Part shown: positions 1-64,000 of the stretch, piece after piece
Layout: every line of letters begins with the position of its first letter
Numbering within the stretch: the first letter of the stretch is position 1
Source of the DNA: Lachnospiraceae bacterium
GTDB taxonomy: Bacteria; Bacillota; Clostridia; Lachnospirales; Lachnospiraceae
Length of the DNA: 64,000 bases
Direction of reading: 5' to 3'
Assembly (NCBI GenBank): GCA_900199595.1
Contig: FZRB01000006.1
Span: forward strand, 62,001-126,000
Made by a program: the position numbers and the translations under genes
The notes under the pieces: model-generated
Told to the model about the DNA's origin: nothing
Databases searched by the model: none
Seen by the model: the letters and a program-made list of their open reading frames with translations, nothing else

Positions 1-276
1 ACGAGCCTGCTTAGCCAGTTCAACAGAAGCCTTCATTATCTCAGCAACCTCGCCGGGATACTTGAGGGAATTCAGACCAAAAGAATTCGTATTAAATATA
101 TCAGCCCCCGCCCTAAGATAGCTCTCAAAAAGCTCCAAAATAATATCCGGATGCGTGAGATTCCACCTCTCAGGAAGCTCACCACCCTGAAGCCCTCTTG
201 CCTGAAGAAATGTTCCCATACCTCCATCACAGAAAAGCCATTCCTTACCAAGTCTTTCACGTAAATCTTTTTTCAT
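1..276 (-). CDS. metH: methionine synthase MetH, N-terminal part (cut by window edge)
   Basis: The reverse strand reads from an ATG at 276 without a stop to base 1, giving the first 92 residues. The translation carries FCDGGMGTFLQARGL, then ERWNLTHPDIIL and GADIFNTNSFG. This is the start of the homocysteine S-methyltransferase barrel of cobalamin-dependent methionine synthase. The enzyme moves a methyl group from methyltetrahydrofolate through B12 to homocysteine in the cytoplasm. A GAGG ribosome-binding site precedes the ATG. The rest of the protein lies to the left of the window. The gene is directly downstream of the reactivation-domain gene (18 bp gap), so the two are probably one operon. 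A stand-alone homocysteine methyltransferase cannot be excluded, but the neighbouring activation-domain protein favours MetH. Confidence 0.85.
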   Translation of the reverse strand, partial: MKKDLRERLGKEWLFCDGGMGTFLQARGLQGGELPERWNLTHPDIILELFESYLRAGADIFNTNSFGLNSLKYPGEVAEIMKASVELAKQAR

Positions 277-294
277 ACATAAAACCTCAACTTT

Positions 295-1002
295 TTATCG
301 GGAGTACTCACAGGTATCGTGCATATTGCACTCCTCACATCCGCCTCTATGGCAGTCCATATTCTTGTCTGAAAGCCCGATTACCGCCGTAACCGACTTC
401 GTCGGTGTCATCAGCAGACTGTCCGACAATGTAACACCTATTGATTTCGGCATATCCAGTATCTTCTCAAAATCCTTCTGGACCTCCAGCGGAAAATCAC
501 CGTATCCCGGCGAAAATCTCGGTCTTGCATAAAGCCCTCTCTCCCGGGCCTCATTTACTATTCTGTCATTTATTTCATCACACCAGGCTTCAACCATAGC
601 AGCACCAACCGCCTGATAGGTATAAGCCTTCAGCATATCCCTGACCTCAGAACGCCTAACTAACATATCAGCCTGAGGCCCGATAGTTACAGCAAGCATG
701 ACGATCTCACTACAGCCCTTCAGATTCTTAAGCAGATTACCTGATGATACTTTAATACCCGCAAATTCGCACATTTTATCAGCACTCGTCTCTTCAGCGC
801 TTGTTCTTTCAGTGCCTATTCCTTCAGTGCCTGTTACTTCACGCCATATAATAGGAAATGTCCTGTACACACTACGCGGTACAGCCTTCTCCTGCAGCTC
901 TTTTATGCATTCGTCTATAAGAGCATTCAGATGCTCGTCCGGCTCAGTGATTCCCCGGTACCCAAGATATCTGATTACTTCATTTTTATTTACACTGATC
1001 AT
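295..1002 (-). CDS. stand-alone methionine synthase activation-domain protein
   Basis: This 235-residue protein matches the C-terminal reactivation domain of cobalamin-dependent MetH, encoded here as a separate gene as in many Clostridia. The diagnostic stretch is PRFSPGYGDFPLEVQKDF, then a SLLMTPTKSVTAVIG segment; in MetH this region binds S-adenosylmethionine for reductive remethylation of oxidised cobalamin. The tail is cysteine-rich (CHRGGCEECNMHDTC), which could hold a metal or redox pair. A Thr/Ser/Glu-rich stretch near residues 55-75 looks like a linker insertion. It lies 18 bp upstream of metH on the same strand, so it probably works with it. It would be transcribed divergently from the cobalamin-type importer at 1247. 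Confidence 0.85.
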   Translation of the reverse strand: MISVNKNEVIRYLGYRGITEPDEHLNALIDECIKELQEKAVPRSVYRTFPIIWREVTGTEGIGTERTSAEETSADKMCEFAGIKVSSGNLLKNLKGCSEIVMLAVTIGPQADMLVRRSEVRDMLKAYTYQAVGAAMVEAWCDEINDRIVNEARERGLYARPRFSPGYGDFPLEVQKDFEKILDMPKSIGVTLSDSLLMTPTKSVTAVIGLSDKNMDCHRGGCEECNMHDTCEYSR

Positions 1003-1043
1003 ACTTCTATCAGATTAATCCTTCCTGATTACATTTATAATGA

Positions 1044-1093
1044 CAAATAACTGTCGTGATGCTGATAGCAAACAACTGTCGTGATGCTGATAG
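1044..1093. repeat. 25-bp tandem duplication in the divergent intergenic region
   Basis: Two head-to-tail 25-bp units (1044-1068 and 1069-1093) differ at one base. Each contains ACTGTCGTGATGCTGATAG. They lie just upstream of the -35 of the first promoter driving the ABC transporter, and upstream of the activation-domain gene on the other strand. They could be a paired activator or repressor site, or a recent slippage product. Confidence 0.8.
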
Positions 1094-1095
1094 CT

Positions 1096-1124
1096 TTGAC
1101 ACTTTACAGCCACTGTGCTATTAT
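1096..1124 (+). promoter_or_regulatory. sigma-A promoter P1 for the ABC importer
   Basis: TTGACA (1096-1101), a 17-bp spacer and TATTAT (1119-1124) form a near-consensus vegetative promoter. It points at the binding-protein gene at 1247. It begins 3 bp after the 25-bp tandem repeat. Confidence 0.7.
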
Positions 1125-1160
1125 TGTTCGTTGTCTACTATACATTTAACAACATAATAA

Positions 1161-1188
1161 TTGACACGTTACTATTCATGAATACAAT
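1161..1188 (+). promoter_or_regulatory. sigma-A promoter P2 for the ABC importer
   Basis: TTGACA (1161-1166), a 16-bp spacer and TACAAT (1183-1188) form a second near-consensus promoter in tandem with P1, about 60 bp before the binding-protein start. Two tandem promoters suggest high or dual-controlled expression. Confidence 0.65.
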
Positions 1189-1246
1189 CACAGATATATG
1201 ATATATCAAATAGTTAAATGTGTCAAAAAGATGACAAGGAGAAATT

Positions 1247-2287
1247 ATGATGAAAAAGAAATTTTTAACCCTTACTTTATGTGCGGCTGCAGGACTTTCG
1301 CTCCTTTGTGGCTGCGGTCAGAAAGAAACCTCTACCCCTGAAACAACTGAGGTAACTACAGTCGCTGAACAGTCTGATGAAAACAGTGAAGCAACAAACA
1401 CTACTGAAGAAGAAACCACAGAAGCTGCGGAGGTTCGTGAAGGTACTGCCGCAACGGATCGTGCCGGAAATGAGATATTTATTCCAGACAAGGTGGACAA
1501 AATAATCTCCATGGCTCCATCAACCACAAGATTCCTTATAGATCTCGGTCTTGGCGACAAGATAATAGCCATCGACACAAATTCATATGCTTACGCTGCA
1601 TCACTTACAGATGCCGTTCAGCAGTTCGATATGATGGCTCCTGACAACGAGGCACTCGTTGCACTGAATCCTGATATTATATTTACATCAGGCATGAGCA
1701 ACATTGGCGGCGAAGACGTATATAAGCCGGCTCGTGACGCAGGTATATGTGTAGCAGATATCCCATCCAGCAACTCAATAGACGATATAATCGCCGACCT
1801 CAAATTCATCGGCGAAGCTGTACATGAGGAGGACAAGGCCGGTCAGCTGATTGATTACTTCAACGGTTCCCTCGAAGACATAATCCTCAAGGGCCGCGAA
1901 GTTACAGAAAAGAAGAAAATCCTTTTCGAACTTTCAATACCTACAGCAGACTACCCTTCTATCTATACATTTGGCAAGGGCACATATCTTGATGAAATGA
2001 TCAACGACATCGGTGCCGAAAATGTAACCGGCGACCAGGAAGGCTGGATCAGCATTTCCGAGGAAGAAGCCATCGCCATGAATCCTGACGTTATCATTAC
2101 AAATGTAAATTACGTAGATGACGCAGTTAATGCTATCAAGACCGCTGAAGGCTGGGAAAATGTAACCGCCATCCAGAACGGTGCAGTATACTACATCGAC
2201 GCAGATGCAAGTAACCAGCCAAACAACCACATAATCGACGCCATGCTCGAAATGGCAAAGCAGGTTTATCCAGATACTTTCAACTAA
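1247..2287 (+). CDS. lipoprotein substrate-binding subunit of a cobalamin/siderophore-type ABC importer
   Basis: This 346-residue exported lipoprotein has an N-terminal KKK charge cluster, a hydrophobic stretch and a cysteine at residue 23 that fits lipid attachment. A Thr/Glu-rich linker follows (about 24-65), then a class III periplasmic-binding-protein fold. DRAGNEIFIPDKVDKIISMAP is close to the opening of BtuF/FepB-type proteins. It should capture the ligand outside the membrane and hand it to the permease at 2355. AAGGAG at 1237 sits 4 bp before the first ATG and 7 bp before the second (1250), so the second may be the real start. Family membership alone does not separate vitamin B12 from ferric siderophores. 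Placement beside metH and its reactivation protein favours cobalamin. No cobalamin riboswitch was found upstream. Confidence 0.8.
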   Translation: MMKKKFLTLTLCAAAGLSLLCGCGQKETSTPETTEVTTVAEQSDENSEATNTTEEETTEAAEVREGTAATDRAGNEIFIPDKVDKIISMAPSTTRFLIDLGLGDKIIAIDTNSYAYAASLTDAVQQFDMMAPDNEALVALNPDIIFTSGMSNIGGEDVYKPARDAGICVADIPSSNSIDDIIADLKFIGEAVHEEDKAGQLIDYFNGSLEDIILKGREVTEKKKILFELSIPTADYPSIYTFGKGTYLDEMINDIGAENVTGDQEGWISISEEEAIAMNPDVIITNVNYVDDAVNAIKTAEGWENVTAIQNGAVYYIDADASNQPNNHIIDAMLEMAKQVYPDTFN

Positions 2288-2301
2288 GGTTTACATAAAA
2301 C

Positions 2302-2339
2302 AGATGACAGTTTGAACCTGGTTCGGTTGTCATCTTTTT
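2302..2339. terminator. conserved GATGACA hairpin, copy 1
   Basis: AGATGACA (2302-2309) pairs with TGTCATCT (2328-2335) around a core GAACCTGGTTC, followed by five T residues. It ends 15 bp before the permease start, so it acts within the importer operon and could lower expression of the membrane and ATPase subunits relative to the binding protein. Three related hairpins lie at 6901, 27669 and 28565. Confidence 0.7.
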
Positions 2340-2354
2340 GAGGAATTATACTTT

Positions 2355-3371
2355 ATGAAGAAGTATATAATATCGATCATTATATGTTTAATAACTTTAA
2401 TAATCTGCATCAATATAGGGAGTGTGTTTATCACGCTCCCTGATTCGTATTATATAACTATTCATAAAATATTCGGAGCTGCGCTTCCTCAGTCTGTGGA
2501 ACCTATGTCGGTATCTATCTTCTGGAATATAAGAATGCCCAGGGCTCTTGTAGCCTTTGTAGTTGGCGGCTCCCTTGCCGTAAGCGGTGCCGTTATGCAG
2601 TCTCTGCTGCAGAATCCTCTGGCTTCCTCTTACACTATGGGCGTATCCTCCGGATCGGCTCTTGGTGCAGCCATAATCATTATAATCGGAGTAAAAACCT
2701 TCCTGCTGAGGAGCTTTCTGCTTCCTCTCTTTGGATTTACCTTCGCGCTCCTGACTGTATTATTCGTAATCATCTTATCTCATAAAGTAGATAAAAATAT
2801 ACACAGCTATACCATTATACTTATCGGAATGGTTATTTCTCTTTTTGTAAGTGCAGTTCTCACTCTTCTCGCATCATTATATCCCGATAACTCACAGCAG
2901 ATATATTTCTGGATGATGGGATCTTTCTCGGCAAAGAACTGGAGCCATGTCTATATACTGACACCGACTGCCCTTATAATCACCATACTCATATGGATGC
3001 AGTCAAGAGAACTGGATATCATGACCTTCGGCGACGATCAGGCCATGACCATGGGAGTTGAAACAAAGAATAAGAAGATACTCCTCATCGCACTTACAGC
3101 ACTGCTGACCGGAATATCCGTTGCATTTACCGGTACTATCGGTTTCATAGATCTGGTAGCACCTCATGCGGTAAGAAGGATCTTCGGCGCAAAGCATAGA
3201 GCCGTAATCCCAATGAGTTTTATGTACGGAGGAGCCTTTATGTCAGTGGCCGACCTGATATCAAGAACCATCCTCTCTCCTAGAGAAATCCCCGTTGGCG
3301 CAGTTACTGCACTGCTTGGCGCCCCATTCTTCATGCTGATATTTTTCAGGAAACGTGACACTCAAAACTAA
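2355..3371 (+). CDS. FecCD/BtuC-family ABC permease
   Basis: This 338-residue, very hydrophobic protein has about nine to ten predicted membrane spans. It contains the FecCD family landmarks: RMPRALVAFVVGGSLAVSGA after the first span, QSLLQNPLASSYTMGVSSGS, and the C-terminal GFIDLVAPHAVRRIFG loop that contacts the ATPase. It should form the membrane channel, as a homodimer, of the importer whose binding protein is at 1247 and whose ATPase follows at 3404. Length is typical of the family. Ligand assignment has the same uncertainty as for the binding protein; cobalamin is preferred from context. Confidence 0.85.
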   Translation: MKKYIISIIICLITLIICINIGSVFITLPDSYYITIHKIFGAALPQSVEPMSVSIFWNIRMPRALVAFVVGGSLAVSGAVMQSLLQNPLASSYTMGVSSGSALGAAIIIIIGVKTFLLRSFLLPLFGFTFALLTVLFVIILSHKVDKNIHSYTIILIGMVISLFVSAVLTLLASLYPDNSQQIYFWMMGSFSAKNWSHVYILTPTALIITILIWMQSRELDIMTFGDDQAMTMGVETKNKKILLIALTALLTGISVAFTGTIGFIDLVAPHAVRRIFGAKHRAVIPMSFMYGGAFMSVADLISRTILSPREIPVGAVTALLGAPFFMLIFFRKRDTQN

Positions 3372-3403
3372 CGAGACAGCCGACAATCTTCAAAGGATTA
3401 TAT

Positions 3404-4306
3404 ATGAAAAATCAACTAAGCAATGTATCCGCCGGATACGAAAAGAACAATCATATAATCACCGACCTCTCTGTAACCTTTAACGAGGGAGGCATCTGTG
3501 GCATCTTGGGACCAAATGGTTCCGGCAAGACCACTCTTCTTCGCGTGCTGTCAGGAACTCTTCCATATGAAGGAAATGTATATATTAATCTCAATTCCGC
3601 CAATAATGATGATATACAAGAAACAAACCAAACATCCAAATCAAACAACCCAAAATCATATTATACAAAAATAGAAATCAGCAAAACCTCCCGCAAACAG
3701 CTGGCCAGATATATCGCCATGACACCCCAGTTTTCGTCCACTTACTTTTCCTACAATGTATATGACACAATAATGATGGGACGTTACGCTCACATGGGCA
3801 CTTCCTTCAGAGACATCCTGGGTGGAACTTCCAAGAAGGATAAAGAAATCGCCGATATGTATATCGAAAAAATGGGGTTAAAAGACATAAAAAACAAATC
3901 CATCAGCCAGCTCTCAGGCGGTCAGCTGGAAAGAGTTCTTCTGGCAAGAACCTTTGTCCAGGAAACTCCAATCATCCTTCTTGATGAGCCGACGAACCAC
4001 CTCGACATCAAATATCAGAGCGAACTGACAGATTATATGAAGGACTGGGCCAGTGGAAGCACTGAAGTCGATGGAGCAACATACAAAAATACGATTATTT
4101 CTGTTTTTCACGACATCGAGCTTGCGGCTTACCTTTCAGATGAAATCATTCTTATGAAAGAGGGAAATGTAATCAAAAAAGGACCTGCAAACGAGGTCCT
4201 TAATTCCGAAACACTGGAAAATGTATATGATGTAGATGTACTTGGTTATAAGTCCAAAATCATCCAAAGTCTTACATCAACTGCTTCCCCAAATAACGAA
4301 AGCTAA
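3404..4306 (+). CDS. ABC importer ATPase, FecE/BtuD family
   Basis: This 300-residue ATPase has Walker A GPNGSGKTT (36-44), the Q-loop region TPQFSSTYFSYNV, signature LSGGQLERVLLAR near residue 168, Walker B IILLDEPTNHLDI, and an H-loop histidine in VFHDIELA. It should power the permease at 2355. An Asn/Ser/Thr-rich segment around residues 65-100, between Walker A and the Q-loop, lengthens it relative to usual family members (about 255). A second low-complexity insertion follows the Walker B region. AAAGGA lies upstream of the ATG. Its stop codon TAA directly abuts the stop of the convergent metF gene with no terminator between them, so the two transcripts may overlap. Confidence 0.85.
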   Translation: MKNQLSNVSAGYEKNNHIITDLSVTFNEGGICGILGPNGSGKTTLLRVLSGTLPYEGNVYINLNSANNDDIQETNQTSKSNNPKSYYTKIEISKTSRKQLARYIAMTPQFSSTYFSYNVYDTIMMGRYAHMGTSFRDILGGTSKKDKEIADMYIEKMGLKDIKNKSISQLSGGQLERVLLARTFVQETPIILLDEPTNHLDIKYQSELTDYMKDWASGSTEVDGATYKNTIISVFHDIELAAYLSDEIILMKEGNVIKKGPANEVLNSETLENVYDVDVLGYKSKIIQSLTSTASPNNES

Positions 4307-5194
4307 CTATCTGGCAAAATCCTTCCCAAGTATATTCGACAGATTATCCATAATACTTTTCGCAACGTCCGGTTTGTTCATTGAATAAACATGGACGTTA
4401 GTTATTCCATTTGCATATAAGTCAATTATCTGATCGGTGGCATATGCGATTCCTGCCTGCTTCATGGCATCAGGGTCATTTCCAAAATAATCCACCAGAC
4501 TCTTGAAACGCTGTGGCATAAAGGATCCCGAAAGCTTGATAGCTCTTGCAACCTGATTCGCATTTGTGATAGGCATAATTCCAGGAATTACAGGAACTGT
4601 CACACCGATTTCTCTTATCTTATACATGAAGTTAAAAAACAGATTGTTGTCAAATACCATCTGTGTCGTCAGAAAATCCGCGCCTGCATCAACCTTATCC
4701 TTGATATGAAGCAGGTCGTCCTTCTGATTAATACTCTCGGGATGAACCTCCGGGTAGCAGGCAACTCCGATACAGAAATCTCCGGCTTCCTTTAGTTCCC
4801 TTACAAGCTCAGTAGCATGCTTATAATCCCAGGTTGAAGGGTCACTCTCCTCAAGCTCAGGAGTAAGGTCACCCCTCAGGGCCATAACATTATTAATCCC
4901 CATCTCCTTCATTTCCTGAATCTTCTGATGAACAGCTTCCCTGCTTGAAGAAACACATGTCAAATGTGCGAGAGTCGGAACATTGTACTTATCCTTGATA
5001 TTCTTTGCTATCTCCATGGTATAACGGCTGGTTCCGCCGCCTGCACCATAGGTCACGCTCATAAATGCAGGGTGACACGCTGCTATCTCCTCAGTTGCTG
5101 CAACAACGCTTTCAAATGTACTCTCCTTCTTTGGAGGAAAAACCTCAAAGGAAAGCGACATATTTCTTTTGTTCAGTATATCAATTATTTTCAT
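4307..5194 (-). CDS. metF: methylenetetrahydrofolate reductase
   Basis: This 295-residue flavoprotein reduces 5,10-methylene-THF to 5-methyl-THF, the methyl donor for MetH. Family marks include SFEVFPPKKE near the start, SVTYGAGGGTSRYT, LAHLTCVSSS, NVMALRGDLTPE and VIPGIMPI. Length matches bacterial MetF. It is convergent with the ABC ATPase, with adjacent stop codons. With metH, its reactivation protein and a likely B12 importer nearby, this is a B12-dependent methionine-synthesis neighbourhood. Electron partners such as MetV were not seen. Confidence 0.92.
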   Translation of the reverse strand: MKIIDILNKRNMSLSFEVFPPKKESTFESVVAATEEIAACHPAFMSVTYGAGGGTSRYTMEIAKNIKDKYNVPTLAHLTCVSSSREAVHQKIQEMKEMGINNVMALRGDLTPELEESDPSTWDYKHATELVRELKEAGDFCIGVACYPEVHPESINQKDDLLHIKDKVDAGADFLTTQMVFDNNLFFNFMYKIREIGVTVPVIPGIMPITNANQVARAIKLSGSFMPQRFKSLVDYFGNDPDAMKQAGIAYATDQIIDLYANGITNVHVYSMNKPDVAKSIMDNLSNILGKDFAR

Positions 5195-5270
5195 ATATAG
5201 TATTTCTCCATTTATTACATAAGTATTATATCTGAATACAAGCTCTCACTCGATATCTTTATAGCGCTTC

Positions 5271-6218
5271 CTAAAATGCCTCTTCCAATATCTTCTTCAG
5301 TGTGTCCGCCGATTCATGCAGCTTCGCCATTTCCTCAGCAGAAAGCTTGATAGGAATCAGTCCTTCGATTCCGTTCTTACCAACAATTGCAGGCATACTC
5401 AGCGTCACACCGTCTATGCCGAAATCTCCATGAAGTGCAACGGATACCGGCAGTATAGTCTCCTCATCCCTGGTAATGGCCTCACATATCCGCTTCACGC
5501 TCATTCCGATTCCATAATAAGTAGCACCCTTCTTCTCTATTATCTCATAAGCACTGTTCTTAACTTCTTCGGCTATTCTGATCATAGCTTCTTCGTGTTG
5601 GAAATGTCCTCTCATCTCACAGAAATCATGTATAGGGACTCCCGTTACATTTGCGGAGCTCCATACGGCTATTTCGCTGTCGCCATGCTCTCCGACTATA
5701 TACGCATCTATATTTCTGCTGTCTACACGAAGATGCTCGCCTAAGAGATACTTAAATCTTGCAGTATCAAGCACAGTACCGGAGCCAAAAACTTTTGCCT
5801 CAGGAAGTCCCGTCAGCTTCTGTGCCACATGAGTAAGAATATCTACAGGATTCGCCACAATCAGAAGGATCCCGTCAAATCCACTGTTCTTAATCTCCGG
5901 CATAATAGACTTAAATATACTTATATTCTTCTTTACCAGATCAAGCCTTGTTTCACCGGGCTTCTGAGCAGCACCGGCAGTAACTATACATATGGCAGCA
6001 TCCGATATATCACTAAAATCACCCGCAAATATCTTCATAGGCTTTGCAAAAGGAAGCCCATGGCTTATATCAAGAGCCTCACCTTCAGCCTTGCTTTGGT
6101 TTGAATCAATCAGCACCATCTCCGAAAACATACCACTCTGCATTAGAGCATAGCAGGATGCAGATCCAACAAAACCACATCCGATCATAGCTACCTTACG
6201 ATTATTTATACAATTCAT
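5271..6218 (-). CDS. ldh: L-lactate dehydrogenase
   Basis: This 315-residue NAD-dependent enzyme interconverts pyruvate and L-lactate. The Rossmann glycine motif is GCGFVGSASC near the start. The catalytic histidine lies in VGEHGDSEIAVW, and VTAGAAQKPGETRLDL forms the substrate loop with its arginine. The start at 6218 is chosen over an upstream in-frame ATG at 6302 for two reasons. AAGGAG lies 9 bp before it, and the protein then begins with the normal NNRKVAMIG. The last codons (LKKILEEAF) reappear in a chimeric mini-ORF at 7554, so this 3' end was once copied. Confidence 0.92.
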   Translation of the reverse strand: MNCINNRKVAMIGCGFVGSASCYALMQSGMFSEMVLIDSNQSKAEGEALDISHGLPFAKPMKIFAGDFSDISDAAICIVTAGAAQKPGETRLDLVKKNISIFKSIMPEIKNSGFDGILLIVANPVDILTHVAQKLTGLPEAKVFGSGTVLDTARFKYLLGEHLRVDSRNIDAYIVGEHGDSEIAVWSSANVTGVPIHDFCEMRGHFQHEEAMIRIAEEVKNSAYEIIEKKGATYYGIGMSVKRICEAITRDEETILPVSVALHGDFGIDGVTLSMPAIVGKNGIEGLIPIKLSAEEMAKLHESADTLKKILEEAF

Positions 6219-6373
6219 AATAATATTCTCCTTATCACTAATATTCTGTATTATTCCACTACCAATATCCATTTTTCTTAGCGCCAACTCTATTATCCTC
6301 AATTATAACGCATTCTTCATTAATACAACAACCAAACGTAGTATATAATACCACAAATTATATATTAATTCTC

Positions 6374-6733
6374 TTACTTTTTATTCTTAATAGCCTCATT
6401 TAGCGCAGTCATATACCCCATTAGCCTAGCACGACTATTCTCATCAAGTTTATTATATGTTGTTAATACCTCACCTACTTCAGTATTTCTATCTACCAAA
6501 ATAAGGTTGAGTTTATTACCTTTATTACCTGTATTTTCCACTCCAGAAAGCAGCCATTCCGGTGTTACATCAAGAACCTTGCAGATAATCATGATCTTCT
6601 CAGAAGTAGGATTCGTTCTCTTGCTCTTCCATTCACTGATTGTGCTCTGCGCTATTCCAGTTTTCTCAGAAAACTCCCTTTGTGGCATTCCGATTTCTTT
6701 CAACCTATAAAAAACTCTATCACTGATTGTCAT
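6374..6733 (-). CDS. XRE/Cro-CI family transcriptional regulator
   Basis: This 119-residue protein has an N-terminal helix-turn-helix (about 7-62: RLKEIGMPQREFSEKTGIAQ, STISEWKSKRTNPTSEK) and a short helical C-terminus that may dimerise. AGAGG precedes the ATG. A perfect 7-bp inverted repeat lies at 6768-6786 over its own -35 and that of a divergent small RNA, so it probably represses itself and that RNA. Its first residues (MTIS) and the SEWKSKR recognition segment recur in a chimeric mini-ORF at 7554-7622. Confidence 0.85.
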   Translation of the reverse strand: MTISDRVFYRLKEIGMPQREFSEKTGIAQSTISEWKSKRTNPTSEKIMIICKVLDVTPEWLLSGVENTGNKGNKLNLILVDRNTEVGEVLTTYNKLDENSRARLMGYMTALNEAIKNKK

Positions 6734-6752
6734 GATTATTACCTCTCGTATT

Positions 6753-6796
6753 ATTATAAAAAAACTATTGTAATACCCAATTACAAGTGCTACACT
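6753..6796. promoter_or_regulatory. divergent promoters sharing a perfect operator
   Basis: The palindrome TTGTAAT-N5-ATTACAA occupies 6768-6786. On the minus strand TTGGGT (6775-6780), 16 bp and TATAAT (6753-6758) drive the XRE gene. On the plus strand TTGTAA (6768-6773), 17 bp and TACACT (6791-6796) drive a short transcript. Both -35 boxes fall inside the palindrome, as expected for autorepression by the XRE protein. The operator role is inferred. Confidence 0.6.
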
Positions 6797-6802
6797 AAGA
6801 GA

Positions 6803-6900
6803 AGGAAAGCACCCACTCCAAAGTGGATGCTCCCGGTGATTGATTTAGCTCTCTATCAAAAGCCGCCTCTCCCGTTTGCAGACAGGAGAGGCATTTTATT
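6803..6900 (+). ncRNA. probable small RNA with intrinsic terminator, related to type I antitoxin RNAs
   Basis: A plus-strand promoter (6768-6796) would give a transcript of about 95 nt. It contains a hairpin AGCACCCACT/AGTGGATGCT (one mismatch) and ends in GCCTCTCC (6865-6872) paired with GGAGAGGC (6885-6892), followed by ATTTTATT. Read on the other strand, the order (GC hairpin, then CACCGGGAGCATCCACTTT) resembles, from memory, the 3' region of holin-like type I toxin mRNAs in Firmicutes. No toxin reading frame was found on the minus strand beside it. It may be an orphan antisense RNA or a relic. Confidence 0.45.
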
Positions 6901-6935
6901 GATGACAACAGTGAACCTGGTTCACTGCTGTCACA
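6901..6935. terminator. conserved GATGACA hairpin, copy 2
   Basis: TGACAACAGTGAAC pairs with GTTCACTGCTGTCA (one mismatch) around CTG. The right arm overlaps the last codons of the membrane-protein gene at 6931, so it lies at that gene's 3' end on the minus strand. It shares the GAACCTGGTTC core with copies at 2302 and 28565. Confidence 0.6.
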
Positions 6936-7554
6936 TTTCTACTATGTACCACAGCCTCTCCCTATTATGTTTTTCAGGTAGTTTTTTCCATCCATCCTTG
7001 GTTTCTATAGTCCAGCCGTTTTCATCGTACTTCATCCAGCCATATATACTATAGTCATCTGATATAGTATATATCCAATACATCCATTCTTTTGAATCTT
7101 TATCATACCAAATGTAATTATAAGAATGACGGTCGCAGTAGCTATGAGCCTTTTCCTTCCATACAAACTCTCTATCATAGTCATCTTTTTCTGAGACTAT
7201 CCGGTATGAATCATCATCAACTTTTTTCAGATATATAGTTTCTCCATATAGTTCGACATTAGACTGTCTTTTCCCAGCCGGAGCTGTTCTATCTACATCT
7301 GTTATGGCCGTATATATAGCTAGTCCCACACATACTATTATTAAAATGAGAGGAAAAACAGTCAGAATAGCTATACAAGTATATACAACTATTGCTTCAC
7401 CGATAGATTTGGGCTTATATAACGGCTCCCCTCTTGAATTTGATTTATCATTCGATTTCGATTCAAATTCTGATCTCTTATGCAATGTTACTTTTGTATT
7501 CTCATTTGATTTGTCTTTCGCAATTCTATTTTTCTTTTTCTTCTTTTTACTCAC
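6931..7554 (-). CDS. uncharacterised single-pass membrane protein
   Basis: The family is not recognised. This 207-residue protein starts with a very basic segment (SKKKKKKNRIAKDK). A charged linker follows, then one strong membrane span near residues 55-83 (VVYTCIAILTVFPLILIIV). The extracellular or cytoplasmic tail is rich in Trp and Tyr. The start codon is GTG at 7554 and overlaps the TAG stop of the 22-codon mini-ORF at 7554-7622 (TAGTG), so translation is probably coupled to it. Aromatic-rich tails of this kind are common in small cell-surface proteins, but no function is assigned. Confidence 0.55.
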   Translation of the reverse strand: MSKKKKKKNRIAKDKSNENTKVTLHKRSEFESKSNDKSNSRGEPLYKPKSIGEAIVVYTCIAILTVFPLILIIVCVGLAIYTAITDVDRTAPAGKRQSNVELYGETIYLKKVDDDSYRIVSEKDDYDREFVWKEKAHSYCDRHSYNYIWYDKDSKEWMYWIYTISDDYSIYGWMKYDENGWTIETKDGWKKLPEKHNRERLWYIVEM

Positions 7555-7622
7555 TAGAATGCCTCTTCCAATATCATCTTAAGTTTATCCGCTCTTTTGC
7601 TCTTACATTCACTGATTGTCAT
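7554..7622 (-). pseudogene. chimeric 22-codon mini-ORF: XRE start joined to ldh end
   Basis: The minus strand encodes 22 residues that begin MTISECKSKR and end ADKLKMILEEAF. The first half matches the start (MTIS) and the helix-turn-helix segment (SEWKSKR) of the XRE protein at 6374-6733. The second half matches the last residues of the lactate dehydrogenase at 5271 (ADTLKKILEEAF), including the TAG stop. It keeps a plausible RBS and an ATG, and its stop overlaps the GTG of the next gene. It looks like a deletion scar of a duplicated ldh-XRE segment, now serving as a leader peptide. Confidence 0.6.
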
Positions 7623-7705
7623 GATTATTTCCTATACTATATTCATATATCTTATCTATTCACCAAAGCAGGCTTTGATTCCTTCTTCAATACTTTTATA
7701 CGATA

Positions 7706-8001
7706 TCAATTTTTTCCACAACATTTTTTAAACTTCTTTCCAGAGCCGCAGGGACATGGATCATTAGGGTATATCTTACGTACAGATGATAAATGCTTTA
7801 TCAGACTCTTCTTTTCCGCTAATAGTCCATCTGTCTTTTTTCTCATTTTTCGATTTAATTCTTCGAGTTCCTGAGTCATCTTCTGTCTCTTCTCGTATAA
7901 TTTCTCAAGAAGCATTATTTCCGAAACTTTAGCAGCTTGTTCGGCTTCTAATACCTCTGTAAAAATGCTATCTCACTTCTAACAACTTTAGCATCATTCA
8001 T
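7706..8001 (-). pseudogene. SEC-C motif protein, frameshifted
   Basis: The intact 3' part (from ATG 7915, 69 residues) is a basic coiled coil. It ends in the SecA C-terminal-type zinc motif [18 protein letters not shown], so a metal-binding tail is clear. Upstream, an ATG at 8001 with AGAGGATATAT before it opens [15 protein letters not shown] and then stops at 7948. A one-base frame change there would continue into [13 protein letters not shown] and the intact part, giving a protein of about 97 residues. Either the gene is broken or a sequencing error exists. A 25-codon open fragment ending GYWPEDIELEDIYE (7994-8071) precedes it. That fragment has no start and looks like the tail of a deleted upstream gene. 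Confidence 0.6.
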
Positions 8002-8074
8002 ATATATCCTCTAGTTCTATATCTTCTGGCCAATATCCCTGATTAAATACAATAATTATATCTTCTATCTCTTA

Positions 8075-8614
8075 TTACCATTTGATTATGTCATATAAAG
8101 AATACTCGTTCTTCTTTATTTTAGAAACTCGTTTATATTCTTTTATAGCTTTGAGTAATAATTCGACATCAGAAAAATAGTCAATTATAAAATCATAGCT
8201 TTTAACTTCATGATATTTTAAGATTTCTTTACAAAAAATACTAGGCTTATTTTCATGCTTTCTTTTATTCTCATACTTATTAAAATCCTTTAATCGATTT
8301 TCAGCTAATATTATGAGCATTTCAATTTCTGGAGCTGTAATTATAGTCTTTATATTTACTTTGTTCTCATATGCTTTACTAAGATTAAACTGTTCTGTTC
8401 TCGAATCAATCACTCTTAGTAAAGATATTTTTCCCAGGAAACTCTTTCTTAAATATCTTCTTTCAAAATCTTTAGGTTTGCATCTTGCGATAGGCTCTTC
8501 TTCAAGTAATTCTTCTCTAGAAAAAATTAATTTGTCATTATCAAGAAGAATATCTAGAATGGCTCGCTCTGCTTCTCCCTCATACATACAGGCAACATAT
8601 TCGTCTAGTTCCAT
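8075..8614 (-). CDS. small partner of AAA15-type ATPase, copy A
   Basis: This 179-residue soluble protein is always second in the two-gene operon (copy B at 24116). It opens with YVACMYEGEAERAILDILL; the EGxxE pattern resembles the first acidic motif of RloB/TOPRIM-like partners of OLD-type ATPases. That link is weak, because no clear DxD follows, only RVIDSR. The C-terminus ends KKNEYSLYDIIKW, nearly the same in copy B. AGGAGG overlaps the ATPase stop (TAGGAGG), so the two genes are tightly coupled. The likely role is effector of an abortive-infection type defence system; this is inference from the ATPase partner. Confidence 0.55.
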   Translation of the reverse strand: MELDEYVACMYEGEAERAILDILLDNDKLIFSREELLEEEPIARCKPKDFERRYLRKSFLGKISLLRVIDSRTEQFNLSKAYENKVNIKTIITAPEIEMLIILAENRLKDFNKYENKRKHENKPSIFCKEILKYHEVKSYDFIIDYFSDVELLLKAIKEYKRVSKIKKNEYSLYDIIKW

Positions 8615-8624
8615 AGTCTACCTC

Positions 8625-9794
8625 CTAATGTGCCAGATTTTTAAGCTTTTTCTTAAGCTTTATATATGATTCGTACGAAGGAGCTGTTCCCTTAAGTAAG
8701 TCACTTTGGTAAGCTTCACTCTTTTTAATATCATTTCTTTTAAGAATGGTAGAAAGATTCTCTACCGTTATTCCCTTATTATTTCTTGTAATATAGATAC
8801 AATCATTTCTGTTTACATTATCAAGTAATTCTGGATAATGTGTTGAAAAGACAAGTGTTGCTCCATTCTTATTAATTTTATTGTCAAAAAAGAATCTCAT
8901 AAGAACTGAAACTATTTCTTTGTTAAAGTGATTCTCTAGCTCGTCAACCACCAAATATCCACCAGTCGTTAATATATATTCTGCATATTTAAATACCGTC
9001 AATCCTTTTATCGTACCTGAAGATAAATATGCATTTAGATCATTTTTATTATATAAGGTTATCTCATCTTTTCCATAGAATTTCAACCTAATAATCTCTG
9101 CCACACTGGTACCTTTTTCTACTTCCTCAATACTTAAACTCTCAATAGTAGGATCAAGGAATGTAATTAATTCAGAAGGAACATTTCCTTTCACACCAAT
9201 TGTATTATTATCAGTGTAATTCATTAAATCTTTATAAGATAAAGAACTCTGAAACATTTTATTGAAAGCTATAATTATACTAACATCTGATGGTAAGTAT
9301 TTTTCATCATTACTTCGAACTTCAGATTCAATGCCGGTAAAATCAGTTAGTTGTTTTCTTGTCTTAACAGTACTGATATCTTTTTTCCAGTATTCTTCAT
9401 TCACAATACTATATTCAAATTCATAATTGGGTTTATCTTTGCCTACAATTTCAGTTTTAATACGACATATATAAGAACCCGAAATATTTTTTGCATAGTA
9501 ATAGCAATCAAATACAACCTTTTTACTCTTTCCTAATATATCTTTGAATCTACTCTGATTAATTGGAACACTGCTAAGTAAATCCATAGCAAATAAAATA
9601 GCTTTGAGTACAGATGTTTTTCCAGATGCATTTATTCCTGCAAACATTTCAATATTATTAGTGTGAACTAACGGAAATAAATTAGTCAAACCATCCATTT
9701 TATCCTTTGGAATTCTTTGTGTAGCATAAAAAATCAAATCCAAATCTTCCTCAAATAAAGGAAGTCCTTCTATATTTAGTCTTAATAGTTTCAT
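8625..9794 (-). CDS. AAA15/OLD-like ATPase, copy A
   Basis: This 389-residue ATPase is of the SMC/ABC-like AAA15/AAA21 type found in OLD, RloA and AriA-related defence proteins. Visible are Walker A GINASGKTS (53-61), a signature-like YLSSGTIKGL, Walker B YLVVDELENHF, and a switch histidine in FSTHYPELLDNV. No TOPRIM domain is fused; the separate small gene downstream may supply the effector. It starts at an ATG with AGGAGG, 12 bp from a 29-nt dyad that overlaps the leader. Copy B (24674) is clearly a close paralog over its whole length, by eye about 70 percent identical. The anti-phage role is inferred from family and neighbourhood. Confidence 0.75.
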   Translation of the reverse strand: MKLLRLNIEGLPLFEEDLDLIFYATQRIPKDKMDGLTNLFPLVHTNNIEMFAGINASGKTSVLKAILFAMDLLSSVPINQSRFKDILGKSKKVVFDCYYYAKNISGSYICRIKTEIVGKDKPNYEFEYSIVNEEYWKKDISTVKTRKQLTDFTGIESEVRSNDEKYLPSDVSIIIAFNKMFQSSLSYKDLMNYTDNNTIGVKGNVPSELITFLDPTIESLSIEEVEKGTSVAEIIRLKFYGKDEITLYNKNDLNAYLSSGTIKGLTVFKYAEYILTTGGYLVVDELENHFNKEIVSVLMRFFFDNKINKNGATLVFSTHYPELLDNVNRNDCIYITRNNKGITVENLSTILKRNDIKKSEAYQSDLLKGTAPSYESYIKLKKKLKNLAH

Positions 9795-9806
9795 CCCCGC
9801 CTCCTA

Positions 9807-9960
9807 ATTTATCTACAGGAAAACCGTTTATAAATTTCTACCATAGAGATAATAACACACATCACCGTATTTATCAACGCAAAATCCGTTTATAAATATT
9901 ACAAATATATCATCAAACAAGAATAATCAGAAGATATTAACAAATTCTTCGTAATTATAT
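9807..9960 (-). promoter_or_regulatory. promoter of ATPase operon A flanked by 29-nt dyads spaced 62-63 bp
   Basis: Dyads lie at 9807-9835, 9869-9897 and (degenerate) 9932-9960. The middle one has arms ATTTATCAACG and CGTTTATAAAT with one mismatch and a 7-nt centre. TTGATA (9872-9877, minus strand) inside dyad 2, 17 bp and TATTAT (9849-9854) form the core promoter. Dyad 1 lies between the promoter and the RBS. The same layout precedes operon B. This fits cooperative binding of a repressor on one helix face; the regulator is unknown. Confidence 0.7.
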
Positions 9961-9994
9961 TTATGATTTTTATATTTATAAAAATGTAGCACGC

Positions 9995-10040
9995 ATAAAA
10001 GAGCCTCAGCACCTAAGTACCAAAGCCCTTCATTATCATC
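9995..10040. repeat. shared upstream block, copy A
   Basis: AGCACCT-A-AGTACCAAAGCC followed by CTTCATT recurs nearly unchanged at 26047-26092. Both copies are about 200 bp upstream of the ATPase start, so they mark the outer edge of the duplicated cassette. Read on the minus strand, each block follows a short open stretch ending in EKK-rich codons (10044-10095 here), possibly the tail of a lost gene. Confidence 0.65.
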
Positions 10041-10110
10041 TCTTTTCTGGCTTTTTTTCTGGAACTTTTGATGGGGCTGCCATTTTAATAAGAAAACACA
10101 AATCTACGAA

Positions 10111-12147
10111 TTACAATAAGTTAAAATCCCTCACCTTTTCTCTATGCCACCCCAGGCTCTTTGCCCAGGTCAACATCTCTTTCTTCCGCTGCTTTGCAGC
10201 CTCTTTTTCTTCCGGTGTCATTCCGGTTAAATCCGGATTAATATCCTCCAAAAAATCGGCAAAGCCGGACAAACCTCCAACATCATCTACGAGCATCTCT
10301 CCATCTCTGGCGATTAATACCGGGCGGTATACTTCTCTACACTTTACGTTAGCTCTATCCAGTTCAGCCTGAGTTATTCTTCCGGAATTAACGAGATCTG
10401 GACAGTTTTCACTTGCTGTAATTCGTATCTTCCAGCCATCACCGAAATCATATTTATATAATAACACATCTGTTATTGGTAGTGGAATAGGTTGTATAGC
10501 CGGTGAATCTAAATCTTCAGATAATATCTTATCAATAAAATCATCAACTTGTTCTAATAATTCTTCACCTGATGATACTATCTGAGCATCAATATGTTTT
10601 CTTTCTTCTTCACTGCAGTTATCCGGCAATTCATTAAAACCTACAGCTAGTACTGAGCTTATTGGCAATCTTTCCAATAATGACATCGGTGTACGTTCAA
10701 ATACATATTTAAGTCCTTCTGCCGGTATATCTTTAAACTGTACAATTTCCACTCTGTATGGTACTTTATCATCCCAAGGTTTAGGTTCTGAACGTCTATT
10801 TCCTTTATAATCAAACACCTGATAAACACCGTAAATATACTCATCGCCATCATAGTTACCAGTATCAAAATTATACGAAGTAGCATATACAATATAATAC
10901 TCTTCTCCCATATCAATGCTCATTGCATCTCTACGGCAAGAAATGATTCCTTCTCCTTGACATTGTGACATATAAGGACCGGTATATTTCTTACGAAGCC
11001 AGTTTTTAAAGCTACCACCATTATAGTCATCAGCCCAAAACTCATCTTCTTCATACATATATGGTGATCTAAATACAACTCCAGTAAGATATGTCCAAAG
11101 TGATGCATTCTCACATAATGCATTGAATCTATCTTCTGGTAACTCGAACATTCGTAAATGTGAATTCTCCCAGCCAAATGCTCTCTGAATAACATAATGA
11201 AGTGCATATAAAGGTATATCACTTGGAACTATAATATCTCGACTGATATTTTTACCATATACTAATGAACCATGCCTGTGAAGTACTTCGATAGTATGAT
11301 CATCCGGGTATTCACTATATAACTCCATATGAAGCCTAAGTACACCAAATGGCTCCGGTGGCATTCTATTCCCGGCTATTTCTTCAAGAATCTTTTCATT
11401 TCGTACATTTAATGCCCCAGGATAGTATCCCAATTGTACATTTAATGTGTCGAATATTATCTGTTCTTTCTTTGTAAGAGATTTCTTTTTACTTAATCTG
11501 TCATATTCTTGTTCTTTCTTGTCATATTCAGCTTGTATATAATCATATTTTTTTCTATATAAATTAAACTCATTTTTCTCTTCTTCAGAAAACAAATCAA
11601 AAAAACTGTTATCTAGTGCTTCTATTTCTTCCCAAGTATTTCTATGAGGTCTATTATATGCTTCTGTATATGACATCTTAATATCTTTTTGCCATTCTTT
11701 GGAATTCTTGATATCAATAACATTTGATTTAGTATTGTCATTTATCTCTTGTACATATTTTGATTTGAGTTCTGACTGTCTTTTCATTTGTTTCTTCTCA
11801 TATGCTCTATAGTTCCTTAAATCGACAGCATGTTTAGATGGTTCAGCTGAATTCTCAAACTTATCTTCATATGGTAAAGCAGTAGATACTGTGGCAACAG
11901 AAACGCCAAAGTATTGTGCTATATCCTTTATGCTTTTTCCTTGTTTTCTCATCTCAATAGCTTCATCTGTAATAGGTGAAGTAATTTCTTTCATAGTAAT
12001 AAGAATTTTACGAACCTTATTTCTATTAATATCAAAATGTAACGCAGTATCTCTGATAGAACCATCTGGTTCTTGGTCTGTTTTAGTCTCTCTAAAATAC
12101 TCTGCTACTTCTTTCATAAAATCAAAATCTAACTGTGATATAGGCAT
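10111..12147 (-). CDS. pRiA4b ORF-3-like protein with N-terminal HTH domains
   Basis: This protein of about 678 residues has two parts. The N-terminus carries two helix-turn-helix-like segments (SIRDTALHFDINRNKVRKIL and SIKDIAQYFGVSVATVSTAL). The larger part resembles the plasmid pRiA4b ORF-3 family: LHYVIQRAFGWENSHLRMFE and, near the C-terminus, YKYDFGDGWKIRI. A Lys/Glu-rich coiled-coil linker joins them. The family is common in Firmicutes and often sits near mobile DNA; its function is not established. The start at 12147 is preferred over 12183 because AAAGGA lies at a proper distance. A consensus promoter with a palindrome at the probable transcription start precedes it. Confidence 0.65.
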   Translation of the reverse strand: MPISQLDFDFMKEVAEYFRETKTDQEPDGSIRDTALHFDINRNKVRKILITMKEITSPITDEAIEMRKQGKSIKDIAQYFGVSVATVSTALPYEDKFENSAEPSKHAVDLRNYRAYEKKQMKRQSELKSKYVQEINDNTKSNVIDIKNSKEWQKDIKMSYTEAYNRPHRNTWEEIEALDNSFFDLFSEEEKNEFNLYRKKYDYIQAEYDKKEQEYDRLSKKKSLTKKEQIIFDTLNVQLGYYPGALNVRNEKILEEIAGNRMPPEPFGVLRLHMELYSEYPDDHTIEVLHRHGSLVYGKNISRDIIVPSDIPLYALHYVIQRAFGWENSHLRMFELPEDRFNALCENASLWTYLTGVVFRSPYMYEEDEFWADDYNGGSFKNWLRKKYTGPYMSQCQGEGIISCRRDAMSIDMGEEYYIVYATSYNFDTGNYDGDEYIYGVYQVFDYKGNRRSEPKPWDDKVPYRVEIVQFKDIPAEGLKYVFERTPMSLLERLPISSVLAVGFNELPDNCSEEERKHIDAQIVSSGEELLEQVDDFIDKILSEDLDSPAIQPIPLPITDVLLYKYDFGDGWKIRITASENCPDLVNSGRITQAELDRANVKCREVYRPVLIARDGEMLVDDVGGLSGFADFLEDINPDLTGMTPEEKEAAKQRKKEMLTWAKSLGWHREKVRDFNLL

Positions 12148-12172
12148 ATGTTTTCCTTTCATATAAATGATT

Positions 12173-12218
12173 TGACATGTCATAGCTTAATTATAAAATC
12201 AAGGACGATACACGTCAA
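12173..12218 (-). promoter_or_regulatory. consensus promoter with palindrome at +1
   Basis: On the minus strand TTGACG (12213-12218), 17 bp and TATAAT (12190-12195) are followed 7 bp later by the perfect 10-bp palindrome TGACATGTCA (12173-12182), at the expected transcription start. This is a natural operator for the HTH-containing product downstream. GATACAC (12207-12213) and GTGTATC (12251-12257) form a wider inverted repeat around the -35. Confidence 0.6.
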
Positions 12219-12388
12219 TATACTTCCAGATATTTTCTCAGTTAGACACAGTGTATCATAAAAATATTAATAGCGGGGAACTTCCCCGCCGAAGATGGAC
12301 CAAGGTCTTTCGACCAGCCCTCAGCTGCATCGATGCAACCTTTTATACCTGTCATCTGGCAGCAGTTACAGAATTATAATGATACTTC
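12219..12388. other. gene-free stretch with strong palindromes
   Basis: No reading frame is supported here. It holds an odd perfect palindrome GCGGGGAACTTCCCCGC (12273-12289), a GGTC-TTTC-GACC stem-loop (12304-12315) and a 12-bp palindrome TGCATCGATGCA (12326-12337) within 65 bp, all GC-richer than the surroundings. It lies outside the IS21 end at 12389. It could be a structured RNA, a terminator cluster or the end of a vanished mobile element. Confidence 0.5.
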
Positions 12389-12524
12389 TGTATATTCCGC
12401 ATAGATAATTCCATCTGTATGGAGTTTTAGACCCGGCTCTCCGGAGGATGAGATCCACCCTCACGGAGATACAGATCCATTAAGTATAGCCATAAATTAT
12501 GGTTTATATATAACAACTGAATAT

Positions 12525-12734
12525 TTATTTGTTGTCATATATGTCTTTGATACCATAGGCCATTAGAAGTCTTTCCAAATAGAACACCCTATTGTTAAGG
12601 TATTCAATCTCTTCAGACATTTCGTGATATAAGTTTTCAGCATCGTTGAGACTTTCTCGAAGTACTGCACATTCGACTTCTATATCACAGGCTGATTGTT
12701 TAGGATTATATCTGCAATCGTTACTTTTCATCAT
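12525..12734 (-). CDS. small coiled-coil accessory protein of IS21 element 1
   Basis: This 69-residue acidic protein has a heptad-like stretch (LRESLNDAENLYHEMSEEIE, then LNNRVFYLERLL). Its ATG overlaps the istB stop as ATGA, so it is translationally coupled and belongs to the element. The family is not recognised. A protein of similar size and character, but unrelated context, is at 27301. It could be a structural helper of the transposase or a regulator. Confidence 0.55.
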   Translation of the reverse strand: MMKSNDCRYNPKQSACDIEVECAVLRESLNDAENLYHEMSEEIEYLNNRVFYLERLLMAYGIKDIYDNK

Positions 12735-13514
12735 TGGACACCGCCTTTCTTTTGGGCTTTTAGTCCATGACGTTCTCTCATAGATATACGTCCTTCTATT
12801 AATACATCGTATGAATTATGAACAATCCTATCCATTATGGCATCAGAGATTGGACTCTGACTATTCTGATCTGGATATATACGTTCATACCAGTCTTTTG
12901 GATCATACTGAGTGCAAAAAATGATTGAGTTACATTCACATCTGGATTCTATAATCTCTAGTAGATCATATGCTTCAGATGTTTCAAGTGGACGAATAAG
13001 CCATTCATCTAGTACTAACAGGTCTACCTTTTGATAACTTCGTATTGTCTTTTTGAATGTTCCACATCCACGTGAGACCTTTAGTTCATCAAGCAGTTCT
13101 GGAAGTCTTATATATCGAGTCTTAAAAAATTTACGACAGGCTGCATTTCCTAGAGCACAAGCGATATATGTTTTACCACTACCAGATGCTCCTTTTAAGG
13201 ATTATATGATGTCCTTCTGTAATGTATTTACAGGTTGAGTATCTAAGCATCTCGCTTTTGTCAAGCTTACGATCCTCGATGTATTCGATACCTTCAATAG
13301 TTGCACCTGGATTCGAGAAGTGTGCTGCCTTGATATATTTGGATAGTTTATTTGTCTGACGGCGATTCCATTCCGCATCAACCAGTAGACCGAATCGGTC
13401 TTCAAAACCAAGGCTCCTATATGACTCTGGATCATCAAGTTGATGAATCAGTTCATTTGCCATGGCAGTCATGTGCATAGATCTTAATGTATCAATAGTG
13501 CTCTGATTTATCAT
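12731..13514 (-). pseudogene. istB: istB ATP-binding transposition helper, frameshifted
   Basis: The first part (13514 to about 13200) gives a typical IstB N-terminus (STIDTLRSMHMTAMANEL, GFEDRFGLLVDAEWNRRQ). The Walker A region GASGSGKTYIACALG lies in another frame: CTTAAAAGGAGC needs a one-base skip, and without it a stop follows at once. Downstream of the shift the frame stays open through LLVLDEWLIRPL to a stop at 12731. IstB assists IstA through ATP-dependent target capture, so this copy is probably inactive unless the A-run is slippery. Its start overlaps the istA stop (ATGA). Confidence 0.8.
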
Positions 13515-15055
13515 GACTGTTCACCACCTCTCTGATAGTAGGAAGCACCTCGGGTAATACCATGACTGGTCGAAGTTGGTGAAACAGTGCTATTGCTAAG
13601 TTTATCCTGTCCATTCTTTAGAATGGTGGTTATGTTTCTTATGGTTGGAGTGCTGCTATATATAAGTGCTCGTTCACAGGCATCTTCAAGCCTTTTATGA
13701 CTATATCTATCAGCCAGCTTAGTCAGACTTGCACAGAACTTAAATCCTTGTTCCGGTTCTTTTCCTGATTCAAGGAAGAACTTGACTACCTGAATAGTGT
13801 TTGGCCCGATTGTCTCCGCCCACTTGGTGAATTCATCGGCACTGTATGATAGATACTTTCTATGTTTCATCGGCATATGTTCCAGTATAGTTATCGGATC
13901 ACGTTTTTGTATTCTTTCACGAGGATGAGAAGCGACCCTCGAACCATGGTAGAATACTTCTACCGTTTGCTTTGTCAATCTGACATCCACTTCTTCTCCG
14001 ATTAGATCGAAAGGGACGGAATATTTGTTTTTTCCGTCAGATATGAGATAATCAAGGGGAACCTTAGCAGTGGACCAGACTGCTGGTTCGTACGGGGTGA
14101 TAGGGAGTTGCTTCATGTAATCCTTTTCTTCATCGATATAGGCAGTGTAGCGACATCCCTCCCGTTTTTTAAATGGAGAGTGATTAAGCTCTTCAAGCTT
14201 TTCAGCTACAGCAGATTTAACCTCTTCGATAGAAAAGAATTTTCGATTTTGCAAAGCTGCTATCACCCAGGTGGTTGCAAACCTCACTGTCCCTTCAGCT
14301 AGACTTTTGTCCTTTGGACGTTCCACTCTGGCGGGCACAACAGCTGTATCATAGTATTCAGCCATTTCATAGTAGCTTTTATTAACTATAGTTTCGTATC
14401 TGGTGTTGGTTGTTATTCCAGTCTTAAGATTATCTGGTATAAGCAGACGAGTTACACCACCGAAATAACTGTATGCGTGTGCATGACATAATAGCCAGTT
14501 AGTTGACTTCATGTCATCACAAGCTTCAACATAAGAGTAGCAACTGCAAGGTAACACAGCTGCAAATACATAGGCATCGTATTCTTCTCCGGTTACAGAG
14601 TCGAAATAAGAGATGGTAGTTCCTGCCCAATCAACCTGCATAACGTCACCGGGTTTGTGATGTATTCTCATGGTTGCTTTTGTAAGCCTTGCCCAACGAC
14701 GATACTTCTCACAAAAAGTAGAATACATATATGGAGTATCTCCTGAAGCAATACATTCAGCACAGTATTCACTCCATAAAAGAGATAGATTAACTCCAGG
14801 TTTAGCTAATTCATTATGGATGTAACTATAATCCGGCTCCCTTCTCTTAGGATTGTTGGATGATTGATCTGGAAAAAGGAATTCTTTCAGATCAGCATTT
14901 GTAACCGTATCATCCAATGGCCATTGGATACCAACAGACTCCGCCATCTTTACAACATCTCTGATAGTGTTGCGCGAGTGGTGAAGTGATGCAGCTATTT
15001 CATGCTGCGTGTAATTGAGACTTGTTAGTCTCAAGATTTCTCGATAATTCACCAT
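13511..15055 (-). CDS. istA: IS21-family transposase IstA
   Basis: This 514-residue DDE-type transposase has an N-terminal HTH (YTQHEIAASLHHSRNTIRDV). A catalytic core follows, with VMQVDWAGTTISYFD for the first Asp, RLLIPDNLKTGIT for the second, and a Glu in VERPKDKSLAEGTVRF. Start 15055 is chosen because AGGAGG precedes it; an upstream in-frame ATG at 15106 lacks one. The frame looks intact, but the partner IstB is frameshifted, so the element is probably immobile by itself. It is unlike the second IstA (37710) in length and ends, so the two IS21 elements are different types. Confidence 0.88.
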   Translation of the reverse strand: MVNYREILRLTSLNYTQHEIAASLHHSRNTIRDVVKMAESVGIQWPLDDTVTNADLKEFLFPDQSSNNPKRREPDYSYIHNELAKPGVNLSLLWSEYCAECIASGDTPYMYSTFCEKYRRWARLTKATMRIHHKPGDVMQVDWAGTTISYFDSVTGEEYDAYVFAAVLPCSCYSYVEACDDMKSTNWLLCHAHAYSYFGGVTRLLIPDNLKTGITTNTRYETIVNKSYYEMAEYYDTAVVPARVERPKDKSLAEGTVRFATTWVIAALQNRKFFSIEEVKSAVAEKLEELNHSPFKKREGCRYTAYIDEEKDYMKQLPITPYEPAVWSTAKVPLDYLISDGKNKYSVPFDLIGEEVDVRLTKQTVEVFYHGSRVASHPRERIQKRDPITILEHMPMKHRKYLSYSADEFTKWAETIGPNTIQVVKFFLESGKEPEQGFKFCASLTKLADRYSHKRLEDACERALIYSSTPTIRNITTILKNGQDKLSNSTVSPTSTSHGITRGASYYQRGGEQS

Positions 15056-15236
15056 GATTATCGACCTCCTATAATTAGTAGTCACACAGATGTGTGCCAT
15101 ACTCATTATAGGTTATAAACGACAAGTGGGTCACCCTTGCATAAGGGTGGATCTATAATCCCATAGAAGTGGGTCTAAAATTCCGTACATATGGGATTAT
15201 TCATTCAGAATATACAGGAAAGTCAACGAAATTTTG

Positions 15237-15305
15237 GGTTTTTAGGTGATTGATTTGGGTTTTTGATAATTTATTTAGGTTTTTAGGTGATTGATTTGGG
15301 TTTTT
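15237..15305. repeat. 28-bp direct repeat beside IS21 element 1
   Basis: The 28-nt unit starting GGTTTTTAGGTGATTGATTT occurs at 15237-15264 and 15278-15305 (period 41 bp), with a partial third trace in the gap. The stretch 15217-15400 has no gene. It lies between the IS21 right end and the end of the Hxs operon. Confidence 0.75.
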
Positions 15306-15358
15306 AGGTATTGAAATAATTTATAATCCGCTTAATCTCGATTTTTTGTCTTAACTTC

Positions 15359-15391
15359 CGTAAGTGGTAAACCACTCGTGTACCACTTACG
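15359..15391 (-). terminator. hairpin downstream of hxsA
   Basis: CGTAAGTGGT (15359-15368) and ACCACTTACG (15382-15391) form a perfect 10-bp stem just after the end of the Hxs operon. The nearest T-run on the minus strand is about 20 bp further on, so it may be a weak terminator or an RNA 3'-end stabiliser. Confidence 0.5.
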
Positions 15392-15400
15392 ATTTATATA

Positions 15401-15901
15401 TTATTCATCTATTATTTCTGGAGCAAGTGTGTCCCCAGCAGAATACTCAAAATTAGCTGAAGTCGCCATCTTAGGCAAAGCTTTTACAAAGTTGTCCGGG
15501 TTTGGGGTTTTGGGAACCGGAACAGATGATGCTTCAGGTAACTTAACAATTGATTTATTTGTAGTCGTTTTAGATGCAGAATTACTATGTGAAGAACGAT
15601 TGCTATGTGATGAATGATTGCTATGCGATGAATGATTAGAATGATTACTATGCGATGAATGCGATCCATGTGATGATGATGTGTGCGAAGAATGCGATCT
15701 GTGAGATGAATGCGACCTATGCGAAGAATGCGATCTATGCGCAGCATATACATCCATACCTAATATCATTGTCATTAACAAAACTGTTGAACCAATACAT
15801 ACAAGTTTATCACGAGGAATGCTTCCCTCTTCATCATTAATCAAATCAGTAACTGATTTTTTTATCTGGGGAAAAATACTCTTTTTTTCTTTATTTTCCA
15901 T
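15401..15901 (-). CDS. hxsA: His-Xaa-Ser repeat peptide precursor HxsA
   Basis: This 166-residue protein has a basic/acidic leader, a hydrophobic segment (LVCIGSTVLLMTMILGMDVY, ending at AA54) and then an almost pure His-x-Ser tract (about 55-108). The units are HRS, HSS, HGS, HSN and HTS. A Ser/Thr/Pro-rich tail ends in LAPEIIDE. The repeat and the neighbouring radical SAM pair identify it as HxsA, the predicted substrate of the Hxs maturases. The segment before the repeats could be a signal or prepilin-like anchor; AA54 is a plausible cleavage point. AAGGAG precedes the ATG. It is the last gene of a tightly overlapping operon. The final modified product is unknown for this family. Confidence 0.88.
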   Translation of the reverse strand: MENKEKKSIFPQIKKSVTDLINDEEGSIPRDKLVCIGSTVLLMTMILGMDVYAAHRSHSSHRSHSSHRSHSSHTSSSHGSHSSHSNHSNHSSHSNHSSHSNRSSHSNSASKTTTNKSIVKLPEASSVPVPKTPNPDNFVKALPKMATSANFEYSAGDTLAPEIIDE

Positions 15902-15922
15902 TTCTGAAATTCTCCTTCAATA

Positions 15923-16792
15923 TTAGTATAATTTTACACAATTTCCATTTTCCCACAAGGTTGTGTATTTTTTACCTTTTCTCGTAATATACTTTAATGT
16001 ACCATTGGGTTTATTATTCAAAAAAGTTCCTTTTAAAGATTTTCCCTTAGACTTCTTATCATAAAAGTAAGTTCCCTTACCATTCATTTTATCTTTTTTC
16101 CAATTACCTTTGTAATATGCTCCATTAGACCACTTATACTTTCCTGAACCAGATCGTTCACCTTTAACCCAATTCCCAGAATAGACATCTCCATTTTTAT
16201 ATTTCATGGTCCCTTTTCCATTTAACGTATTACCAGAATACTTTCCACTATATTTACAACCATTTTTATACTTTATAGTAACATGTCCTGTATACTTACC
16301 TTTTGATACTTTAAAAACATATACATTTTTATTATACTTATATGTAATTGTTCCTTTAACAAATGTGTCATAAGAAAACTCGCCTTTTATTACAACACCT
16401 TTTGAACTTGTGTATTTCCCTTTTCCATGTATGCAATCATCACTCCATTTGCCCTCATACACACTACCATTATCCCATTTAAATGTACCTTTCCCATTTC
16501 GAAGACCATCAACAAAAGAACCTTTATATGTACCTACTCCTTTATACTTATATGTGCCATTTCCATTCAAACTTCCATCCAACCATTCACCAGTGTATTT
16601 ATCACCATTGTAGAAATAGTATGGAACATCAGGAGAATAGACAGTGCCATCAACAGAGTCAGCCATAACAACATCAAACTTTAGCGTATTTCCAATTGTA
16701 AGGTCCAAAACAACAAAAACCGCTATTAATATAATACAAATCATTCTTTTAATTATTGAGCTGTCAATCCTAGTTTTTCTCATTTTACCCAC
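15923..16792 (-). CDS. MORN-repeat exported protein in the Hxs operon
   Basis: This 289-residue protein has one N-terminal membrane or signal segment (MICIILIAVFVVLDLTIGNT) and then about nine MORN units of roughly 23 residues, such as YKGSFVDGLRNGKGTFKW and YSGNWVKGERSGSGKYKW. MORN repeats form beta-hairpin ribbons that often bind lipids or proteins. It starts with GTG at 16792, 10 bp after GGAGG, and overlaps the hxsB stop. The outside-facing ribbon is placed between the maturase and the precursor genes, suggesting a role in anchoring or displaying the modified HxsA. That role is inferred; MORN proteins are not a standard Hxs component known to me. Confidence 0.75.
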   Translation of the reverse strand: MGKMRKTRIDSSIIKRMICIILIAVFVVLDLTIGNTLKFDVVMADSVDGTVYSPDVPYYFYNGDKYTGEWLDGSLNGNGTYKYKGVGTYKGSFVDGLRNGKGTFKWDNGSVYEGKWSDDCIHGKGKYTSSKGVVIKGEFSYDTFVKGTITYKYNKNVYVFKVSKGKYTGHVTIKYKNGCKYSGKYSGNTLNGKGTMKYKNGDVYSGNWVKGERSGSGKYKWSNGAYYKGNWKKDKMNGKGTYFYDKKSKGKSLKGTFLNNKPNGTLKYITRKGKKYTTLWENGNCVKLY

Positions 16793-18165
16793 GAATAAAA
16801 CACCTCCTCATATTTTGAATTTTGTAATTTTATAAAAATATAATCAAGCATTCCTTGAAAGATCTGACATCTATCATTAAATCTTTTTCTAGAAACAGCG
16901 TCTTTTTCTAATGCATAATTAATTACAGGACATGTGCCACAATATGGCTGGTATACACAATCACAACATCCTGGTAAGCTTTCTACTATACTATATCTAC
17001 AAACTGTTTTACACAACTTTGAGTCCATCAAGGAATTATAATCATCATCAAATAATGAACCCAAACAAAAAGAATCATCTCCCATCTCATAAAGCATACG
17101 TCCCTCATCACAAGTAAAAACATTACCATCATGATAATATGCTATCTGCCCAATAGCAGCACCACAAGGTGAACGAAGTTCCATATAATTTGTGCCTATT
17201 CCATTAAGTATTTTAGATAATAGAATAGCTGCATGACCTTCTACGAGATAATAACCATTTATATTAAGTTCAAGAATATAATCAATACATTTTTTATAAA
17301 ACTCTACAAACTCTTCAGGGGTATATCCAATCTCATTCCACTGATCAGAAGCAACACCTAAGGAAGTAAGCGGTCTGATAAAAACATTATGAAGTTGATT
17401 ATTTACATATTCATCAATTATTTCTTTAGAATATGCCAAGGAATATCTTGTAGTAGTTTGAATTGCACCAAATTGATAATTACAATCCTTTAGTTTTCGG
17501 ATATTTTTAAAAACTTTATCATATGATTGAACACCACCTGCCAAAGGTCTATTCTGATTATGAAGATCCTTTGGTCCATCAATTGAAACAGATATTGATA
17601 TATTGTTATCTATTATATATTTTAGTTTATCATCTGTAAGCATTGTTAAATTTGTAACTATGCTGTAGTTAATATTTTTTTTACCACGTTTTTGCTCTGC
17701 ATATTCAACAATAAACTTAATTATGTCAAAATTACTAAGCGGTTCACCTCCTTGAAACTCGAAATCCAGTGTTTGTTGAGGTGACTGAAGTGCTAAATCA
17801 ACTGCTTTCTTAGCTATTTCTTCAGACATCCGGTCATTACATTTTTCAACTGAACTTTGAGCCTGACAATAAACACATTGTCCATTACAATAATTTGTAA
17901 CTACAAAAATATGTAGACTAGTTGATGAAAAAACAAAACTCTTTCCTGCTCGTAAATTATGTTTGAATTTATCTAAATATGCTTCTACCGATGTAGAATA
18001 TAAAAAACCTTTAGCCTCAAGAGATTCATATAAAACATGATCAGAAGATATATTATTATTTATTAAATCTTTGAAATCTTCCTTAGTAAGATATTCATAT
18101 TCTCCAAAATCATTAGTTATCAGAATTTTATCTTCTAATCTTTTAAACTGAAATGGTGCTAACAT
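16780..18165 (-). CDS. hxsB: radical SAM maturase HxsB
   Basis: This 461-residue enzyme has the radical SAM cluster motif C93-x3-C97-x2-C100 (in TNYCNGQCVYCQAQ), a GGEPL motif (FEFQGGEPLSNF), and a SPASM-like cysteine-rich C-terminus (CGAAIGQI, FTCDEGRM, CRYS, CCDCVYQPYCGTCP) for auxiliary iron-sulfur clusters. It should install a radical-derived modification on the His-Xaa-Ser peptide HxsA, together with HxsC. The start at 18165 has GAGGCG ahead and overlaps the hxsC stop by a few bases, so expression is coupled. The chemistry of the Hxs maturases is not established. Confidence 0.88.
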   Translation of the reverse strand: MLAPFQFKRLEDKILITNDFGEYEYLTKEDFKDLINNNISSDHVLYESLEAKGFLYSTSVEAYLDKFKHNLRAGKSFVFSSTSLHIFVVTNYCNGQCVYCQAQSSVEKCNDRMSEEIAKKAVDLALQSPQQTLDFEFQGGEPLSNFDIIKFIVEYAEQKRGKKNINYSIVTNLTMLTDDKLKYIIDNNISISVSIDGPKDLHNQNRPLAGGVQSYDKVFKNIRKLKDCNYQFGAIQTTTRYSLAYSKEIIDEYVNNQLHNVFIRPLTSLGVASDQWNEIGYTPEEFVEFYKKCIDYILELNINGYYLVEGHAAILLSKILNGIGTNYMELRSPCGAAIGQIAYYHDGNVFTCDEGRMLYEMGDDSFCLGSLFDDDYNSLMDSKLCKTVCRYSIVESLPGCCDCVYQPYCGTCPVINYALEKDAVSRKRFNDRCQIFQGMLDYIFIKLQNSKYEEVFYSWVK

Positions 18166-19265
18166 ATTATCGCCTCGACATCATTTTCTAATAATCGGAA
18201 CGTTCCAAAGAACATTCCTCCACAAGAATCTTTCTTTATACACTTTTCACATTTATCCAAATATCTGATTTTACTTTCAGTAATACTGTGAGCACATAAT
18301 GGCCAATACTTTCTTGGAACACAGCATAATGGATAATTATATATCCCTGTATCTATTCCATGATATATTAATCTTTCAATTGGTTCTTCCAGAAATTTAA
18401 ATGAATCCTTATATGAAATCCAAACATCCTCCATATAATGTCTCGCACTTCCAAGCATCTCTAGGCCTATAAAATTTACCACATTTACTTTTGAAAATTC
18501 CTTACATATCTTTGTTACAAGTGGATCGATCTCATCAATATTCAGACGACTGACTACAATACGTATTTCAACTGAAATATCATTATTAATAAGATTACTG
18601 ATTGCTTTACAAGTTTGATCAAAACTACCTATAGCTCTTGTAATACTATCATGTCTAACTTTATTAGAAGCATGTAGCGGAATTGCAACAGTAATATTCT
18701 TAGGGGCCGATGATAAAAATGAAAATAAATATTCTTCATTAGATAATATTCTACCATTTGTAAGCAATAAATATTGTGTATTGGATAAATTATTCTTTAA
18801 AAAGTCAAACAGTACGAATATATCTTTTTTTAATAAAAACGGTTCTCCTCCAGTTATTGTAATATGTGGCGTATCTGATGGAATCTGCCTACAAATCTTT
18901 AAGAGAATATCTAAATCCATTATATCACTTATATTTCTACTTTTCTCACTGATCGGACACATAATACAACCGGAATTACACCTATTAGTAATAAATATTG
19001 CATTATCCATAGACGAAGAATCATAATAAAGATAAGCTTGTCCGTCATTAAATTCCAAAACACTATAATCTTCTATTGTACTAAATATATAATCTTCTTC
19101 GTCTGATAGTTTTACAGACCATTTTTCCGGTTCAAATATAAGTTTTTTATCATAGTGATATACAACTTGATAGTTCATATCTAGCATCATACTTAAAACT
19201 TCTTCACTATGTGTTAATGATGCTATATGATGACCATTATTATAATCAGAAACTTTCAAATTCAA
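18159..19265 (-). CDS. hxsC: radical SAM maturase HxsC
   Basis: This protein of about 368 residues has the radical SAM motif C-x3-C-x2-C in TNRCNSGCIMCPIS, the TGGEPF motif (ITITGGEPFLLKKD) and a C-terminal cysteine cluster (CCVPRKYWPLCAHS, CEKCIKKDSCGGMFFG). It is the paired partner of HxsB in the His-Xaa-Ser system. The start is a TTG at 19265, 8 bp after a GGGGG tract; an in-frame TTG at 19280 is also possible. The gene overlaps the end of the A24-type peptidase gene. HxsB and HxsC always occur together, suggesting two successive or cooperative steps on HxsA. Confidence 0.87.
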   Translation of the reverse strand: MNLKVSDYNNGHHIASLTHSEEVLSMMLDMNYQVVYHYDKKLIFEPEKWSVKLSDEEDYIFSTIEDYSVLEFNDGQAYLYYDSSSMDNAIFITNRCNSGCIMCPISEKSRNISDIMDLDILLKICRQIPSDTPHITITGGEPFLLKKDIFVLFDFLKNNLSNTQYLLLTNGRILSNEEYLFSFLSSAPKNITVAIPLHASNKVRHDSITRAIGSFDQTCKAISNLINNDISVEIRIVVSRLNIDEIDPLVTKICKEFSKVNVVNFIGLEMLGSARHYMEDVWISYKDSFKFLEEPIERLIYHGIDTGIYNYPLCCVPRKYWPLCAHSITESKIRYLDKCEKCIKKDSCGGMFFGTFRLLENDVEAIIC

Positions 19266-20286
19266 AATAATTTCCCCCAATTATTACAATCAAAGTTGCT
19301 AATGATAAAAATAGTGCAAATGGTATTTTTTTAACTATAGTTATATTATTGTATTTTTCATTCTGAGAACAAAAAATCAATATATCTTCTACTTCCTCTT
19401 GAGCCAACCTAGAATCTAACGATTCATCGGATAATCTACAAAATTTTAATTTTTTTTCATTAGCCAGCGAAATTGATGAAACTGTAGAAAGAATCATTCC
19501 TTTTTTTAATTCAGTATACTTAATCTCTTTATAATTATACTTTTGAACCATGGCACGTGTCATCAGTATAAATATAATTATTCCCCATGTAACATAAACT
19601 CTATAATCTGAAAACATTTCAAATGAAAATGCCCCAAGAATTAAATCAGCCAGTAAAAATGTGATCATAACACTTTTGTACTTTAAAATATCAAGTTTTC
19701 TAATCAAAACAATAAATCCGATATTTAATCCTACCTGAACCCAAACTGGAATCTGGTTTTGAAACAAAGCAGAATAAATAGTATCCGTTATATGGTTAAA
19801 AAACAAAATACACACATATATCTTTAAATAGTTCTTAAATTCTACTAATGAACTAAGTACAATAGATTTAGCTGAGCGTTTCTCTTTAATCATATGTACT
19901 AGTGATTCACCTATAAGAAATATATATCCAAATGAAAATGAAAATAATAGAACAATAAAAATGTAACTCAAATCATTTATACTCTTTAATACATATGAAT
20001 ATGGCATCCCTAAGATGATTACCGAAAACAGCTTAAAATCCCCTCCAGCCCATATTTTAAACATATATAAAAATATCGATATACCTATGGAAATCAATAC
20101 TAAAAGAATATACTTTGTAAGCTTTTCTGGTCTATCGATGAAAATTGAAACAAAATTTAAAACTATTAATGGTATACCTATAATCAATAATACTCTATTA
20201 TAGATTAACCCCTTTTTATAATCAGTATATATACTTATACTACATAATAAAATCAATAAAATAATGCTAAGCACTTCAAAAATCAT
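19246..20286 (-). CDS. A24 (prepilin-peptidase-like) membrane protease in the Hxs operon
   Basis: This polytopic membrane protein of about 346 residues keeps the two catalytic aspartates of the type IV prepilin peptidase family. They are SIYTDYKKGLIYNRV (Asp22 from this start) and KIWAGGDFKLF, the GxGD-like motif (Asp83). Spacing is normal for A24. The C-terminal half adds several further spans and a cytosolic segment not found in short archaeal or bacterial A24 enzymes. The start at 20286 (ATG) is preferred over a TTG at 20304. Since no pilin genes are near, its likely substrate is HxsA, whose hydrophobic segment lies directly before the His repeats. This is inference. Confidence 0.75.
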   Translation of the reverse strand: MIFEVLSIILLILLCSISIYTDYKKGLIYNRVLLIIGIPLIVLNFVSIFIDRPEKLTKYILLVLISIGISIFLYMFKIWAGGDFKLFSVIILGMPYSYVLKSINDLSYIFIVLLFSFSFGYIFLIGESLVHMIKEKRSAKSIVLSSLVEFKNYLKIYVCILFFNHITDTIYSALFQNQIPVWVQVGLNIGFIVLIRKLDILKYKSVMITFLLADLILGAFSFEMFSDYRVYVTWGIIIFILMTRAMVQKYNYKEIKYTELKKGMILSTVSSISLANEKKLKFCRLSDESLDSRLAQEEVEDILIFCSQNEKYNNITIVKKIPFALFLSLATLIVIIGGNYFEFESF

Positions 20287-20500
20287 GTTGTCTTGATACT
20301 CCAATCAAATAATTTTCAAATTCATTCATGGTAAGTATCATATCTTCAATACAGTCATTAAATGAACAAATCCAATATGATTCAGACTCAATAACACTAA
20401 TACTGCATATCTCTTTAAAAGCATCTTTAGTTGTTAAAAATGTATCACTTGAAAAAAGATCTTTAGATATTTTTAAATTGGGTAAATCGTTATTTCCCAT
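20276..20500 (-). CDS. small Hxs-operon protein, possibly a truncated HxsD-like protein
   Basis: This 74-residue acidic protein has no recognised family. Its end (TMNEFENYLIGVSRQHD) recalls the F-x-N-x-L segment of HxsD (KEFINAILIHETRKIV in the gene just upstream), so it may be a diverged, shortened HxsD paralog. The ATG at 20500 follows the HxsD stop by 4 bp with GAGG inside the hxsD end. The gene overlaps the A24 peptidase start. It could be a peptide-recognition chaperone like HxsD or PqqD; this is speculative. Confidence 0.5.
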   Translation of the reverse strand: MGNNDLPNLKISKDLFSSDTFLTTKDAFKEICSISVIESESYWICSFNDCIEDMILTMNEFENYLIGVSRQHDF

Positions 20501-20504
20501 ATCA

Positions 20505-20873
20505 TCATCCTCTATCGTCAAACCAATCAGTCAATATTTCATCTGCAGAATAACTATCAGTTGAATACATCTTTTCACTGGAATCTTCATAACCTTCGTC
20601 AATTAATGTAGAAGCCATAGCTCGAGCATATAACATCTCTCGAATTCGATTAGTCTTTTCAAAAACTATTTTTCTTGTTTCATGAATTAAAATAGCATTT
20701 ATAAATTCCTTTTCTGATAAATGATTATCATTAGTTTTGGAATCTAAATAAACAATATATTTTTCTGAAGTCGAATCAAGGTGAACATAATAATCATCAA
20801 TAAAATCATATGCAGCCTTAATTAATGACTCTTTTGAATATAATTCCTTTGAAAATTCAAAGCATTCACTCAT
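20505..20873 (-). CDS. hxsD: HxsD-like protein
   Basis: This 122-residue protein has the HxsD layout. An amphipathic opening (YSKESLIKAAYDFIDDYYVH) leads to a beta strand (KYIVYLDS) and then a helix EFINAILIHETRKIVFEKTN, followed by RIREMLYARAMAS. In the family this helix has the LLNDYxLRE-type sequence, so this member is diverged. Its role is unknown; a leader-peptide-binding partner for the radical SAM enzymes is the favoured view. The start at 20873 (AAAGGTG ahead) is preferred over an in-frame ATG at 20927. It is the first gene of the Hxs operon. Confidence 0.7.
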   Translation of the reverse strand: MSECFEFSKELYSKESLIKAAYDFIDDYYVHLDSTSEKYIVYLDSKTNDNHLSEKEFINAILIHETRKIVFEKTNRIREMLYARAMASTLIDEGYEDSSEKMYSTDSYSADEILTDWFDDRG

Positions 20874-21008
20874 ATAGACACCTTTCATACATATAATAAT
20901 ACTTCCAGTCAATAGTTCTTCATACATATATTAAAATGAAAACGCTTTCTTTTCGAATATTTCTTCAAAAAATTAATTTGTAATAATCCAGCAGATATAT
21001 TGCTTGCA

Positions 21009-21614
21009 TTAATGCCTTGAAAATGCACGGTCTATTCGTTTTAGTTCTTTTTTAGCTATAATACCTTTTGTTCTTACTAAATCAACTACATCACTTACTT
21101 GATATATTAACAGTTTATATCGTTCACTATTAATTTTTTTCTTGGCAATATTATATATTTCTATCAAATCTTCATTATCTTCTGATAATACAATAAGAAT
21201 CTCCATGAATAATGCCATCATGATAATATGTACATCGCCATAGCTCGCGCCACTATGTTTAATCTCAAACACATCCGAATTATCATCCAACGGAATCATT
21301 TTCATAGCTTTTCTTGGATTAGTTATCTGTTTTCTTTGAACAAATTCATTATATATTTGTATATATAACCCTTTATAATATTCTTTAAAATATTCTGTTT
21401 TAATAAATTCACAGTAATCAACTACTCTACATAATCCATCATTAATCAAGGTATTGATATACGAAAACATGCTTAACTCATAAATATATACATATGGATG
21501 AATCAATAATTCAAATTCTGATCCATTTATCAATGTACGAAAATCATCCACTTGATATTTCGGTCTTTTATTAAATTGTTCTAAAAAGCACGTATCTATT
21601 ATCGCTTTATTCAA
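21009..21614 (-). CDS. PIN-like ribonuclease domain protein
   Basis: This 201-residue protein has PIN-like acidic signposts: IIDTCFLEQ (Asp7), IYELSMF, GDVHIIMMALFM and LSEDNEDLI. PIN domains cleave RNA and serve as toxins. The start is a TTG at 21614 with AGGAG 7 bp ahead, overlapping the ImmA stop by 8 bp. It is the third gene of an XRE / ImmA-IrrE / PIN trio, an arrangement resembling regulated toxin modules in which a protease clears the repressor. The assignment is moderate since the overall similarity is low. Confidence 0.65.
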   Translation of the reverse strand: MNKAIIDTCFLEQFNKRPKYQVDDFRTLINGSEFELLIHPYVYIYELSMFSYINTLINDGLCRVVDYCEFIKTEYFKEYYKGLYIQIYNEFVQRKQITNPRKAMKMIPLDDNSDVFEIKHSGASYGDVHIIMMALFMEILIVLSEDNEDLIEIYNIAKKKINSERYKLLIYQVSDVVDLVRTKGIIAKKELKRIDRAFSRH

Positions 21615-22434
21615 AGTATTCTCCTGAAAACATTATTTGATCAGTAAGCTCAATCTCCTTAAGCTCAAAATCTTTTTTTATTTTTTCAATTAGTACTTTA
21701 TCTGTATTAGAATTATTTGAAGCCATTTCAATAAATGTTCTTAATCCTGATATAGTCTTAACTTCAGTATTTCCATTAATAATATAATTTTTATCTCTCT
21801 TCAAAAAATCTATATATTTTGAAAACTCATCTTTTTTTTCACTTAAATATCTGTCTGTTTCCATATTAATAGCATGTATTTCATTTAATCTTTTTCTCAC
21901 AGCATCAAAAGGAGACATAAAGTCATCCATAAGTTTAGAAATCAATATAAGAAGTTTTAATACAGAAACTTTTTTCGATAAAGATAATTCTTTAGCATAG
22001 TTTTTGGTATGCTCAATAAACTCTTTTCTTGGCATTACGAATTTTGCAGCAAATCTATCTGTTACCTTTTCTTCATAATCCTTGTCTTTAGCATCTAACT
22101 CTATACCTTTATCAAAAGCAATATTTATAACCTGTCCATATATGCCAAAAACATGTCCCAATTCATGTGCTGCAGTAAATATCTGTTGTTCAATCGTCTT
22201 ATCAGTATTAATGTATACAAAATCTTCTAGCTTATCTCCAACAAATCTCTTTATATGAAAACCACGATTATACTCATTTTTTAATGGATAGTATATTACA
22301 GTACATCTATTTTCTAGCAATTCAAATACATCATCTTTTATTATTGGCGAAAGATTGTTTTCAAATTTAATAGCTTCAACTATCTCTTGAATTATATCAA
22401 CAATTGTATCTGGCAAAATAATTTCTTTAGACAT
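21607..22434 (-). CDS. ImmA/IrrE-family metallopeptidase
   Basis: This 275-residue protein has the zinc protease motif HELGH in FTAAHELGHVFGIYG and the downstream acidic segment DYEEKVTDRFAAKFVMPRKE typical of ImmA/IrrE. Such proteases cleave XRE repressors to relieve gene repression after a signal. The XRE gene at 22492 is directly upstream, and the PIN-like gene downstream overlaps by 8 bp. AAGGAG precedes the ATG. A hairpin with a T-run (22453-22485) separates it from the XRE gene. Confidence 0.85.
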   Translation of the reverse strand: MSKEIILPDTIVDIIQEIVEAIKFENNLSPIIKDDVFELLENRCTVIYYPLKNEYNRGFHIKRFVGDKLEDFVYINTDKTIEQQIFTAAHELGHVFGIYGQVINIAFDKGIELDAKDKDYEEKVTDRFAAKFVMPRKEFIEHTKNYAKELSLSKKVSVLKLLILISKLMDDFMSPFDAVRKRLNEIHAINMETDRYLSEKKDEFSKYIDFLKRDKNYIINGNTEVKTISGLRTFIEMASNNSNTDKVLIEKIKKDFELKEIELTDQIMFSGEYFE

Positions 22435-22452
22435 AATGATTCTCCTTGTATG

Positions 22453-22485
22453 ACAAAAAGGCTATACACAATTATATGTATAGCC
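22453..22485 (-). terminator. internal terminator between XRE and ImmA genes
   Basis: GGCTATACA (22460-22468) pairs with TGTATAGCC (22477-22485), followed on the minus strand by TTTTTG. It lies in the 57-bp gap of the operon, so most transcripts may stop after the regulator gene, keeping the protease and toxin low. Confidence 0.65.
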
Positions 22486-22491
22486 CAATAA

Positions 22492-22824
22492 TTATATCAT
22501 TTGTTCTTTTAGCTCAATATACTCATCTATTAAATCTACTATTTTATACAAATGCTCTCTTTCAGTAAAACACTTATTATATTCAAGTTCTGGGAGCAAA
22601 TCATTCCCGTCAGGTTGGAAATATATTAATTTCTCAACTGAAATATCCAATTTTTCTGATATTTCTTCTAGTGCTCTCGGTGAAATAAAAAGTTTTCCCT
22701 CAATTATTCTCCTCAAATCACGAATTGAATATCCTATTTTTTGTGCAGCATCCTCTACCGATATCTTTCGATCTTTCAAGATAGAGTATATTCCCATACC
22801 AATATTTATTGATATTCTTTCCAT
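22492..22824 (-). CDS. XRE-family regulator of the ImmA/PIN module
   Basis: This protein of about 110 residues has an N-terminal helix-turn-helix (KISVEDAAQKIGYSIRDLRR, IIEGKLFISPRALEEISEKL). The start at 22824 has AGGGGG ahead and avoids a weak upstream ATG at 22860. It probably represses the module and is the likely target of the downstream ImmA-type protease. Confidence 0.75.
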   Translation of the reverse strand: MERISINIGMGIYSILKDRKISVEDAAQKIGYSIRDLRRIIEGKLFISPRALEEISEKLDISVEKLIYFQPDGNDLLPELEYNKCFTEREHLYKIVDLIDEYIELKEQMI

Positions 22825-22971
22825 ATAGTTACCCCCTAAAAAAAAACAAATATAATTCAAGTCTATGTAAGTAGATATTATACACTATTATATATTAAAT
22901 TATCAATTAGATTTTCATATACCAAGATTTATTCGAAAAATGTATTTTAAAATTCTACCTTTCAATCCGTG

Positions 22972-23012
22972 GTAGATTTTAATCTTTCACAAGTAGATTT
23001 TAATCTTTCACA
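22972..23012. repeat. 20-bp direct repeat in a 260-bp gene-free stretch
   Basis: GTAGATTTTAATCTTTCACA occurs at 22972-22991 and 22993-23012. The stretch between the XRE start and the IS30 remnant has no gene. These repeats could be the outer end of the IS30 copy or regulatory sites. Confidence 0.75.
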
Positions 23013-23081
23013 CCAAAATCTCGTTTCACTGTTTCTCTATCTTGAATATTTTCATTTTCACATATATCGTTTATCCCGTTA

Positions 23082-23842
23082 GCCGGCGGTGGTAAAGGAG
23101 GTTCATATAGACCAAGGATTTCTCCTAACACGAAACATTGATCTAAAACGAAAAGAAAAGTTTAAGCCTCGTAAATGTCATAAAACACAGATTACAGACC
23201 GCGAAGTATTTTTCGGACGTACATATCGTGATTTTATTGAAAACAATGTTAACGAATTAGATTTCTGGGACATGGATACAGTCAAGTCTGCCAGAGGATA
23301 ATTGAAATGTATCCTTACATTCTATTTTCCGGAATGCGAACTACTGATTGCCCGATTAATGAATCGTTGCACCCCTGGTGCAGTAAAGCTAGAATTTACC
23401 GCTTTACAACGTTCATTGGGAGGCGCTTATGAATTCTCATTTATCTTTCCAGCTATATTGACCGATCGTGGAAACGAGTTTGGTCGTCCTGATGAACTTG
23501 AAAATGGTATCGATACCTTCCATCGTACATCAATCTATTACTGCGATCCGATGAGAAGCAATCAGAAAGGAGGTATCGAAAACGTCCATACAATGCTTCG
23601 GATGATCTTACCTAAAGGAACCGTATTCGAGTCTCTTACGAAATGGGATATCCGTAAATGTGCTGATCATATAAACAACGCACCTCGTAAGAATCTCAAC
23701 GGATATGCACCTTACGAAATTGCACTAAAAACATTTGGCGAAGAAACCGTAAAAAATTACAGCTTCGGTATGTAGCACCCGATGAAGTGACATTATCCCC
23801 GAAGCTGTTAAGTAAATAAATTCATAAAAACCCACCGCCGGC
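23082..23842 (+). pseudogene. IS30-family transposase remnant
   Basis: The plus strand encodes the catalytic half of an IS30 transposase: FWDMDTVKSARG, LTFYFPECELLIARLMNR, AILTDRGNEFGRPDEL and NQKGGIENVHTMLR. The N-terminal HTH half is missing. A nonsense codon (TAA at 23299) interrupts the frame where the family has a Lys, and a frame change near 23770 separates the end (VAPDEVTLSPKLLSK). GCCGGCGGTGG (23082-23092) and its complement (23832-23842) flank the remnant as an 11-bp inverted pair. It cannot be active. Confidence 0.8.
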
Positions 23843-24115
23843 ATGTGAACTTTTAAATTCTCACCAAGGCCTGTGGAAATTACCCTTTCACACACGATTT
23901 CCAGAGGTCTGTTTGTCATGCCTAAAAAAATTGAAATTTTTATGGATTTGGGAGATATTTTATCACAAAATCATCTCAAGTGCTTAAATAAACTTTAAAA
24001 ATTTGGATCATTTTTTGAGGTAAGTAGAAATAAATCTTACATACCGACTTTAGTTTTACAATTCACGATCTATAACCTTATAAAAAATCATATATATATA
24101 AATTTTCAAGCCTGC
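23843..24115. other. gene-free stretch
   Basis: AT-rich sequence between the IS30 remnant and ATPase operon B. No supported gene, RNA or clear repeat was seen apart from a short GTAAG...CTTAC inverted pair near 24020-24040. Confidence 0.5.
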
Positions 24116-24661
24116 TTACCATTCAATTAAATCATATAAAGAATATTCATTTTTCTTAATCTTAGAGACTCTCTTATATTCTTTAATAGCGAACAACAAT
24201 TTGTCACAATCAGAAAAGTATTCCCTAACAAAATCATAGCTTTTAACATTGGGATACTTTAATATTTCTTTACAAAAATCATTTGGCATATAATTTTGTT
24301 TTTTATGATTTCTAAATTTGTCATATTCCTTTTTCTTATTTTCCGAGAGAATTATAAGCATTTCGATTTCAGGAGCCGTAATTATAGTAATTAGTTTTAC
24401 CTTATCCTTATAAGCCTTGCTAAGATTAAATTGTTCTGACCTAGAATCAATAACTCTAAGTAATGTTATTTTTTCTTTGAAACTCTTTCTTAAATAATTT
24501 CTTTCAAAGTCTTTTGGCTTACATCTTGGAATAGGTTCTTCTTCAAGTATTTCTTCTCTCGAAAACTTAAACTTATCATTATCTAAAAGTATGTCAAGGA
24601 TAGCTCTTTCAGCCTCTCCCTCATACATACAGGCAATATATCCATCTAATTCCAGATCCAT
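24116..24661 (-). CDS. small partner of AAA15-type ATPase, copy B
   Basis: This 181-residue paralog of the protein at 8075 has the same opening (GYIACMYEGEAERAILDILL), an LRVIDSRSEQFNLSKAY core, a TAPEIEMLIIL segment and end (KKNEYSLYDLIEW). The sequence between the core and the end is more variable, so this middle part may set partner or target choice. TAGGAGG overlaps the ATPase stop. It probably acts as effector or cofactor for the ATPase at 24674. No catalytic residues can be named with certainty. Confidence 0.55.
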   Translation of the reverse strand: MDLELDGYIACMYEGEAERAILDILLDNDKFKFSREEILEEEPIPRCKPKDFERNYLRKSFKEKITLLRVIDSRSEQFNLSKAYKDKVKLITIITAPEIEMLIILSENKKKEYDKFRNHKKQNYMPNDFCKEILKYPNVKSYDFVREYFSDCDKLLFAIKEYKRVSKIKKNEYSLYDLIEW

Positions 24662-24673
24662 AACTCTTGCCTC

Positions 24674-25843
24674 CTATACGATAGATTCTTTTAGTTTTCT
24701 TTTTAATTTAATATATGCCTCATATGAAGGAGCTGTCCCTTTTAACATATCACTCTGATATGCATCACTCTTTTTAAGATCATTTCGTTTTAAAATATTT
24801 GCAAGATTTTCTACAGAGATTCCGTTAGTATTCCTAGTAATATATATACAATCATTTCTACTAACATTATCAAGTAACTCCGGATAATGTGTGGAAAATA
24901 TTAAAGTTGCTCCATTCTTATTAATCTTATTATCAGCGAAAAATCCCATAAGAACAGAAACTATTTCTTTATTAAAGTGATTTTCCAATTCATCAACTAC
25001 AAGGTAACCGCCAGCCTCAAGAACACGTTCCGCAAATTTGAAAACAGTAAGTCCTTTTATTGTACCTGAAGATAAATACAAATTTAAGTCAGCTTTGTTA
25101 TATAATGTAATTTCCTCTTTACCATAAAACTTTAGTTTTATTTCCTCAACAATACTGGTACCCTTTTCATGCTCGATAATACTAATACTTTCGATGGTCG
25201 GATCTAAAAATGTTATAAGTTCGGGAGATATATCTCCTTTTACACCTATGGTATTATTATCTGTATAATTCATTAAGTCGAGATAAAACAACTTACTTTG
25301 AAACAACTTATTAATTGCGATGATAATACTAACATCAGAAGGAAGATATCGTTCTTCGTTACTACGCACTTCAGATTCTATTCCATTAAAATCCGTCAAT
25401 TGTGCCCTTGTTTTTACCGTACTTATATCCTTTTTCCAAAATTCTTCATTAACAATTTTATATGTTACATCAAATTCTGGTGTTTCTTCATAAGCTATTT
25501 CTGTTTGCATACGACAAACATAAGCTCCAGTCTTATCAGTAACATAGTAATAACAATTATATATTACTTTATTACTATGTCCTAGAATATCTTTAAATTT
25601 ACTACGATTAATCGGTACACTATTTAGTATATCCATAGCTAAAAGTATTGCTTTTAATGCTGAAGTTTTTCCCGATGCATTTATACCGGCAAACATTTCA
25701 ATATTATTGCTATATATCAGAGGAAACAAATAATTTATTCCTTCCGTATACTCTTTTAATACCTTTTGATTTGTATTAAAAGTAATATCCAGAATATCTT
25801 CAAATAACGGGAGACCTTCAACTGTTATTCTCAATAGTTTCAT
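24674..25843 (-). CDS. AAA15/OLD-like ATPase, copy B
   Basis: This 389-residue paralog of the ATPase at 8625 keeps all motifs: GINASGKTS Walker A, YLSSGTIKGL signature, YLVVDELENHF Walker B and FSTHYPELLDNV. Differences cluster in the first 40 residues and around residues 90-125. The start at 25843 is chosen because GGAGG lies 7 bp ahead and it aligns with copy A; an in-frame upstream start at 25864 falls inside a dyad element. Two divergent paralogs of the same operon in one island suggest selection for different phage triggers. That is inference. Confidence 0.75.
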   Translation of the reverse strand: MKLLRITVEGLPLFEDILDITFNTNQKVLKEYTEGINYLFPLIYSNNIEMFAGINASGKTSALKAILLAMDILNSVPINRSKFKDILGHSNKVIYNCYYYVTDKTGAYVCRMQTEIAYEETPEFDVTYKIVNEEFWKKDISTVKTRAQLTDFNGIESEVRSNEERYLPSDVSIIIAINKLFQSKLFYLDLMNYTDNNTIGVKGDISPELITFLDPTIESISIIEHEKGTSIVEEIKLKFYGKEEITLYNKADLNLYLSSGTIKGLTVFKFAERVLEAGGYLVVDELENHFNKEIVSVLMGFFADNKINKNGATLIFSTHYPELLDNVSRNDCIYITRNTNGISVENLANILKRNDLKKSDAYQSDMLKGTAPSYEAYIKLKRKLKESIV

Positions 25844-25855
25844 AATCACCTCCAA

Positions 25856-26008
25856 ATTTATCAACGGATTTTTCGTTCAAAAATTTTAGACAAGTAAAGA
25901 ATAACATACATTTCAGAATTTATCAACGGATTTTCTGGCGATAAATTCTATTTTGAATAAATTTATATTGAATTTTAATGTTTATCGTCGGATTTTCTGG
26001 TGATAAAT
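25856..26008 (-). promoter_or_regulatory. promoter of ATPase operon B flanked by three 29-nt dyads spaced exactly 62 bp
   Basis: Dyads at 25856-25884, 25918-25946 and 25980-26008 share TTTATC-NNCGGATTTT and end in GATAAAT (first copy diverged at the end). The spacers are 33 bp each. On the minus strand TTGATA (25921-25926) lies inside dyad 2, followed by 17 bp and TATTCT (25898-25903). Dyad 1 starts 12 bp from the ATG, the same distance as in copy A. The pattern is shared although the spacers differ, so the dyads are under selection. Confidence 0.75.
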
Positions 26009-26046
26009 ATCCAAGGCATTGATTGACTCAATATTTCTACAATTTA

Positions 26047-26092
26047 AAAGGAGCTTCAGCACCTTAGTACCAAAGCCCTTCATTTTACTTTT
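26047..26092. repeat. shared upstream block, copy B
   Basis: AGCACCTTAGTACCAAAGCC and CTTCATT match the block at 9995-10040, at the same distance (about 204 bp) from the ATPase start. Just beyond it, on the minus strand, lies a short open stretch MYKKLVTQTPQIQEKK (to about 26145), whose EKK-rich end recalls that beside copy A. Confidence 0.65.
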
Positions 26093-26145
26093 TCACCAGC
26101 TTCTTTTCCTGAATTTGAGGAGTTTGTGTTACAAGTTTCTTATAC

Positions 26146-26289
26146 ATGGAACTAAAAGAACGTTTTCTCCTAGAAGAATACTCAGGTAAAACTAAGACCG
26201 CTGTATTCCAAGAGTTTTATATCAATCTGTTACTCGCAAATCTTACATCACTTATTTTCTTTAACGGATTTATCTTTCTGGTAGTATAG
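26146..26289 (+). pseudogene. IS4-like transposase C-terminal fragment
   Basis: The plus strand reads MELKERFLLEEYSG followed by KTAVFQEFYINLLLANL. This resembles the end of DDE transposases of the IS4 group (ELK...LENFSG...QDFY...L.N). Homology ends near 26250, where the sequence runs into the 3' end of the convergent IS110 fragment. It is a short relic, and the family call is tentative. Confidence 0.5.
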
Positions 26290-26876
26290 TAACGATGCAA
26301 TTCAGCGAATTCTGAGTTCTTTGATACAAGTGACATTGCAACCTCGAATAACAGATATCTGAGTCTCTTGCGACCACGTCTGCTTATTGTTGTCTCGCCC
26401 TTGTGTTTACCTAAACTATTCTCTACCAATGCTAATCCGGCAAGTTTCTGCAGTTCTTTTGGATTGTTGAATCGGCTTATATCACCGACCTCTGCTAGAA
26501 ATCCTGATACAGTCTTAATTCCAACGCCTTTTATCTCTAACAGTTTTTCTGCCATTGGAATCTGGCTTACTAATTCATTTATTAGATCCATCACTTCTTG
26601 AAGGCGCTTATTCCTTGACTCATAGTCTTCGAATAACATACGGATTTCCATCCGTGCTGCAACTGCTCCTTCTTTACTTCCGACACTGTGCTCAGCTGCT
26701 TCTACCAGAGTCTTTGCTCTCTTTATCCCTACAGCTCTCATCTTCGCATCTCGCCAAATTTTATTTATGCCATCAACACCTAACGTCAGGATATCTTCCG
26801 GCAATGGAGCTTGTTTTAACACCAGCATTCCACTTGATGAATCTACATTTCCATAGACTGTCTTGTATTCAGGAAA
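26217..26876 (-). pseudogene. IS110-family transposase, truncated at both ends
   Basis: The open part (26828 down to 26217, 203 residues) is the C-terminal half of an IS110 transposase. It has LLEIKGVGIKTVSGFLAEVG, FNNPKELQKLAGLALVEN and RRGRKRLRYLLFEVAMSLVS with the Ser nucleophile region. The same frame extends upstream through FPEYKTVYGNVDSSSG to 26876, then breaks. The N-terminal DEDD domain is absent, and the C-terminal tail is lost at the junction with the IS4-like fragment. It is not functional. Confidence 0.8.
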
Positions 26877-26939
26877 GTATATTATGTATATCTACTTGTA
26901 TTCCCATATTTTTACTCCAATTCTTTCATAGCTAATTTG

Positions 26940-27279
26940 AAACTATATAAATCATAATACTTTCATCCTAAATCTAGAATTCTCCAAAAGTAAATAATAC
27001 TTTATTTTTGCAAAATTCGCTTTAACTGACTAGTTGGTTCAGTAAAACTGATCATGCTTTTTGAATTAACTGACCATAACACAGAATGCCATTTTTCCAT
27101 AGCCAATATATTTTTAACTTATATTTTGCGCCGTTTTCTGTAAAAATATAAATCAAGACAATAACATTATGGAAAATGGTCAGCTATTGATAAAACAATT
27201 GGTCAGTCAAAAACAAACAATTTAGTCAGTCAATAAGCTGAAATTTGCAATTATTTTCTTCAAATTTATTGTAACATAT
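26940..27279. other. gene-free stretch with repeated CTGAC/GTCAG motifs
   Basis: At least five CTGAC or GTCAG elements in both orientations (for example ACTGACTAGTTGGTTCAGT near 27028, TTGGTCAGTC near 27202) and a long inverted pair (CCATTTTTCCATA at 27089, TATGGAAAATGG at 27170) precede the small plus-strand gene at 27301. This could be its control region or a decayed IS end. Confidence 0.45.
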
Positions 27280-27300
27280 ATGTCAATGAGGAGGATAACG

Positions 27301-27486
27301 ATGAGAACATTTGATATAATTCTACCAGAAAACATCTCTCTTGCCAGTAAAGACCGGCTTGCAGAGATGTATAACGATGCAGTTCAGGAAATATGGTACC
27401 TTTCCAAAGAAAACTCAAGATTGCGTGAAGAGAATGAGATGCTTTGGAAAGCATATGATGAATTATCAGATCAAATATACGGATAA
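27301..27486 (+). CDS. small coiled-coil protein
   Basis: This 61-residue acidic protein has a predicted coiled coil (AVQEIWYLSKENSRLREENE). GAGGAGG lies 7 bp before the ATG at 27301, so this start is chosen over the in-frame ATG at 27280. It has its own terminator (27493-27515). The family is not recognised. Size and character recall the third gene of IS21 element 1 (12525), so it may be an orphaned IS accessory protein. Confidence 0.5.
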   Translation: MRTFDIILPENISLASKDRLAEMYNDAVQEIWYLSKENSRLREENEMLWKAYDELSDQIYG

Positions 27487-27492
27487 TACAAC

Positions 27493-27515
27493 AGGGTTCG
27501 GAAAAACCGAACCCT
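27493..27515 (+). terminator. terminator of the small coiled-coil gene
   Basis: AGGGTTCGG (27493-27501) and CCGAACCCT (27507-27515) form a perfect 9-bp stem with an AAAAA loop, followed by GAATATTTTG. It lies 7 bp after the stop. Confidence 0.7.
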
Positions 27516-27526
27516 GAATATTTTGC

Positions 27527-27659
27527 CCCTAAAGTTTAACCCTAAGGTTTGACCCTAAAACCAGACCCTAGAGTTTAACCCTAAAAAACTAGTAGTTTTT
27601 TTAACCTTGCCCCTAAAGTTTGTCCCTAAAAAACTTTGACAAACCCTAAAGAACTTTGG
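27527..27659. repeat. 13-bp CCCTAAA-type degenerate tandem array
   Basis: Four consecutive 13-bp units start CCCTAA or CCCTAG (27527-27539, 27540-27552, 27553-27565, 27566-27578), with consensus CCCTAAAGTTTAA. Looser CCCTAAA units continue at 27579, about 27611, 27624 and 27643. The array fills the gap between two hairpins. Its resemblance to telomeric heptamers is superficial. Confidence 0.75.
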
Positions 27660-27668
27660 TTATCCTTC

Positions 27669-27709
27669 AAAAGATGACAGTTTGAACCTGATTCAAACTG
27701 TCATCTTTT
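27669..27709. terminator. conserved GATGACA hairpin, copy 3 (perfect 18-bp stem)
   Basis: AAAAGATGACAGTTTGAA (27669-27686) pairs perfectly with TTCAAACTGTCATCTTTT (27692-27709) around CCTGA. The A-run and T-run make it a bidirectional terminator between the plus-strand small gene and the HEPN gene that ends at 27730. Confidence 0.8.
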
Positions 27710-27729
27710 ATCATTATAATACCGCTGTA

Positions 27730-28137
27730 TTACCTTATTCCATTTTTATATAATCTGTTATACCAATCCGTTGCCACTTTATAGTATTTTTCAAGTGTAT
27801 CAATTCTAACAGAAAAATGTAGATCATATCTTCCCGAAGCTTCCCAGTCAGAAATGTTAATTGCATTATTCCTAACCTCTGTTGGTATATCGACATTGAT
27901 GTTCAGTCCATCAGCATATGCTGTCAATGAGCTAATATTATGAACATACATAGATCGATTGTTGTAAGCAACTCCAGAACTATACACTTGAATCTTAATA
28001 AGTTTTTCAATTGCCTGTTGCAAATGATATGCAGTCTGATTTTTAATCTCTTTTATTCCTTTGTTTTTAAACAAGTCAATTCCCTGCTTAGCCATTATCA
28101 AATCAGACTTTATAATTGCCATTGATAAATCCATCAT
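27730..28137 (-). CDS. HEPN-domain toxin (HepT-like)
   Basis: This 135-residue, mainly helical protein has the HEPN Rx4-6H motif in NNRSMYVHNISS (Arg-x4-His) and the helix AYHLQQAIEKLIKIQVYSSG. HEPN toxins of this type are RNases. Partner MNT proteins neutralise them by adding AMP near the Rx4H motif. The ATG overlaps the MNT stop as ATGA, so the antitoxin is made first. Confidence 0.8.
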   Translation of the reverse strand: MMDLSMAIIKSDLIMAKQGIDLFKNKGIKEIKNQTAYHLQQAIEKLIKIQVYSSGVAYNNRSMYVHNISSLTAYADGLNINVDIPTEVRNNAINISDWEASGRYDLHFSVRIDTLEKYYKVATDWYNRLYKNGIR

Positions 28138-28502
28138 TCAACCCTTTCATATAAAACAACGCCATTTTCTATATCTTTCATAATGGAAGAATCATTCTTT
28201 TTAGTAGAATCAAAATACAAAATATCATAATCTTGGATTTCACCAAATGAGGTTACATAAAAAATGTAATCCTTATAACTCTTAGAATTAAACATTTTAC
28301 TCTTTGTCTTTTTACCAAAAATAGCAAGGTCAATATCCGACTTTTCAGTGCATCTTTCTTCTAAGGACGAACCAAATAACACAACCTTATCAATAAGGTC
28401 ACAACGAAATATATTATCAACAATATTTTTAATATATTCAATTTTTATACTGGCAACAGAAATAGATTTCCCGTTAACATTTAAAGATACTAATTGACAC
28501 AT
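28134..28502 (-). CDS. MNT-domain nucleotidyltransferase antitoxin (MntA-like)
   Basis: This 122-residue minimal nucleotidyltransferase has the GSS...DxD motif: KVVLFGSSLEERCTEKSDID, then LAIFG. In HEPN/MNT pairs it AMPylates and blocks the HEPN toxin. The gene precedes and overlaps the HEPN gene. TAGGAGG lies upstream and a clear promoter is at 28530-28558. Confidence 0.82.
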   Translation of the reverse strand: MCQLVSLNVNGKSISVASIKIEYIKNIVDNIFRCDLIDKVVLFGSSLEERCTEKSDIDLAIFGKKTKSKMFNSKSYKDYIFYVTSFGEIQDYDILYFDSTKKNDSSIMKDIENGVVLYERVE

Positions 28503-28529
28503 ATTCTATTGATTCCTCCTATTTAATTC

Positions 28530-28558
28530 ATTATAAATCTTACACACAAATAAGTAAA
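28530..28558 (-). promoter_or_regulatory. promoter of the MNT-HEPN pair
   Basis: On the minus strand TTTACT (28553-28558), 17 bp and TATAAT (28530-28535) precede the MNT start by about 28 bp. Confidence 0.65.
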
Positions 28559-28563
28559 CTGCA

Positions 28564-28604
28564 AAAGATGACACTTTGAACCTGGTTCACTGCTGTCATA
28601 TTTT
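28564..28604. terminator. conserved GATGACA hairpin, copy 4
   Basis: AAAGATGACA and TGTCATATTTT bracket TTTGAACCTGGTTCACTGC. It overlaps the 3' end of the flippase fusion gene on the minus strand and separates it from the toxin-antitoxin promoter. The loop core GAACCTGGTTC equals copies 1 and 2. Confidence 0.6.
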
Positions 28605-30620
28605 CTCCTTCCGGCACTCCCACAGCACGTCATAATCATAGTCCGCGGGTCCAACCACCGGTTTTATTTTAGCATCACAATTCTCTCCCCGGATTTCTTC
28701 AACGATAAATCCATGGTGTTCCAGCAGCTCCTTAGAATCTCTGCCGAAAACTCTCAGGTGGTCGTGCTGACCGAAGTGACGAACTCTGTCCTCCTTTGTC
28801 ACAATCCTGTTATCTTCGTATGCGGTATCAAGCTTCATATCAACCGGAAATGATATAATTATCATTCCATCTGGCCTAACTATCCTGCGAAGCTCCCTTA
28901 GCGCCTTCCTGTAATCAGTCACATGCTCCAGGACATGATTACATATAATAACATCATACGAATCACTTTCAAGCCCGGTATCCTCTATATCTATCTTAAG
29001 ATCAGCCGGATTAAACAAGTCCGCTGTCACTGCTCGTATCCCATGCCTGTCCATCCACATCCTGACTGATCGCTCCTGCGCAAAATGTAATATCTCCTTA
29101 TCCTTAAACTGCTCTATGTGCTCATTCATATACGACACCAGAATCCTGTGTCTCGGCAGCGAATGGCATAAAGGGCAGATAACATCCTGATTCATGCCCC
29201 GATATCTCTCAATATTATAAAGCTCGGGACGTTTATCAAACCCGCCATTTATAAATCTTTTCAAATGTGTATCACAGCAGGGACAATAAAAGGTAAGCTT
29301 ATCCCCTTTTATCCGACTTTCTATCCGGAGAATCAGCCTGCCGCTAATACTCTTCAGCTTCCGCCCCGCCTTTACTATAACCTCAAAGAAGAAATCCATC
29401 TCAAGATCCTTCCTGGCATAATAAAGGCATATCAGCCAGACTATCACCTCAGATACAACTGTAGTGAATGCAGCACCATTTATGGAAAAATGCGGAATCA
29501 ATATCAGATTTGCAATAAAATTGAATACTGCTCCGGCTATCTCTGCAGTAAGAAGCCTCTTCTCCTTTCCTGCCGGAATCAGCACCTGACCGCCAAGTAT
29601 GTTGCTGGCACCTATGGGAACAAGCGAAAGCATAAGTATCCTGAAAGAGGTAACCGAATCCTGATAACCTGCACCACCTGTAAAAAGAATAATTTCCCTG
29701 GCAAATACGATACATACTATAGTAATAAAAGCCTGTATACCACAGACAATAACCATAGCCTTATCAGCAAGCGCCTTAAAGCTCTTCTTCTCCCCATCCT
29801 TCCATAGATTTGTTGCAGTAGGAAGTATAGAACTCCATACCAGACCACCGGTCATGGTAAGAACGCCTTTGCCCTTAGCCGCTATACTGTAAAGACCGGT
29901 CTCATAGTCCGTCTTCATAAAACCAAGCATAGTCAGGTCAAGGCTGCTGTATATAAATACCGCACAGGACATCATAAAAAATACAAGCAGTGGTTTAAAA
30001 TGTTTTCTATTCAGATGGATACTGAAGGATACATCCACATAACGATGCAGCATAACAAAGCACGCTATTCCGCTGCCATAAGATGTAAGAACAGATAATA
30101 AAGCATAACGATATATATGCTCTGTGGAATGAACAAAAAGAAGAATGCATACAAGGGATATAGCCTTACAGATAAAACCGGAAACAGCCAGAAAGCGAAA
30201 CCTCTCAAGTCCCTTAAAGAGCCATTCACATCCAAGCATCTGAAATATTATGGAACTACCATAGATAACAAGAAGAAATGTATTATTTCTAAGCTTGGGA
30301 ACAAATAATATGCATACAATAAAAAAAACAGCACTGATGACTGACAGAACAATGCTGATACTCCAAAGTTCTTTAAAGGTCTGACTTAACTGCCGGCGAT
30401 CATCCCTCTTCTCTGCACAGGCCCTCATCGCATAGATAGGCATGCCAAGATTTGCCAGCATAACGAAATAACCGGCTATGGAGGAAGCAAAAGAAGTTCT
30501 ACCAAAAGCTTCAGGCTGTAGAATCCTGGTCACATACATTAAAGTCAGAAAAGAAAACAGGTATGTAATTGCTTTAATAAGAAAATTAAAGGAAATATTT
30601 GATATGATTTTATTCTTCAT
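28596..30620 (-). CDS. oligosaccharide flippase fused to a zinc-finger SAM methyltransferase
   Basis: This 674-residue fusion has two domains. Residues 1 to about 425 are a MATE/Wzx-type flippase with 12-14 spans (opening ISNISFNFLIKAITYLFSFL, with LQPEAFGRTSFASSIAGYF). Residues about 430-674 hold two CxxC pairs (YCPCCDT, CPLCHS) and a class I methyltransferase with VIICNHVLEHV. Flippases and such methyltransferases are normally separate proteins. The fusion may couple methyl capping of a lipid-linked glycan to its export. There is no stop between the domains. It shares a 4-bp overlap with the GT2 gene upstream. Confidence 0.78.
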   Translation of the reverse strand: MKNKIISNISFNFLIKAITYLFSFLTLMYVTRILQPEAFGRTSFASSIAGYFVMLANLGMPIYAMRACAEKRDDRRQLSQTFKELWSISIVLSVISAVFFIVCILFVPKLRNNTFLLVIYGSSIIFQMLGCEWLFKGLERFRFLAVSGFICKAISLVCILLFVHSTEHIYRYALLSVLTSYGSGIACFVMLHRYVDVSFSIHLNRKHFKPLLVFFMMSCAVFIYSSLDLTMLGFMKTDYETGLYSIAAKGKGVLTMTGGLVWSSILPTATNLWKDGEKKSFKALADKAMVIVCGIQAFITIVCIVFAREIILFTGGAGYQDSVTSFRILMLSLVPIGASNILGGQVLIPAGKEKRLLTAEIAGAVFNFIANLILIPHFSINGAAFTTVVSEVIVWLICLYYARKDLEMDFFFEVIVKAGRKLKSISGRLILRIESRIKGDKLTFYCPCCDTHLKRFINGGFDKRPELYNIERYRGMNQDVICPLCHSLPRHRILVSYMNEHIEQFKDKEILHFAQERSVRMWMDRHGIRAVTADLFNPADLKIDIEDTGLESDSYDVIICNHVLEHVTDYRKALRELRRIVRPDGMIIISFPVDMKLDTAYEDNRIVTKEDRVRHFGQHDHLRVFGRDSKELLEHHGFIVEEIRGENCDAKIKPVVGPADYDYDVLWECRKEKI

Positions 30621-31639
30621 CGGGATAACACCTTGTAATAGATAATCCTAAATGGTCTGTAAATCCAGTATATAATTCCCGAAATAACCAGCGGAACATG
30701 TAAATAGATAAAGGTTCCTAACCTGACTCTTAAACTGCACTCAGATATATTTATGTCTTTTCTTGCGTCATTTATACATTTCCTTAAAAGAGCTATATAC
30801 TTCTTTCGATATCCACCCCTCCGAAAGGATAAATGAAAATACTCAGACAACAGCACTTTATAATACTTTACCATAGCATCCTTTCTCACATCACCATCAA
30901 TAATATCTGAACAATTATTCTTTATAAATGACATGTAATGCTTATAGGCAAGTCTTCTGTCTCTGGCATTTTTAAATGAATTGGTAGTTGTAATACTGTT
31001 CGGCCTTTTTCTATGCATAATCAGTACATCATCTATGACATAAACACTTTCCGCTTTACTTAATACAGGTAGAATGATATCCAGATCCTCGTAGTTCTGT
31101 CCCTCCCTAAAACGAAGATCATTCCATATCTCACTTCTATAAAGCTTATTCCATGCATTGGGAGCTATCTTCTCCTGAAGTTGAAGACATATAGCTTCTT
31201 TCATATTATATAACCCTTCAGAAGCAAAATACGTCCTCCTCATCTTATGTATATGAGAAGGATTCATCCTATGATTACATTTATAAAAGGCAAAATTACA
31301 TTCAACAATATCTGCACTAGAATCCATCAAAGCATTATACATTTTCATAAGCATATCATTGCATAACGCATCATCCGGGTCAAGAAAAGCTATCAAATCA
31401 CCTTTACATATATCCAGTCCAACATTTCTTGCAGCGCTCAAGCCTTTATTACACTGATGAATAACTCTGATCCTGTCATCCTTCTTAGCATAATAATCAC
31501 ATATAGCACCGGAACCATCAGTAGATCCATCGTCCACAAGAATCACTTCATAATCAGTATATGACTGGCTAAGAATGCTTTCTATAGCTTCTTTAATATA
31601 TAGTTTTACATTATATACAGGTACAATTATGCTGATCAA
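30617..31639 (-). CDS. GT2 family glycosyltransferase
   Basis: This 340-residue GT-A enzyme has SIIVPVYNVKLYIKEAIESI, VDDGSTDGSG and a metal site in AFLDPDDALC. The C-terminal half is basic with hydrophobic patches for membrane contact. It adds a sugar to a lipid-linked acceptor in the cytoplasm; donor and acceptor cannot be named. It overlaps the flippase gene. Confidence 0.82.
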   Translation of the reverse strand: MISIIVPVYNVKLYIKEAIESILSQSYTDYEVILVDDGSTDGSGAICDYYAKKDDRIRVIHQCNKGLSAARNVGLDICKGDLIAFLDPDDALCNDMLMKMYNALMDSSADIVECNFAFYKCNHRMNPSHIHKMRRTYFASEGLYNMKEAICLQLQEKIAPNAWNKLYRSEIWNDLRFREGQNYEDLDIILPVLSKAESVYVIDDVLIMHRKRPNSITTTNSFKNARDRRLAYKHYMSFIKNNCSDIIDGDVRKDAMVKYYKVLLSEYFHLSFRRGGYRKKYIALLRKCINDARKDINISECSLRVRLGTFIYLHVPLVISGIIYWIYRPFRIIYYKVLSR

Positions 31640-31662
31640 TTTAATAAGCCTTCTTTCATAAT

Positions 31663-32538
31663 TTACAACTCCGCCGTATACATCCCATCCTCTATCAACT
31701 TCCTAAAACTCTCCACCACAGCCTCTTTATCCTCTTTATAAGTAACCCCAAACCACTGATCATCCGTCGGCAGCACACTGTACTCATACCCACTCTTAAG
31801 CATCTCATCAGCTATTATAGGCAGCAGGTATTCATCCTTCATAGGATCCTTCATATTAGCCTGAAACTCCGGAAAACCCTTCTTCAGGATATCAAGAAAC
31901 TCTACCGGATAGCACCAGAAATTCATAGAAACAAATGATTCAACTTCTATCGCTCTTCCATCAGCCTCAGCCCCATTAGAAGTCTTCACTATATTCTTAG
32001 TTTCATCTATACCAACAAGAGAACCATTATCAATTCTGCATATACCTCTGGTCACTCCCCCGTTATCTGAAAGAGTATTCTTCAGAATATATCCCACCAG
32101 TCCGTATCTGTTCTCTTCCAGGAAATGTGCTGCCTTCGCAAATCCTTCTTTCCCATAATAGTCATCCGCATTAATAACGGAAAATGCGCCCTCTATCTGA
32201 TCTGTCGCGCAGAGAACTGCATGACCGGTTCCCCAAGGCTTAGTTCTACCTATATCAGGAACACTTGAAAAATAAGACATTTCCTGAAATGCATAAGCTA
32301 CTTCTACACCATTCGCAAAACAGGACTTTTCAATCCTATTACCTATAACATTTCTAAAATCCTCTTCTATATCATGTCTAATGATAAATACTATTTTATT
32401 AAACCCAGCTTCAATAGCATCATAAATAGAATAGTCAATAATAATATGACCATAATCATCAATAGGTTCAAGCTGTTTAATACCTCCACCAAATCTAGAA
32501 CCGATACCAGCCGCTAATATAACGAGTGTTTTGTCCAT
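31663..32538 (-). CDS. sugar-1-phosphate nucleotidyltransferase-like protein
   Basis: This 291-residue NTP_transferase-fold protein opens VILAAGIGSRFGGGIKQLEP, the G-x-G-x-R...K-Q pyrophosphorylase signature. A metal/substrate region is SVINADDYYGKEGF. It is unlike the RmlA at 42269, so it should activate a different sugar or polyol phosphate. As first gene of the small glycan operon, it may supply the donor for the GT2 at 30617. Confidence 0.75.
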   Translation of the reverse strand: MDKTLVILAAGIGSRFGGGIKQLEPIDDYGHIIIDYSIYDAIEAGFNKIVFIIRHDIEEDFRNVIGNRIEKSCFANGVEVAYAFQEMSYFSSVPDIGRTKPWGTGHAVLCATDQIEGAFSVINADDYYGKEGFAKAAHFLEENRYGLVGYILKNTLSDNGGVTRGICRIDNGSLVGIDETKNIVKTSNGAEADGRAIEVESFVSMNFWCYPVEFLDILKKGFPEFQANMKDPMKDEYLLPIIADEMLKSGYEYSVLPTDDQWFGVTYKEDKEAVVESFRKLIEDGMYTAEL

Positions 32539-32598
32539 ATTTTAATTACATGATGTATTTATATTTAAATACATCACTTCCCCTTCTAAATATTTATT

Positions 32599-33462
32599 CT
32601 AAATATTTATTTCATATAATTCTGATTTTCCTAAAAATTTCAAATTATAACTTTTACAAATAGACTCAACCAATTTAACATACCAATCTTCAGCTTGTGG
32701 ATGAACTCTTACACCATATATATAAGAAGGCAAATCTAATACTTGTAAATATACATTCTTCGGAAAAGTTATGGGATAAAAACCTTGAAAACTATCACTT
32801 AATGTTGATGATACAGCTTTTAAGATTTTATCTTCATCAGAAATATTGTCTTTATTTATTTTAAAAGAACTAAACATAATACTATTTGTAAAAGAGGTAA
32901 CATCCATATATTCTCGAGTAAACTGAATTATAACACGAACTTCTTTTTCATGTTCAAATGCTGTTCTCTTATGATAATATGCCTCATCTGATTTTGAACC
33001 CGAATAAATAATATCACTAATAGTATTACTATTATTAGGGTTTAAATCATACTTTACTTTATTTATACGAGCGATTAAATCAGGAATATTATTGGAATCA
33101 ATCATATTTCTGATTCTTTCTTCATTTGATATTAATTGCACAGAATGCTTGTTAAAAGAATAAATCCTCCACATAGCATCACTATCTTTTTCCATAGACC
33201 AACACTGACCAAAACAAGAATATCTAGCTCGTTGCAGCTTAGCAAGATTATTAATAGTTTGTTCCGCATTGCCTTTAAATAGATCGTAAAGAACATGTAT
33301 TACTTCTTTATATCCCGATTCTGTTTCTAGCTTTTTTAATAAATACCCCTCATATGTATCTTCCCAACAATACAACGGATTTACATATCGCTCTTCTTTA
33401 TTTATACATATCGAAATAAATGCTTCTAGATTAATGATTCTATATAAAGGAACTTTAATCAT
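32599..33462 (-). CDS. DUF2971 family protein
   Basis: This 287-residue protein has the DUF2971 marks: CFGQCWSMEKDSDAMWRIYS, and HKRTAFEHEKEVRVIIQF near the C-terminus. The function is unknown; members often lie in defence or mobile islands. It is a single gene ending 60 bp before the nucleotidyltransferase start. AT-rich codons match its neighbours in the accessory region. Confidence 0.7.
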   Translation of the reverse strand: MIKVPLYRIINLEAFISICINKEERYVNPLYCWEDTYEGYLLKKLETESGYKEVIHVLYDLFKGNAEQTINNLAKLQRARYSCFGQCWSMEKDSDAMWRIYSFNKHSVQLISNEERIRNMIDSNNIPDLIARINKVKYDLNPNNSNTISDIIYSGSKSDEAYYHKRTAFEHEKEVRVIIQFTREYMDVTSFTNSIMFSSFKINKDNISDEDKILKAVSSTLSDSFQGFYPITFPKNVYLQVLDLPSYIYGVRVHPQAEDWYVKLVESICKSYNLKFLGKSELYEINI

Positions 33463-33591
33463 ATAATAATCTCCCTAAATATCTCATAATAATCGTTTTA
33501 AAATTCCCACATTTAACATTACAAAATATAAAAAAATTTTTCTATTTTTTAACAACTCCAAAAACTAATTAGACAACTACAAAAGCAAATG

Positions 33592-33656
33592 TTGACTTTT
33601 GTAACACATAAAGTTATAATTCTTCTGTTTTTATAACAAAACTAACAATTTTAGTT
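33592..33656 (+). promoter_or_regulatory. promoter and putative operator of the HTH-dehydrogenase gene
   Basis: TTGACT (33592-33597), 17 bp and TATAAT (33615-33620) point at the gene at 33716. AACTAA-CAATT-TTAGTT (33640-33656) is an inverted repeat just after the expected start of transcription. It is a candidate site for autoregulation by the HTH domain. The rest of 33463-33715 is AT-rich with nothing else clear. Confidence 0.6.
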
Positions 33657-33715
33657 GCAATTCTTAACACTATATTTATAATAAATTAGTCAATTAATTC
33701 AAGGAGAAATAAATA

Positions 33716-35215
33716 ATGAAACAATTATCCCTCCCTCTTTTAGCTCAAACCATCGAGTCTAAAAGAAAATCCAAAAACATAACCCAATTAGATCTATCCA
33801 AACTCACCGGAATAAACAGATCTGTCATCAGTAAGATTGAATCCGCTGAACATACCCCTTCGGTCAATCAACTTCAAGCCTTATCAGAAGTACTCGACTT
33901 TGACACAAAAGATCTTTTTGTTGAACCGGATTCCACTACAAATATAATAAAAAAACAATATAATATCACCGTAGCCGGTACTGGTTATGTAGGTTTATCT
34001 CTTGCTGTTCTCCTATCACAGCATAATAAAGTAACCGCTGTTGATATTATACCCGAAAAAGTTGAGAAATTAAATAACTATATATCTCCTATTCAGGATG
34101 ATTATATAGAAAAATATCTTTCTGAAGCAAAGGCTAATAAAAGGCAGCTTAATCTAACAGCAACAACTGATGGTGCTTCAGCTTATAAAAAAGCTGACTT
34201 CATTATTATTGCTGCACCAACTAATTATGATCCAAAGAAAAACTTCTTTGACTGTTCTGCTGTCGAATCAGTTATAGAACTTATTCTTGATTCTACAAAA
34301 GATAACAAGAAAAAACCTACTATCGTTATCAAGTCTACTATACCTGTTGGATATACAGAATCTGTTCGCAGAAAATATAATGCAGATAATATTATATTTA
34401 GCCCTGAATTTCTTAGAGAATCAAAAGCGCTTTATGATAATCTCTTCCCATCAAGAATAATTGTCGGATGCGATGAGAATACCAAGGATAAGGCAGAGAT
34501 ATTTGCTGCTCTTCTCCAGCAGGGAGCTATAAAGAATCCTATCGAAAAACTATTTATGGGCTATACAGAAGCCGAAGCCACAAAACTCTTTGTAAATACA
34601 TATCTCGCTCTTAGAGTTTCATACTTCAACGAATTAGATACTTACGCAGAAGTCAAAGAACTTGATACAGCTTCCATAATTAAAGGAGTTTGCTTAGATC
34701 CACGTGTTGGAGACTATTACAATAATCCATCATTTGGTTATGGTGGATATTGCCTACCAAAAGACACAAAGCAGCTCCTTGCAAACTATAATGACGTTCC
34801 ACAAAATATGATGACTGCAATAGTTGAAAGTAATAGAACCAGAAAAGACTTTATAGCAGATAGAGTTCTTCAAAAGGCAGGCTATTATAGTTATAGCGAT
34901 GATAATAACTTCAATAGACAAATGGAAAAAGAAATAGTAATCGGAATTTACAGATTAACCATGAAATCCAATTCTGATAATTTCAGACAATCCTCCATCC
35001 AGGGAGTTATGAAAAGGATCAAAGCAAAAGGCGCTAAAATCGTAATATATGAACCAACATTAAATGACGGCGAAACATTTTTTGGAAGTAAAGTTATTAA
35101 TGATTTAGATGTATTTAAAAATACCTGTGATTGTATAATAGCAAATAGATATGACTCATCATTAGATGATATAAAGAATAAAGTATATACACGAGATCTT
35201 TTCCTTCGTGATTAG
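33716..35215 (+). CDS. UDP-glucose/nucleotide-sugar dehydrogenase with N-terminal XRE HTH domain
   Basis: This 499-residue fusion has two parts. Residues 1-75 are an XRE helix-turn-helix ([34 protein letters not shown]). Residues about 82-499 are a complete nucleotide-sugar dehydrogenase: [43 protein letters not shown], and the catalytic cysteine in [14 protein letters not shown]. The enzyme oxidises a UDP-hexose such as UDP-glucose to the uronate. It has a consensus promoter, AAGGAG and a strong terminator, so it is monocistronic. Fusing a DNA-binding domain to a precursor enzyme suggests feedback control of capsule genes. This is inference. Confidence 0.88.
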
Positions 35216-35237
35216 GTCCTTAGACTTAGTCGAATCA

Positions 35238-35267
35238 ACACGCAGCCAAACGCTGCGTGTTTTTTTT
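35238..35267 (+). terminator. terminator of the HTH-dehydrogenase gene
   Basis: ACACGCAGC (35238-35246), loop CAAAC, GCTGCGTGT (35252-35260) and a run of eight T residues form a textbook intrinsic terminator 22 bp after the stop. Confidence 0.9.
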
Positions 35268-36000
35268 GTAAAAATAACAGTTTCTATTGTTTCTTGTAAA
35301 CAATTAATCTCTTATCTCTGGAAGAAAAATATAAAACAAATTTTTAGTGCTTTTTAATCTGGTAATTTGATTTGTTGTAACATAATAGTATATTTTATTT
35401 GCTACTATATCTGCCGCCCTAACAAGAGTCTTATTTGCCGAATTGCAGTAATCAACAGTAACAGATTCAAGACTTTTAAATAAAGCAGGATAATAAGAAG
35501 TATAATTATAATTATGTACTCCTCTTTTAAATTCCATTTCCAAAGATTCTTCTAGTTCATATCTACCATTTGTTGCTGTTGTATGTTCATCAGAAAAACA
35601 TAGAATTCTTCTCACATCATAATCATTAATTATTTGATTATTTATTAATTGTTGTAATGCATTTTTTAAACCACGTTTATATGCATAATCTAAATATCTT
35701 TGTTTCGTTTTTTTGTCAGCACAAATAGAATCAAGTATCTTTTCTTGTCTAATTATTACAGCAAATTTATATGTATTATTCAAAGATCTAAACAATTTAT
35801 TTTTTTCTTTATTTTTTATATTTGTAGCTTTTAACTCATAATCCGAATCATAATTACCTGATAACCTTATACAAGATGTTGATTGTCAAGTAGTTTTGAC
35901 CCACTTTTACGTTTAAACTTGACCCACCCCTAACCATTTTCGGGATGGGTCAGTTTTGTTTGCAAATCTTGATATTTACATTGTGTTTTGACCCACCTTG

Positions 36001-36447
36001 TTAATGAGTTACTACCTGATAACCGTCAGCCTCCATAGTCGTTACATCAATCATTATGATTCTGCTTGATGTATCCATTACTATATATCTACTTAGTTCA
36101 AGGAGTCTGTCGCTGATCAGTTCTTTTACCAATGATTCCATCGCATCCTTTTTACTATCAACATTTATTTCTGCCCGGATTGTTTTTGAACCCCTAGTAT
36201 CACATAGCTCATCCAAGTTCATAAACAACTTCGAGTCTTCATTATTCTTCTTATCAGAAATGAATCTGTCAGTTTCTTCATCATAGTGATAAGCTTCAGA
36301 TTTTTTTATTCTTTTAATTACGTAACTGGAATTTACCATTCCATAGTTTTCTCTTATATATTTTTGAGCAGCTTTATTACCTTCGTTGTTATATATTTCT
36401 ACTATTACAGGAAAGTCTGTTTTATCTACATGCATTACTCGTGGCAT
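36001..36447 (-). CDS. passenger protein of IS21 element 2 (second)
   Basis: This 148-residue protein has no recognised family. It opens with a basic segment (YNNEGNKAAQKYIRENYGMV, SYVIKRIKKSEAYHYDEET) that could be a small DNA-binding helix pair, like a Myb- or HTH-type domain. A helical region and a beta-rich end (DTSSRIIMIDVTTME) follow. Its ATG overlaps the stop of the preceding gene as TAATG, so it is translated from the same message. Its place inside the target duplication makes it part of the element. It may be a regulator. Confidence 0.6.
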   Translation of the reverse strand: MPRVMHVDKTDFPVIVEIYNNEGNKAAQKYIRENYGMVNSSYVIKRIKKSEAYHYDEETDRFISDKKNNEDSKLFMNLDELCDTRGSKTIRAEINVDSKKDAMESLVKELISDRLLELSRYIVMDTSSRIIMIDVTTMEADGYQVVTH

Positions 36448-36932
36448 TATGACAGCACCTCCTTAAATGGTAGTTCTTCCCCGTTTATCATCAAAGATTC
36501 TGTTTCTTCTGAAACAAACTTAAATTTGGGTTCTCTATACTTGTCAAAGTCTATTTTTAGGTTCTTGTACTGAATAAAGCTCTTATACATAGCATTTTCA
36601 TTCCGTAAGCGTATAAGTTCTGTTTCAAGATATGCCTTTCTGCTCATCGGATTGGGCATCTCATCTGGTATATCTCTGAAATGGATATTTATAAACGCTT
36701 CTTTTTCTCTTTCTGTCATCCCTTCAAGAGTGTCCTCTATTTCTTTTCCATCTCTATATACATCAATGAAATCCAGATAGTTTCCATGGCCGTCTTCTGC
36801 ATCACATGGATTCTCATGAACGCTGTGTCTTTTGGAAACCCATTCTCGTAATGCACATATTTCTTCGTCTGTCATAGTAACTGTTTTTATGTATTCTTCT
36901 AACTCTATATTTAATAAATCCTGATTATTCAT
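36447..36932 (-). CDS. passenger protein of IS21 element 2 (first)
   Basis: This 161-residue acidic protein has no recognised family. Features are a helical N-terminus (TDEEICALREWVSKRHSVHE), a DGHGNYLDFIDVYR segment and a central coiled-coil-like helix (RKAYLETELIRLRNENAMYK). It lies 28 bp after istB on the same strand. Coiled-coil plus acidic character is seen also in the third gene of IS21 element 1, so IS21 elements here seem to recruit such proteins. Confidence 0.6.
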   Translation of the reverse strand: MNNQDLLNIELEEYIKTVTMTDEEICALREWVSKRHSVHENPCDAEDGHGNYLDFIDVYRDGKEIEDTLEGMTEREKEAFINIHFRDIPDEMPNPMSRKAYLETELIRLRNENAMYKSFIQYKNLKIDFDKYREPKFKFVSEETESLMINGEELPFKEVLS

Positions 36933-36960
36933 TTATGATTGTTGTCCTTTCATTTAATAC

Positions 36961-37713
36961 TTAGTTTTTCTTACCTTTGACACGATAGCTTTCGCCAGTT
37001 ATACTTATCACATGGCAGTGGTGCACCAGTCTGTCCAGGATGGCAGTGGCTGCAAGCTTACCAGTAAATATTTCGTCCCATCTGCCCATCGGCAGGTTGG
37101 TCGTTATTATGAGGGAGCCTTTTTCGTATCGTTGACGGATGATCTGAAAAAACAGGCTCTCTTTCTCTTTATCCATTTTTAAATAGGAAAGTTCATCGAT
37201 TATAAGAAGCTGTATCTTCTGAAGCTTCATTAATGCTTCTCTCAGGAGTCCATCCTGCATCTTTTCATACAGCTGATCCACAAGATCTTTTGCATTTATA
37301 AAAAGCACCTTATATCCTGCATTACATGCGTTTAACCCGATTCCTGTAGCAATCATACTTTTTCCTACTCCTGGAGGTCCTATAATGATTACATTCTCAT
37401 GGGTCTCTATGAAGCCAAGTTTACCAAGTTCAGTGATCTTATCGTAATCAAGCGATGGATTAAAACTGTAATCAATGTCTTCCAACCTTTTTATAGAATC
37501 AAATCCGGCATTAGTTCTGAGTTTTTCTTGCTTTCTACATTTTTTACCTTCAGCTTCAATTTCTAGTAGTTTCTTTAAGAAATCGAGATAACTCATATTT
37601 GATGATTCAGCATCTTTTATTAGTCCCTGATATTCAGTCCGAACATCGACTAGTTTGAACCTCTTCATCAGGTTTTCTATGTATGCTGCATCTTCTTGAT
37701 CGACAGTATTCAT
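36961..37713 (-). CDS. istB: IstB transposition ATPase
   Basis: This 250-residue AAA+ helper has Walker A VIIGPPGVGKSMIATGIG, Walker B LLIIDELSYLKMDKE, and sensor region LIITTNLPMGRWDEIF, then AILDRLVHHCHVI. It binds target DNA with ATP and recruits IstA. It is intact, unlike the copy at 12731. The start overlaps the istA stop by 4 bp (ATGA). Confidence 0.92.
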   Translation of the reverse strand: MNTVDQEDAAYIENLMKRFKLVDVRTEYQGLIKDAESSNMSYLDFLKKLLEIEAEGKKCRKQEKLRTNAGFDSIKRLEDIDYSFNPSLDYDKITELGKLGFIETHENVIIIGPPGVGKSMIATGIGLNACNAGYKVLFINAKDLVDQLYEKMQDGLLREALMKLQKIQLLIIDELSYLKMDKEKESLFFQIIRQRYEKGSLIITTNLPMGRWDEIFTGKLAATAILDRLVHHCHVISITGESYRVKGKKN

Positions 37714-39230
37714 AACGTCGCCACCTCCTCAATGTTTTTCTCATAATAACTGCAATCTCTAAGGAGGTCAGGATCATCGTCATCGTATTGACCCTTATCC
37801 TTTATTTCTGCATCATCTTCCAGTGATTTATCAAGAGATATCTCTCCGTTGTTATACTCTTTGAGAATCCCTTTAAATTCTTTAACACTGAGAGTCCCTC
37901 GCTGTATTGCAATACCTATCAGCTGATCCAGAATCCCTACTTCATAAATCTCAGAATACATCATTATCCTTCTGGCTTGACGAGTTGGTTGGTCGAATTT
38001 TCTGGAAGCTTTTTCCAAGTAAGTAAGACCATTAGAAAACATTGAAGTAAAATCTCTTTTAATTTGAGGAATTGAAGTGCTGAACTTTGTAGCTATTGCC
38101 TCATAATGAGATTCTTCCTTATAGGTTCCGTGTTTACCATCAGCTTCTTCGATTGATAAAACAAAGTTTTCCTTAGAATCATAGATATCTATCCGGAAAC
38201 CATAGATGACTCTGAATTTCATCTTCTTACAGGCATACTTAGCTGGAACGCTATACTTATTAGAATTAATGCTTATAAGACAATCCGGACTGATTATCCG
38301 ATCACTCAGTTTCTTGATTCTGAAATGCGTTCTCGGCAATGGTTGCAGACACACTTTTTCTTCAAGTAAGTAGTGCTCATTAGGGATTCTCTTTGTTGTA
38401 CTGTGCTTTTCATCACACCATTCATTTACGAATGTCTTACCTCTTTGATTCAGCTCAGTCATAGAAGCAAACTTATTTCCTTTTATGAATTGTTCCTCAA
38501 TGTAGTTGAATGGTCTTTCCACCTTTCCTTTTTTACGTGGCCAATAACAGGGACACGCATTGAGTTCCGTACCAAGATGACGAGCAAGTAGAAGTGCCTG
38601 AGGATTATATTTGATTTCTTCCTCGCTTTTCGGGTTATTGGTAATAACCAGAGCTGTAGGATTATCAATCAGAATCTCCAGTGTCACGCCTCCCAAGTCT
38701 GTGAATAGCTCCTGAATGGCTTCATAGATTGCATCTGCATCAGCTTTTAATGAGAAGCATATAGACTTCTTTCGTGATGCTGCAAGTATAAGGGAAAAAC
38801 AGTACACCGTACGATACCTCTCACCTACTATCACCTGATATTCAGTCCAATCAAACTGCGCCTGATCGCCAGGAGGACTTTCGTGTCTTACTGTAGCTTT
38901 TGGACTGATATTTCCTGATAAATCATCATCAATCTTATGTAAGTATCGATAAACCGGGCCTATGCTACCAGTGTACCCTCTCTTTTTGAGTTCCCGGAAA
39001 ATCCGAGTACCATTAAAACAGTATGGTTCACATCTCCACTTGATTATCTGATCCTTAAATGAATCAATCTTGGACTTATAGATTGTCCTCTTGTAGGTGG
39101 GCTGTTCCTTTTCTTTGATTAGTTTTCTTACTGTGTTCCGGGACATACCAAGAATCCTTGCTGTTTCTCTAATGGATTCGGTCTTCTTGTATACTTCCTG
39201 GACAGCAGCCCAGTCTTGCAATTTCTTCAC
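37710..39230 (-). CDS. istA: IS21-family transposase IstA
   Basis: This 506-residue DDE transposase has an N-terminal HTH (SIRETARILGMSRNTVRKLI), a catalytic core with DQAQFDWTEYQVIVGERYR (first Asp), EILIDNPTALVI (second Asp) and ACPCYWPRKKGKVERPFNYI with the catalytic Glu. A DNA-binding SH3-like C-terminal part follows. The start is a GTG at 39230; upstream GGAGG is a little far, so initiation could differ slightly. The intact frame and perfect target duplication suggest activity. Confidence 0.9.
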   Translation of the reverse strand: MKKLQDWAAVQEVYKKTESIRETARILGMSRNTVRKLIKEKEQPTYKRTIYKSKIDSFKDQIIKWRCEPYCFNGTRIFRELKKRGYTGSIGPVYRYLHKIDDDLSGNISPKATVRHESPPGDQAQFDWTEYQVIVGERYRTVYCFSLILAASRKKSICFSLKADADAIYEAIQELFTDLGGVTLEILIDNPTALVITNNPKSEEEIKYNPQALLLARHLGTELNACPCYWPRKKGKVERPFNYIEEQFIKGNKFASMTELNQRGKTFVNEWCDEKHSTTKRIPNEHYLLEEKVCLQPLPRTHFRIKKLSDRIISPDCLISINSNKYSVPAKYACKKMKFRVIYGFRIDIYDSKENFVLSIEEADGKHGTYKEESHYEAIATKFSTSIPQIKRDFTSMFSNGLTYLEKASRKFDQPTRQARRIMMYSEIYEVGILDQLIGIAIQRGTLSVKEFKGILKEYNNGEISLDKSLEDDAEIKDKGQYDDDDPDLLRDCSYYEKNIEEVATL

Positions 39231-39566
39231 CTTCTTTCATCCCTCCTCTCTGTAAAGAAATACAGAGAGCAGTATAGAGATGTAATAAAGGTGGGTCAAA
39301 TCTAAGTATTAAATTTTCAAAGAACAATGTATATCAAACAGGGGTTATCACCACATAGGGTGGGTCAAATCTGACCGTTAAACCCGGGTCAATTTTTATT
39401 ATAAATCAACACAAGATTCTACATGAATATACTTTCTTGTAGCAATCTCTTTTTCTTCTTTATCGAGATAGATTACTCCAGCAAAAACATAATAATCATT
39501 ATGAGTTTTATCGAACACACCCGACTCATCAGAATAAACCCAAATATTCATAATTCCTCCAATAAC

Positions 39567-39662
39567 AAAAAAACCGCCTCACGGCGGCCCGCGACCGGCG
39601 CACTAAATAGTAACGCTTAAACGTTAATTCGGTAACGCGGGTATACAGCGTATCTCTACCTG
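39567..39662 (-). ncRNA. structured leader RNA of the DUF3800 gene, ending in a terminator
   Basis: Between the promoter at 39670-39698 and the DUF3800 start lie about 95 nt of GC-rich, palindrome-dense RNA. It has paired segments GGTA...GCGTTACC and AACGTTTAAGCGTT. A final stem CCGCC (39574-39578) / GGCGG (39583-39587) is followed by seven or more T residues. This is an attenuator-like terminator 13-20 bp before the RBS. Rfam lists several DUF3800-associated RNA motifs, and this fits that context. The subtype cannot be named by eye. Confidence 0.6.
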
Positions 39663-39669
39663 CATTTAT

Positions 39670-39698
39670 ATTATAAAACAAATATAACTAAAAATCAA
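39670..39698 (-). promoter_or_regulatory. promoter of DUF3800 leader RNA
   Basis: On the minus strand TTGATT (39693-39698), 17 bp and TATAAT (39670-39675). Transcription should begin near 39663, at the start of the structured RNA. Confidence 0.7.
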
Positions 39699-39754
39699 CA
39701 AATTGTGAGGAAAATCTGTCAAAAATATCTATATTTATAGTTTATATTATTTTA

Positions 39755-40699
39755 TTAAATCCAATCTGGTAATTCCTGTAAATCTTTAATCCTCGCCATT
39801 TCTCTCTCCGTAGATTCTCTCATAACCAACTGAGCTATTTTTAATATAATATCTTTCATTTTAGAATAAGCCTCATCTGAATAAATAGTACTGCTTTTAT
39901 TTATTCCATTTATAAAAGACATAATATATTGTAAAAATGGCGTAGGGATAGCAATATCTGAAATATCTTCCCATTCTGTATATGAGTCTTTTGCGTATTC
40001 TTCTGAAGCTATATGATCACATTCACCTTTACACGCAACATAAATATATGAATACCTTTTTTTATTATTTGTCTTATTGTATTTGCTATCAACAACAAAT
40101 CCAACGATACCTTGATATTCTTTTATAATATTAGGCTGCAATAAGTCTTTTCCACAAATATCACAGTATAACGGTTGGTATTTTCCATAAAGTTTTATTG
40201 GTTCGTAAGTATCACGATAAATCTTTTTAAATGAATTTGGAAAAAACCGCTGAACTATTTTCTCCATTTTAGGTTCATCCAAAAGAATTCTTTCTATTTT
40301 TTCATTATCAAACACTTGAATAAATAACCTTGAATGATATGAGTTAAACTTATCATTTAAGGTACTACTTACAATAGTCGAATAAAAGCCTATAAATCCA
40401 TCACAATTAAATCTATCCACTCTTCCAGTAATATCTATTTCATCTTTATCAGTTACCGACTTACCACTATGAACAAAATGTTTACATGATACAAGCCACT
40501 TTATTTTCGTGTCACCAAGCTTTCCCGTTCTTTTTTCTTCAATAATTATATCTCTACCTCCATCTGGACCTCGGTCTGGACCATCAGAAATAATAAATCC
40601 TAACGTATGAAAAAACTCTCTAGCAAATAATTCAAAAGAATCTTGTTTACCATCCCCACAATTTGCTGGCATGATTTCTTTAAAATCTATTAATGACAT
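39755..40699 (-). CDS. Mrr-like restriction endonuclease-fold protein
   Basis: This 314-residue protein has a PD-(D/E)xK-type core in the N-terminal third: SFELFAREFFHTLGFIISDG, GPDGGRDIIIEE (Asp) and IKWLVSCKHF (the xK strand). This resembles Mrr/REase proteins that cut modified or foreign DNA. The C-terminal part has a CDICGKDL pair, with a later Cys-x3-Cys, that may bind zinc. The start at 40699 is chosen since GAGGGGG lies ahead; the upstream 36-residue extension is improbable. There is no methylase nearby, so this is a stand-alone nuclease, likely a defence gene. Confidence 0.7.
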   Translation of the reverse strand: MSLIDFKEIMPANCGDGKQDSFELFAREFFHTLGFIISDGPDRGPDGGRDIIIEEKRTGKLGDTKIKWLVSCKHFVHSGKSVTDKDEIDITGRVDRFNCDGFIGFYSTIVSSTLNDKFNSYHSRLFIQVFDNEKIERILLDEPKMEKIVQRFFPNSFKKIYRDTYEPIKLYGKYQPLYCDICGKDLLQPNIIKEYQGIVGFVVDSKYNKTNNKKRYSYIYVACKGECDHIASEEYAKDSYTEWEDISDIAIPTPFLQYIMSFINGINKSSTIYSDEAYSKMKDIILKIAQLVMRESTEREMARIKDLQELPDWI

Positions 40700-40847
40700 A
40701 TTAACCCCCTCAAAAAACAGTCCCGAACTATAAGTATAAATAATACAAGTTTTATCAATAATAATATTATAATAAATCAGAACAATTAATATAATAACAG
40801 TAATCAAATAATATTGATGGCAAGTACTACTATGAACACGCTGTGTA

Positions 40848-41429
40848 TTATTCTGTCTTGTATTCTAAAATCCATGCCATCACCAATGGTATAATAATTA
40901 CACTAGCAATAAACTCAAGAACAGAGGTTCCTTCACTCTTATTAATAAATATATTATCAAATTGGTTTATTATTACCACAGTCGTCAGTGAAAGCATCAA
41001 CGTACTCCTTAGTAGCAGAACAGTAACTCGAATATCTGAAAGATTAATTATCCAATCATTAATTATTCTCATAAATGTTAAAATACTACCAATTATCATA
41101 AATATCTGTTCAAGCAACGCAAAAATAAAACAAAATGTAAGTATAAAAACTTCAATAATTACATCTAATAATATAAGAATAAAACAAGATAGAGAATTAA
41201 ATATTCTAGTTCTTATTTTATTATTTCTATAACATGTTATAAGCATTCGTCTATTTAAAAACTTGGATTTTTGATTAGAAAAAAAATGAACAAATTGATC
41301 AAAATCAAAAAAACGCTTTGAGATTTTGTTTTTTATCAATAATAATAAAGCCTTTACAAAATAAAACAATATAATCAGCCCTAAAAAAATAATACACTTA
41401 TAACTATTATCACAGAAAAAGCAGTCCAT
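40848..41429 (-). CDS. uncharacterised multi-pass membrane protein
   Basis: The family is not recognised. This 193-residue protein has about four to five hydrophobic spans (LGLIILFYFVKALLLLI, FILILLDVIIEVFILTFCFI, and others) and a basic cytoplasmic loop (KNKISKRFFDFDQF). It overlaps the next upstream membrane gene by about 49 bp, so both are one unit. It may form a two-component membrane module with that protein, beside the Mrr-like nuclease. Confidence 0.45.
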   Translation of the reverse strand: MDCFFCDNSYKCIIFLGLIILFYFVKALLLLIKNKISKRFFDFDQFVHFFSNQKSKFLNRRMLITCYRNNKIRTRIFNSLSCFILILLDVIIEVFILTFCFIFALLEQIFMIIGSILTFMRIINDWIINLSDIRVTVLLLRSTLMLSLTTVVIINQFDNIFINKSEGTSVLEFIASVIIIPLVMAWILEYKTE

Positions 41430-41890
41430 AAATCCTCTATCTTACTATTACCCATACAATTTCCTAATGATATAAATCTCTCGGGTATATTAAAGTTGTT
41501 TAGAATCATCACCACAACTGAAATAGACATAAATGAAAACTGTAATCGATATGAATCAGATTTATAATTACCTTTTTTTAGAATACTGCTAATACTATTT
41601 AATGATTCTATTGATTCATTTATTCTAAGCAAATATACATAGGTAGATATAAAAATAATCCCCCAAACAAATTTAAATATAAAGAGAATACAGAACAATG
41701 TTGAAACAATTATAATCATTCCAATATTGGAAATGATTTTTTCGGCAGAAATGTGGGATATACGTCTTGATTTTTTATAAACATTAGTCTTATTAGAAAT
41801 GGAAGGGATAACTAATAAAGGATATATGCATACTAATACAGGAATTACTAAATCAAATATTAGCACAAGAATATTAATAAAAGCCATCAT
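41381..41890 (-). CDS. uncharacterised membrane protein
   Basis: The family is not recognised. This 169-residue protein has about four to five spans (ILVLIFDLVIPVLVCIYPLL, MIIIVSTLFCILFIFKFVWG) and a basic loop (NKTNVYKKSRRISHISAEK). Its end overlaps the start of the membrane gene at 40848-41429. The pair is in the AT-rich accessory region next to the capsule cluster. Confidence 0.45.
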   Translation of the reverse strand: MMAFINILVLIFDLVIPVLVCIYPLLVIPSISNKTNVYKKSRRISHISAEKIISNIGMIIIVSTLFCILFIFKFVWGIIFISTYVYLLRINESIESLNSISSILKKGNYKSDSYRLQFSFMSISVVVMILNNFNIPERFISLGNCMGNSKIEDLWTAFSVIIVISVLFF

Positions 41891-42268
41891 ACATCAACTC
41901 AAAAGCAAAAAAGCCTCACTAGGCATACCACCAATCCACAATAAAAATTACTGGTAGTCCACTACTACATACTACTGTATTTTTCATTGCATTTCACACA
42001 ATGATTAAACTAATTCATTCAACTGTAATCGTTTTATCGTATATTTTTTTCAAGCTTAAATCTACGATAAGTATATTCCAAAAGAGTCTATTTCATCAAA
42101 ATTCTAAATTATGTTATAACAGAATATTATCAATACTCAAAAAATCACTGCAAGACCTATTTGTAAAAACAACTCTTTACACTTTCAAAGATTATTTATA
42201 ATCAGTAATTAATACTAAATTATGTTCGTCAACTAGAAAGTGGCTCACATTTATAATAGCGAATATAA
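41891..42268. other. gene-free stretch with an inverted repeat at the capsule cluster end
   Basis: No supported gene. AGAAAGTGGCT (42235-42245) is complementary to AGCCACTTTCT (42284-42294) inside the 3' end of rmlA. This is an 11-bp inverted pair with a 38-nt loop that could act as a terminator for the capsule operon or be a small inversion scar. A plus-strand reading frame at 42001-42201 has no family or RBS and is not counted. Confidence 0.4.
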
Positions 42269-43150
42269 CTAAATTATCCCCTCAGCCACTTTCTTTAAAT
42301 GTTCTCCATACGGACTCTTTCCATATGCTATAGCTGATTCAAGTAACTTCTCTTTATCAATAAATCCATTTAGAAATGCTATCTCTTCAGGAGCAGATAT
42401 TGTAATACCCTGACGACTTTGTATCATCTCCACAAATTCTGCTGCCTGCAATAATGATGTCATCGTTCCTGTGTCTAACCAAGCAAAACCACGACCTAAA
42501 AGCTGGACATCAAGTAGAGTATCCGTTAAATACATATCATTGAGAGTTGTGATTTCAAGCTCCCCTCTGTCGCTCGGCTTTACCTGATTTGCTCTCTTAC
42601 TCACACCAGCCGGGTAGAAATAAAGACCCGTTACAGCATAATTTGATTTCGGATTTTGAGGTTTTTCTTCTATACTCAGTGCATGCCCCTGTTCATCAAA
42701 ATCAACTACTCCAAATCTTTCCGGATCGGGAACATAGTATCCGAAAACAGTCGCTCTCCCATTCTCTTCTGCATTAAACACAGCTTCTTTCAGCATAGTT
42801 CTAAAACTGTCACCATAAAAAATATTATCTCCAAGGACCATAGCGCATGCATCGTCTCCTATGAATTCCTCACCAAGTATGAATGCTTGAGCTAATCCAT
42901 CCGGGCTTGGTTGAACACAGTATGATAAGTTGATTCCGAACTGTGATCCGTCACCTAATAACGCTTCAAACCTTGGAGTATCATCTGGAGTAGAAATAAT
43001 AAGAATATCCTTAATCCCAGCAAGCATCAGAGTGCTTAACGGATAATAGATCATCGGTTTATCATATATAGGAAGTAACTGTTTGGACGTTACTTTTGTT
43101 AATGGATAAAGTCTTGTACCTGAGCCTCCTGCTAAAACTATACCTTTCAT
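42269..43150 (-). CDS. rmlA: glucose-1-phosphate thymidylyltransferase
   Basis: This 293-residue enzyme makes dTDP-glucose from dTTP and glucose-1-phosphate. Motifs are [71 protein letters not shown] and FAWLDTGT. Length is normal. It feeds RmlB (46150). A decayed second copy is at 51735-52200. It is the last intact gene of the capsule cluster, with AGGTAGGAT upstream. Confidence 0.95.
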
Positions 43151-43439
43151 ATCCTACCTCTTCATAATAAAATTGAATCACAACTTAATTCATAAAGACA
43201 CTTTTTAGACAAATCGAAATCTTGAAATAAAAGAAATCATGCTTATAATTTTTTACATATGATGATCCTAATGTCACATAATTGATTTTACCATATTATT
43301 ATGGCTAAATTTGTCTGGTGACAGCACCAATCCCTTAAGCAACTTTGTAGATGAATCAATGATTTGTGACAAAGCTCCATTAAAACTATTTTTTTGATAA
43401 ATACGTTAATTGTCTTCCATGTCAGAATCATACTGAGTG
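43151..43439. other. gene-free stretch between rmlA and the ferredoxin gene
   Basis: AT-rich sequence with no supported gene, hairpin terminator or clear promoter. A separate promoter for rmlA could lie here but none stands out. Confidence 0.4.
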
Positions 43440-43649
43440 TCAGTTTCCTTTATCAACCATTGCCCTCTTAATCGGACACACTTTAACGCATTGATAGCAT
43501 CTTATGCACTTGTTTGCGTCTACTATTGGATAGTTAAAACCTTCTTCATCAGGCTGCATTAAAATAGCATCTAAAGAACATATAGCATAACATGCAGTAC
43601 AACCACAACATTCTTCTTTTCTTTTATACAGAATCGGTAGTTCTTTCAT
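43440..43649 (-). CDS. small 2[4Fe-4S] ferredoxin-like protein
   Basis: This 69-residue protein has two cluster motifs: ECCGCTACYAICSLDAI and KCIRCYQCVKVCPIK (Cx2Cx2Cx3C types). In most relatives this domain is the N-terminus of a single protein whose C-terminus is the FrhB-like domain. Here it is a separate gene 15 bp downstream of that gene (43665). It probably passes electrons to that partner. The start is ATG 43649; a GTG nine bases upstream is also possible. Confidence 0.8.
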   Translation of the reverse strand: MKELPILYKRKEECCGCTACYAICSLDAILMQPDEEGFNYPIVDANKCIRCYQCVKVCPIKRAMVDKGN

Positions 43650-43664
43650 ATCACACACTTTCTG

Positions 43665-44588
43665 TTATTTCTTAATAATCATCTTTATACCACTTTTAAT
43701 CTTTCTAAAACATTTGCGAATAATAGATGTTTGTCCTCCGTATCTTTGGACAACATACTTAAAAGATTTAGTTTCAAAATCACTCCAAAATTGTTCTCTT
43801 GTTTCAGGTCGGTACTCTGCTCTAATAAATGCTCTCTGCATAGAATCTTCTATATTTGTAACTTTGAAGTCTATAGCATTTTTAATATTATCAAAAAACT
43901 TTTTTCCTTTATCTGTGTTTATTAAAACAAGTGATACTCCATTATTATCATCAAATTCTGGAGCGACTTTTTCTATCCCCCAATAATCAGCAATAGTAAT
44001 ATCGCCAGGATGTGATGTTGATTTATATTGACATTCATAACACGAAGGTCTTAATGCATTTCCACTATAAAATATATTGGCCCATATTTTACGATTTAGT
44101 CTCTTATCTCCTACCGTAAGAGTTTCTACGTGATCTCTCCAACCAAAATCTTTTTTATTTCTAAAATCGATAGACGAAACCGTACCATAACTCTCCAAAT
44201 AACTTTTAAACACTTTAGGACTTGGAACACCATGGCAGACGATATCTACGCACAAAAGATTAGGATAATCTTTTTGAAGAAAGCATTTGAGTCCAGCAAT
44301 CTGACATGATGTCCCCGAAAACATAACTTTCTTGTTATTATTCAAATCCTCTAATACGGAACTAAAACAATCTCCTAAATTACTTTGTACATATTTAGAC
44401 CCTCTCATTTTATTTCTTACAGTAATATCTGAAGTACCTATATGTACTGCTTCTAATTTTTCGTTTAAAATACAGCCATATACCTTTCCTTCCTCCAAAA
44501 ATAAATCTGAAAGCGCGGTGAATATACCACCAGATCTAGAATTATCAACAACAGTCTTATCTTTATGTTTTACTGCAAACACTTCCAT
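43665..44588 (-). CDS. coenzyme F420 hydrogenase/dehydrogenase beta-subunit-like (FrhB) oxidoreductase
   Basis: This protein of about 307 residues has the FrhB family marks VFAVKHKDKTVVDNSRSGGI, MRGSKYVQSNLGDCF, FSGTSCQIAGLK, DIVCHGVPSPKVFKSYLESY and a CYECQY / HPGDITIADYWGIEK region. In capsule clusters such proteins sit beside polysaccharide pyruvyl transferases, as here (48348). They probably act on the pyruvyl donor or a sugar redox step. GAGAGG precedes ATG 44588. The usual N-terminal ferredoxin domain is a separate downstream gene. Confidence 0.82.
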   Translation of the reverse strand: MEVFAVKHKDKTVVDNSRSGGIFTALSDLFLEEGKVYGCILNEKLEAVHIGTSDITVRNKMRGSKYVQSNLGDCFSSVLEDLNNNKKVMFSGTSCQIAGLKCFLQKDYPNLLCVDIVCHGVPSPKVFKSYLESYGTVSSIDFRNKKDFGWRDHVETLTVGDKRLNRKIWANIFYSGNALRPSCYECQYKSTSHPGDITIADYWGIEKVAPEFDDNNGVSLVLINTDKGKKFFDNIKNAIDFKVTNIEDSMQRAFIRAEYRPETREQFWSDFETKSFKYVVQRYGGQTSIIRKCFRKIKSGIKMIIKK

Positions 44589-44634
44589 ATCAAACCTCTC
44601 GTCTTTCAACAATTGACCTTTTTGTTGATTTTTA

Positions 44635-46131
44635 TTATTCTCGCTTAAATATGTACTTTTTCATAACAGAAAGGCAATTTCTGTTAACAAGAATATTTAA
44701 TCCTACTCCCATTACACCAATAACTGCTGCAGTCAAAAAACCTTTAAAAGCAAATGCTCCATATGAAAGAATATCCATGTGAAGAAATCTATTGAGGAAA
44801 ACAACTGCAAAGAAAAACAAATAATTACTTCCAGTAATAATAACTGTTTTCTTATAAGATCTATTCAAAATTATTTTGTCAGATATATAGATACACCACA
44901 AGACTTTAACTGGTAATGCCAATACGGTGGCAATTAAAACTCCCACTATTCCAAATTTGTTTACCAACACTATTGATAAAACAACATTAACAATAGCTTC
45001 TACAAGTGAAATATAACTAGTGGATTTCGCATAGCCTCCTAAAGCCGTTAGATTTCCATTTACATATCGCGACCATGACAACAGTTGAACCATAGCAAAC
45101 ATTAATGGTAATTGTTCATAAACATACTTAACATCAGAAACACCATTTGTATAGAGTTTTATAAAAGGTATTGTCAAAATATAACTGACCGAAACAAGAA
45201 TTGTTATTGATCCAATAAAAACAGTATTCATCGAATCATGAACATCCTCATATTCTTTTATGCTTCTATGATATACTTGACCTAATACGTAAAGAATACT
45301 TCCAGCAACAGCATTCAAAAGGAGGTTAATATTACTATATATAAGATTATATACCGAATATACACTAGAAAGCTTTGTACTGATAAACAATGACAAAACA
45401 ATCATATCCGTTGAAGAGAATATTGTCCACGCTATTTCAGTTAATAAATATGAATTTTTATCTTTCAAAATCGAATAATCAGGTTTCCCCTTTTCATTCT
45501 CTATCCAATAATATTTCTTTCTAATGTACAAACGGTAAAAAATCACCTTTATAAGTGTAATCAAAAAGAAAACAAATTGTATCAACACAATACTTATTCC
45601 AAAATACGCAAGAATTATTTTGGAAAGATATCCAAGAATTTTATTAACAAGGTTTATTGAGTTATTCACATACCCTTTCCCATCTGCATTAAGAAGAACT
45701 GTAGGAGTTTGAATGAAATAGAAAGAAATAACACCAGACATCCCCTCCAAAAGAAACACTAATAATATCGTCAAATGAGATAATTCTGATTTTATTACGA
45801 AAGGAATAATCGCAGATAAAACTATTACCCCTAATCCATAGTAATAAGTAATTCTTCTAAAATAAGATTCAGCCGAAAGAACAACGGACGATATTTCTTC
45901 CTTATTATTGCATGCAATGGGTTTATATAGCGCAACTCTTGCAGATTGCCCAATTCCCGCTTCCAGTAAAGCCAAATAAGAAAAAATCTGTGTCGTAGTT
46001 GAAACTAATCCGTTTGCATCAGAGCCATAAGATGTAATCATCACCCTAGGAATAATAACTCCAAGAATAATAACAATAAGCTGCCCACCAAATCCAGATA
46101 TTATATTTTTAAAAAAATCTTTTTTTTTCAT
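44635..46131 (-). CDS. Wzx-type polysaccharide flippase
   Basis: This 498-residue MATE/PST-superfamily protein has about 12-14 spans. It opens KDFFKNIISGFGGQLIVIIL and has GIGQSARVALYKPIA. It should move the lipid-linked repeat unit across the membrane. It is distinct from the flippase fusion at 28596, so the genome has two export routes. The preceding gene is RmlB, 18 bp away. Confidence 0.85.
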   Translation of the reverse strand: MKKKDFFKNIISGFGGQLIVIILGVIIPRVMITSYGSDANGLVSTTTQIFSYLALLEAGIGQSARVALYKPIACNNKEEISSVVLSAESYFRRITYYYGLGVIVLSAIIPFVIKSELSHLTILLVFLLEGMSGVISFYFIQTPTVLLNADGKGYVNNSINLVNKILGYLSKIILAYFGISIVLIQFVFFLITLIKVIFYRLYIRKKYYWIENEKGKPDYSILKDKNSYLLTEIAWTIFSSTDMIVLSLFISTKLSSVYSVYNLIYSNINLLLNAVAGSILYVLGQVYHRSIKEYEDVHDSMNTVFIGSITILVSVSYILTIPFIKLYTNGVSDVKYVYEQLPLMFAMVQLLSWSRYVNGNLTALGGYAKSTSYISLVEAIVNVVLSIVLVNKFGIVGVLIATVLALPVKVLWCIYISDKIILNRSYKKTVIITGSNYLFFFAVVFLNRFLHMDILSYGAFAFKGFLTAAVIGVMGVGLNILVNRNCLSVMKKYIFKRE

Positions 46132-46149
46132 TGATTCATTAATTTCTTT

Positions 46150-47166
46150 CTATATCTTATACATTCTCTCATAGTAATTCTGATACTCACCTGAAATAAT
46201 CTCTTCCCACCAGGACTTGTTATCAAGATACCACTTAATAGTCTTCTTGATTCCATCAGCAAACATAGTCTCCGGAAGCCATCCTAATTCGTTGTGAATC
46301 TTAGTAGGATCAATAGCATAGCGAAGATCATGTCCTTTACGATCTGTTACATATGTAATCAATGATTCATCTTTACCAAGCTCTTTTATTATCAACTTCA
46401 CAATATCGATATTTTTCATCTCGTTGTGACCACCGACATTATATACCTCGCCAATTCGACCTTTATGAAATATAAGGTCTATCGCCTTACAATGGTCTTC
46501 CACATAAAGCCAATCTCGAACATTAAGACCTTCACCATAAACAGGAAGAGGTCTGTCATTCAAACAGTTTGTAATCATGAGAGGTATCAGCTTCTCTGGG
46601 AAATGATATGGACCATAGTTATTGCTACAACGTGAAATGGTCACAGGCAAGTCATAAGTTCTGTGATAGGCAAGAACTAAAAGGTCTGCTCCTGCTTTAG
46701 ATGAAGAATAAGGACTCGAAGTGTGTATAGGAGTCTCCTCGGTGAAAAACAAATCTAATCTGTCAAGTGGTAAATCACCATATACCTCATCGGTACTTAC
46801 CTGATGGTATCTAACATTTCCAAACGTTCTACAAGCATCCATCATGTTGCTTGTTCCAATGATATTAGTCTGTAGAAATATTCCGGGATTTTCAATGCTA
46901 CGATCAACATGAGACTCAGCAGCAAAATTGATAACAACATCTGGCTTTTCCTCTTCAAACAAATTAAACACGCCATTTCTATCGCAGATATCGAGCTTTA
47001 CAAATCGAAATCTCGGATTATTCATGACAGGGGCTAAAGTTGACAGATTACCAGCGTATGTAAGTTTATCGATGCACACAACTCTATCATCCGGATGTGC
47101 TTTTAAATAATAATGTATAAAATTTCCGCCAATGAATCCGGCTCCACCTGTTACTATTATATTCAT
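46150..47166 (-). CDS. rmlB: dTDP-glucose 4,6-dehydratase
   Basis: This 338-residue extended SDR has NIIVTGGAGFIGGNFIHYYL, INFAAESHVDRSIENPGIF, TDEVYGDLPLDRLD with the catalytic acids and YSSSKAGADLLVLAYHRTY (YxxxK). It converts dTDP-glucose to dTDP-4-keto-6-deoxyglucose. That product is the branch point for the VioA-like aminotransferase (49444) and RmlC (58697). Confidence 0.95.
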   Translation of the reverse strand: MNIIVTGGAGFIGGNFIHYYLKAHPDDRVVCIDKLTYAGNLSTLAPVMNNPRFRFVKLDICDRNGVFNLFEEEKPDVVINFAAESHVDRSIENPGIFLQTNIIGTSNMMDACRTFGNVRYHQVSTDEVYGDLPLDRLDLFFTEETPIHTSSPYSSSKAGADLLVLAYHRTYDLPVTISRCSNNYGPYHFPEKLIPLMITNCLNDRPLPVYGEGLNVRDWLYVEDHCKAIDLIFHKGRIGEVYNVGGHNEMKNIDIVKLIIKELGKDESLITYVTDRKGHDLRYAIDPTKIHNELGWLPETMFADGIKKTIKWYLDNKSWWEEIISGEYQNYYERMYKI

Positions 47167-47250
47167 AATACAATCCTTTCAACATTTTATTATATTATTC
47201 GGAAGATAAGCTCAATTAATCAATATTAAATTATTATTATAATTTGTTCT

Positions 47251-48342
47251 TTATCCTCTATACTCCATAACCTTATCCCATAATGACTTAACATAATTAA
47301 TATCCCAAATTTTTCTAAAATATTCTTCATTTATACTTACATCATCCTTTTTCATACTAATAAAATCATTAAAAGACATTTTTTCTATTAGCTTAGCATC
47401 AAAAAACTTGCACCCATCCCTTATAACATAGTGTTTCCATGTTGTTGTATCTGAGCGTATATATAGTTTCTTACCTAAATATGCTAGTATTTCTATATTA
47501 CCAGTCCCCTGTTGTCTGTTATGATTAAACACGGCAACATCAACGCTATTCAACAGTCTAGAATAATCATCTGTAGACATATAATCTAAAATCGGTTTAA
47601 ATTTTTCTTTAAATACACTTTTCCCATAATCAACAACTTTTTTTCCATATTCCTTATCTCCATATGATAGAGGACAGATTATTTCAATATCTTCATCTGA
47701 AAACTTAGCCATTGCATCCAACGCTTGAATATGTAAATTTGTTTTTGTTGCACTATTTCCAAGCAATATCTTAAAAGTATTATTTCTAAATGAATTCCCT
47801 ATTTCAAGTTCATAATCATTTTTTAGTTTATCCAATAGTTCAAGATTTGCATTTGATGGATAAAGGCAATCGAACTGTTTTCCGTGCCCACCATAATATT
47901 TTGTTATAATCTCATAGTCCGCACATGCAAATGTCATAAATATATCACAACATTTAATAATTCTCCTTTTTAGATATTCATGAAATCTTAACTTAAAATC
48001 AAATTTATGATTTTCTAATGCAAACCTTGCATCATAGATATCTGCGCCCCAACATATTAATACAAGCTGATATTTTTTAAATCTATGAATATTTCTATAA
48101 ATAAATCTTATTGTTTTTGTAGTATAAAATGCATGAACGAAAAATTTATCATCTTCTCCAAGCAAAGAAAAATCTATATCTGATAATCTAGTAATAGATT
48201 TTGCACAAGATGCTTTTTTGCATTCAAATCCAGCACCAGTCTCATATTCGTAAACAATATTACTAGAATCCGGATAATTATAATCAATCAATTCTATAAA
48301 TTTATCTGTAAATTTCTGTTTTTCTATTAAGTGAATATTCAT
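47251..48342 (-). CDS. GT56-like (TDP-4-amino-sugar transferase) glycosyltransferase
   Basis: This 363-residue protein has GT56/WecF-like segments: FKILLGNSATKTNLHIQAL, DIEIICPLSYGDKEYG, VAVFNHNRQQGTGNIEILAY and LGKKLYIRSDTTTWKHYV. In enterobacteria the family transfers 4-acetamido-4,6-dideoxy-galactose from TDP. Together with RmlA, RmlB and the VioA-like aminotransferase nearby this predicts a 4-amino-4,6-dideoxyhexose in the polymer. Donor identity is inferred. Confidence 0.72.
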   Translation of the reverse strand: MNIHLIEKQKFTDKFIELIDYNYPDSSNIVYEYETGAGFECKKASCAKSITRLSDIDFSLLGEDDKFFVHAFYTTKTIRFIYRNIHRFKKYQLVLICWGADIYDARFALENHKFDFKLRFHEYLKRRIIKCCDIFMTFACADYEIITKYYGGHGKQFDCLYPSNANLELLDKLKNDYELEIGNSFRNNTFKILLGNSATKTNLHIQALDAMAKFSDEDIEIICPLSYGDKEYGKKVVDYGKSVFKEKFKPILDYMSTDDYSRLLNSVDVAVFNHNRQQGTGNIEILAYLGKKLYIRSDTTTWKHYVIRDGCKFFDAKLIEKMSFNDFISMKKDDVSINEEYFRKIWDINYVKSLWDKVMEYRG

Positions 48343-48347
48343 CGTAT

Positions 48348-49451
48348 CTAGCCTTTACCATATATTTTACAAAAATAATTCTTTGTTTTTTCTTTTTCTT
48401 TATTAATACATTTATTTACATAATTATAATCAATATTATCTTTGATATTCAGGACTATTTTTTCAGCAGAATCTTCATCATAAATAATTCGATTTCCCAA
48501 ACCAAATAATTCAAGCATATCAACAACTCTAGATTCTGTTCCTTTGTATGGTATCGAAAAAAATTTTTTATTAAAAATCACAGAGAAGGCCGTTCCATGA
48601 AACGAGTCTGTAATAATATAATCTGCATATAATATAAGTGACAAAAACTCTTTAGGGCCTATTCCTCTAGCATTTATTACATCTGATTTCATTTTTTTTA
48701 TACCATCATTAATCATGATGATATCAATATATTTATCGATATCTCTAGCAATATTATATGCTCTGTCAAAATTGATAAAAGAATAAATCAGAATGTAAGG
48801 TCTAGAATATTTTCTTTTACTAGCAATTTGGGTCCAGTATTTTTTTTCATTTAAAAATACTGGATCTATCAAACGTTCAATTTTTTTATCGGGAAATAAA
48901 TTAGCAATCAGTTCACATCCAACTGTTTCTCTAAAGGATAGATATCCAAAATCCGATAATCCTTTTAATAATATAGATGACTTTTCTTCATTCAACATAC
49001 TTACACCGAGACTTGCTGCATATGTCGCTTTTTTCATCCCATCTTTTACTGTAGGCAGAAAAAACTCAGTATCATATCCTGTAAGTTCCAGATTATACAC
49101 CTGGTCACTTCCAACAATATACTGATCATAATCATCATCAGCTAAATGTCCGATTATTCGCTTATCACTGTAAACCGAACACTTTCTCCTAAATTTATTA
49201 AACCTTTTTCTTTTCAAATATTTAACTGGATAATTCAAAAATGAACTAATTATAGTTTCAAACATTCTAAAAAATGAAGATTTATCAATATAAATTAAAG
49301 AATATCTACCTACTATAAACTTTGGAGTAAAATCAATAATCTCGGTATTTGAGAAATGATCATTCAAATATTTACAAAGCGAGTGACATTGTAGAACTGC
49401 TCCATAATTCTGAGCTGAACTCAATGTAAGAATTCCAGTTTTTTTATCCAA
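48348..49451 (-). CDS. polysaccharide pyruvyl transferase
   Basis: This 367-residue protein has GILTLSSAQNYGAVLQCHSL, YDQYIVGSDQVYNLELTG and SFHGTAFSVIFNKKFFSIPY, typical of the pyruvyl-transferase family. It adds a ketal-linked pyruvate from phosphoenolpyruvate to a sugar, giving the polymer a negative charge. It overlaps the aminotransferase by 8 bp. The FrhB-like pair at 43440-44588 is its usual genomic companion. Confidence 0.85.
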   Translation of the reverse strand: MDKKTGILTLSSAQNYGAVLQCHSLCKYLNDHFSNTEIIDFTPKFIVGRYSLIYIDKSSFFRMFETIISSFLNYPVKYLKRKRFNKFRRKCSVYSDKRIIGHLADDDYDQYIVGSDQVYNLELTGYDTEFFLPTVKDGMKKATYAASLGVSMLNEEKSSILLKGLSDFGYLSFRETVGCELIANLFPDKKIERLIDPVFLNEKKYWTQIASKRKYSRPYILIYSFINFDRAYNIARDIDKYIDIIMINDGIKKMKSDVINARGIGPKEFLSLILYADYIITDSFHGTAFSVIFNKKFFSIPYKGTESRVVDMLELFGLGNRIIYDEDSAEKIVLNIKDNIDYNYVNKCINKEKEKTKNYFCKIYGKG

Positions 49452-50565
49452 TGGATTTTTCCTTCCAATCTATAAATGTCTGACATACTCTATTGACTTC
49501 TTCTTCTGAAATATCAGCATATAATGGTAATGTCACAACTCTTTTTGAAATGTGCAAGGCAACGGGGGTTTGACTGACATCAAATCTATTATGAAAACAC
49601 TCGAAATCATTAGTAAGTGGATAAAAGTACTTTCTGGCAAAAATATTTTTTGATTTTAGATAATCACAAATCTCATTTCTTGTATAGCCAGACTTTGTTT
49701 CATCAATCACAACAGGAAAATAAGCATAATTACTCTTAACATTCTGATTAACAGGGTTAAGCTTAATACCCGGCAAATCACTCAACAATTCACGATATTG
49801 AAATACAGCCTTCTTACGTTTTTCAATTTCTTTATCCACATGACGAATGTTACAAAGTCCCATAGCTGCCGAAAACTCATTCATTTTCGCATTAGCACCA
49901 ATTCCATCAACAGTTTCTTCATCCTTTATTCCAAAATCTCTAAGCTTAAATATTTCGTTTTTATATTCACTTTCGTGATAACAAATTGCCCCACCTTCAA
50001 TCGTATGAAACACCTTTGTTGCGTGAAAACTAAGCATGGACATATCACCAAAATTCATAACTCCTGTACCATTATATACTTCTCCAAATGCATGAGCCGC
50101 ATCGTATATTACTTTTAATCCATATTTTTTTGCAATTCTATTAATTTCATCTACATTGCAAATATTTCCATAAACATGAACTGGCATAATTGCACAAGTT
50201 TTATCTGTTATTAATCTTTCTATTTTTGAAACATCTATTGTATAATCATATGGATTAATATCGCAGAATACGGGAATTAAACCATTTCTGACAATAGCAT
50301 GTGTTGTCGATGCAAATGTAAACGGTGTGGTTATTACCTCACCTTTTATATTCATTGCTTGAAGTCCTAATTCTAGAGCAAGATGTCCATTAACCATTAA
50401 TGAAATATAATCAACATCAAGGTATTTCTTCAGCTCGCTCTCTAATTGATTATGTTTTTCCCCCATATTAGTTAACCACCTAGTATCCCAAATAGATCGT
50501 ATCTCATCAATATATTCATTAAAAGTTGGCATAGATGATTTTGTTACATTAATACGTGAATCCAC
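49444..50565 (-). CDS. DegT/DnrJ/EryC1 aminotransferase, VioA-like
   Basis: This 373-residue PLP enzyme resembles VioA. It has WDTRWLTNMGEKHNQLESEL, NGHLALELGLQAMNIKGEVI, TPFTFASTTHAI and IYDAAHAFGEVYNG, with the catalytic lysine in LSFHATKVFHTIEGGA. VioA-type enzymes aminate dTDP-4-keto-6-deoxyglucose at C4, giving dTDP-4-amino-4,6-dideoxyglucose. The substrate is provided by RmlA/RmlB in the same cluster. Whether the product is gluco or galacto cannot be told. Confidence 0.82.
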   Translation of the reverse strand: MDSRINVTKSSMPTFNEYIDEIRSIWDTRWLTNMGEKHNQLESELKKYLDVDYISLMVNGHLALELGLQAMNIKGEVITTPFTFASTTHAIVRNGLIPVFCDINPYDYTIDVSKIERLITDKTCAIMPVHVYGNICNVDEINRIAKKYGLKVIYDAAHAFGEVYNGTGVMNFGDMSMLSFHATKVFHTIEGGAICYHESEYKNEIFKLRDFGIKDEETVDGIGANAKMNEFSAAMGLCNIRHVDKEIEKRKKAVFQYRELLSDLPGIKLNPVNQNVKSNYAYFPVVIDETKSGYTRNEICDYLKSKNIFARKYFYPLTNDFECFHNRFDVSQTPVALHISKRVVTLPLYADISEEEVNRVCQTFIDWKEKSIG

Positions 50566-50641
50566 TTAAAAATTCCTCCCAAACAAATACATAAAGATTA
50601 ATCTTCTAGAAAAATTAACAAAATTATAATTTTACAATTAT

Positions 50642-51490
50642 CTACAAGATAGGATTACTAATGTCATTTTTCATTATTTTCTCTATCTTACTATTATCCC
50701 CCCAAACCGCCTTTGAGTCATAAGGTCTATCCGGAAATGCTCCATATTTCAAAGTGATTTTATATCCACTCTCTTTAATAAACCTCTCAACCCTATCTGA
50801 AAGCTTTTCTGGCCGACCAGTACAAATATTAATTATACCGAGCACCTCATCTTGTATGGTTGCTTTGGCAACTTGCTCACAAAAGTCCTCATAATCAATA
50901 AAATCAAACTGATTAATTCCCATTGTAAAAGGAAACTCTGTCTTTCCTTCATTTTCAGCTGTTGTAATCTTTGAGAAAATTGAAGAACCATATATACTAT
51001 TGCCTACAATATAGTATCCACGCAACCACTGAAATTTCTTTTCTGTTTGTTTGCAGAACATGGCAGTTAACTCTCTTAAAGCATTCTTGGCTATCCCATA
51101 TGGAGTAGTCGGATTACAAGGCGTATCTTCCTTAATAGAACCTTCAAAGAATCCAATTTCATGCATAGAACCCATCACAGTAATCTTACACACATTAGAC
51201 TCTGCAAATGACTTTATAAAACTGTAATGCTTCGGTAAATCAATAATATGAGCATCTGAATAATGTACAAAGCCATCACGCCATGCAAGATGCAAAAGTA
51301 CATCTGGCTCCTTAAAAAATTCATAAGGATTATTTGTAATTGAAAACAAATCACATGCAATTCTTTCAGCTCGAGAATCAATATGATCAACAAAGAAATC
51401 TGTTGCAACCACATAGTGTCCATTATCAAGCAAATGTTTTACTATTCCTTGTCCTAAATATCCATTAGCTCCTGTAACTAAAATTTTCAT
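50642..51490 (-). CDS. NAD-dependent epimerase/dehydratase
   Basis: This 282-residue extended SDR has KILVTGANGYLGQGIVKHLL, VLLHLAWRDGFVH, and a YGIAKNALRELTAMF active site (Tyr-x3-Lys). The substrate is unknown; a keto-reduction or epimerisation of a nucleotide sugar for the capsule is likely. The start at 51490 agrees with the Rossmann opening; an upstream start at 51517 is not preferred. It is not a clear RmlD. Confidence 0.78.
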   Translation of the reverse strand: MKILVTGANGYLGQGIVKHLLDNGHYVVATDFFVDHIDSRAERIACDLFSITNNPYEFFKEPDVLLHLAWRDGFVHYSDAHIIDLPKHYSFIKSFAESNVCKITVMGSMHEIGFFEGSIKEDTPCNPTTPYGIAKNALRELTAMFCKQTEKKFQWLRGYYIVGNSIYGSSIFSKITTAENEGKTEFPFTMGINQFDFIDYEDFCEQVAKATIQDEVLGIINICTGRPEKLSDRVERFIKESGYKITLKYGAFPDRPYDSKAVWGDNSKIEKIMKNDISNPIL

Positions 51491-51734
51491 AAAGTCAGCA
51501 CCAAAACCTTCCCGCATCCTGAATTAAAAAACAAATACAGAACGCTAATTTTATTATTTCACTTTCCTTTTCACAACTTCTTTCATATACGAATAATATG
51601 GTGATTTTTCATATTATTTTCCCTAATTCAAGCAACTTCCACTTATTAAAAATATAAATTCACATCCTGCTAGGTTTTACATATTAATCTCTATTGTTCA
51701 AACTAACAGTGAAAAAATAACCAAGTAACAGCGT

Positions 51735-52200
51735 AATTTGACTTCTAATTCTACGGTTTTTCTTCTATTGACAAAACATATTCCTGTTGTTCATACTCTA
51801 TAATTACAAAACGCTCTAAATTAGGAACATAGTAGTCAAACACTATAGCACGCTTATTATCTTCAATATTTTCACAACTTCCTTCAACATTAATCTTAAC
51901 CATTACCACAGAAGTTATTATCTCACAGAACCTTAACACAAGCATCTCAACCGATAAAATCTTCATTATATCCGGACTAGGTCGAACAGAGTATGATCAA
52001 AAAAACAAACTAAGCATGATCTTCTAATAAAACTTCAAACCTTGGAAGATCATGAATATCTTCTTAAAACCAATAACATCAAAGAAATAATATCTAAAAA
52101 TCTTCGGCTTATCATATATATATGCAGTAACTTCTTCGATGTAACTTTTGTTAATGGATAAAGATGCGTTCTTGAAAGTCCAATAGTACTATACCTTTTA
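51735..52200 (-). pseudogene. decayed rmlA copy
   Basis: The minus strand holds scattered matches to the rmlA gene at 42269. ATAGTACTATACCTTTTAA lines up with its start, GTAACTTTTGTTAATGGATAA is almost identical, and TATCCGGACTAGG precedes the last open part. The last open stretch (51751-51966) reads IVFDYYVPNLERFVIIEY and LSIEEKP, matching Rml[18 protein letters not shown] and LSIEEKP. Deletions and frame changes disrupt the rest. The C-terminal half is absent. It suggests the cluster once carried two rml sets or was assembled by recombination. Confidence 0.8.
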
Positions 52201-52254
52201 ATTTGTTATCATCTCTTCTAATATTATTATTTATCAAAAATCTATAAAGTATTA

Positions 52255-53259
52255 TCATTCAATAATAGATTTTATTCTTTTTTTTATCAAAGGATACAAA
52301 CTAGATAGGTATAAAACCCCAAAATATTTTTTGTAAAATATCTTTTTTCTTAACTGATTAGTATAATCATTATCAACTATCTTTTGTAAATTAATATTAT
52401 CAAAACAAAAAATAAAGTATCGATATAACATCCTTTTCATTTTTTTAGACTTTAAAGTAACTATTTTTTCCATTTGTACATTATAATTATTTAATTCTGC
52501 TAAAGCCACATAACGATTGTATTCTTCTATTTTATTATTCTTTTTATAATAATTTTTTATACAATCAAAATTCCGTTTTATATCCATAATCTTTAAACTT
52601 AAGGTTCGAGTCATACTATTGCTCAGAACTCTATATTTATAAAAGTCATAATCTACCACTTTTATTTTTTCTATTACTGCAAGATATTTAAGGAAAAAAT
52701 TTAAATCCTGACCTATACCCACATTATCAAAATACAATCCATTTTCTCTTATTACATTCATAAGATATAGTTTGTTCGAAGGTACTGGAGACGATAAAAC
52801 ATATTTATACTTATTGTTTATTTTTAATATATTATTATCTATCTCATAATGGCCAATGGTATTTGATGACTTATCTACTAAACAGTAATTTCCCATTAAT
52901 AATTCAGTTCCAAATGAATCATCATATATTTTCTGTAATGTGTTTTCATCATACAACTCATCATCACTATCTAAAAACAGAACAAACTCTCCTTTAGCAA
53001 TCTCTAAACCTCTATTTCTAGCGACAGCAGCATTTTGATTATACTGTTTGATAAACTTAAACTTTACATCCTTGCAATCTGATAAAACCTCATTAATAGC
53101 CAATTCAGAACCATCATCACTACCATCATCTATAATTATCAATTCATAATCACTAAAGTTTTGTTTGAAAATGGATTTTAGGCATTTTCTTATATAACTA
53201 GAACAATTATAATTTGGTACAATAATACTAATTTTATATTTATCACTCATTTTTTTCAC
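52255..53259 (-). CDS. GT2 family glycosyltransferase
   Basis: This 334-residue GT-A enzyme has ISIIVPNYNCSSYIRKCLKS, IIDDGSDDGSELAI and FVLFLDSDDELYD (DxD). The start may be ATG 53250. It adds a sugar of unknown type to the repeat unit. The C-terminal third is very Lys-rich and AT-rich, unlike GT2 at 30617, so the two were acquired separately. Confidence 0.82.
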   Translation of the reverse strand: MKKMSDKYKISIIVPNYNCSSYIRKCLKSIFKQNFSDYELIIIDDGSDDGSELAINEVLSDCKDVKFKFIKQYNQNAAVARNRGLEIAKGEFVLFLDSDDELYDENTLQKIYDDSFGTELLMGNYCLVDKSSNTIGHYEIDNNILKINNKYKYVLSSPVPSNKLYLMNVIRENGLYFDNVGIGQDLNFFLKYLAVIEKIKVVDYDFYKYRVLSNSMTRTLSLKIMDIKRNFDCIKNYYKKNNKIEEYNRYVALAELNNYNVQMEKIVTLKSKKMKRMLYRYFIFCFDNINLQKIVDNDYTNQLRKKIFYKKYFGVLYLSSLYPLIKKRIKSIIE

Positions 53260-53270
53260 TCTATTAATTA

Positions 53271-54584
53271 CTATTCATTTATACTAATACTATCACTAAT
53301 AAATGTGTTCTTTTTAGATACCTTAATTCTAGTACCAAAGTAGACTAATGGAACATAATAACAAATCATTTTAACAAGACCTGCAATACTAGCATACCAA
53401 GCAAATCTAAAAATTAACAAATATAAAGGAATCATCAGTATAACCCTATATTTACTATTTTTATTAAATATCCAACTAACTAACATAAGAAATACAGCCG
53501 AGTGAACAAAGCATAGAGCAATTCCACCATTCAACATCGGTTCTGCAAAAAAAAGACCACCACCTAATGTATTATAATTATTCATAAGAATTTTAGCAGG
53601 ATTTAAATTCTGATCAGCACTTGGTAATAAATTGGAGATATAGTAAAGATATGTGTATCCATTCAGTGTGTTACCACGTTTCCACATATCGACTGAACAA
53701 TTAAATGCATGAACAATATCTGCAGCAGTTCCTTGTTTAATTAAACTACTAATAAGAGTTTTAAATCCAAACTGATAATAACCGCCCATACGAGTTGTTT
53801 GGACACGTATCATAAGAATAAGCAACAATACAGCACAAATAATTACTATAAACCTTTTTTTATTAAAAATTTTATCTATTTTTTTATTATCGTTATTATT
53901 CTCATGCAAATATCTGATAGCATAATATAAGCAAAATCCCAAAACAATAACTCTGTCTCCATGCAAAACTATCCAAAAAAGAGATATTATGCTAATTAGT
54001 TTCAATATTTTATTTTTTCTTATATAATCATATGAAGCAGACAACATCAGTAAAGCAATGGGAACAAATAATGACGAGGAAATCTTACCTGCATCTCTTA
54101 ATAAAACCCCATTTAAACTTGGAAGACTAGGGTAAGCTAAAATTATTAATGCCATCGATAACACCACATATATGCAAGCAACAGCCTTACTCATTGTAAC
54201 AGATTTACTATATAACAATTTTTCATTTTGTAAAACTAGAGTGTATGAAAACAAAATAACTTCAAAAAAATAAAAGAATGCAATACAAACAAAAAGTTCT
54301 TTATGATATATTGGAACATTCAAATCATATTTAAGCCTACCCGAAGCAAAAGATCTATCAATTGATGCGAAGTATTCTTGAACGAAACTAAACCATAAAA
54401 TAAATGAAAAAATAGAAAAATATGATAATCTTGCACAATAAATTACCAATATCAATCCAAGTGTCACAATTATAAGTTCAATGTGGTTATTTCCAACAAA
54501 AAAAGAAGCTACCGATACTATCAAAAAGAAAAAGATTAAACTGTTTATAATTAAATTATTTTTTTTAGCTAATTTTAATTGCAT
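53271..54584 (-). CDS. Wzy-like oligosaccharide repeat-unit polymerase
   Basis: This 437-residue protein has 10-12 predicted spans, a large loop near the C-terminal half (RGNTLNGYTYLYYISNLLPS) and an RVQTTRMGGYYQFG stretch, typical of O-antigen/capsule polymerases. These are recognised by topology more than by sequence. It would link exported repeat units outside the membrane. No other candidate polymerase is in the cluster. Confidence 0.72.
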   Translation of the reverse strand: MQLKLAKKNNLIINSLIFFFLIVSVASFFVGNNHIELIIVTLGLILVIYCARLSYFSIFSFILWFSFVQEYFASIDRSFASGRLKYDLNVPIYHKELFVCIAFFYFFEVILFSYTLVLQNEKLLYSKSVTMSKAVACIYVVLSMALIILAYPSLPSLNGVLLRDAGKISSSLFVPIALLMLSASYDYIRKNKILKLISIISLFWIVLHGDRVIVLGFCLYYAIRYLHENNNDNKKIDKIFNKKRFIVIICAVLLLILMIRVQTTRMGGYYQFGFKTLISSLIKQGTAADIVHAFNCSVDMWKRGNTLNGYTYLYYISNLLPSADQNLNPAKILMNNYNTLGGGLFFAEPMLNGGIALCFVHSAVFLMLVSWIFNKNSKYRVILMIPLYLLIFRFAWYASIAGLVKMICYYVPLVYFGTRIKVSKKNTFISDSISINE

Positions 54585-54701
54585 TTTTATCTCACCTTGT
54601 CAAACGTATATTTACGTATAGCAAAAAAATCTATTAAGAACAACTAATATCTTCCTTAGCTAAATAAGACAGAAAAAAACAAATCCATTATACTTTGCCT
54701 C

Positions 54702-55823
54702 TCATGATTTATAAATCATCCTTAATCTATCTGAACTACGTAAAATGTTAAATTTTGAATTAACTACATTTTCATATCCTTTTTCTTTAAGATGCTTTTT
54801 AGGCTGTCTAATACAACGAACCCAATCATTTTCTGTTTCATTTATTGAAAGATATCTAATATTACTGTTAAGCATAACATCTTTATTAATTTTATCTGAA
54901 GCTAGTATAGGTAAACCAACTGTTTGTGCTTCAATAAGAGCTATTGGAATCCCCTCAAACAATGATGGAAAAGCAAATATATCCATCGCCTGAAGCAATT
55001 CATTAACATTAGTCCTATTTCCAAGAAAAATAACATCTTTTGAACAGCCTAATTTTAAGGCTTTGGATTCAAGTTTTTCTCGATCCTCTCCGTCTCCAAC
55101 TAATAACAATACATATTTTTCAGGAGTTTCCTTATTAAGTATATTTAAAACATCTATTAAGAAAGTCTGATTCTTAACTTTTTTCAAGGCCCCCACATGT
55201 CCAATAATAATCTTATTAGAAATATTAAGAGTTTCACGAGTTTTTAAACGAACCTCATTATTGAACCTATATTTTTGTGGATTAATCCCATTTTGTAAAA
55301 AATAAAAATTTGGGCTTTTCAATACTTTAGGTGTAAACATCCACTTAGCAGCTTCTTTAGAACAAGCTATAAAAATATTGCCATTTATATTAACTGCTTT
55401 TCTAAAAATATTATGAAATAAAAATTTTAAACCTTTATAATCTCCATCAATATTACTACTATGTGAATGAACAATAATTTTTTTTACACCAGCTACCCTA
55501 GCAGCAACAGTATAAAGAAAATGTTTATAAGCAACTTCACTATGAATATGAACAATACCATATTTATGCGTCTTTAAAAAATGCAAAAAAGCAAACGGAA
55601 GAATTAGATGACCTACAAATTTATTCTTTCTTAAATTTGCAGAAAAACATTTTCCCCCCGACATTTTAATGGTATGGTAAACGGAGTCATTAATAAATGT
55701 CCCCATTGTATAATAATCAAAAATAAATTCATCGGATAAAAAACTATACAAATACTGCATTAGTGTAAATGCACCATTTCCTCCGTTATTGTCTATATTA
55801 ACCTGTAGTACTCTGGTTTTCAT
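54702..55823 (-). CDS. GT4 family glycosyltransferase
   Basis: This 373-residue GT-B enzyme has VDNIDNNGG-type opening residues (VNIDNNGGNGAFTLMQYLYS), HIHSEVAYKHFLYTVAAR, VGDGEDREKLESKALKLG and the EX7E region FPSLFEGIPIALIEAQTVG. It is a retaining transferase adding one sugar of the repeat unit. It is separated from the next gene by one base. Confidence 0.85.
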   Translation of the reverse strand: MKTRVLQVNIDNNGGNGAFTLMQYLYSFLSDEFIFDYYTMGTFINDSVYHTIKMSGGKCFSANLRKNKFVGHLILPFAFLHFLKTHKYGIVHIHSEVAYKHFLYTVAARVAGVKKIIVHSHSSNIDGDYKGLKFLFHNIFRKAVNINGNIFIACSKEAAKWMFTPKVLKSPNFYFLQNGINPQKYRFNNEVRLKTRETLNISNKIIIGHVGALKKVKNQTFLIDVLNILNKETPEKYVLLLVGDGEDREKLESKALKLGCSKDVIFLGNRTNVNELLQAMDIFAFPSLFEGIPIALIEAQTVGLPILASDKINKDVMLNSNIRYLSINETENDWVRCIRQPKKHLKEKGYENVVNSKFNILRSSDRLRMIYKS

Positions 55824-56675
55824 CTATCGAACCATCCTATTATTATAATTTCCATAAAAACCACGTTTCGCATCATATATTCCTTTTTTTATCATACTAA
55901 AGTATTCTAATTTATTATCAAAAAACAAAACAACTTTCATGTACTTATATACATGATACAAAAAACAATACAAACTATGATATTTTCTATGAATATAAAA
56001 TGCCGTTCTAAACTGATAATAGAATCTTACTGGTGTATCTTTACCACATCTTAATATTGTTTTTCCAAATATTTTCACTTCAAAAGTTTCTGCAGGTCTA
56101 TGATTTAATACTGCTTCAGAGCATTCTATAATTTTATATCCTTTTTTTATTACCCTTAAACAATATTCCACATCCAACGAATAAAAATATGTTTTATAAT
56201 CAAAGAGTCCTATTTTTTTTAAAACATTAGTACTATATAAACATCCCGTCATATCAGGATGTTTTATTTCTCTATAACCTACACTTGCTTTTTTAGGTCT
56301 TCTATCAATATTAAAAACCGGCGCTATAATCGCAACTTTCTCAGTGTTATTATTCTGAATAAATCTCTTGTATATAGATATTGCATCATTTTGAAATGTA
56401 CCATCTGGATTCATGACCAAAACCCAATCTGCCCCATTCTTAATACATTTCTTAAATCCACGATTTACAGATGCAGTTAATCCAATATTTTTTATATTAT
56501 TAACATATTCGACTTTTCCAAGATGTTTATTTATAAAATCTGAACAAACATCATAATTATCTTTCCCACTGTCATCCATCAGATAGCAATAATCTAAATC
56601 ATCCACATACTTCTCTATATTGACAAAATCGCTTTTTTGAGGATTGTAGATTGCTACAACACCATATAATTTCAT
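55824..56675 (-). CDS. GT2 family glycosyltransferase, rhamnosyltransferase-like
   Basis: This 283-residue protein has the rhamnosyltransferase-type layout: GVVAIYNPQKSDFVNIEKYV, NIGLTASVNRGFKKCIKNGA, WVLVMNPDGTFQND (metal site) and LFDYKTYFYSLDVEYCLRVI. With RmlA, RmlB and RmlC encoded nearby, dTDP-rhamnose is a possible donor, though RmlD was not found here. Confidence 0.75.
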   Translation of the reverse strand: MKLYGVVAIYNPQKSDFVNIEKYVDDLDYCYLMDDSGKDNYDVCSDFINKHLGKVEYVNNIKNIGLTASVNRGFKKCIKNGADWVLVMNPDGTFQNDAISIYKRFIQNNNTEKVAIIAPVFNIDRRPKKASVGYREIKHPDMTGCLYSTNVLKKIGLFDYKTYFYSLDVEYCLRVIKKGYKIIECSEAVLNHRPAETFEVKIFGKTILRCGKDTPVRFYYQFRTAFYIHRKYHSLYCFLYHVYKYMKVVLFFDNKLEYFSMIKKGIYDAKRGFYGNYNNRMVR

Positions 56676-56708
56676 AAAAATACTACCATGCTATAAGAAA
56701 AAATCTTC

Positions 56709-57692
56709 CTAAATTAGCCCTTTCTCTTTATACCAATTGATTACTGTTTTTATGCCTTGTTCCATTGATACTTCAGGCGAAAACTTAATATCTTTTTCAG
56801 CCTTAGAAATATCATATATTCTGTCGTTTATTGTCATCTCTATATTTCTTTTTGTTACGATAGGGTTCTTTTTTAGAAGAATAAATAATCTCTCTTCAAC
56901 GGCGGCTGCAAGAATCATAATTCTGGCAGGTATCCGAATCATTCTCAATTTAACACCTAAAGTTTTTGCTATTATTTTTCCTGAATCAATAAAATCTATT
57001 GATTTTTTTGAAGTAACAATATATGTTTCGCCAATTATTCCATATTCAACAAGATTTACAAGCGCTTGAGCAAAATCTGTTACATAAATATTTGAAGTAT
57101 AGTTATGTCCTTTCCCAATTTTTATAAACAAACCTTTTTTTACGAGCTTAGCCAAAGTTAAATATGAATAATTCGGCTCATTAATGCCATATACTTTTGT
57201 CGGACGTACAATAATGACAGGAAAACCTTTTTGTGCTTTTCTCCTTAATAATTTTTCAACTTCATATTTTGTTACTTGATACGGAAGATAAGGTTTACAT
57301 TTACTTTTTTCACTAATTGGATTTTCTTTAACCAATCCCATTGCCGCTGTGGAACTAATATATATAAATTTTTTAATATGTTTACACTCACTCAACAGAT
57401 TTTGTGTACCAACAACATTGATATCTCTATATATCTTAAAGTTTTTTTCATTAGGTAAATCATTCCCACTTTTTGCTACTAAATGAAACACAATATCTAT
57501 CCCATCACAGCATCCTTTTAAACTATCCTTTTGAGTTACATCTCCAATGTGGTATTCACATTTATCGCCAAATAAACTCTTTGCATTTTCAATATTTCTT
57601 ACCAATAATCTAACTTCGTATCCTTTATTTAAAAGCATCGGAACAAAATAACCACCTATAAAACCAGTACCACCAGTCACTAATATTTTCAT
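56709..57692 (-). CDS. NAD-dependent epimerase/dehydratase
   Basis: This 327-residue extended SDR has MKILVTGGTGFIGGYFVPML, IDIVFHLVAKSGNDLP, YISSTAAMGLVKENP and LPYQVTKYEVEKLLRRKA (YQVTK active site). The substrate is unknown; hopanoid-like or nucleotide-sugar reductases share this pattern. Placement between GT2 and GT8 suggests nucleotide-sugar conversion. Confidence 0.78.
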   Translation of the reverse strand: MKILVTGGTGFIGGYFVPMLLNKGYEVRLLVRNIENAKSLFGDKCEYHIGDVTQKDSLKGCCDGIDIVFHLVAKSGNDLPNEKNFKIYRDINVVGTQNLLSECKHIKKFIYISSTAAMGLVKENPISEKSKCKPYLPYQVTKYEVEKLLRRKAQKGFPVIIVRPTKVYGINEPNYSYLTLAKLVKKGLFIKIGKGHNYTSNIYVTDFAQALVNLVEYGIIGETYIVTSKKSIDFIDSGKIIAKTLGVKLRMIRIPARIMILAAAVEERLFILLKKNPIVTKRNIEMTINDRIYDISKAEKDIKFSPEVSMEQGIKTVINWYKEKGLI

Positions 57693-57698
57693 ATATTA

Positions 57699-58685
57699 TC
57701 ATCTCCTTGAAAATAACCTTATCGTTATAGGCTTAATATTAGAATGAAGAATACCCAAGATTCTTAATGATACTTTTTTAGGCAAAAGCCCAACAATTCT
57801 TACTATCTTGGATTCATTTGAACAAAAATTCATGTAAGTTAAATTTCTATGTTTCCACGGACTCATCCCCATATATTTTTTAAATTCATTTGCTAATGGG
57901 TGATTTGTATTTACAAACCACGGTCTAACCGTTAGCATATTAGTTGTATAATGAATAATGACAGAATTTTTTAATGCATTATTTAATTCATCTTCACAAT
58001 AATAATTTGTTGGTTGTCGAAGCATCCTAATTTCGTTATAAGAATATGTAGTAGCTATTGTCATCACATCATACTGAGGTGGAAGCACACCAATATGTTT
58101 TTTAAAAGCCCCATTCAGAACATCTTGATCAGCATAATTAATTAGTTTTTCATATTTTGACATAAAATAGTCAAGTCTTTTATATATATTTACTCTTCTT
58201 AAATCCATAAGATTTATTAACAATACACCTGCATTTACATACAAGCCATTTGATTTCAATCCTATATTTTTCTTATATTCTTTTCCTATACAATCTTTAA
58301 CTCCCCAAAAAATAAAGCCAGACACATCCCAATTATCAAGTTCTCTAATACTACCATTTATAATTGTGTCGCAATCAAGATATAAAACCTTGTTAAGTTC
58401 TATCGGAAGAAGCTCTCCAGAAAACAATCTTGTAAAAGCACTAAGTGGCCACCTAGCTGAGATCAAAGTCTCCGGAATATTTAATTGCGGTACATCTAAA
58501 ACATTTATTTCTCTTCTATATTTATCACCTATGTTCTTGAGAATCATTTTATTCTCATCAGAAATATTTTCACCTAATAGCCACACTTTGAGATTATTCA
58601 GTTCTTTATTATTCTCAAACAGTGAAATTGCCGAGATGCCCATTAGCCATACATAGTTATTATCACATGTGTATAAAACATCCAT
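57699..58685 (-). CDS. GT8 family glycosyltransferase
   Basis: This 328-residue retaining enzyme resembles galactosyl/glucosyltransferases of the LgtC group. It opens VLYTCDNNYVWLMGISAISL and has KVLYLDCDTIINGSI (DxD), NAGVLLINLMDLRRVNIYKR and YADQDVLNGAFKKHIGVLPP. It should transfer galactose or glucose to the growing repeat unit. Confidence 0.85.
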   Translation of the reverse strand: MDVLYTCDNNYVWLMGISAISLFENNKELNNLKVWLLGENISDENKMILKNIGDKYRREINVLDVPQLNIPETLISARWPLSAFTRLFSGELLPIELNKVLYLDCDTIINGSIRELDNWDVSGFIFWGVKDCIGKEYKKNIGLKSNGLYVNAGVLLINLMDLRRVNIYKRLDYFMSKYEKLINYADQDVLNGAFKKHIGVLPPQYDVMTIATTYSYNEIRMLRQPTNYYCEDELNNALKNSVIIHYTTNMLTVRPWFVNTNHPLANEFKKYMGMSPWKHRNLTYMNFCSNESKIVRIVGLLPKKVSLRILGILHSNIKPITIRLFSRR

Positions 58686-58696
58686 CTCATCAACTC

Positions 58697-59242
58697 CTAA
58701 ATAATTAATGTAGAAAAATCAGGACTATTCCTGTCATTATCGTTTTGAATAGGATTCCATACAGGCCAATTTATTTCAAATTCGTTGCTATTCCAAGCAA
58801 AACTGATTTCGTCTCCTGCAACCCAATGAGTAGTTACTTTAAAAAGGACTCGTGCATCAGACAAAGCTAAGTATCCATGTCCAAAACCTTCAGGAATATA
58901 TAACTGTTTTTTATTCTCTGATGATAGTATTATACCGTACCATTTTTTATAGGTTTTACTTTCCGAACGTAAATCGATAACCACATCATATATTTCGCCA
59001 TCTAATACCCTTATCAATTTCGCCTGCGGATGAGATCGATTAACATGAAAACCTCGAAGTACATCTTTTTTACTGAACGCTTCATTGTCCTGAACAAACG
59101 AATCTGTAATTCCAATTTGGGCTAAATCGTCATTATTGAACGATTCCATTAGATATCCTCGATTATCCTCATAAGCTTTTGGAATTATAATTGTTAATCC
59201 TTTTAATCCACCGACATTGTGGATTACATCAATTTTACCCAT
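58697..59242 (-). CDS. rmlC: dTDP-4-dehydrorhamnose 3,5-epimerase
   Basis: This 181-residue cupin has EDNRGYLMESFNNDDLAQIG, NEAFSKKDVLRGFHVNRSHP and LYIPEGFGHGYLALSDARVL (YIPEGFGHG substrate loop with His). It epimerises the product of RmlB. The start at 59242 has AGGAT ahead. The final reductase RmlD is missing, so rhamnose synthesis needs a gene elsewhere, or the epimerised sugar goes to another branch. Confidence 0.9.
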   Translation of the reverse strand: MGKIDVIHNVGGLKGLTIIIPKAYEDNRGYLMESFNNDDLAQIGITDSFVQDNEAFSKKDVLRGFHVNRSHPQAKLIRVLDGEIYDVVIDLRSESKTYKKWYGIILSSENKKQLYIPEGFGHGYLALSDARVLFKVTTHWVAGDEISFAWNSNEFEINWPVWNPIQNDNDRNSPDFSTLII

Positions 59243-59363
59243 ATATTCTATCCTGCAACTCATGCGTAATTAATAAATCAACTTACTTTATTCATGAAGT
59301 TAAATCATAATCATCCAAATCATGATAGTTCATCAATTTTCAAACTATACAAATAAACTATAA

Positions 59364-60824
59364 TTATTTAGACCCTTCTCTATAAAAAACAACCTTCACT
59401 GTCTGAAGTATTATCTTTAAATCATTCCACATACTCCATGACCTTATATACTCACTATCAAGCCTTACCACTTCTTCAAAATCAGTGATATTACTTCTTC
59501 CACTAACCTGCCAGAGACCTGTAAGTCCAGGTTTAATTCTCATTCTGATCTTATGATAGATATCATACTGTTCCCATTCATCAACTGTAGGCGGTCTTGT
59601 ACCCACAAGAGACATATCGCCCTTAAATACATTCCAGAACTGTGGGAATTCATCTATAGAAAATGTCCTAATAACCCAACCAACAGATTTCCTTGAACCA
59701 TCCGGACCTGATCCTATGATTCTAGGATCATTCTCCATCTTAAACATAAGTCCCTGCATTTCATTTTTAGACATAAGCTCTGCCTTACGTTTTTCAGCAT
59801 CCATGTACATACTTCGGAATTTATATATCTTAAATACACGTCCATTCTTTCCTATTCTATCCTGAGAAAAGAATATCGGGCCTGGATCAGATATATAAAT
59901 AGCAGGCGCTACAAAGATAAAGAGTATTCCAGTAAAAATCAATCCAACTGTTGATCCAAGTATATCTATTATTCTTTTTAATAGCATATCACTACTCGAT
60001 ACAAGTCTGATAGTACTTGACAACACTGGTACACCGGCCATTTTTTCAACAGCAGTTTCTCCCATCAGTGAATCTATCTGGTCTATTACTATATGAACAG
60101 TAAGACCAATCATTTCACATTCTTCTATAAGAGTATTAACCTCTCTATTATCATTAAGTCCGGCAAATATTATTTCATCAACTACATTCTTTTCTATATA
60201 TTCAAAAGTACCTTCTCTATCAGTTGCAATAATAGGAATACCTTGAATTATTTTTTTAGAGTTAATGATAGATTTACTAGAATCATTATTATCAAATGCA
60301 ACTATACCTTTAATTGAAAAATCAACTATACCTCTATCATATATCTTATTTATAACCTTCTCAGCAGTTTCAAAATCAGCAACAAGGATAACTTCTCTTT
60401 TATCAGTCTGAGCTATACGTTTTATAAGATATCTTTTTCTTAAAACTCTTCCAACATAAACTAATAATATTGAAAAAAGATAAAACAGAACAACCGAAGT
60501 TCTTGATAACGCAGTAGTTTCTTTTTGTAAGAATGATAAAAACAGTACTCCAACAAAAACAAAGGATACAAATGTAAATACCTTTCTGAATTCAACACCG
60601 TATCCCCTATATAGTATACTTTTATAAGTTCTTAGCATTACACCGGCAACTAAAGCCAGTAGAATAATTATAAAAGTATATGAAAGATATATAGAATTAT
60701 CAAACATATTAAAAGCTCGATGTCTTACAACATAAGCAAGCCAAAAAGCAAAACATAACAAGATTATATCTATAACAATAAAATCAAGATGCTTTATTAA
60801 ACTGTTAGAATTCTTTTTATACAT
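59364..60824 (-). CDS. initiating sugar-1-phosphate transferase (polyprenyl glycosylphosphotransferase)
   Basis: This 486-residue WbaP/CpsE-like protein has four to five N-terminal spans, a central Rossmann-like part and the catalytic C-terminus. Catalytic marks are GPIFFSQDRIGKNGRVFKIY, KFRSMYMDAEKRKAEL, MSLVGTRPPTVDEW and KPGLTGLWQVSGRSNI. It starts repeat-unit assembly by moving a sugar-phosphate onto undecaprenyl phosphate. The 100-bp gap to rmlC holds nothing clear. Confidence 0.92.
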   Translation of the reverse strand: MYKKNSNSLIKHLDFIVIDIILLCFAFWLAYVVRHRAFNMFDNSIYLSYTFIIILLALVAGVMLRTYKSILYRGYGVEFRKVFTFVSFVFVGVLFLSFLQKETTALSRTSVVLFYLFSILLVYVGRVLRKRYLIKRIAQTDKREVILVADFETAEKVINKIYDRGIVDFSIKGIVAFDNNDSSKSIINSKKIIQGIPIIATDREGTFEYIEKNVVDEIIFAGLNDNREVNTLIEECEMIGLTVHIVIDQIDSLMGETAVEKMAGVPVLSSTIRLVSSSDMLLKRIIDILGSTVGLIFTGILFIFVAPAIYISDPGPIFFSQDRIGKNGRVFKIYKFRSMYMDAEKRKAELMSKNEMQGLMFKMENDPRIIGSGPDGSRKSVGWVIRTFSIDEFPQFWNVFKGDMSLVGTRPPTVDEWEQYDIYHKIRMRIKPGLTGLWQVSGRSNITDFEEVVRLDSEYIRSWSMWNDLKIILQTVKVVFYREGSK

Positions 60825-60910
60825 CTATTATCACCATAAACAAACAGAAAAAGCCAAAAAAGTAAAAATACAAAGAATACCCTTACCCCTTTGACTTAAT
60901 TATCATAATA

Positions 60911-61396
60911 TCAATCATTTGCCTTAACAAAGAGTAGCTTATACACAAATCTTATCCCCGATGTAAAGATAAACTGTAACAGTCCGCCTACTAGATAGAA
61001 TACGTATGGAAAATCAAGTTTCAGAACTGTCATTATACCAACATAAACAAATATAGAAATAAAATTAATAATAATAAGGCGTCTTACTTCTGCTACACTT
61101 ATATCTATCAGGCTGTTCACATACAGCTTGAAGATAAAAAAGAATATAATAACTGTCATTGCAAAAAATGGTGTCGCGATGAGTATCATAGTTATGTATA
61201 ATCCATTCACATATCTACCATCCAGAGGACATATAGACATCAGCGACACCACATAAGCAAGTATAATAAAGATGTAATCAAAGAGAAGTATCAGACAGTT
61301 CTTGATATCAGGTTTAAACTTTTTCTTTATTTCTACCTGAACAGCATCTTCGATTACTTCGTTATTAACATTCTCGTTTACAGAAACATTACTCAT
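60911..61396 (-). CDS. four-span membrane protein, like the N-terminus of CapD/initiating transferases
   Basis: This 161-residue protein has a short charged N-terminus and four spans (LILLFDYIFIILAYVVSLM, MILIATPFFAMTVIIFFFIF, LIIINFISIFVYVGIMTV, VFYLVGGLLQFIFTSGIRF). The layout matches the membrane half of CapD-like nucleotide-sugar dehydratases without the catalytic domain, so it may be a truncated or specialised membrane platform. It overlaps the CpsD gene by one base (TAATG), so it is coupled to it. Confidence 0.55.
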   Translation of the reverse strand: MSNVSVNENVNNEVIEDAVQVEIKKKFKPDIKNCLILLFDYIFIILAYVVSLMSICPLDGRYVNGLYITMILIATPFFAMTVIIFFFIFKLYVNSLIDISVAEVRRLIIINFISIFVYVGIMTVLKLDFPYVFYLVGGLLQFIFTSGIRFVYKLLFVKAND

Positions 61397-62115
61397 TAAC
61401 TCTCGTCTCCATAATCTCCATAGCCATAGCTGTCATAATAGCCATAGTAGCCCTTGTTATAACCGTAATAGCCTTTACCGCTGTTCTGAACCTTATTCAG
61501 TATAGCACCCAGGATCTTGCAGTCACCCTGCTCCAGCTGTTTCTTAACCCCTTGTACTACCTTGTAGCTGACATTGTCAGTCTCAACCACTATTATAGCA
61601 CCATCACAGACCTTTGCAACTAAAACTGCATCAATTACTGAACCAAGTGGTGGACAATCGATGATTATATAGTCATATTTCTCTCTGCAGTACTCTATAA
61701 GCTTTGCGAATTTGGAACTCCCCAGGAGCTCTGCAGGGTTTGGAGATTTGGTTCCTGTAAAGATAACATCAAGATTTTCAACATTTGTTGTACAGATAAT
61801 ACTATCCACTTCCTTGATCTGACCTGATAGGTAATGTGTCAAACCTTTTACTTCTTTATCAACACCATATCTTGCAAGTACAACAGATTTTCTTATATCA
61901 CCATCTATATAGAGAGTCTTCTTTCTGTCTTCAGCTATAGATCTTGCTATATTGAAGCTGACCTCAGTCTTTCCTTCATTAGGTATACTACTAGTCATGG
62001 CTATAGCCTTGATATTATCACCGGAGAAGCTGATATTTGTTCTTATTCTTTTGTAGGATTCATTTATCTTAAAATCAAGCTCTTTCAGATTTTCGAATTT
62101 TATTTCTTGAGACAA
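61396..62115 (-). CDS. cpsD: CpsD/CapB-family tyrosine-protein kinase
   Basis: This 239-residue BY-kinase has Walker A SSIPNEGKTEVSFNIARS, A'-motif LYIDGDIRKS, Walker B YIIIDCPPLGSVIDAVLV and a C-terminal tyrosine cluster (GYYGYNKGYYGYYDSYGYG). It autophosphorylates that cluster and, with the CpsC-like partner at 62128, controls chain length and export. CpsB at 62908 should remove the phosphates. The cluster is unusually dense, about ten tyrosines in the last 25 residues. Confidence 0.92.
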   Translation of the reverse strand: MSQEIKFENLKELDFKINESYKRIRTNISFSGDNIKAIAMTSSIPNEGKTEVSFNIARSIAEDRKKTLYIDGDIRKSVVLARYGVDKEVKGLTHYLSGQIKEVDSIICTTNVENLDVIFTGTKSPNPAELLGSSKFAKLIEYCREKYDYIIIDCPPLGSVIDAVLVAKVCDGAIIVVETDNVSYKVVQGVKKQLEQGDCKILGAILNKVQNSGKGYYGYNKGYYGYYDSYGYGDYGDES

Positions 62116-62127
62116 TTTATTATCCCC

Positions 62128-62886
62128 CTACGATGCTTTCTTTCTTTGTTGACGACGTTTAAATCTCTTTGTTGTAGTTTCATCTCTACCATGAGTCTTA
62201 CGCTTAGATACGCCTTCTTCAAGAGGTATTAGACCAAGAGTGTTAAGACCAAGATATTTCTCTATATCCTCACTAGTCTTAATAGAATCATTCAAGAGAT
62301 AAAGAATAACTATGATACCGCATGCAATTATAAATCCAATCATGGCACCTATAATTGAATTCTTTATCAGATTCGGAGATGAAGGACCATCAGGTACCTG
62401 ACCATAATCCATGATATTAGGAGCCTGTGTCTCCATAACCTCTGCCATTCTTTCAGCACTTACATCAGCAAGCTCATCTACTATCTTCTTAGAGAGATAT
62501 GCATCATGAGTACTTACAGTTATCTCGAGGAATCTGGTATTTGAAGGATTGTTCACTGTTATATTACTGCTAAGCTCACCATAGGACATATCCAATCCCA
62601 GATTATCGATAACCTTCTGAAGAACAGGACGGCTCTTAATAACAACCATGTAGTCCTGAGTAAGGGAAGTTCCCATCTGTATATCAGAAAGTGATGTAAT
62701 ACTTGTTGTTTTTGTTAGAACATATAAAATTGAAGTGGAATTATAGACCGGCTTGATAAAAAGAATTGTTACACCGGCTGCTATACCGAGACCAAGTGCA
62801 GTTGCAAGCACTATAGCCCAGAGACGCCCCAGGAGAACACGTACCAGTTCCAGGAGGTCTATTTCGATTTCTTCGTTGTTATTCAT
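62128..62886 (-). CDS. cpsC: Wzz/CpsC-type chain-length determinant
   Basis: This 252-residue protein has two spans (near residues 15-40 and 175-200) and a Wzz extracytoplasmic domain between them (YNSTSILYVLTKTTSIT, DIQMGTSLTQDYMVVIKSRP). The C-terminal cytoplasmic tail is highly basic (KTHGRDETTTKRFKRRQQ). It activates the CpsD kinase and sets polymer length. It is 12 bp upstream of cpsD. Confidence 0.9.
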   Translation of the reverse strand: MNNNEEIEIDLLELVRVLLGRLWAIVLATALGLGIAAGVTILFIKPVYNSTSILYVLTKTTSITSLSDIQMGTSLTQDYMVVIKSRPVLQKVIDNLGLDMSYGELSSNITVNNPSNTRFLEITVSTHDAYLSKKIVDELADVSAERMAEVMETQAPNIMDYGQVPDGPSSPNLIKNSIIGAMIGFIIACGIIVILYLLNDSIKTSEDIEKYLGLNTLGLIPLEEGVSKRKTHGRDETTTKRFKRRQQRKKAS

Positions 62887-62907
62887 ATCTTTTTCCTCAT
62901 TATATTA

Positions 62908-63639
62908 TCAGTCGATATATTGACCTTTGATCATTATCTTTGCAGCGTCTTCCAGCATCCACCGTGCCTCTTCTTCTCCGCACTTCTTTCTTATCCAGGC
63001 TATGTATTCCTGAGTATACGGTGCTCTCGAGTCATTATTATGTGCATCTGTGCCGAGGAAGGTTATATATCCCTTTGTAATTAGCTTTCTGCACCAGCGT
63101 TTATTCTCATTAAGGAATCCGCCGTCCACACTGGATATATTCATCTGAAGGAGGCACCCTTTATCGATTATTTCTTCTATCCTGTCCAGCTTGCCTTCCA
63201 GCGCAAGGTATCTCTCTACATGAGCTATGATGGGCCAGTATCTGGCCTGTGTCATCTCATCTATGGAGTGAAGGATTTCCTTATAGGAAGTCCTTATATT
63301 ATACTCTACAAGGATATACCTTGTATTATTCATGGTATGTATCCTACCCTCACGAAGTCTGGTTACGATACCTTCCTCGTAAAGAATTTCATTACCCAAG
63401 TAAAGCTTTAGATCCGGGAATTTACCGGAAGCTTCTACTTCTTTTTTTAAGTTCTCGAACTTTTCATCCAAAGCGTCGAACTTATAGCTGTTACGACCGA
63501 GCATATAGTGTGGAGTAAGAATTATCTCTCTGGTTCCCTCATCATATGCCGTTCCCAGCATATCCATAGTAGACTCCATGTCACGGGAGCCATCATCCAC
63601 GCCCGGAAGTATGTGACAATGTATATCAAAGAGCTGCAT
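62908..63639 (-). CDS. cpsB: CpsB-type PHP-family tyrosine-protein phosphatase
   Basis: This 243-residue metal-dependent phosphatase has DIHCHILPGVDDGSRDMEST, ILTPHYMLGR, IAHVERYLA and FLGTDAHN, the PHP metal ligands. It dephosphorylates the CpsD tyrosine cluster. Together with cpsC and cpsD it forms the regulatory head of the capsule operon. Confidence 0.92.
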   Translation of the reverse strand: MQLFDIHCHILPGVDDGSRDMESTMDMLGTAYDEGTREIILTPHYMLGRNSYKFDALDEKFENLKKEVEASGKFPDLKLYLGNEILYEEGIVTRLREGRIHTMNNTRYILVEYNIRTSYKEILHSIDEMTQARYWPIIAHVERYLALEGKLDRIEEIIDKGCLLQMNISSVDGGFLNENKRWCRKLITKGYITFLGTDAHNNDSRAPYTQEYIAWIRKKCGEEEARWMLEDAAKIMIKGQYID

Positions 63640-63640
63640 A

Positions 63641-63976
63641 TTAGCGATCTTTCCTCATTCCTTTATACAGGCCTACCAGGCTGGCGCCAATGGCTGTACC
63701 AAATAGTCCTATTACGATGAATACCTTGATTATATAATCCATCATATCATTAAGGAAGCTTACAAGGTATCCAGGTTCTACGAAGAAGTAATCCTCCAGT
63801 CTGAAAAGAGCCAGCAGTATTGCTGCTACGAAAACTGTAACAGTTCCTGCAAAAACAGAGATAGCGATTGATTTAACACCTCTGTCTCTTCTAAGATCCA
63901 TGTATATGTTACATACACATGCAACTATAAGTGCCAGCATACAGCATACGAAGCTGATAATCATGCTCACCTTCAT
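63641..63976 (-). CDS. small membrane protein at the head of the capsule genes (start uncertain)
   Basis: This 111-residue protein has three spans (MIISFVCCMLALIVACVC, IAISVFAGTVTVFVAAILLA, VFIVIGLFGTAIGASLVGLY) with short charged loops. The family is not recognised. The frame stays open upstream to the window edge (YVKRIQLD before the ATG), and no strong RBS precedes ATG 63976, so it may be the end of a longer gene. It is one base from cpsB. Confidence 0.5.
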   Translation of the reverse strand: MKVSMIISFVCCMLALIVACVCNIYMDLRRDRGVKSIAISVFAGTVTVFVAAILLALFRLEDYFFVEPGYLVSFLNDMMDYIIKVFIVIGLFGTAIGASLVGLYKGMRKDR

Positions 63977-64000
63977 ATCCAGCTGTATTCTCTTTACATA

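Follow-up and report, generated by a model that had tools for sequence, protein, structure and literature searches.

The window (the whole stretch of 64,000 nucleotides analysed here) appears to carry an HxsA3-type peptide-modification operon, and judging from sequence we consider it on balance probable that its A24 membrane peptidase acts as a dedicated leader protease of the HxsA3 precursor, probably cutting after an acidic-Gly motif. The whole Hxs gene set is a real, conserved locus on the minus strand (15401-20927; all features given below lie on this strand). HxsB, HxsC and HxsD are encoded adjacently and each scores above its curated NCBIfam cut-off: the radical SAM maturases hxsB (16780..18165; TIGR03978, 523.3 bits against a cut-off of 370) and hxsC (18159..19280; TIGR03977, 291.9 bits against 267.9), and hxsD (20505..20927; TIGR03976, 69.3 bits against 50), whose longest ORF starts at 20927 and for which the earlier note used the ATG start at 20873. 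The HxsD-like protein reported there is present as well (20276..20521; NF038315, 60.4 bits against 41; a later ATG start lies at 20500), in addition to this separate HxsD. The remaining genes encode an A24 (GxGD) membrane peptidase with a C-terminal domain (19246..20304; PF01478, 27.2 bits against 26.5), in which the ATG start at 20286 places the catalytic residues at Asp22 and Asp83, a MORN-repeat protein with a hydrophobic N-terminus that is presumably exported (15923..16792; PF02493, 86.7 bits), and the 166-aa precursor HxsA3 (15401..15901; NF038309, 109.2 bits against 65).

These genes had been described as one overlapping operon, which holds from the HxsD-like gene to the MORN gene, with overlaps of 7-35 nt (HxsD-like/A24, 11 nt; A24/HxsC, 35 nt at the TTG start; HxsC/HxsB, 7 nt; HxsB/MORN, 13 nt), but HxsA3 starts 21 nt past the MORN gene. 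The gene set is repeated, with its order mostly kept, at other loci that share 45-59% HxsB identity with the window (8 loci compared), and this recurrence argues against a chance assembly.

All genes named earlier were found in their places, but the precursor is HxsA3 and not classical HxsA: it reaches 16.3 bits with TIGR03979, below the cut-off of 121.65, and passes the HxsA3 model. The 14 HxsA3 precursors (154-239 residues) share a common design: the leader ends in [DE]E[ED][GA] and is followed by a short hydrophobic helix, and a signal-peptidase-like [VA]x[AG] sequence immediately precedes the His repeats. In the window copy, the leader comprises residues 1-26 and ends in DEEG (15824..15901), with a putative A24 cut after Gly26 on the cytoplasmic side. 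A hydropathy window places the helix core at residues 33-47 (15761..15805). Residues 49-54, MDVYAA, form a putative signal-peptidase-I-like V-x-A site (15740..15757), and the positions of the His-Xaa-Ser and His-Xaa-Asn repeats define the core, residues 55-107 (15581..15739), whose His55, 58, 61, 64, 78 and 81 are invariant among 13 aligned precursors. The leader motif was present in 14/14 HxsA3 precursors and in 0/26 other Hxs precursors (region before the core). These 26 come from the 29 other Hxs loci, with L037 and L072 included; L025, L068 and L067, which begins at a contig edge, have no usable precursor.

The leader ends at positions 20-32, with Gly in 13/14 precursors and Ala in L062. 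While leader length varies over these 20-32 residues, the spacing from the motif Gly to the core is constant, at 29 residues in 13/14 and 30 in one. The helix begins at most 5 residues from the leader end in all 14 and is the only one predicted in 13/14 (two in L016); its end lies 6-8 residues from the first core His in 13/13 precursors measured. HxsA3 of the window thus has a Gly-ended leader within the first 35 residues, a single helix at most 13 residues away and a length of no more than 350. In this it resembles class III signal peptides, which likewise have a leader ending in Gly with an N-terminal helix shortly after.

Is the A24 gene a general companion of Hxs systems? Thirteen HxsA3-type loci were found beyond the window, 14 in total. 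All of them encode A24 with both catalytic Asp present, 12 have the HxsD-like gene and 10 the MORN gene, whereas A24 or MORN was found in 0/29 other Hxs loci examined, five of which are in genomes of the same phylum. A24 is therefore tied to one Hxs branch and not to Hxs generally, and MORN is an optional partner. The earlier note had named absence of both genes from other Hxs loci of related genomes as a refutation; with A24 and mostly MORN present at HxsA3-type loci and neither at the others, its interpretation is partly supported. Compared with the described HxsABCD systems (TIGR03976-TIGR03979; HxsA, HxsA2), the window type has the same HxsB, HxsC and HxsD above cut-off and the same core start, HxSHxSH, and differs in these added genes and in its HxsA3 precursor, whose core follows directly on a leader and a helix. 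NCBIfam already has a name for this precursor family (NF038309; NF038315 for the HxsD-like protein), and the free-text annotations of these models may mention the locus; in the open-licence literature we found no paper on the HxsA3 locus or its A24 link.

Because the A24 profile built here misses a second A24 in the window's own genome, the negatives in other Hxs loci were rechecked with Pfam, using 17 ORFs of at least 100 aa with at least three predicted helices within about 5 kb around HxsB in 28 loci. Among 19 proteins in this recheck, the A24 matches were two, L062 and (by E-value) the control L054. MORN was sought with our own profile only; a marginal match (E 0.036) to a 106-aa L030 ORF that runs antisense to an annotated gene was taken as chance. 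The locus set contains two near-relative pairs (L042/L043 and L027/L072) and 17 plasmid loci chosen for variety from 348 records, 317 of them Klebsiella; L069 and L070 (22-23% identity) were excluded.

As far as tested, all or almost all of the 14 HxsA3 loci belong to a single lineage. In a tree of 40 rows (L067 left out; L071 and L072 not in the tree), HxsB of 13/14 loci forms a single clade with support 100/100, whose members span three families within the phylum of the window and also include two named metagenome genomes and one viral contig. The link between motif and A24 may therefore reflect common descent only. By the same token, A24 and MORN could be passengers of an operon inherited as a block, with no role in the Hxs product, and MORN is indeed dispensable. 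We consider this very improbable, as the A24 catalytic residues are retained in copies that share 17-34% identity with that of the window (13 aligned) and A24 persists in L062 despite a rearranged gene order.

By its domain and its two catalytic aspartates, the window protein is an A24 peptidase. Across the 13 A24 proteins aligned from HxsA3 loci, D22, N30, D83 and K85 do not vary, which confirms the two aspartates singled out earlier for mutation, and the TD and AGD.K motifs are present in the A24 of L071 as well. PF01478 matches 11/13 relatives at E 0.1 or better; L062 matches below the cut-off. The A24 domain and both Asp are shared with the prepilin peptidases (PilD, TadV, FlaK, PibD, EppA), while the C-terminal domain sets the window type apart, with a faint match to Arc_PepC_II in 1/13 (E 0.069). 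The archaeal preflagellin peptidase model NF040695 gave a weak match in 2/13 A24 proteins (best E 0.0026). A Foldseek search with this A24 gave no match at E < 0.001 and a list headed by unrelated proteins; FlaK (3s0x) had the highest probability among the 50 matches listed (0.60, rmsd 4.0), but an E of 2.5, so that the fold match points in the right direction but is weak. A sequence search of solved structures gave no match.

The second A24, elsewhere in the genome, scores above the Pfam cut-off, and therefore the locus A24 need not serve a pilus. A profile comparison of the two aligned the TD..GD region, with a probability of just 1.3%. No relatives of the locus A24 were found among viral contigs by a scan with the A24 alignment, or among plasmids by a search with one A24 protein. 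An AAA protein adjoining L019 matches T2SSE below cut-off.

We hypothesize that modification takes place in the cytoplasm, where HxsB and HxsC, with HxsD and usually the HxsD-like partner, would act on the His-Xaa-Ser repeats of HxsA3, as the family membership of these proteins suggests. The N-terminal helix would insert in the membrane so that the leader faces the cytoplasm and the repeats lie outside, an orientation suggested by the basic residues just before the helix and the acidic or polar residues just after it; the leader through the motif has a negative net charge in 14/14 precursors (-1 to -7), which counts against a simple positive-inside reading. A24 would remove the leader of HxsA3 from the cytoplasmic side in the style of a prepilin peptidase, the most likely cut being after DEEG. 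The repeats may next be set free by signal peptidase I through cleavage at [VA]x[AG], immediately in front of them; without this cut, the helix would keep them tethered. Where a MORN protein is encoded, it would be exported as a partner and might retain the product at the cell wall.

Cleavage of the precursor by A24, as claimed earlier, is well motivated because the precursor design and A24 co-occur, but the candidate site departs from the Gram-positive prepilin rule. In the form given in PMC3244431 ([GAS], four uncharged residues and [DE] as the cut motif, then 14 uncharged residues), this rule is satisfied by 0/14 HxsA3 precursors. The six-residue motif occurs elsewhere within the first 80 residues in 6/14, never with 14 uncharged residues after it. 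At the candidate site, an acidic residue at +5 is found in the window copy only, and +6 is Lys in 14/14. Pfam pilin families gave no match to the nine HxsA3 N-termini scanned (one weak match to a DUF). On this rule and the absent family match, HxsA3 was rejected as a type IV pilin.

HxsA3 could still be a hybrid of RiPP precursor and prepilin, in which the acidic leader guides radical SAM maturation, a dedicated FlaK-like A24 cuts, and the helix serves as a cell-surface anchor for the modified His-Ser repeats or assembles them into a filament. We regard this as possible but doubtful. To our knowledge, no prepilin-type peptidase has been known to act as a RiPP leader peptidase, and the hybrid, if true, would be the first.

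Alternatively, HxsA3 might begin with a long ordinary Sec signal peptide: signal peptidase I would cut at [VA]x[AG] and free the repeats, DEEG would be a maturase docking site, and A24 would merely clear the leftover signal peptide in the style of GxGD signal-peptide peptidases. The helix core of about 15 residues with its AxA-like end does look like such a signal peptide, FlaK, the weak fold match of A24, is a GxGD membrane protease, and [VA]x[AG] precedes the core in 14/14 HxsA3 precursors (13/13 and L071) versus 3/26 others. However, this last contrast is partly confounded, because other Hxs precursors, too, often have Ala directly in front of the first core His, and a strictly linked A24 kept just for clean-up would be unusual, with none in the 29 other Hxs loci. 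This makes the signal peptide, in our view, a rather unlikely explanation.

If A24 instead removes the HxsA3 leader, as we prefer, the motif would probably mark its cut site. The motif might be read by HxsB, HxsC or HxsD only, with A24 serving another substrate, e.g. a pilin elsewhere or the MORN protein. The fixed distance between motif and core would suit a maturase recognition site, and we only infer that A24 processes HxsA3. However, other Hxs precursors accompany HxsB and HxsC without the motif, the genome's second A24 is available, and in 4/14 loci that retain A24 no MORN gene was found, which makes MORN unlikely as the sole A24 substrate; we judge such a division of roles improbable. 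The motif is also not there for the HxsD-like gene alone, because motif and A24 persist in L019 and L062, where that gene was not found. Peptide recognition, which the earlier note had predicted, drew no support from HxsD as an RRE-type domain: its predicted fold (strand-helix-strand-strand-long helix, mean pLDDT 80) had no PDB match with E < 0.001, the best ones being weak and partly ferredoxin-like, and appears unlike the PqqD-type fold.

The MORN protein of the window had been credited with nine repeats; six stretches pass Pfam and six fit a motif scan, so that six are clear and nine are unconfirmed. Surface display of the Hxs product, also proposed earlier, is plausible because a peptidoglycan-binding domain is present in 7/8 long non-A3 precursors scanned and in the MORN protein of L062; a Pfam scan of four HxsA3 proteins showed none.

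To judge from literature searches, the products of Hxs systems have not been characterised, and neither the processing nor the export of their precursors has been described. A simple test of Hxs processing becomes feasible with a protease that is linked to a single precursor type and for which an exact candidate cleavage site and both catalytic residues are available. The presence of A24 with every HxsA3 copy found suggests a way in which such peptides may be released or displayed. If A24 is indeed a dedicated HxsA3 protease, radical SAM peptide chemistry and type IV pilin processing would be joined in one system, which would constitute a new route of leader removal.

The operon lies on the minus strand and reads, from 20927 down to 15401, hxsD, an HxsD-like gene, the membrane peptidase A24, hxsC and hxsB (radical SAM maturases), the MORN-repeat gene and hxsA3. 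Neighboring genes overlap by 7–35 nt from the HxsD-like gene through MORN, and 21 nt separate MORN from hxsA3 downstream. All five Hxs genes exceed their NCBIfam cut-offs; by family match the precursor, called HxsA in the earlier note, is HxsA3, and the MORN protein shows six clear repeats, the count of nine given there not being confirmed. The A24 peptidase passes its Pfam cut-off narrowly (27.2 vs. 26.5 bits) and keeps TD..K...N and AGGD.K. Just upstream of hxsD (21009–22860) are genes for an HTH-like protein, an M78/IrrE-like protein (PF06114) and a small protein that has no family match and reads as a PIN-type nuclease; an apparently similar cassette, by reading only, adjoins locus L018 (2708–4530). 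Two transposition-type genes, IS21-like by reading, directly follow hxsA3 (13179–15106).

The HxsA3 model matches 4 of 299 genomes of the window's family. HxsB (E 1e-70 or better) matched 4/392 genomes in the order and 2/398 in the phylum; these two samples and the family sample include the window's own genome. Among relatives of five hits the counts were 2/145, 3/150, 6/150, 2/98 and 1/146, five genomes behind the 3/150 and 6/150 carrying another Hxs type, and within one genus 4 of 79 genomes matched. All these samples overlap one another. Two further HxsA3 loci came from GTDB contigs and one (L062) from viral contigs, where nine loci were found in all; L071 lies on a human-gut scaffold filed under phages. 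In the resulting 14 loci (window, L010, L011, L015–L019, L021, L059–L062, L071), A24 is always present; 10 loci have MORN, the exceptions in which no copy was found being L016, L018, L060 and L061, and 12 have the HxsD-like gene, which was not found in L019 and L062. The HxsA3 type is rare in the sampled genomes and scattered, and its content is stable. On the predicted viral contig of L062 (2520–15859) the order is MORN-HxsA3-HxsD-A24-HxsC-HxsB, and large genes nearby look phage-like by reading. After hxsA3 stand an XpaC-like gene (PF10112) in L011 (13314–15409), with a relative in L017, and TelA genes (PF05816) in L015 (10448–13655); L059 and L060 hold look-alikes by reading only. Kinase, FHA, AAA and DUF5050 genes adjoin the operon in L019 (1921–9731), and relatives of three of these neighbors adjoin that of L021 (4119–7808).

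As controls we used 29 loci with HxsB and without an HxsA3 precursor: 17 from plasmids (out of 348 records), five from genomes of the window's phylum, six from viral contigs and one from a Leptospira phage. None contains A24 or MORN, apart from a marginal MORN-profile match in L030 (E 0.036) in an ORF antisense to an annotated gene. Because the A24 profile had missed the genome's other A24, Pfam was also run on the 17 ORFs close to HxsB, across the first 28 control loci, for which at least three helices are predicted, and its tally shows no A24; the listing for L072 holds no such ORF. In a 40-row tree, which leaves out L071, the HxsB proteins of 13 HxsA3 loci form one clade (support 100/100). 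L011, labeled Oscillospiraceae in its record, groups there with loci of the window's own family, a hint that the locus passed between families or that a metagenome-derived genome was misbinned. The earlier observation is sound and can be put more sharply than at first: A24 marks the HxsA3 branch (14/14 vs. 0/29), and MORN (10/14) is no such marker. On a Klebsiella plasmid (L025, 1–7488), hxsDBC lies near a mercury-resistance operon; HxsB relatives occur in 317 plasmid records from Klebsiella.

The leader of HxsA3 ends in [DE]E[ED][GA] in 13/13 proteins and in L071 (EEEG), compared to 0/26 other Hxs precursors with this motif before the core; in L062 the final Gly is Ala. Then follow [NS][IV], a Lys that is invariant in the 13 aligned proteins and also present in L071, a hydrophobic segment roughly 15 residues long and, before the core, [VA]x[AG][AG]H. 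From the Gly to the first core His there are 29 residues in 13 of 14 proteins and 30 in L062. Because one or two basic residues stand between the motif and the helix and Asp, Glu or Asn directly follows the helix, we assign the leader to the inner side of the membrane and the repeats to the outer, an assignment that is a judgement since the leader itself carries a net negative charge (−1 to −7). In L061, HxsA3 (8784–9479) is matched across its leader and core by the HxsA4 model NF038313 (E 3.8e-6, short of the model's cut-off), so HxsA4 may have the same leader design.

Class III signal peptides, as described in the excerpt of PMC4471445, comprise a hydrophilic leader of 6–26 residues ending in Gly and about 21 mostly hydrophobic residues, with Glu5 in nearly all but often missing in archaea, and prepilin peptidases cut on the cytoplasmic side; archaea also use such leaders on other extracellular proteins (PMC2910488, in part). 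The HxsA3 leader and its Gly fit this pattern, whereas the Gram-positive prepilin rule, as given in the portion of PMC3244431 consulted, fails in 14/14, and the A24 peptidase leans weakly to archaeal FlaK. Taken together, these points make it likely that A24 would cut after Gly26, the last leader residue in the window. In the rival reading a signal peptidase would cut before the core and A24 would have another role; both cuts may also occur. With the candidate A24 cut after Gly26 preferred, we infer the mechanism as a whole.

No open-licence PMC paper was found with a title or opening lines on the HxsA3 locus or its A24 link. The excerpt of PMC9062424 names two putative maturases, HxsB and HxsC, citing Haft and Basu, and that of PMC8446631 merely lists hxs genes.

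PG_binding_1 occurs in seven of eight long non-A3 precursors scanned (L029 is without it) and in none of four HxsA3 proteins scanned (window, L016, L018, L059); the eight, each of 192 aa or more, were chosen out of 26 precursors, of which the short ones measure 84–117 aa. In L062 it is joined to the repeats of the MORN protein. As to the MORN-less loci, HxsA3 has a second predicted helix in L016 and a common alternative C-terminal stretch (YYIHYKD) in L018, L060 and L061. Judged from sequence, these features would fit a common theme, in which the repeats are held at the wall by differing means.
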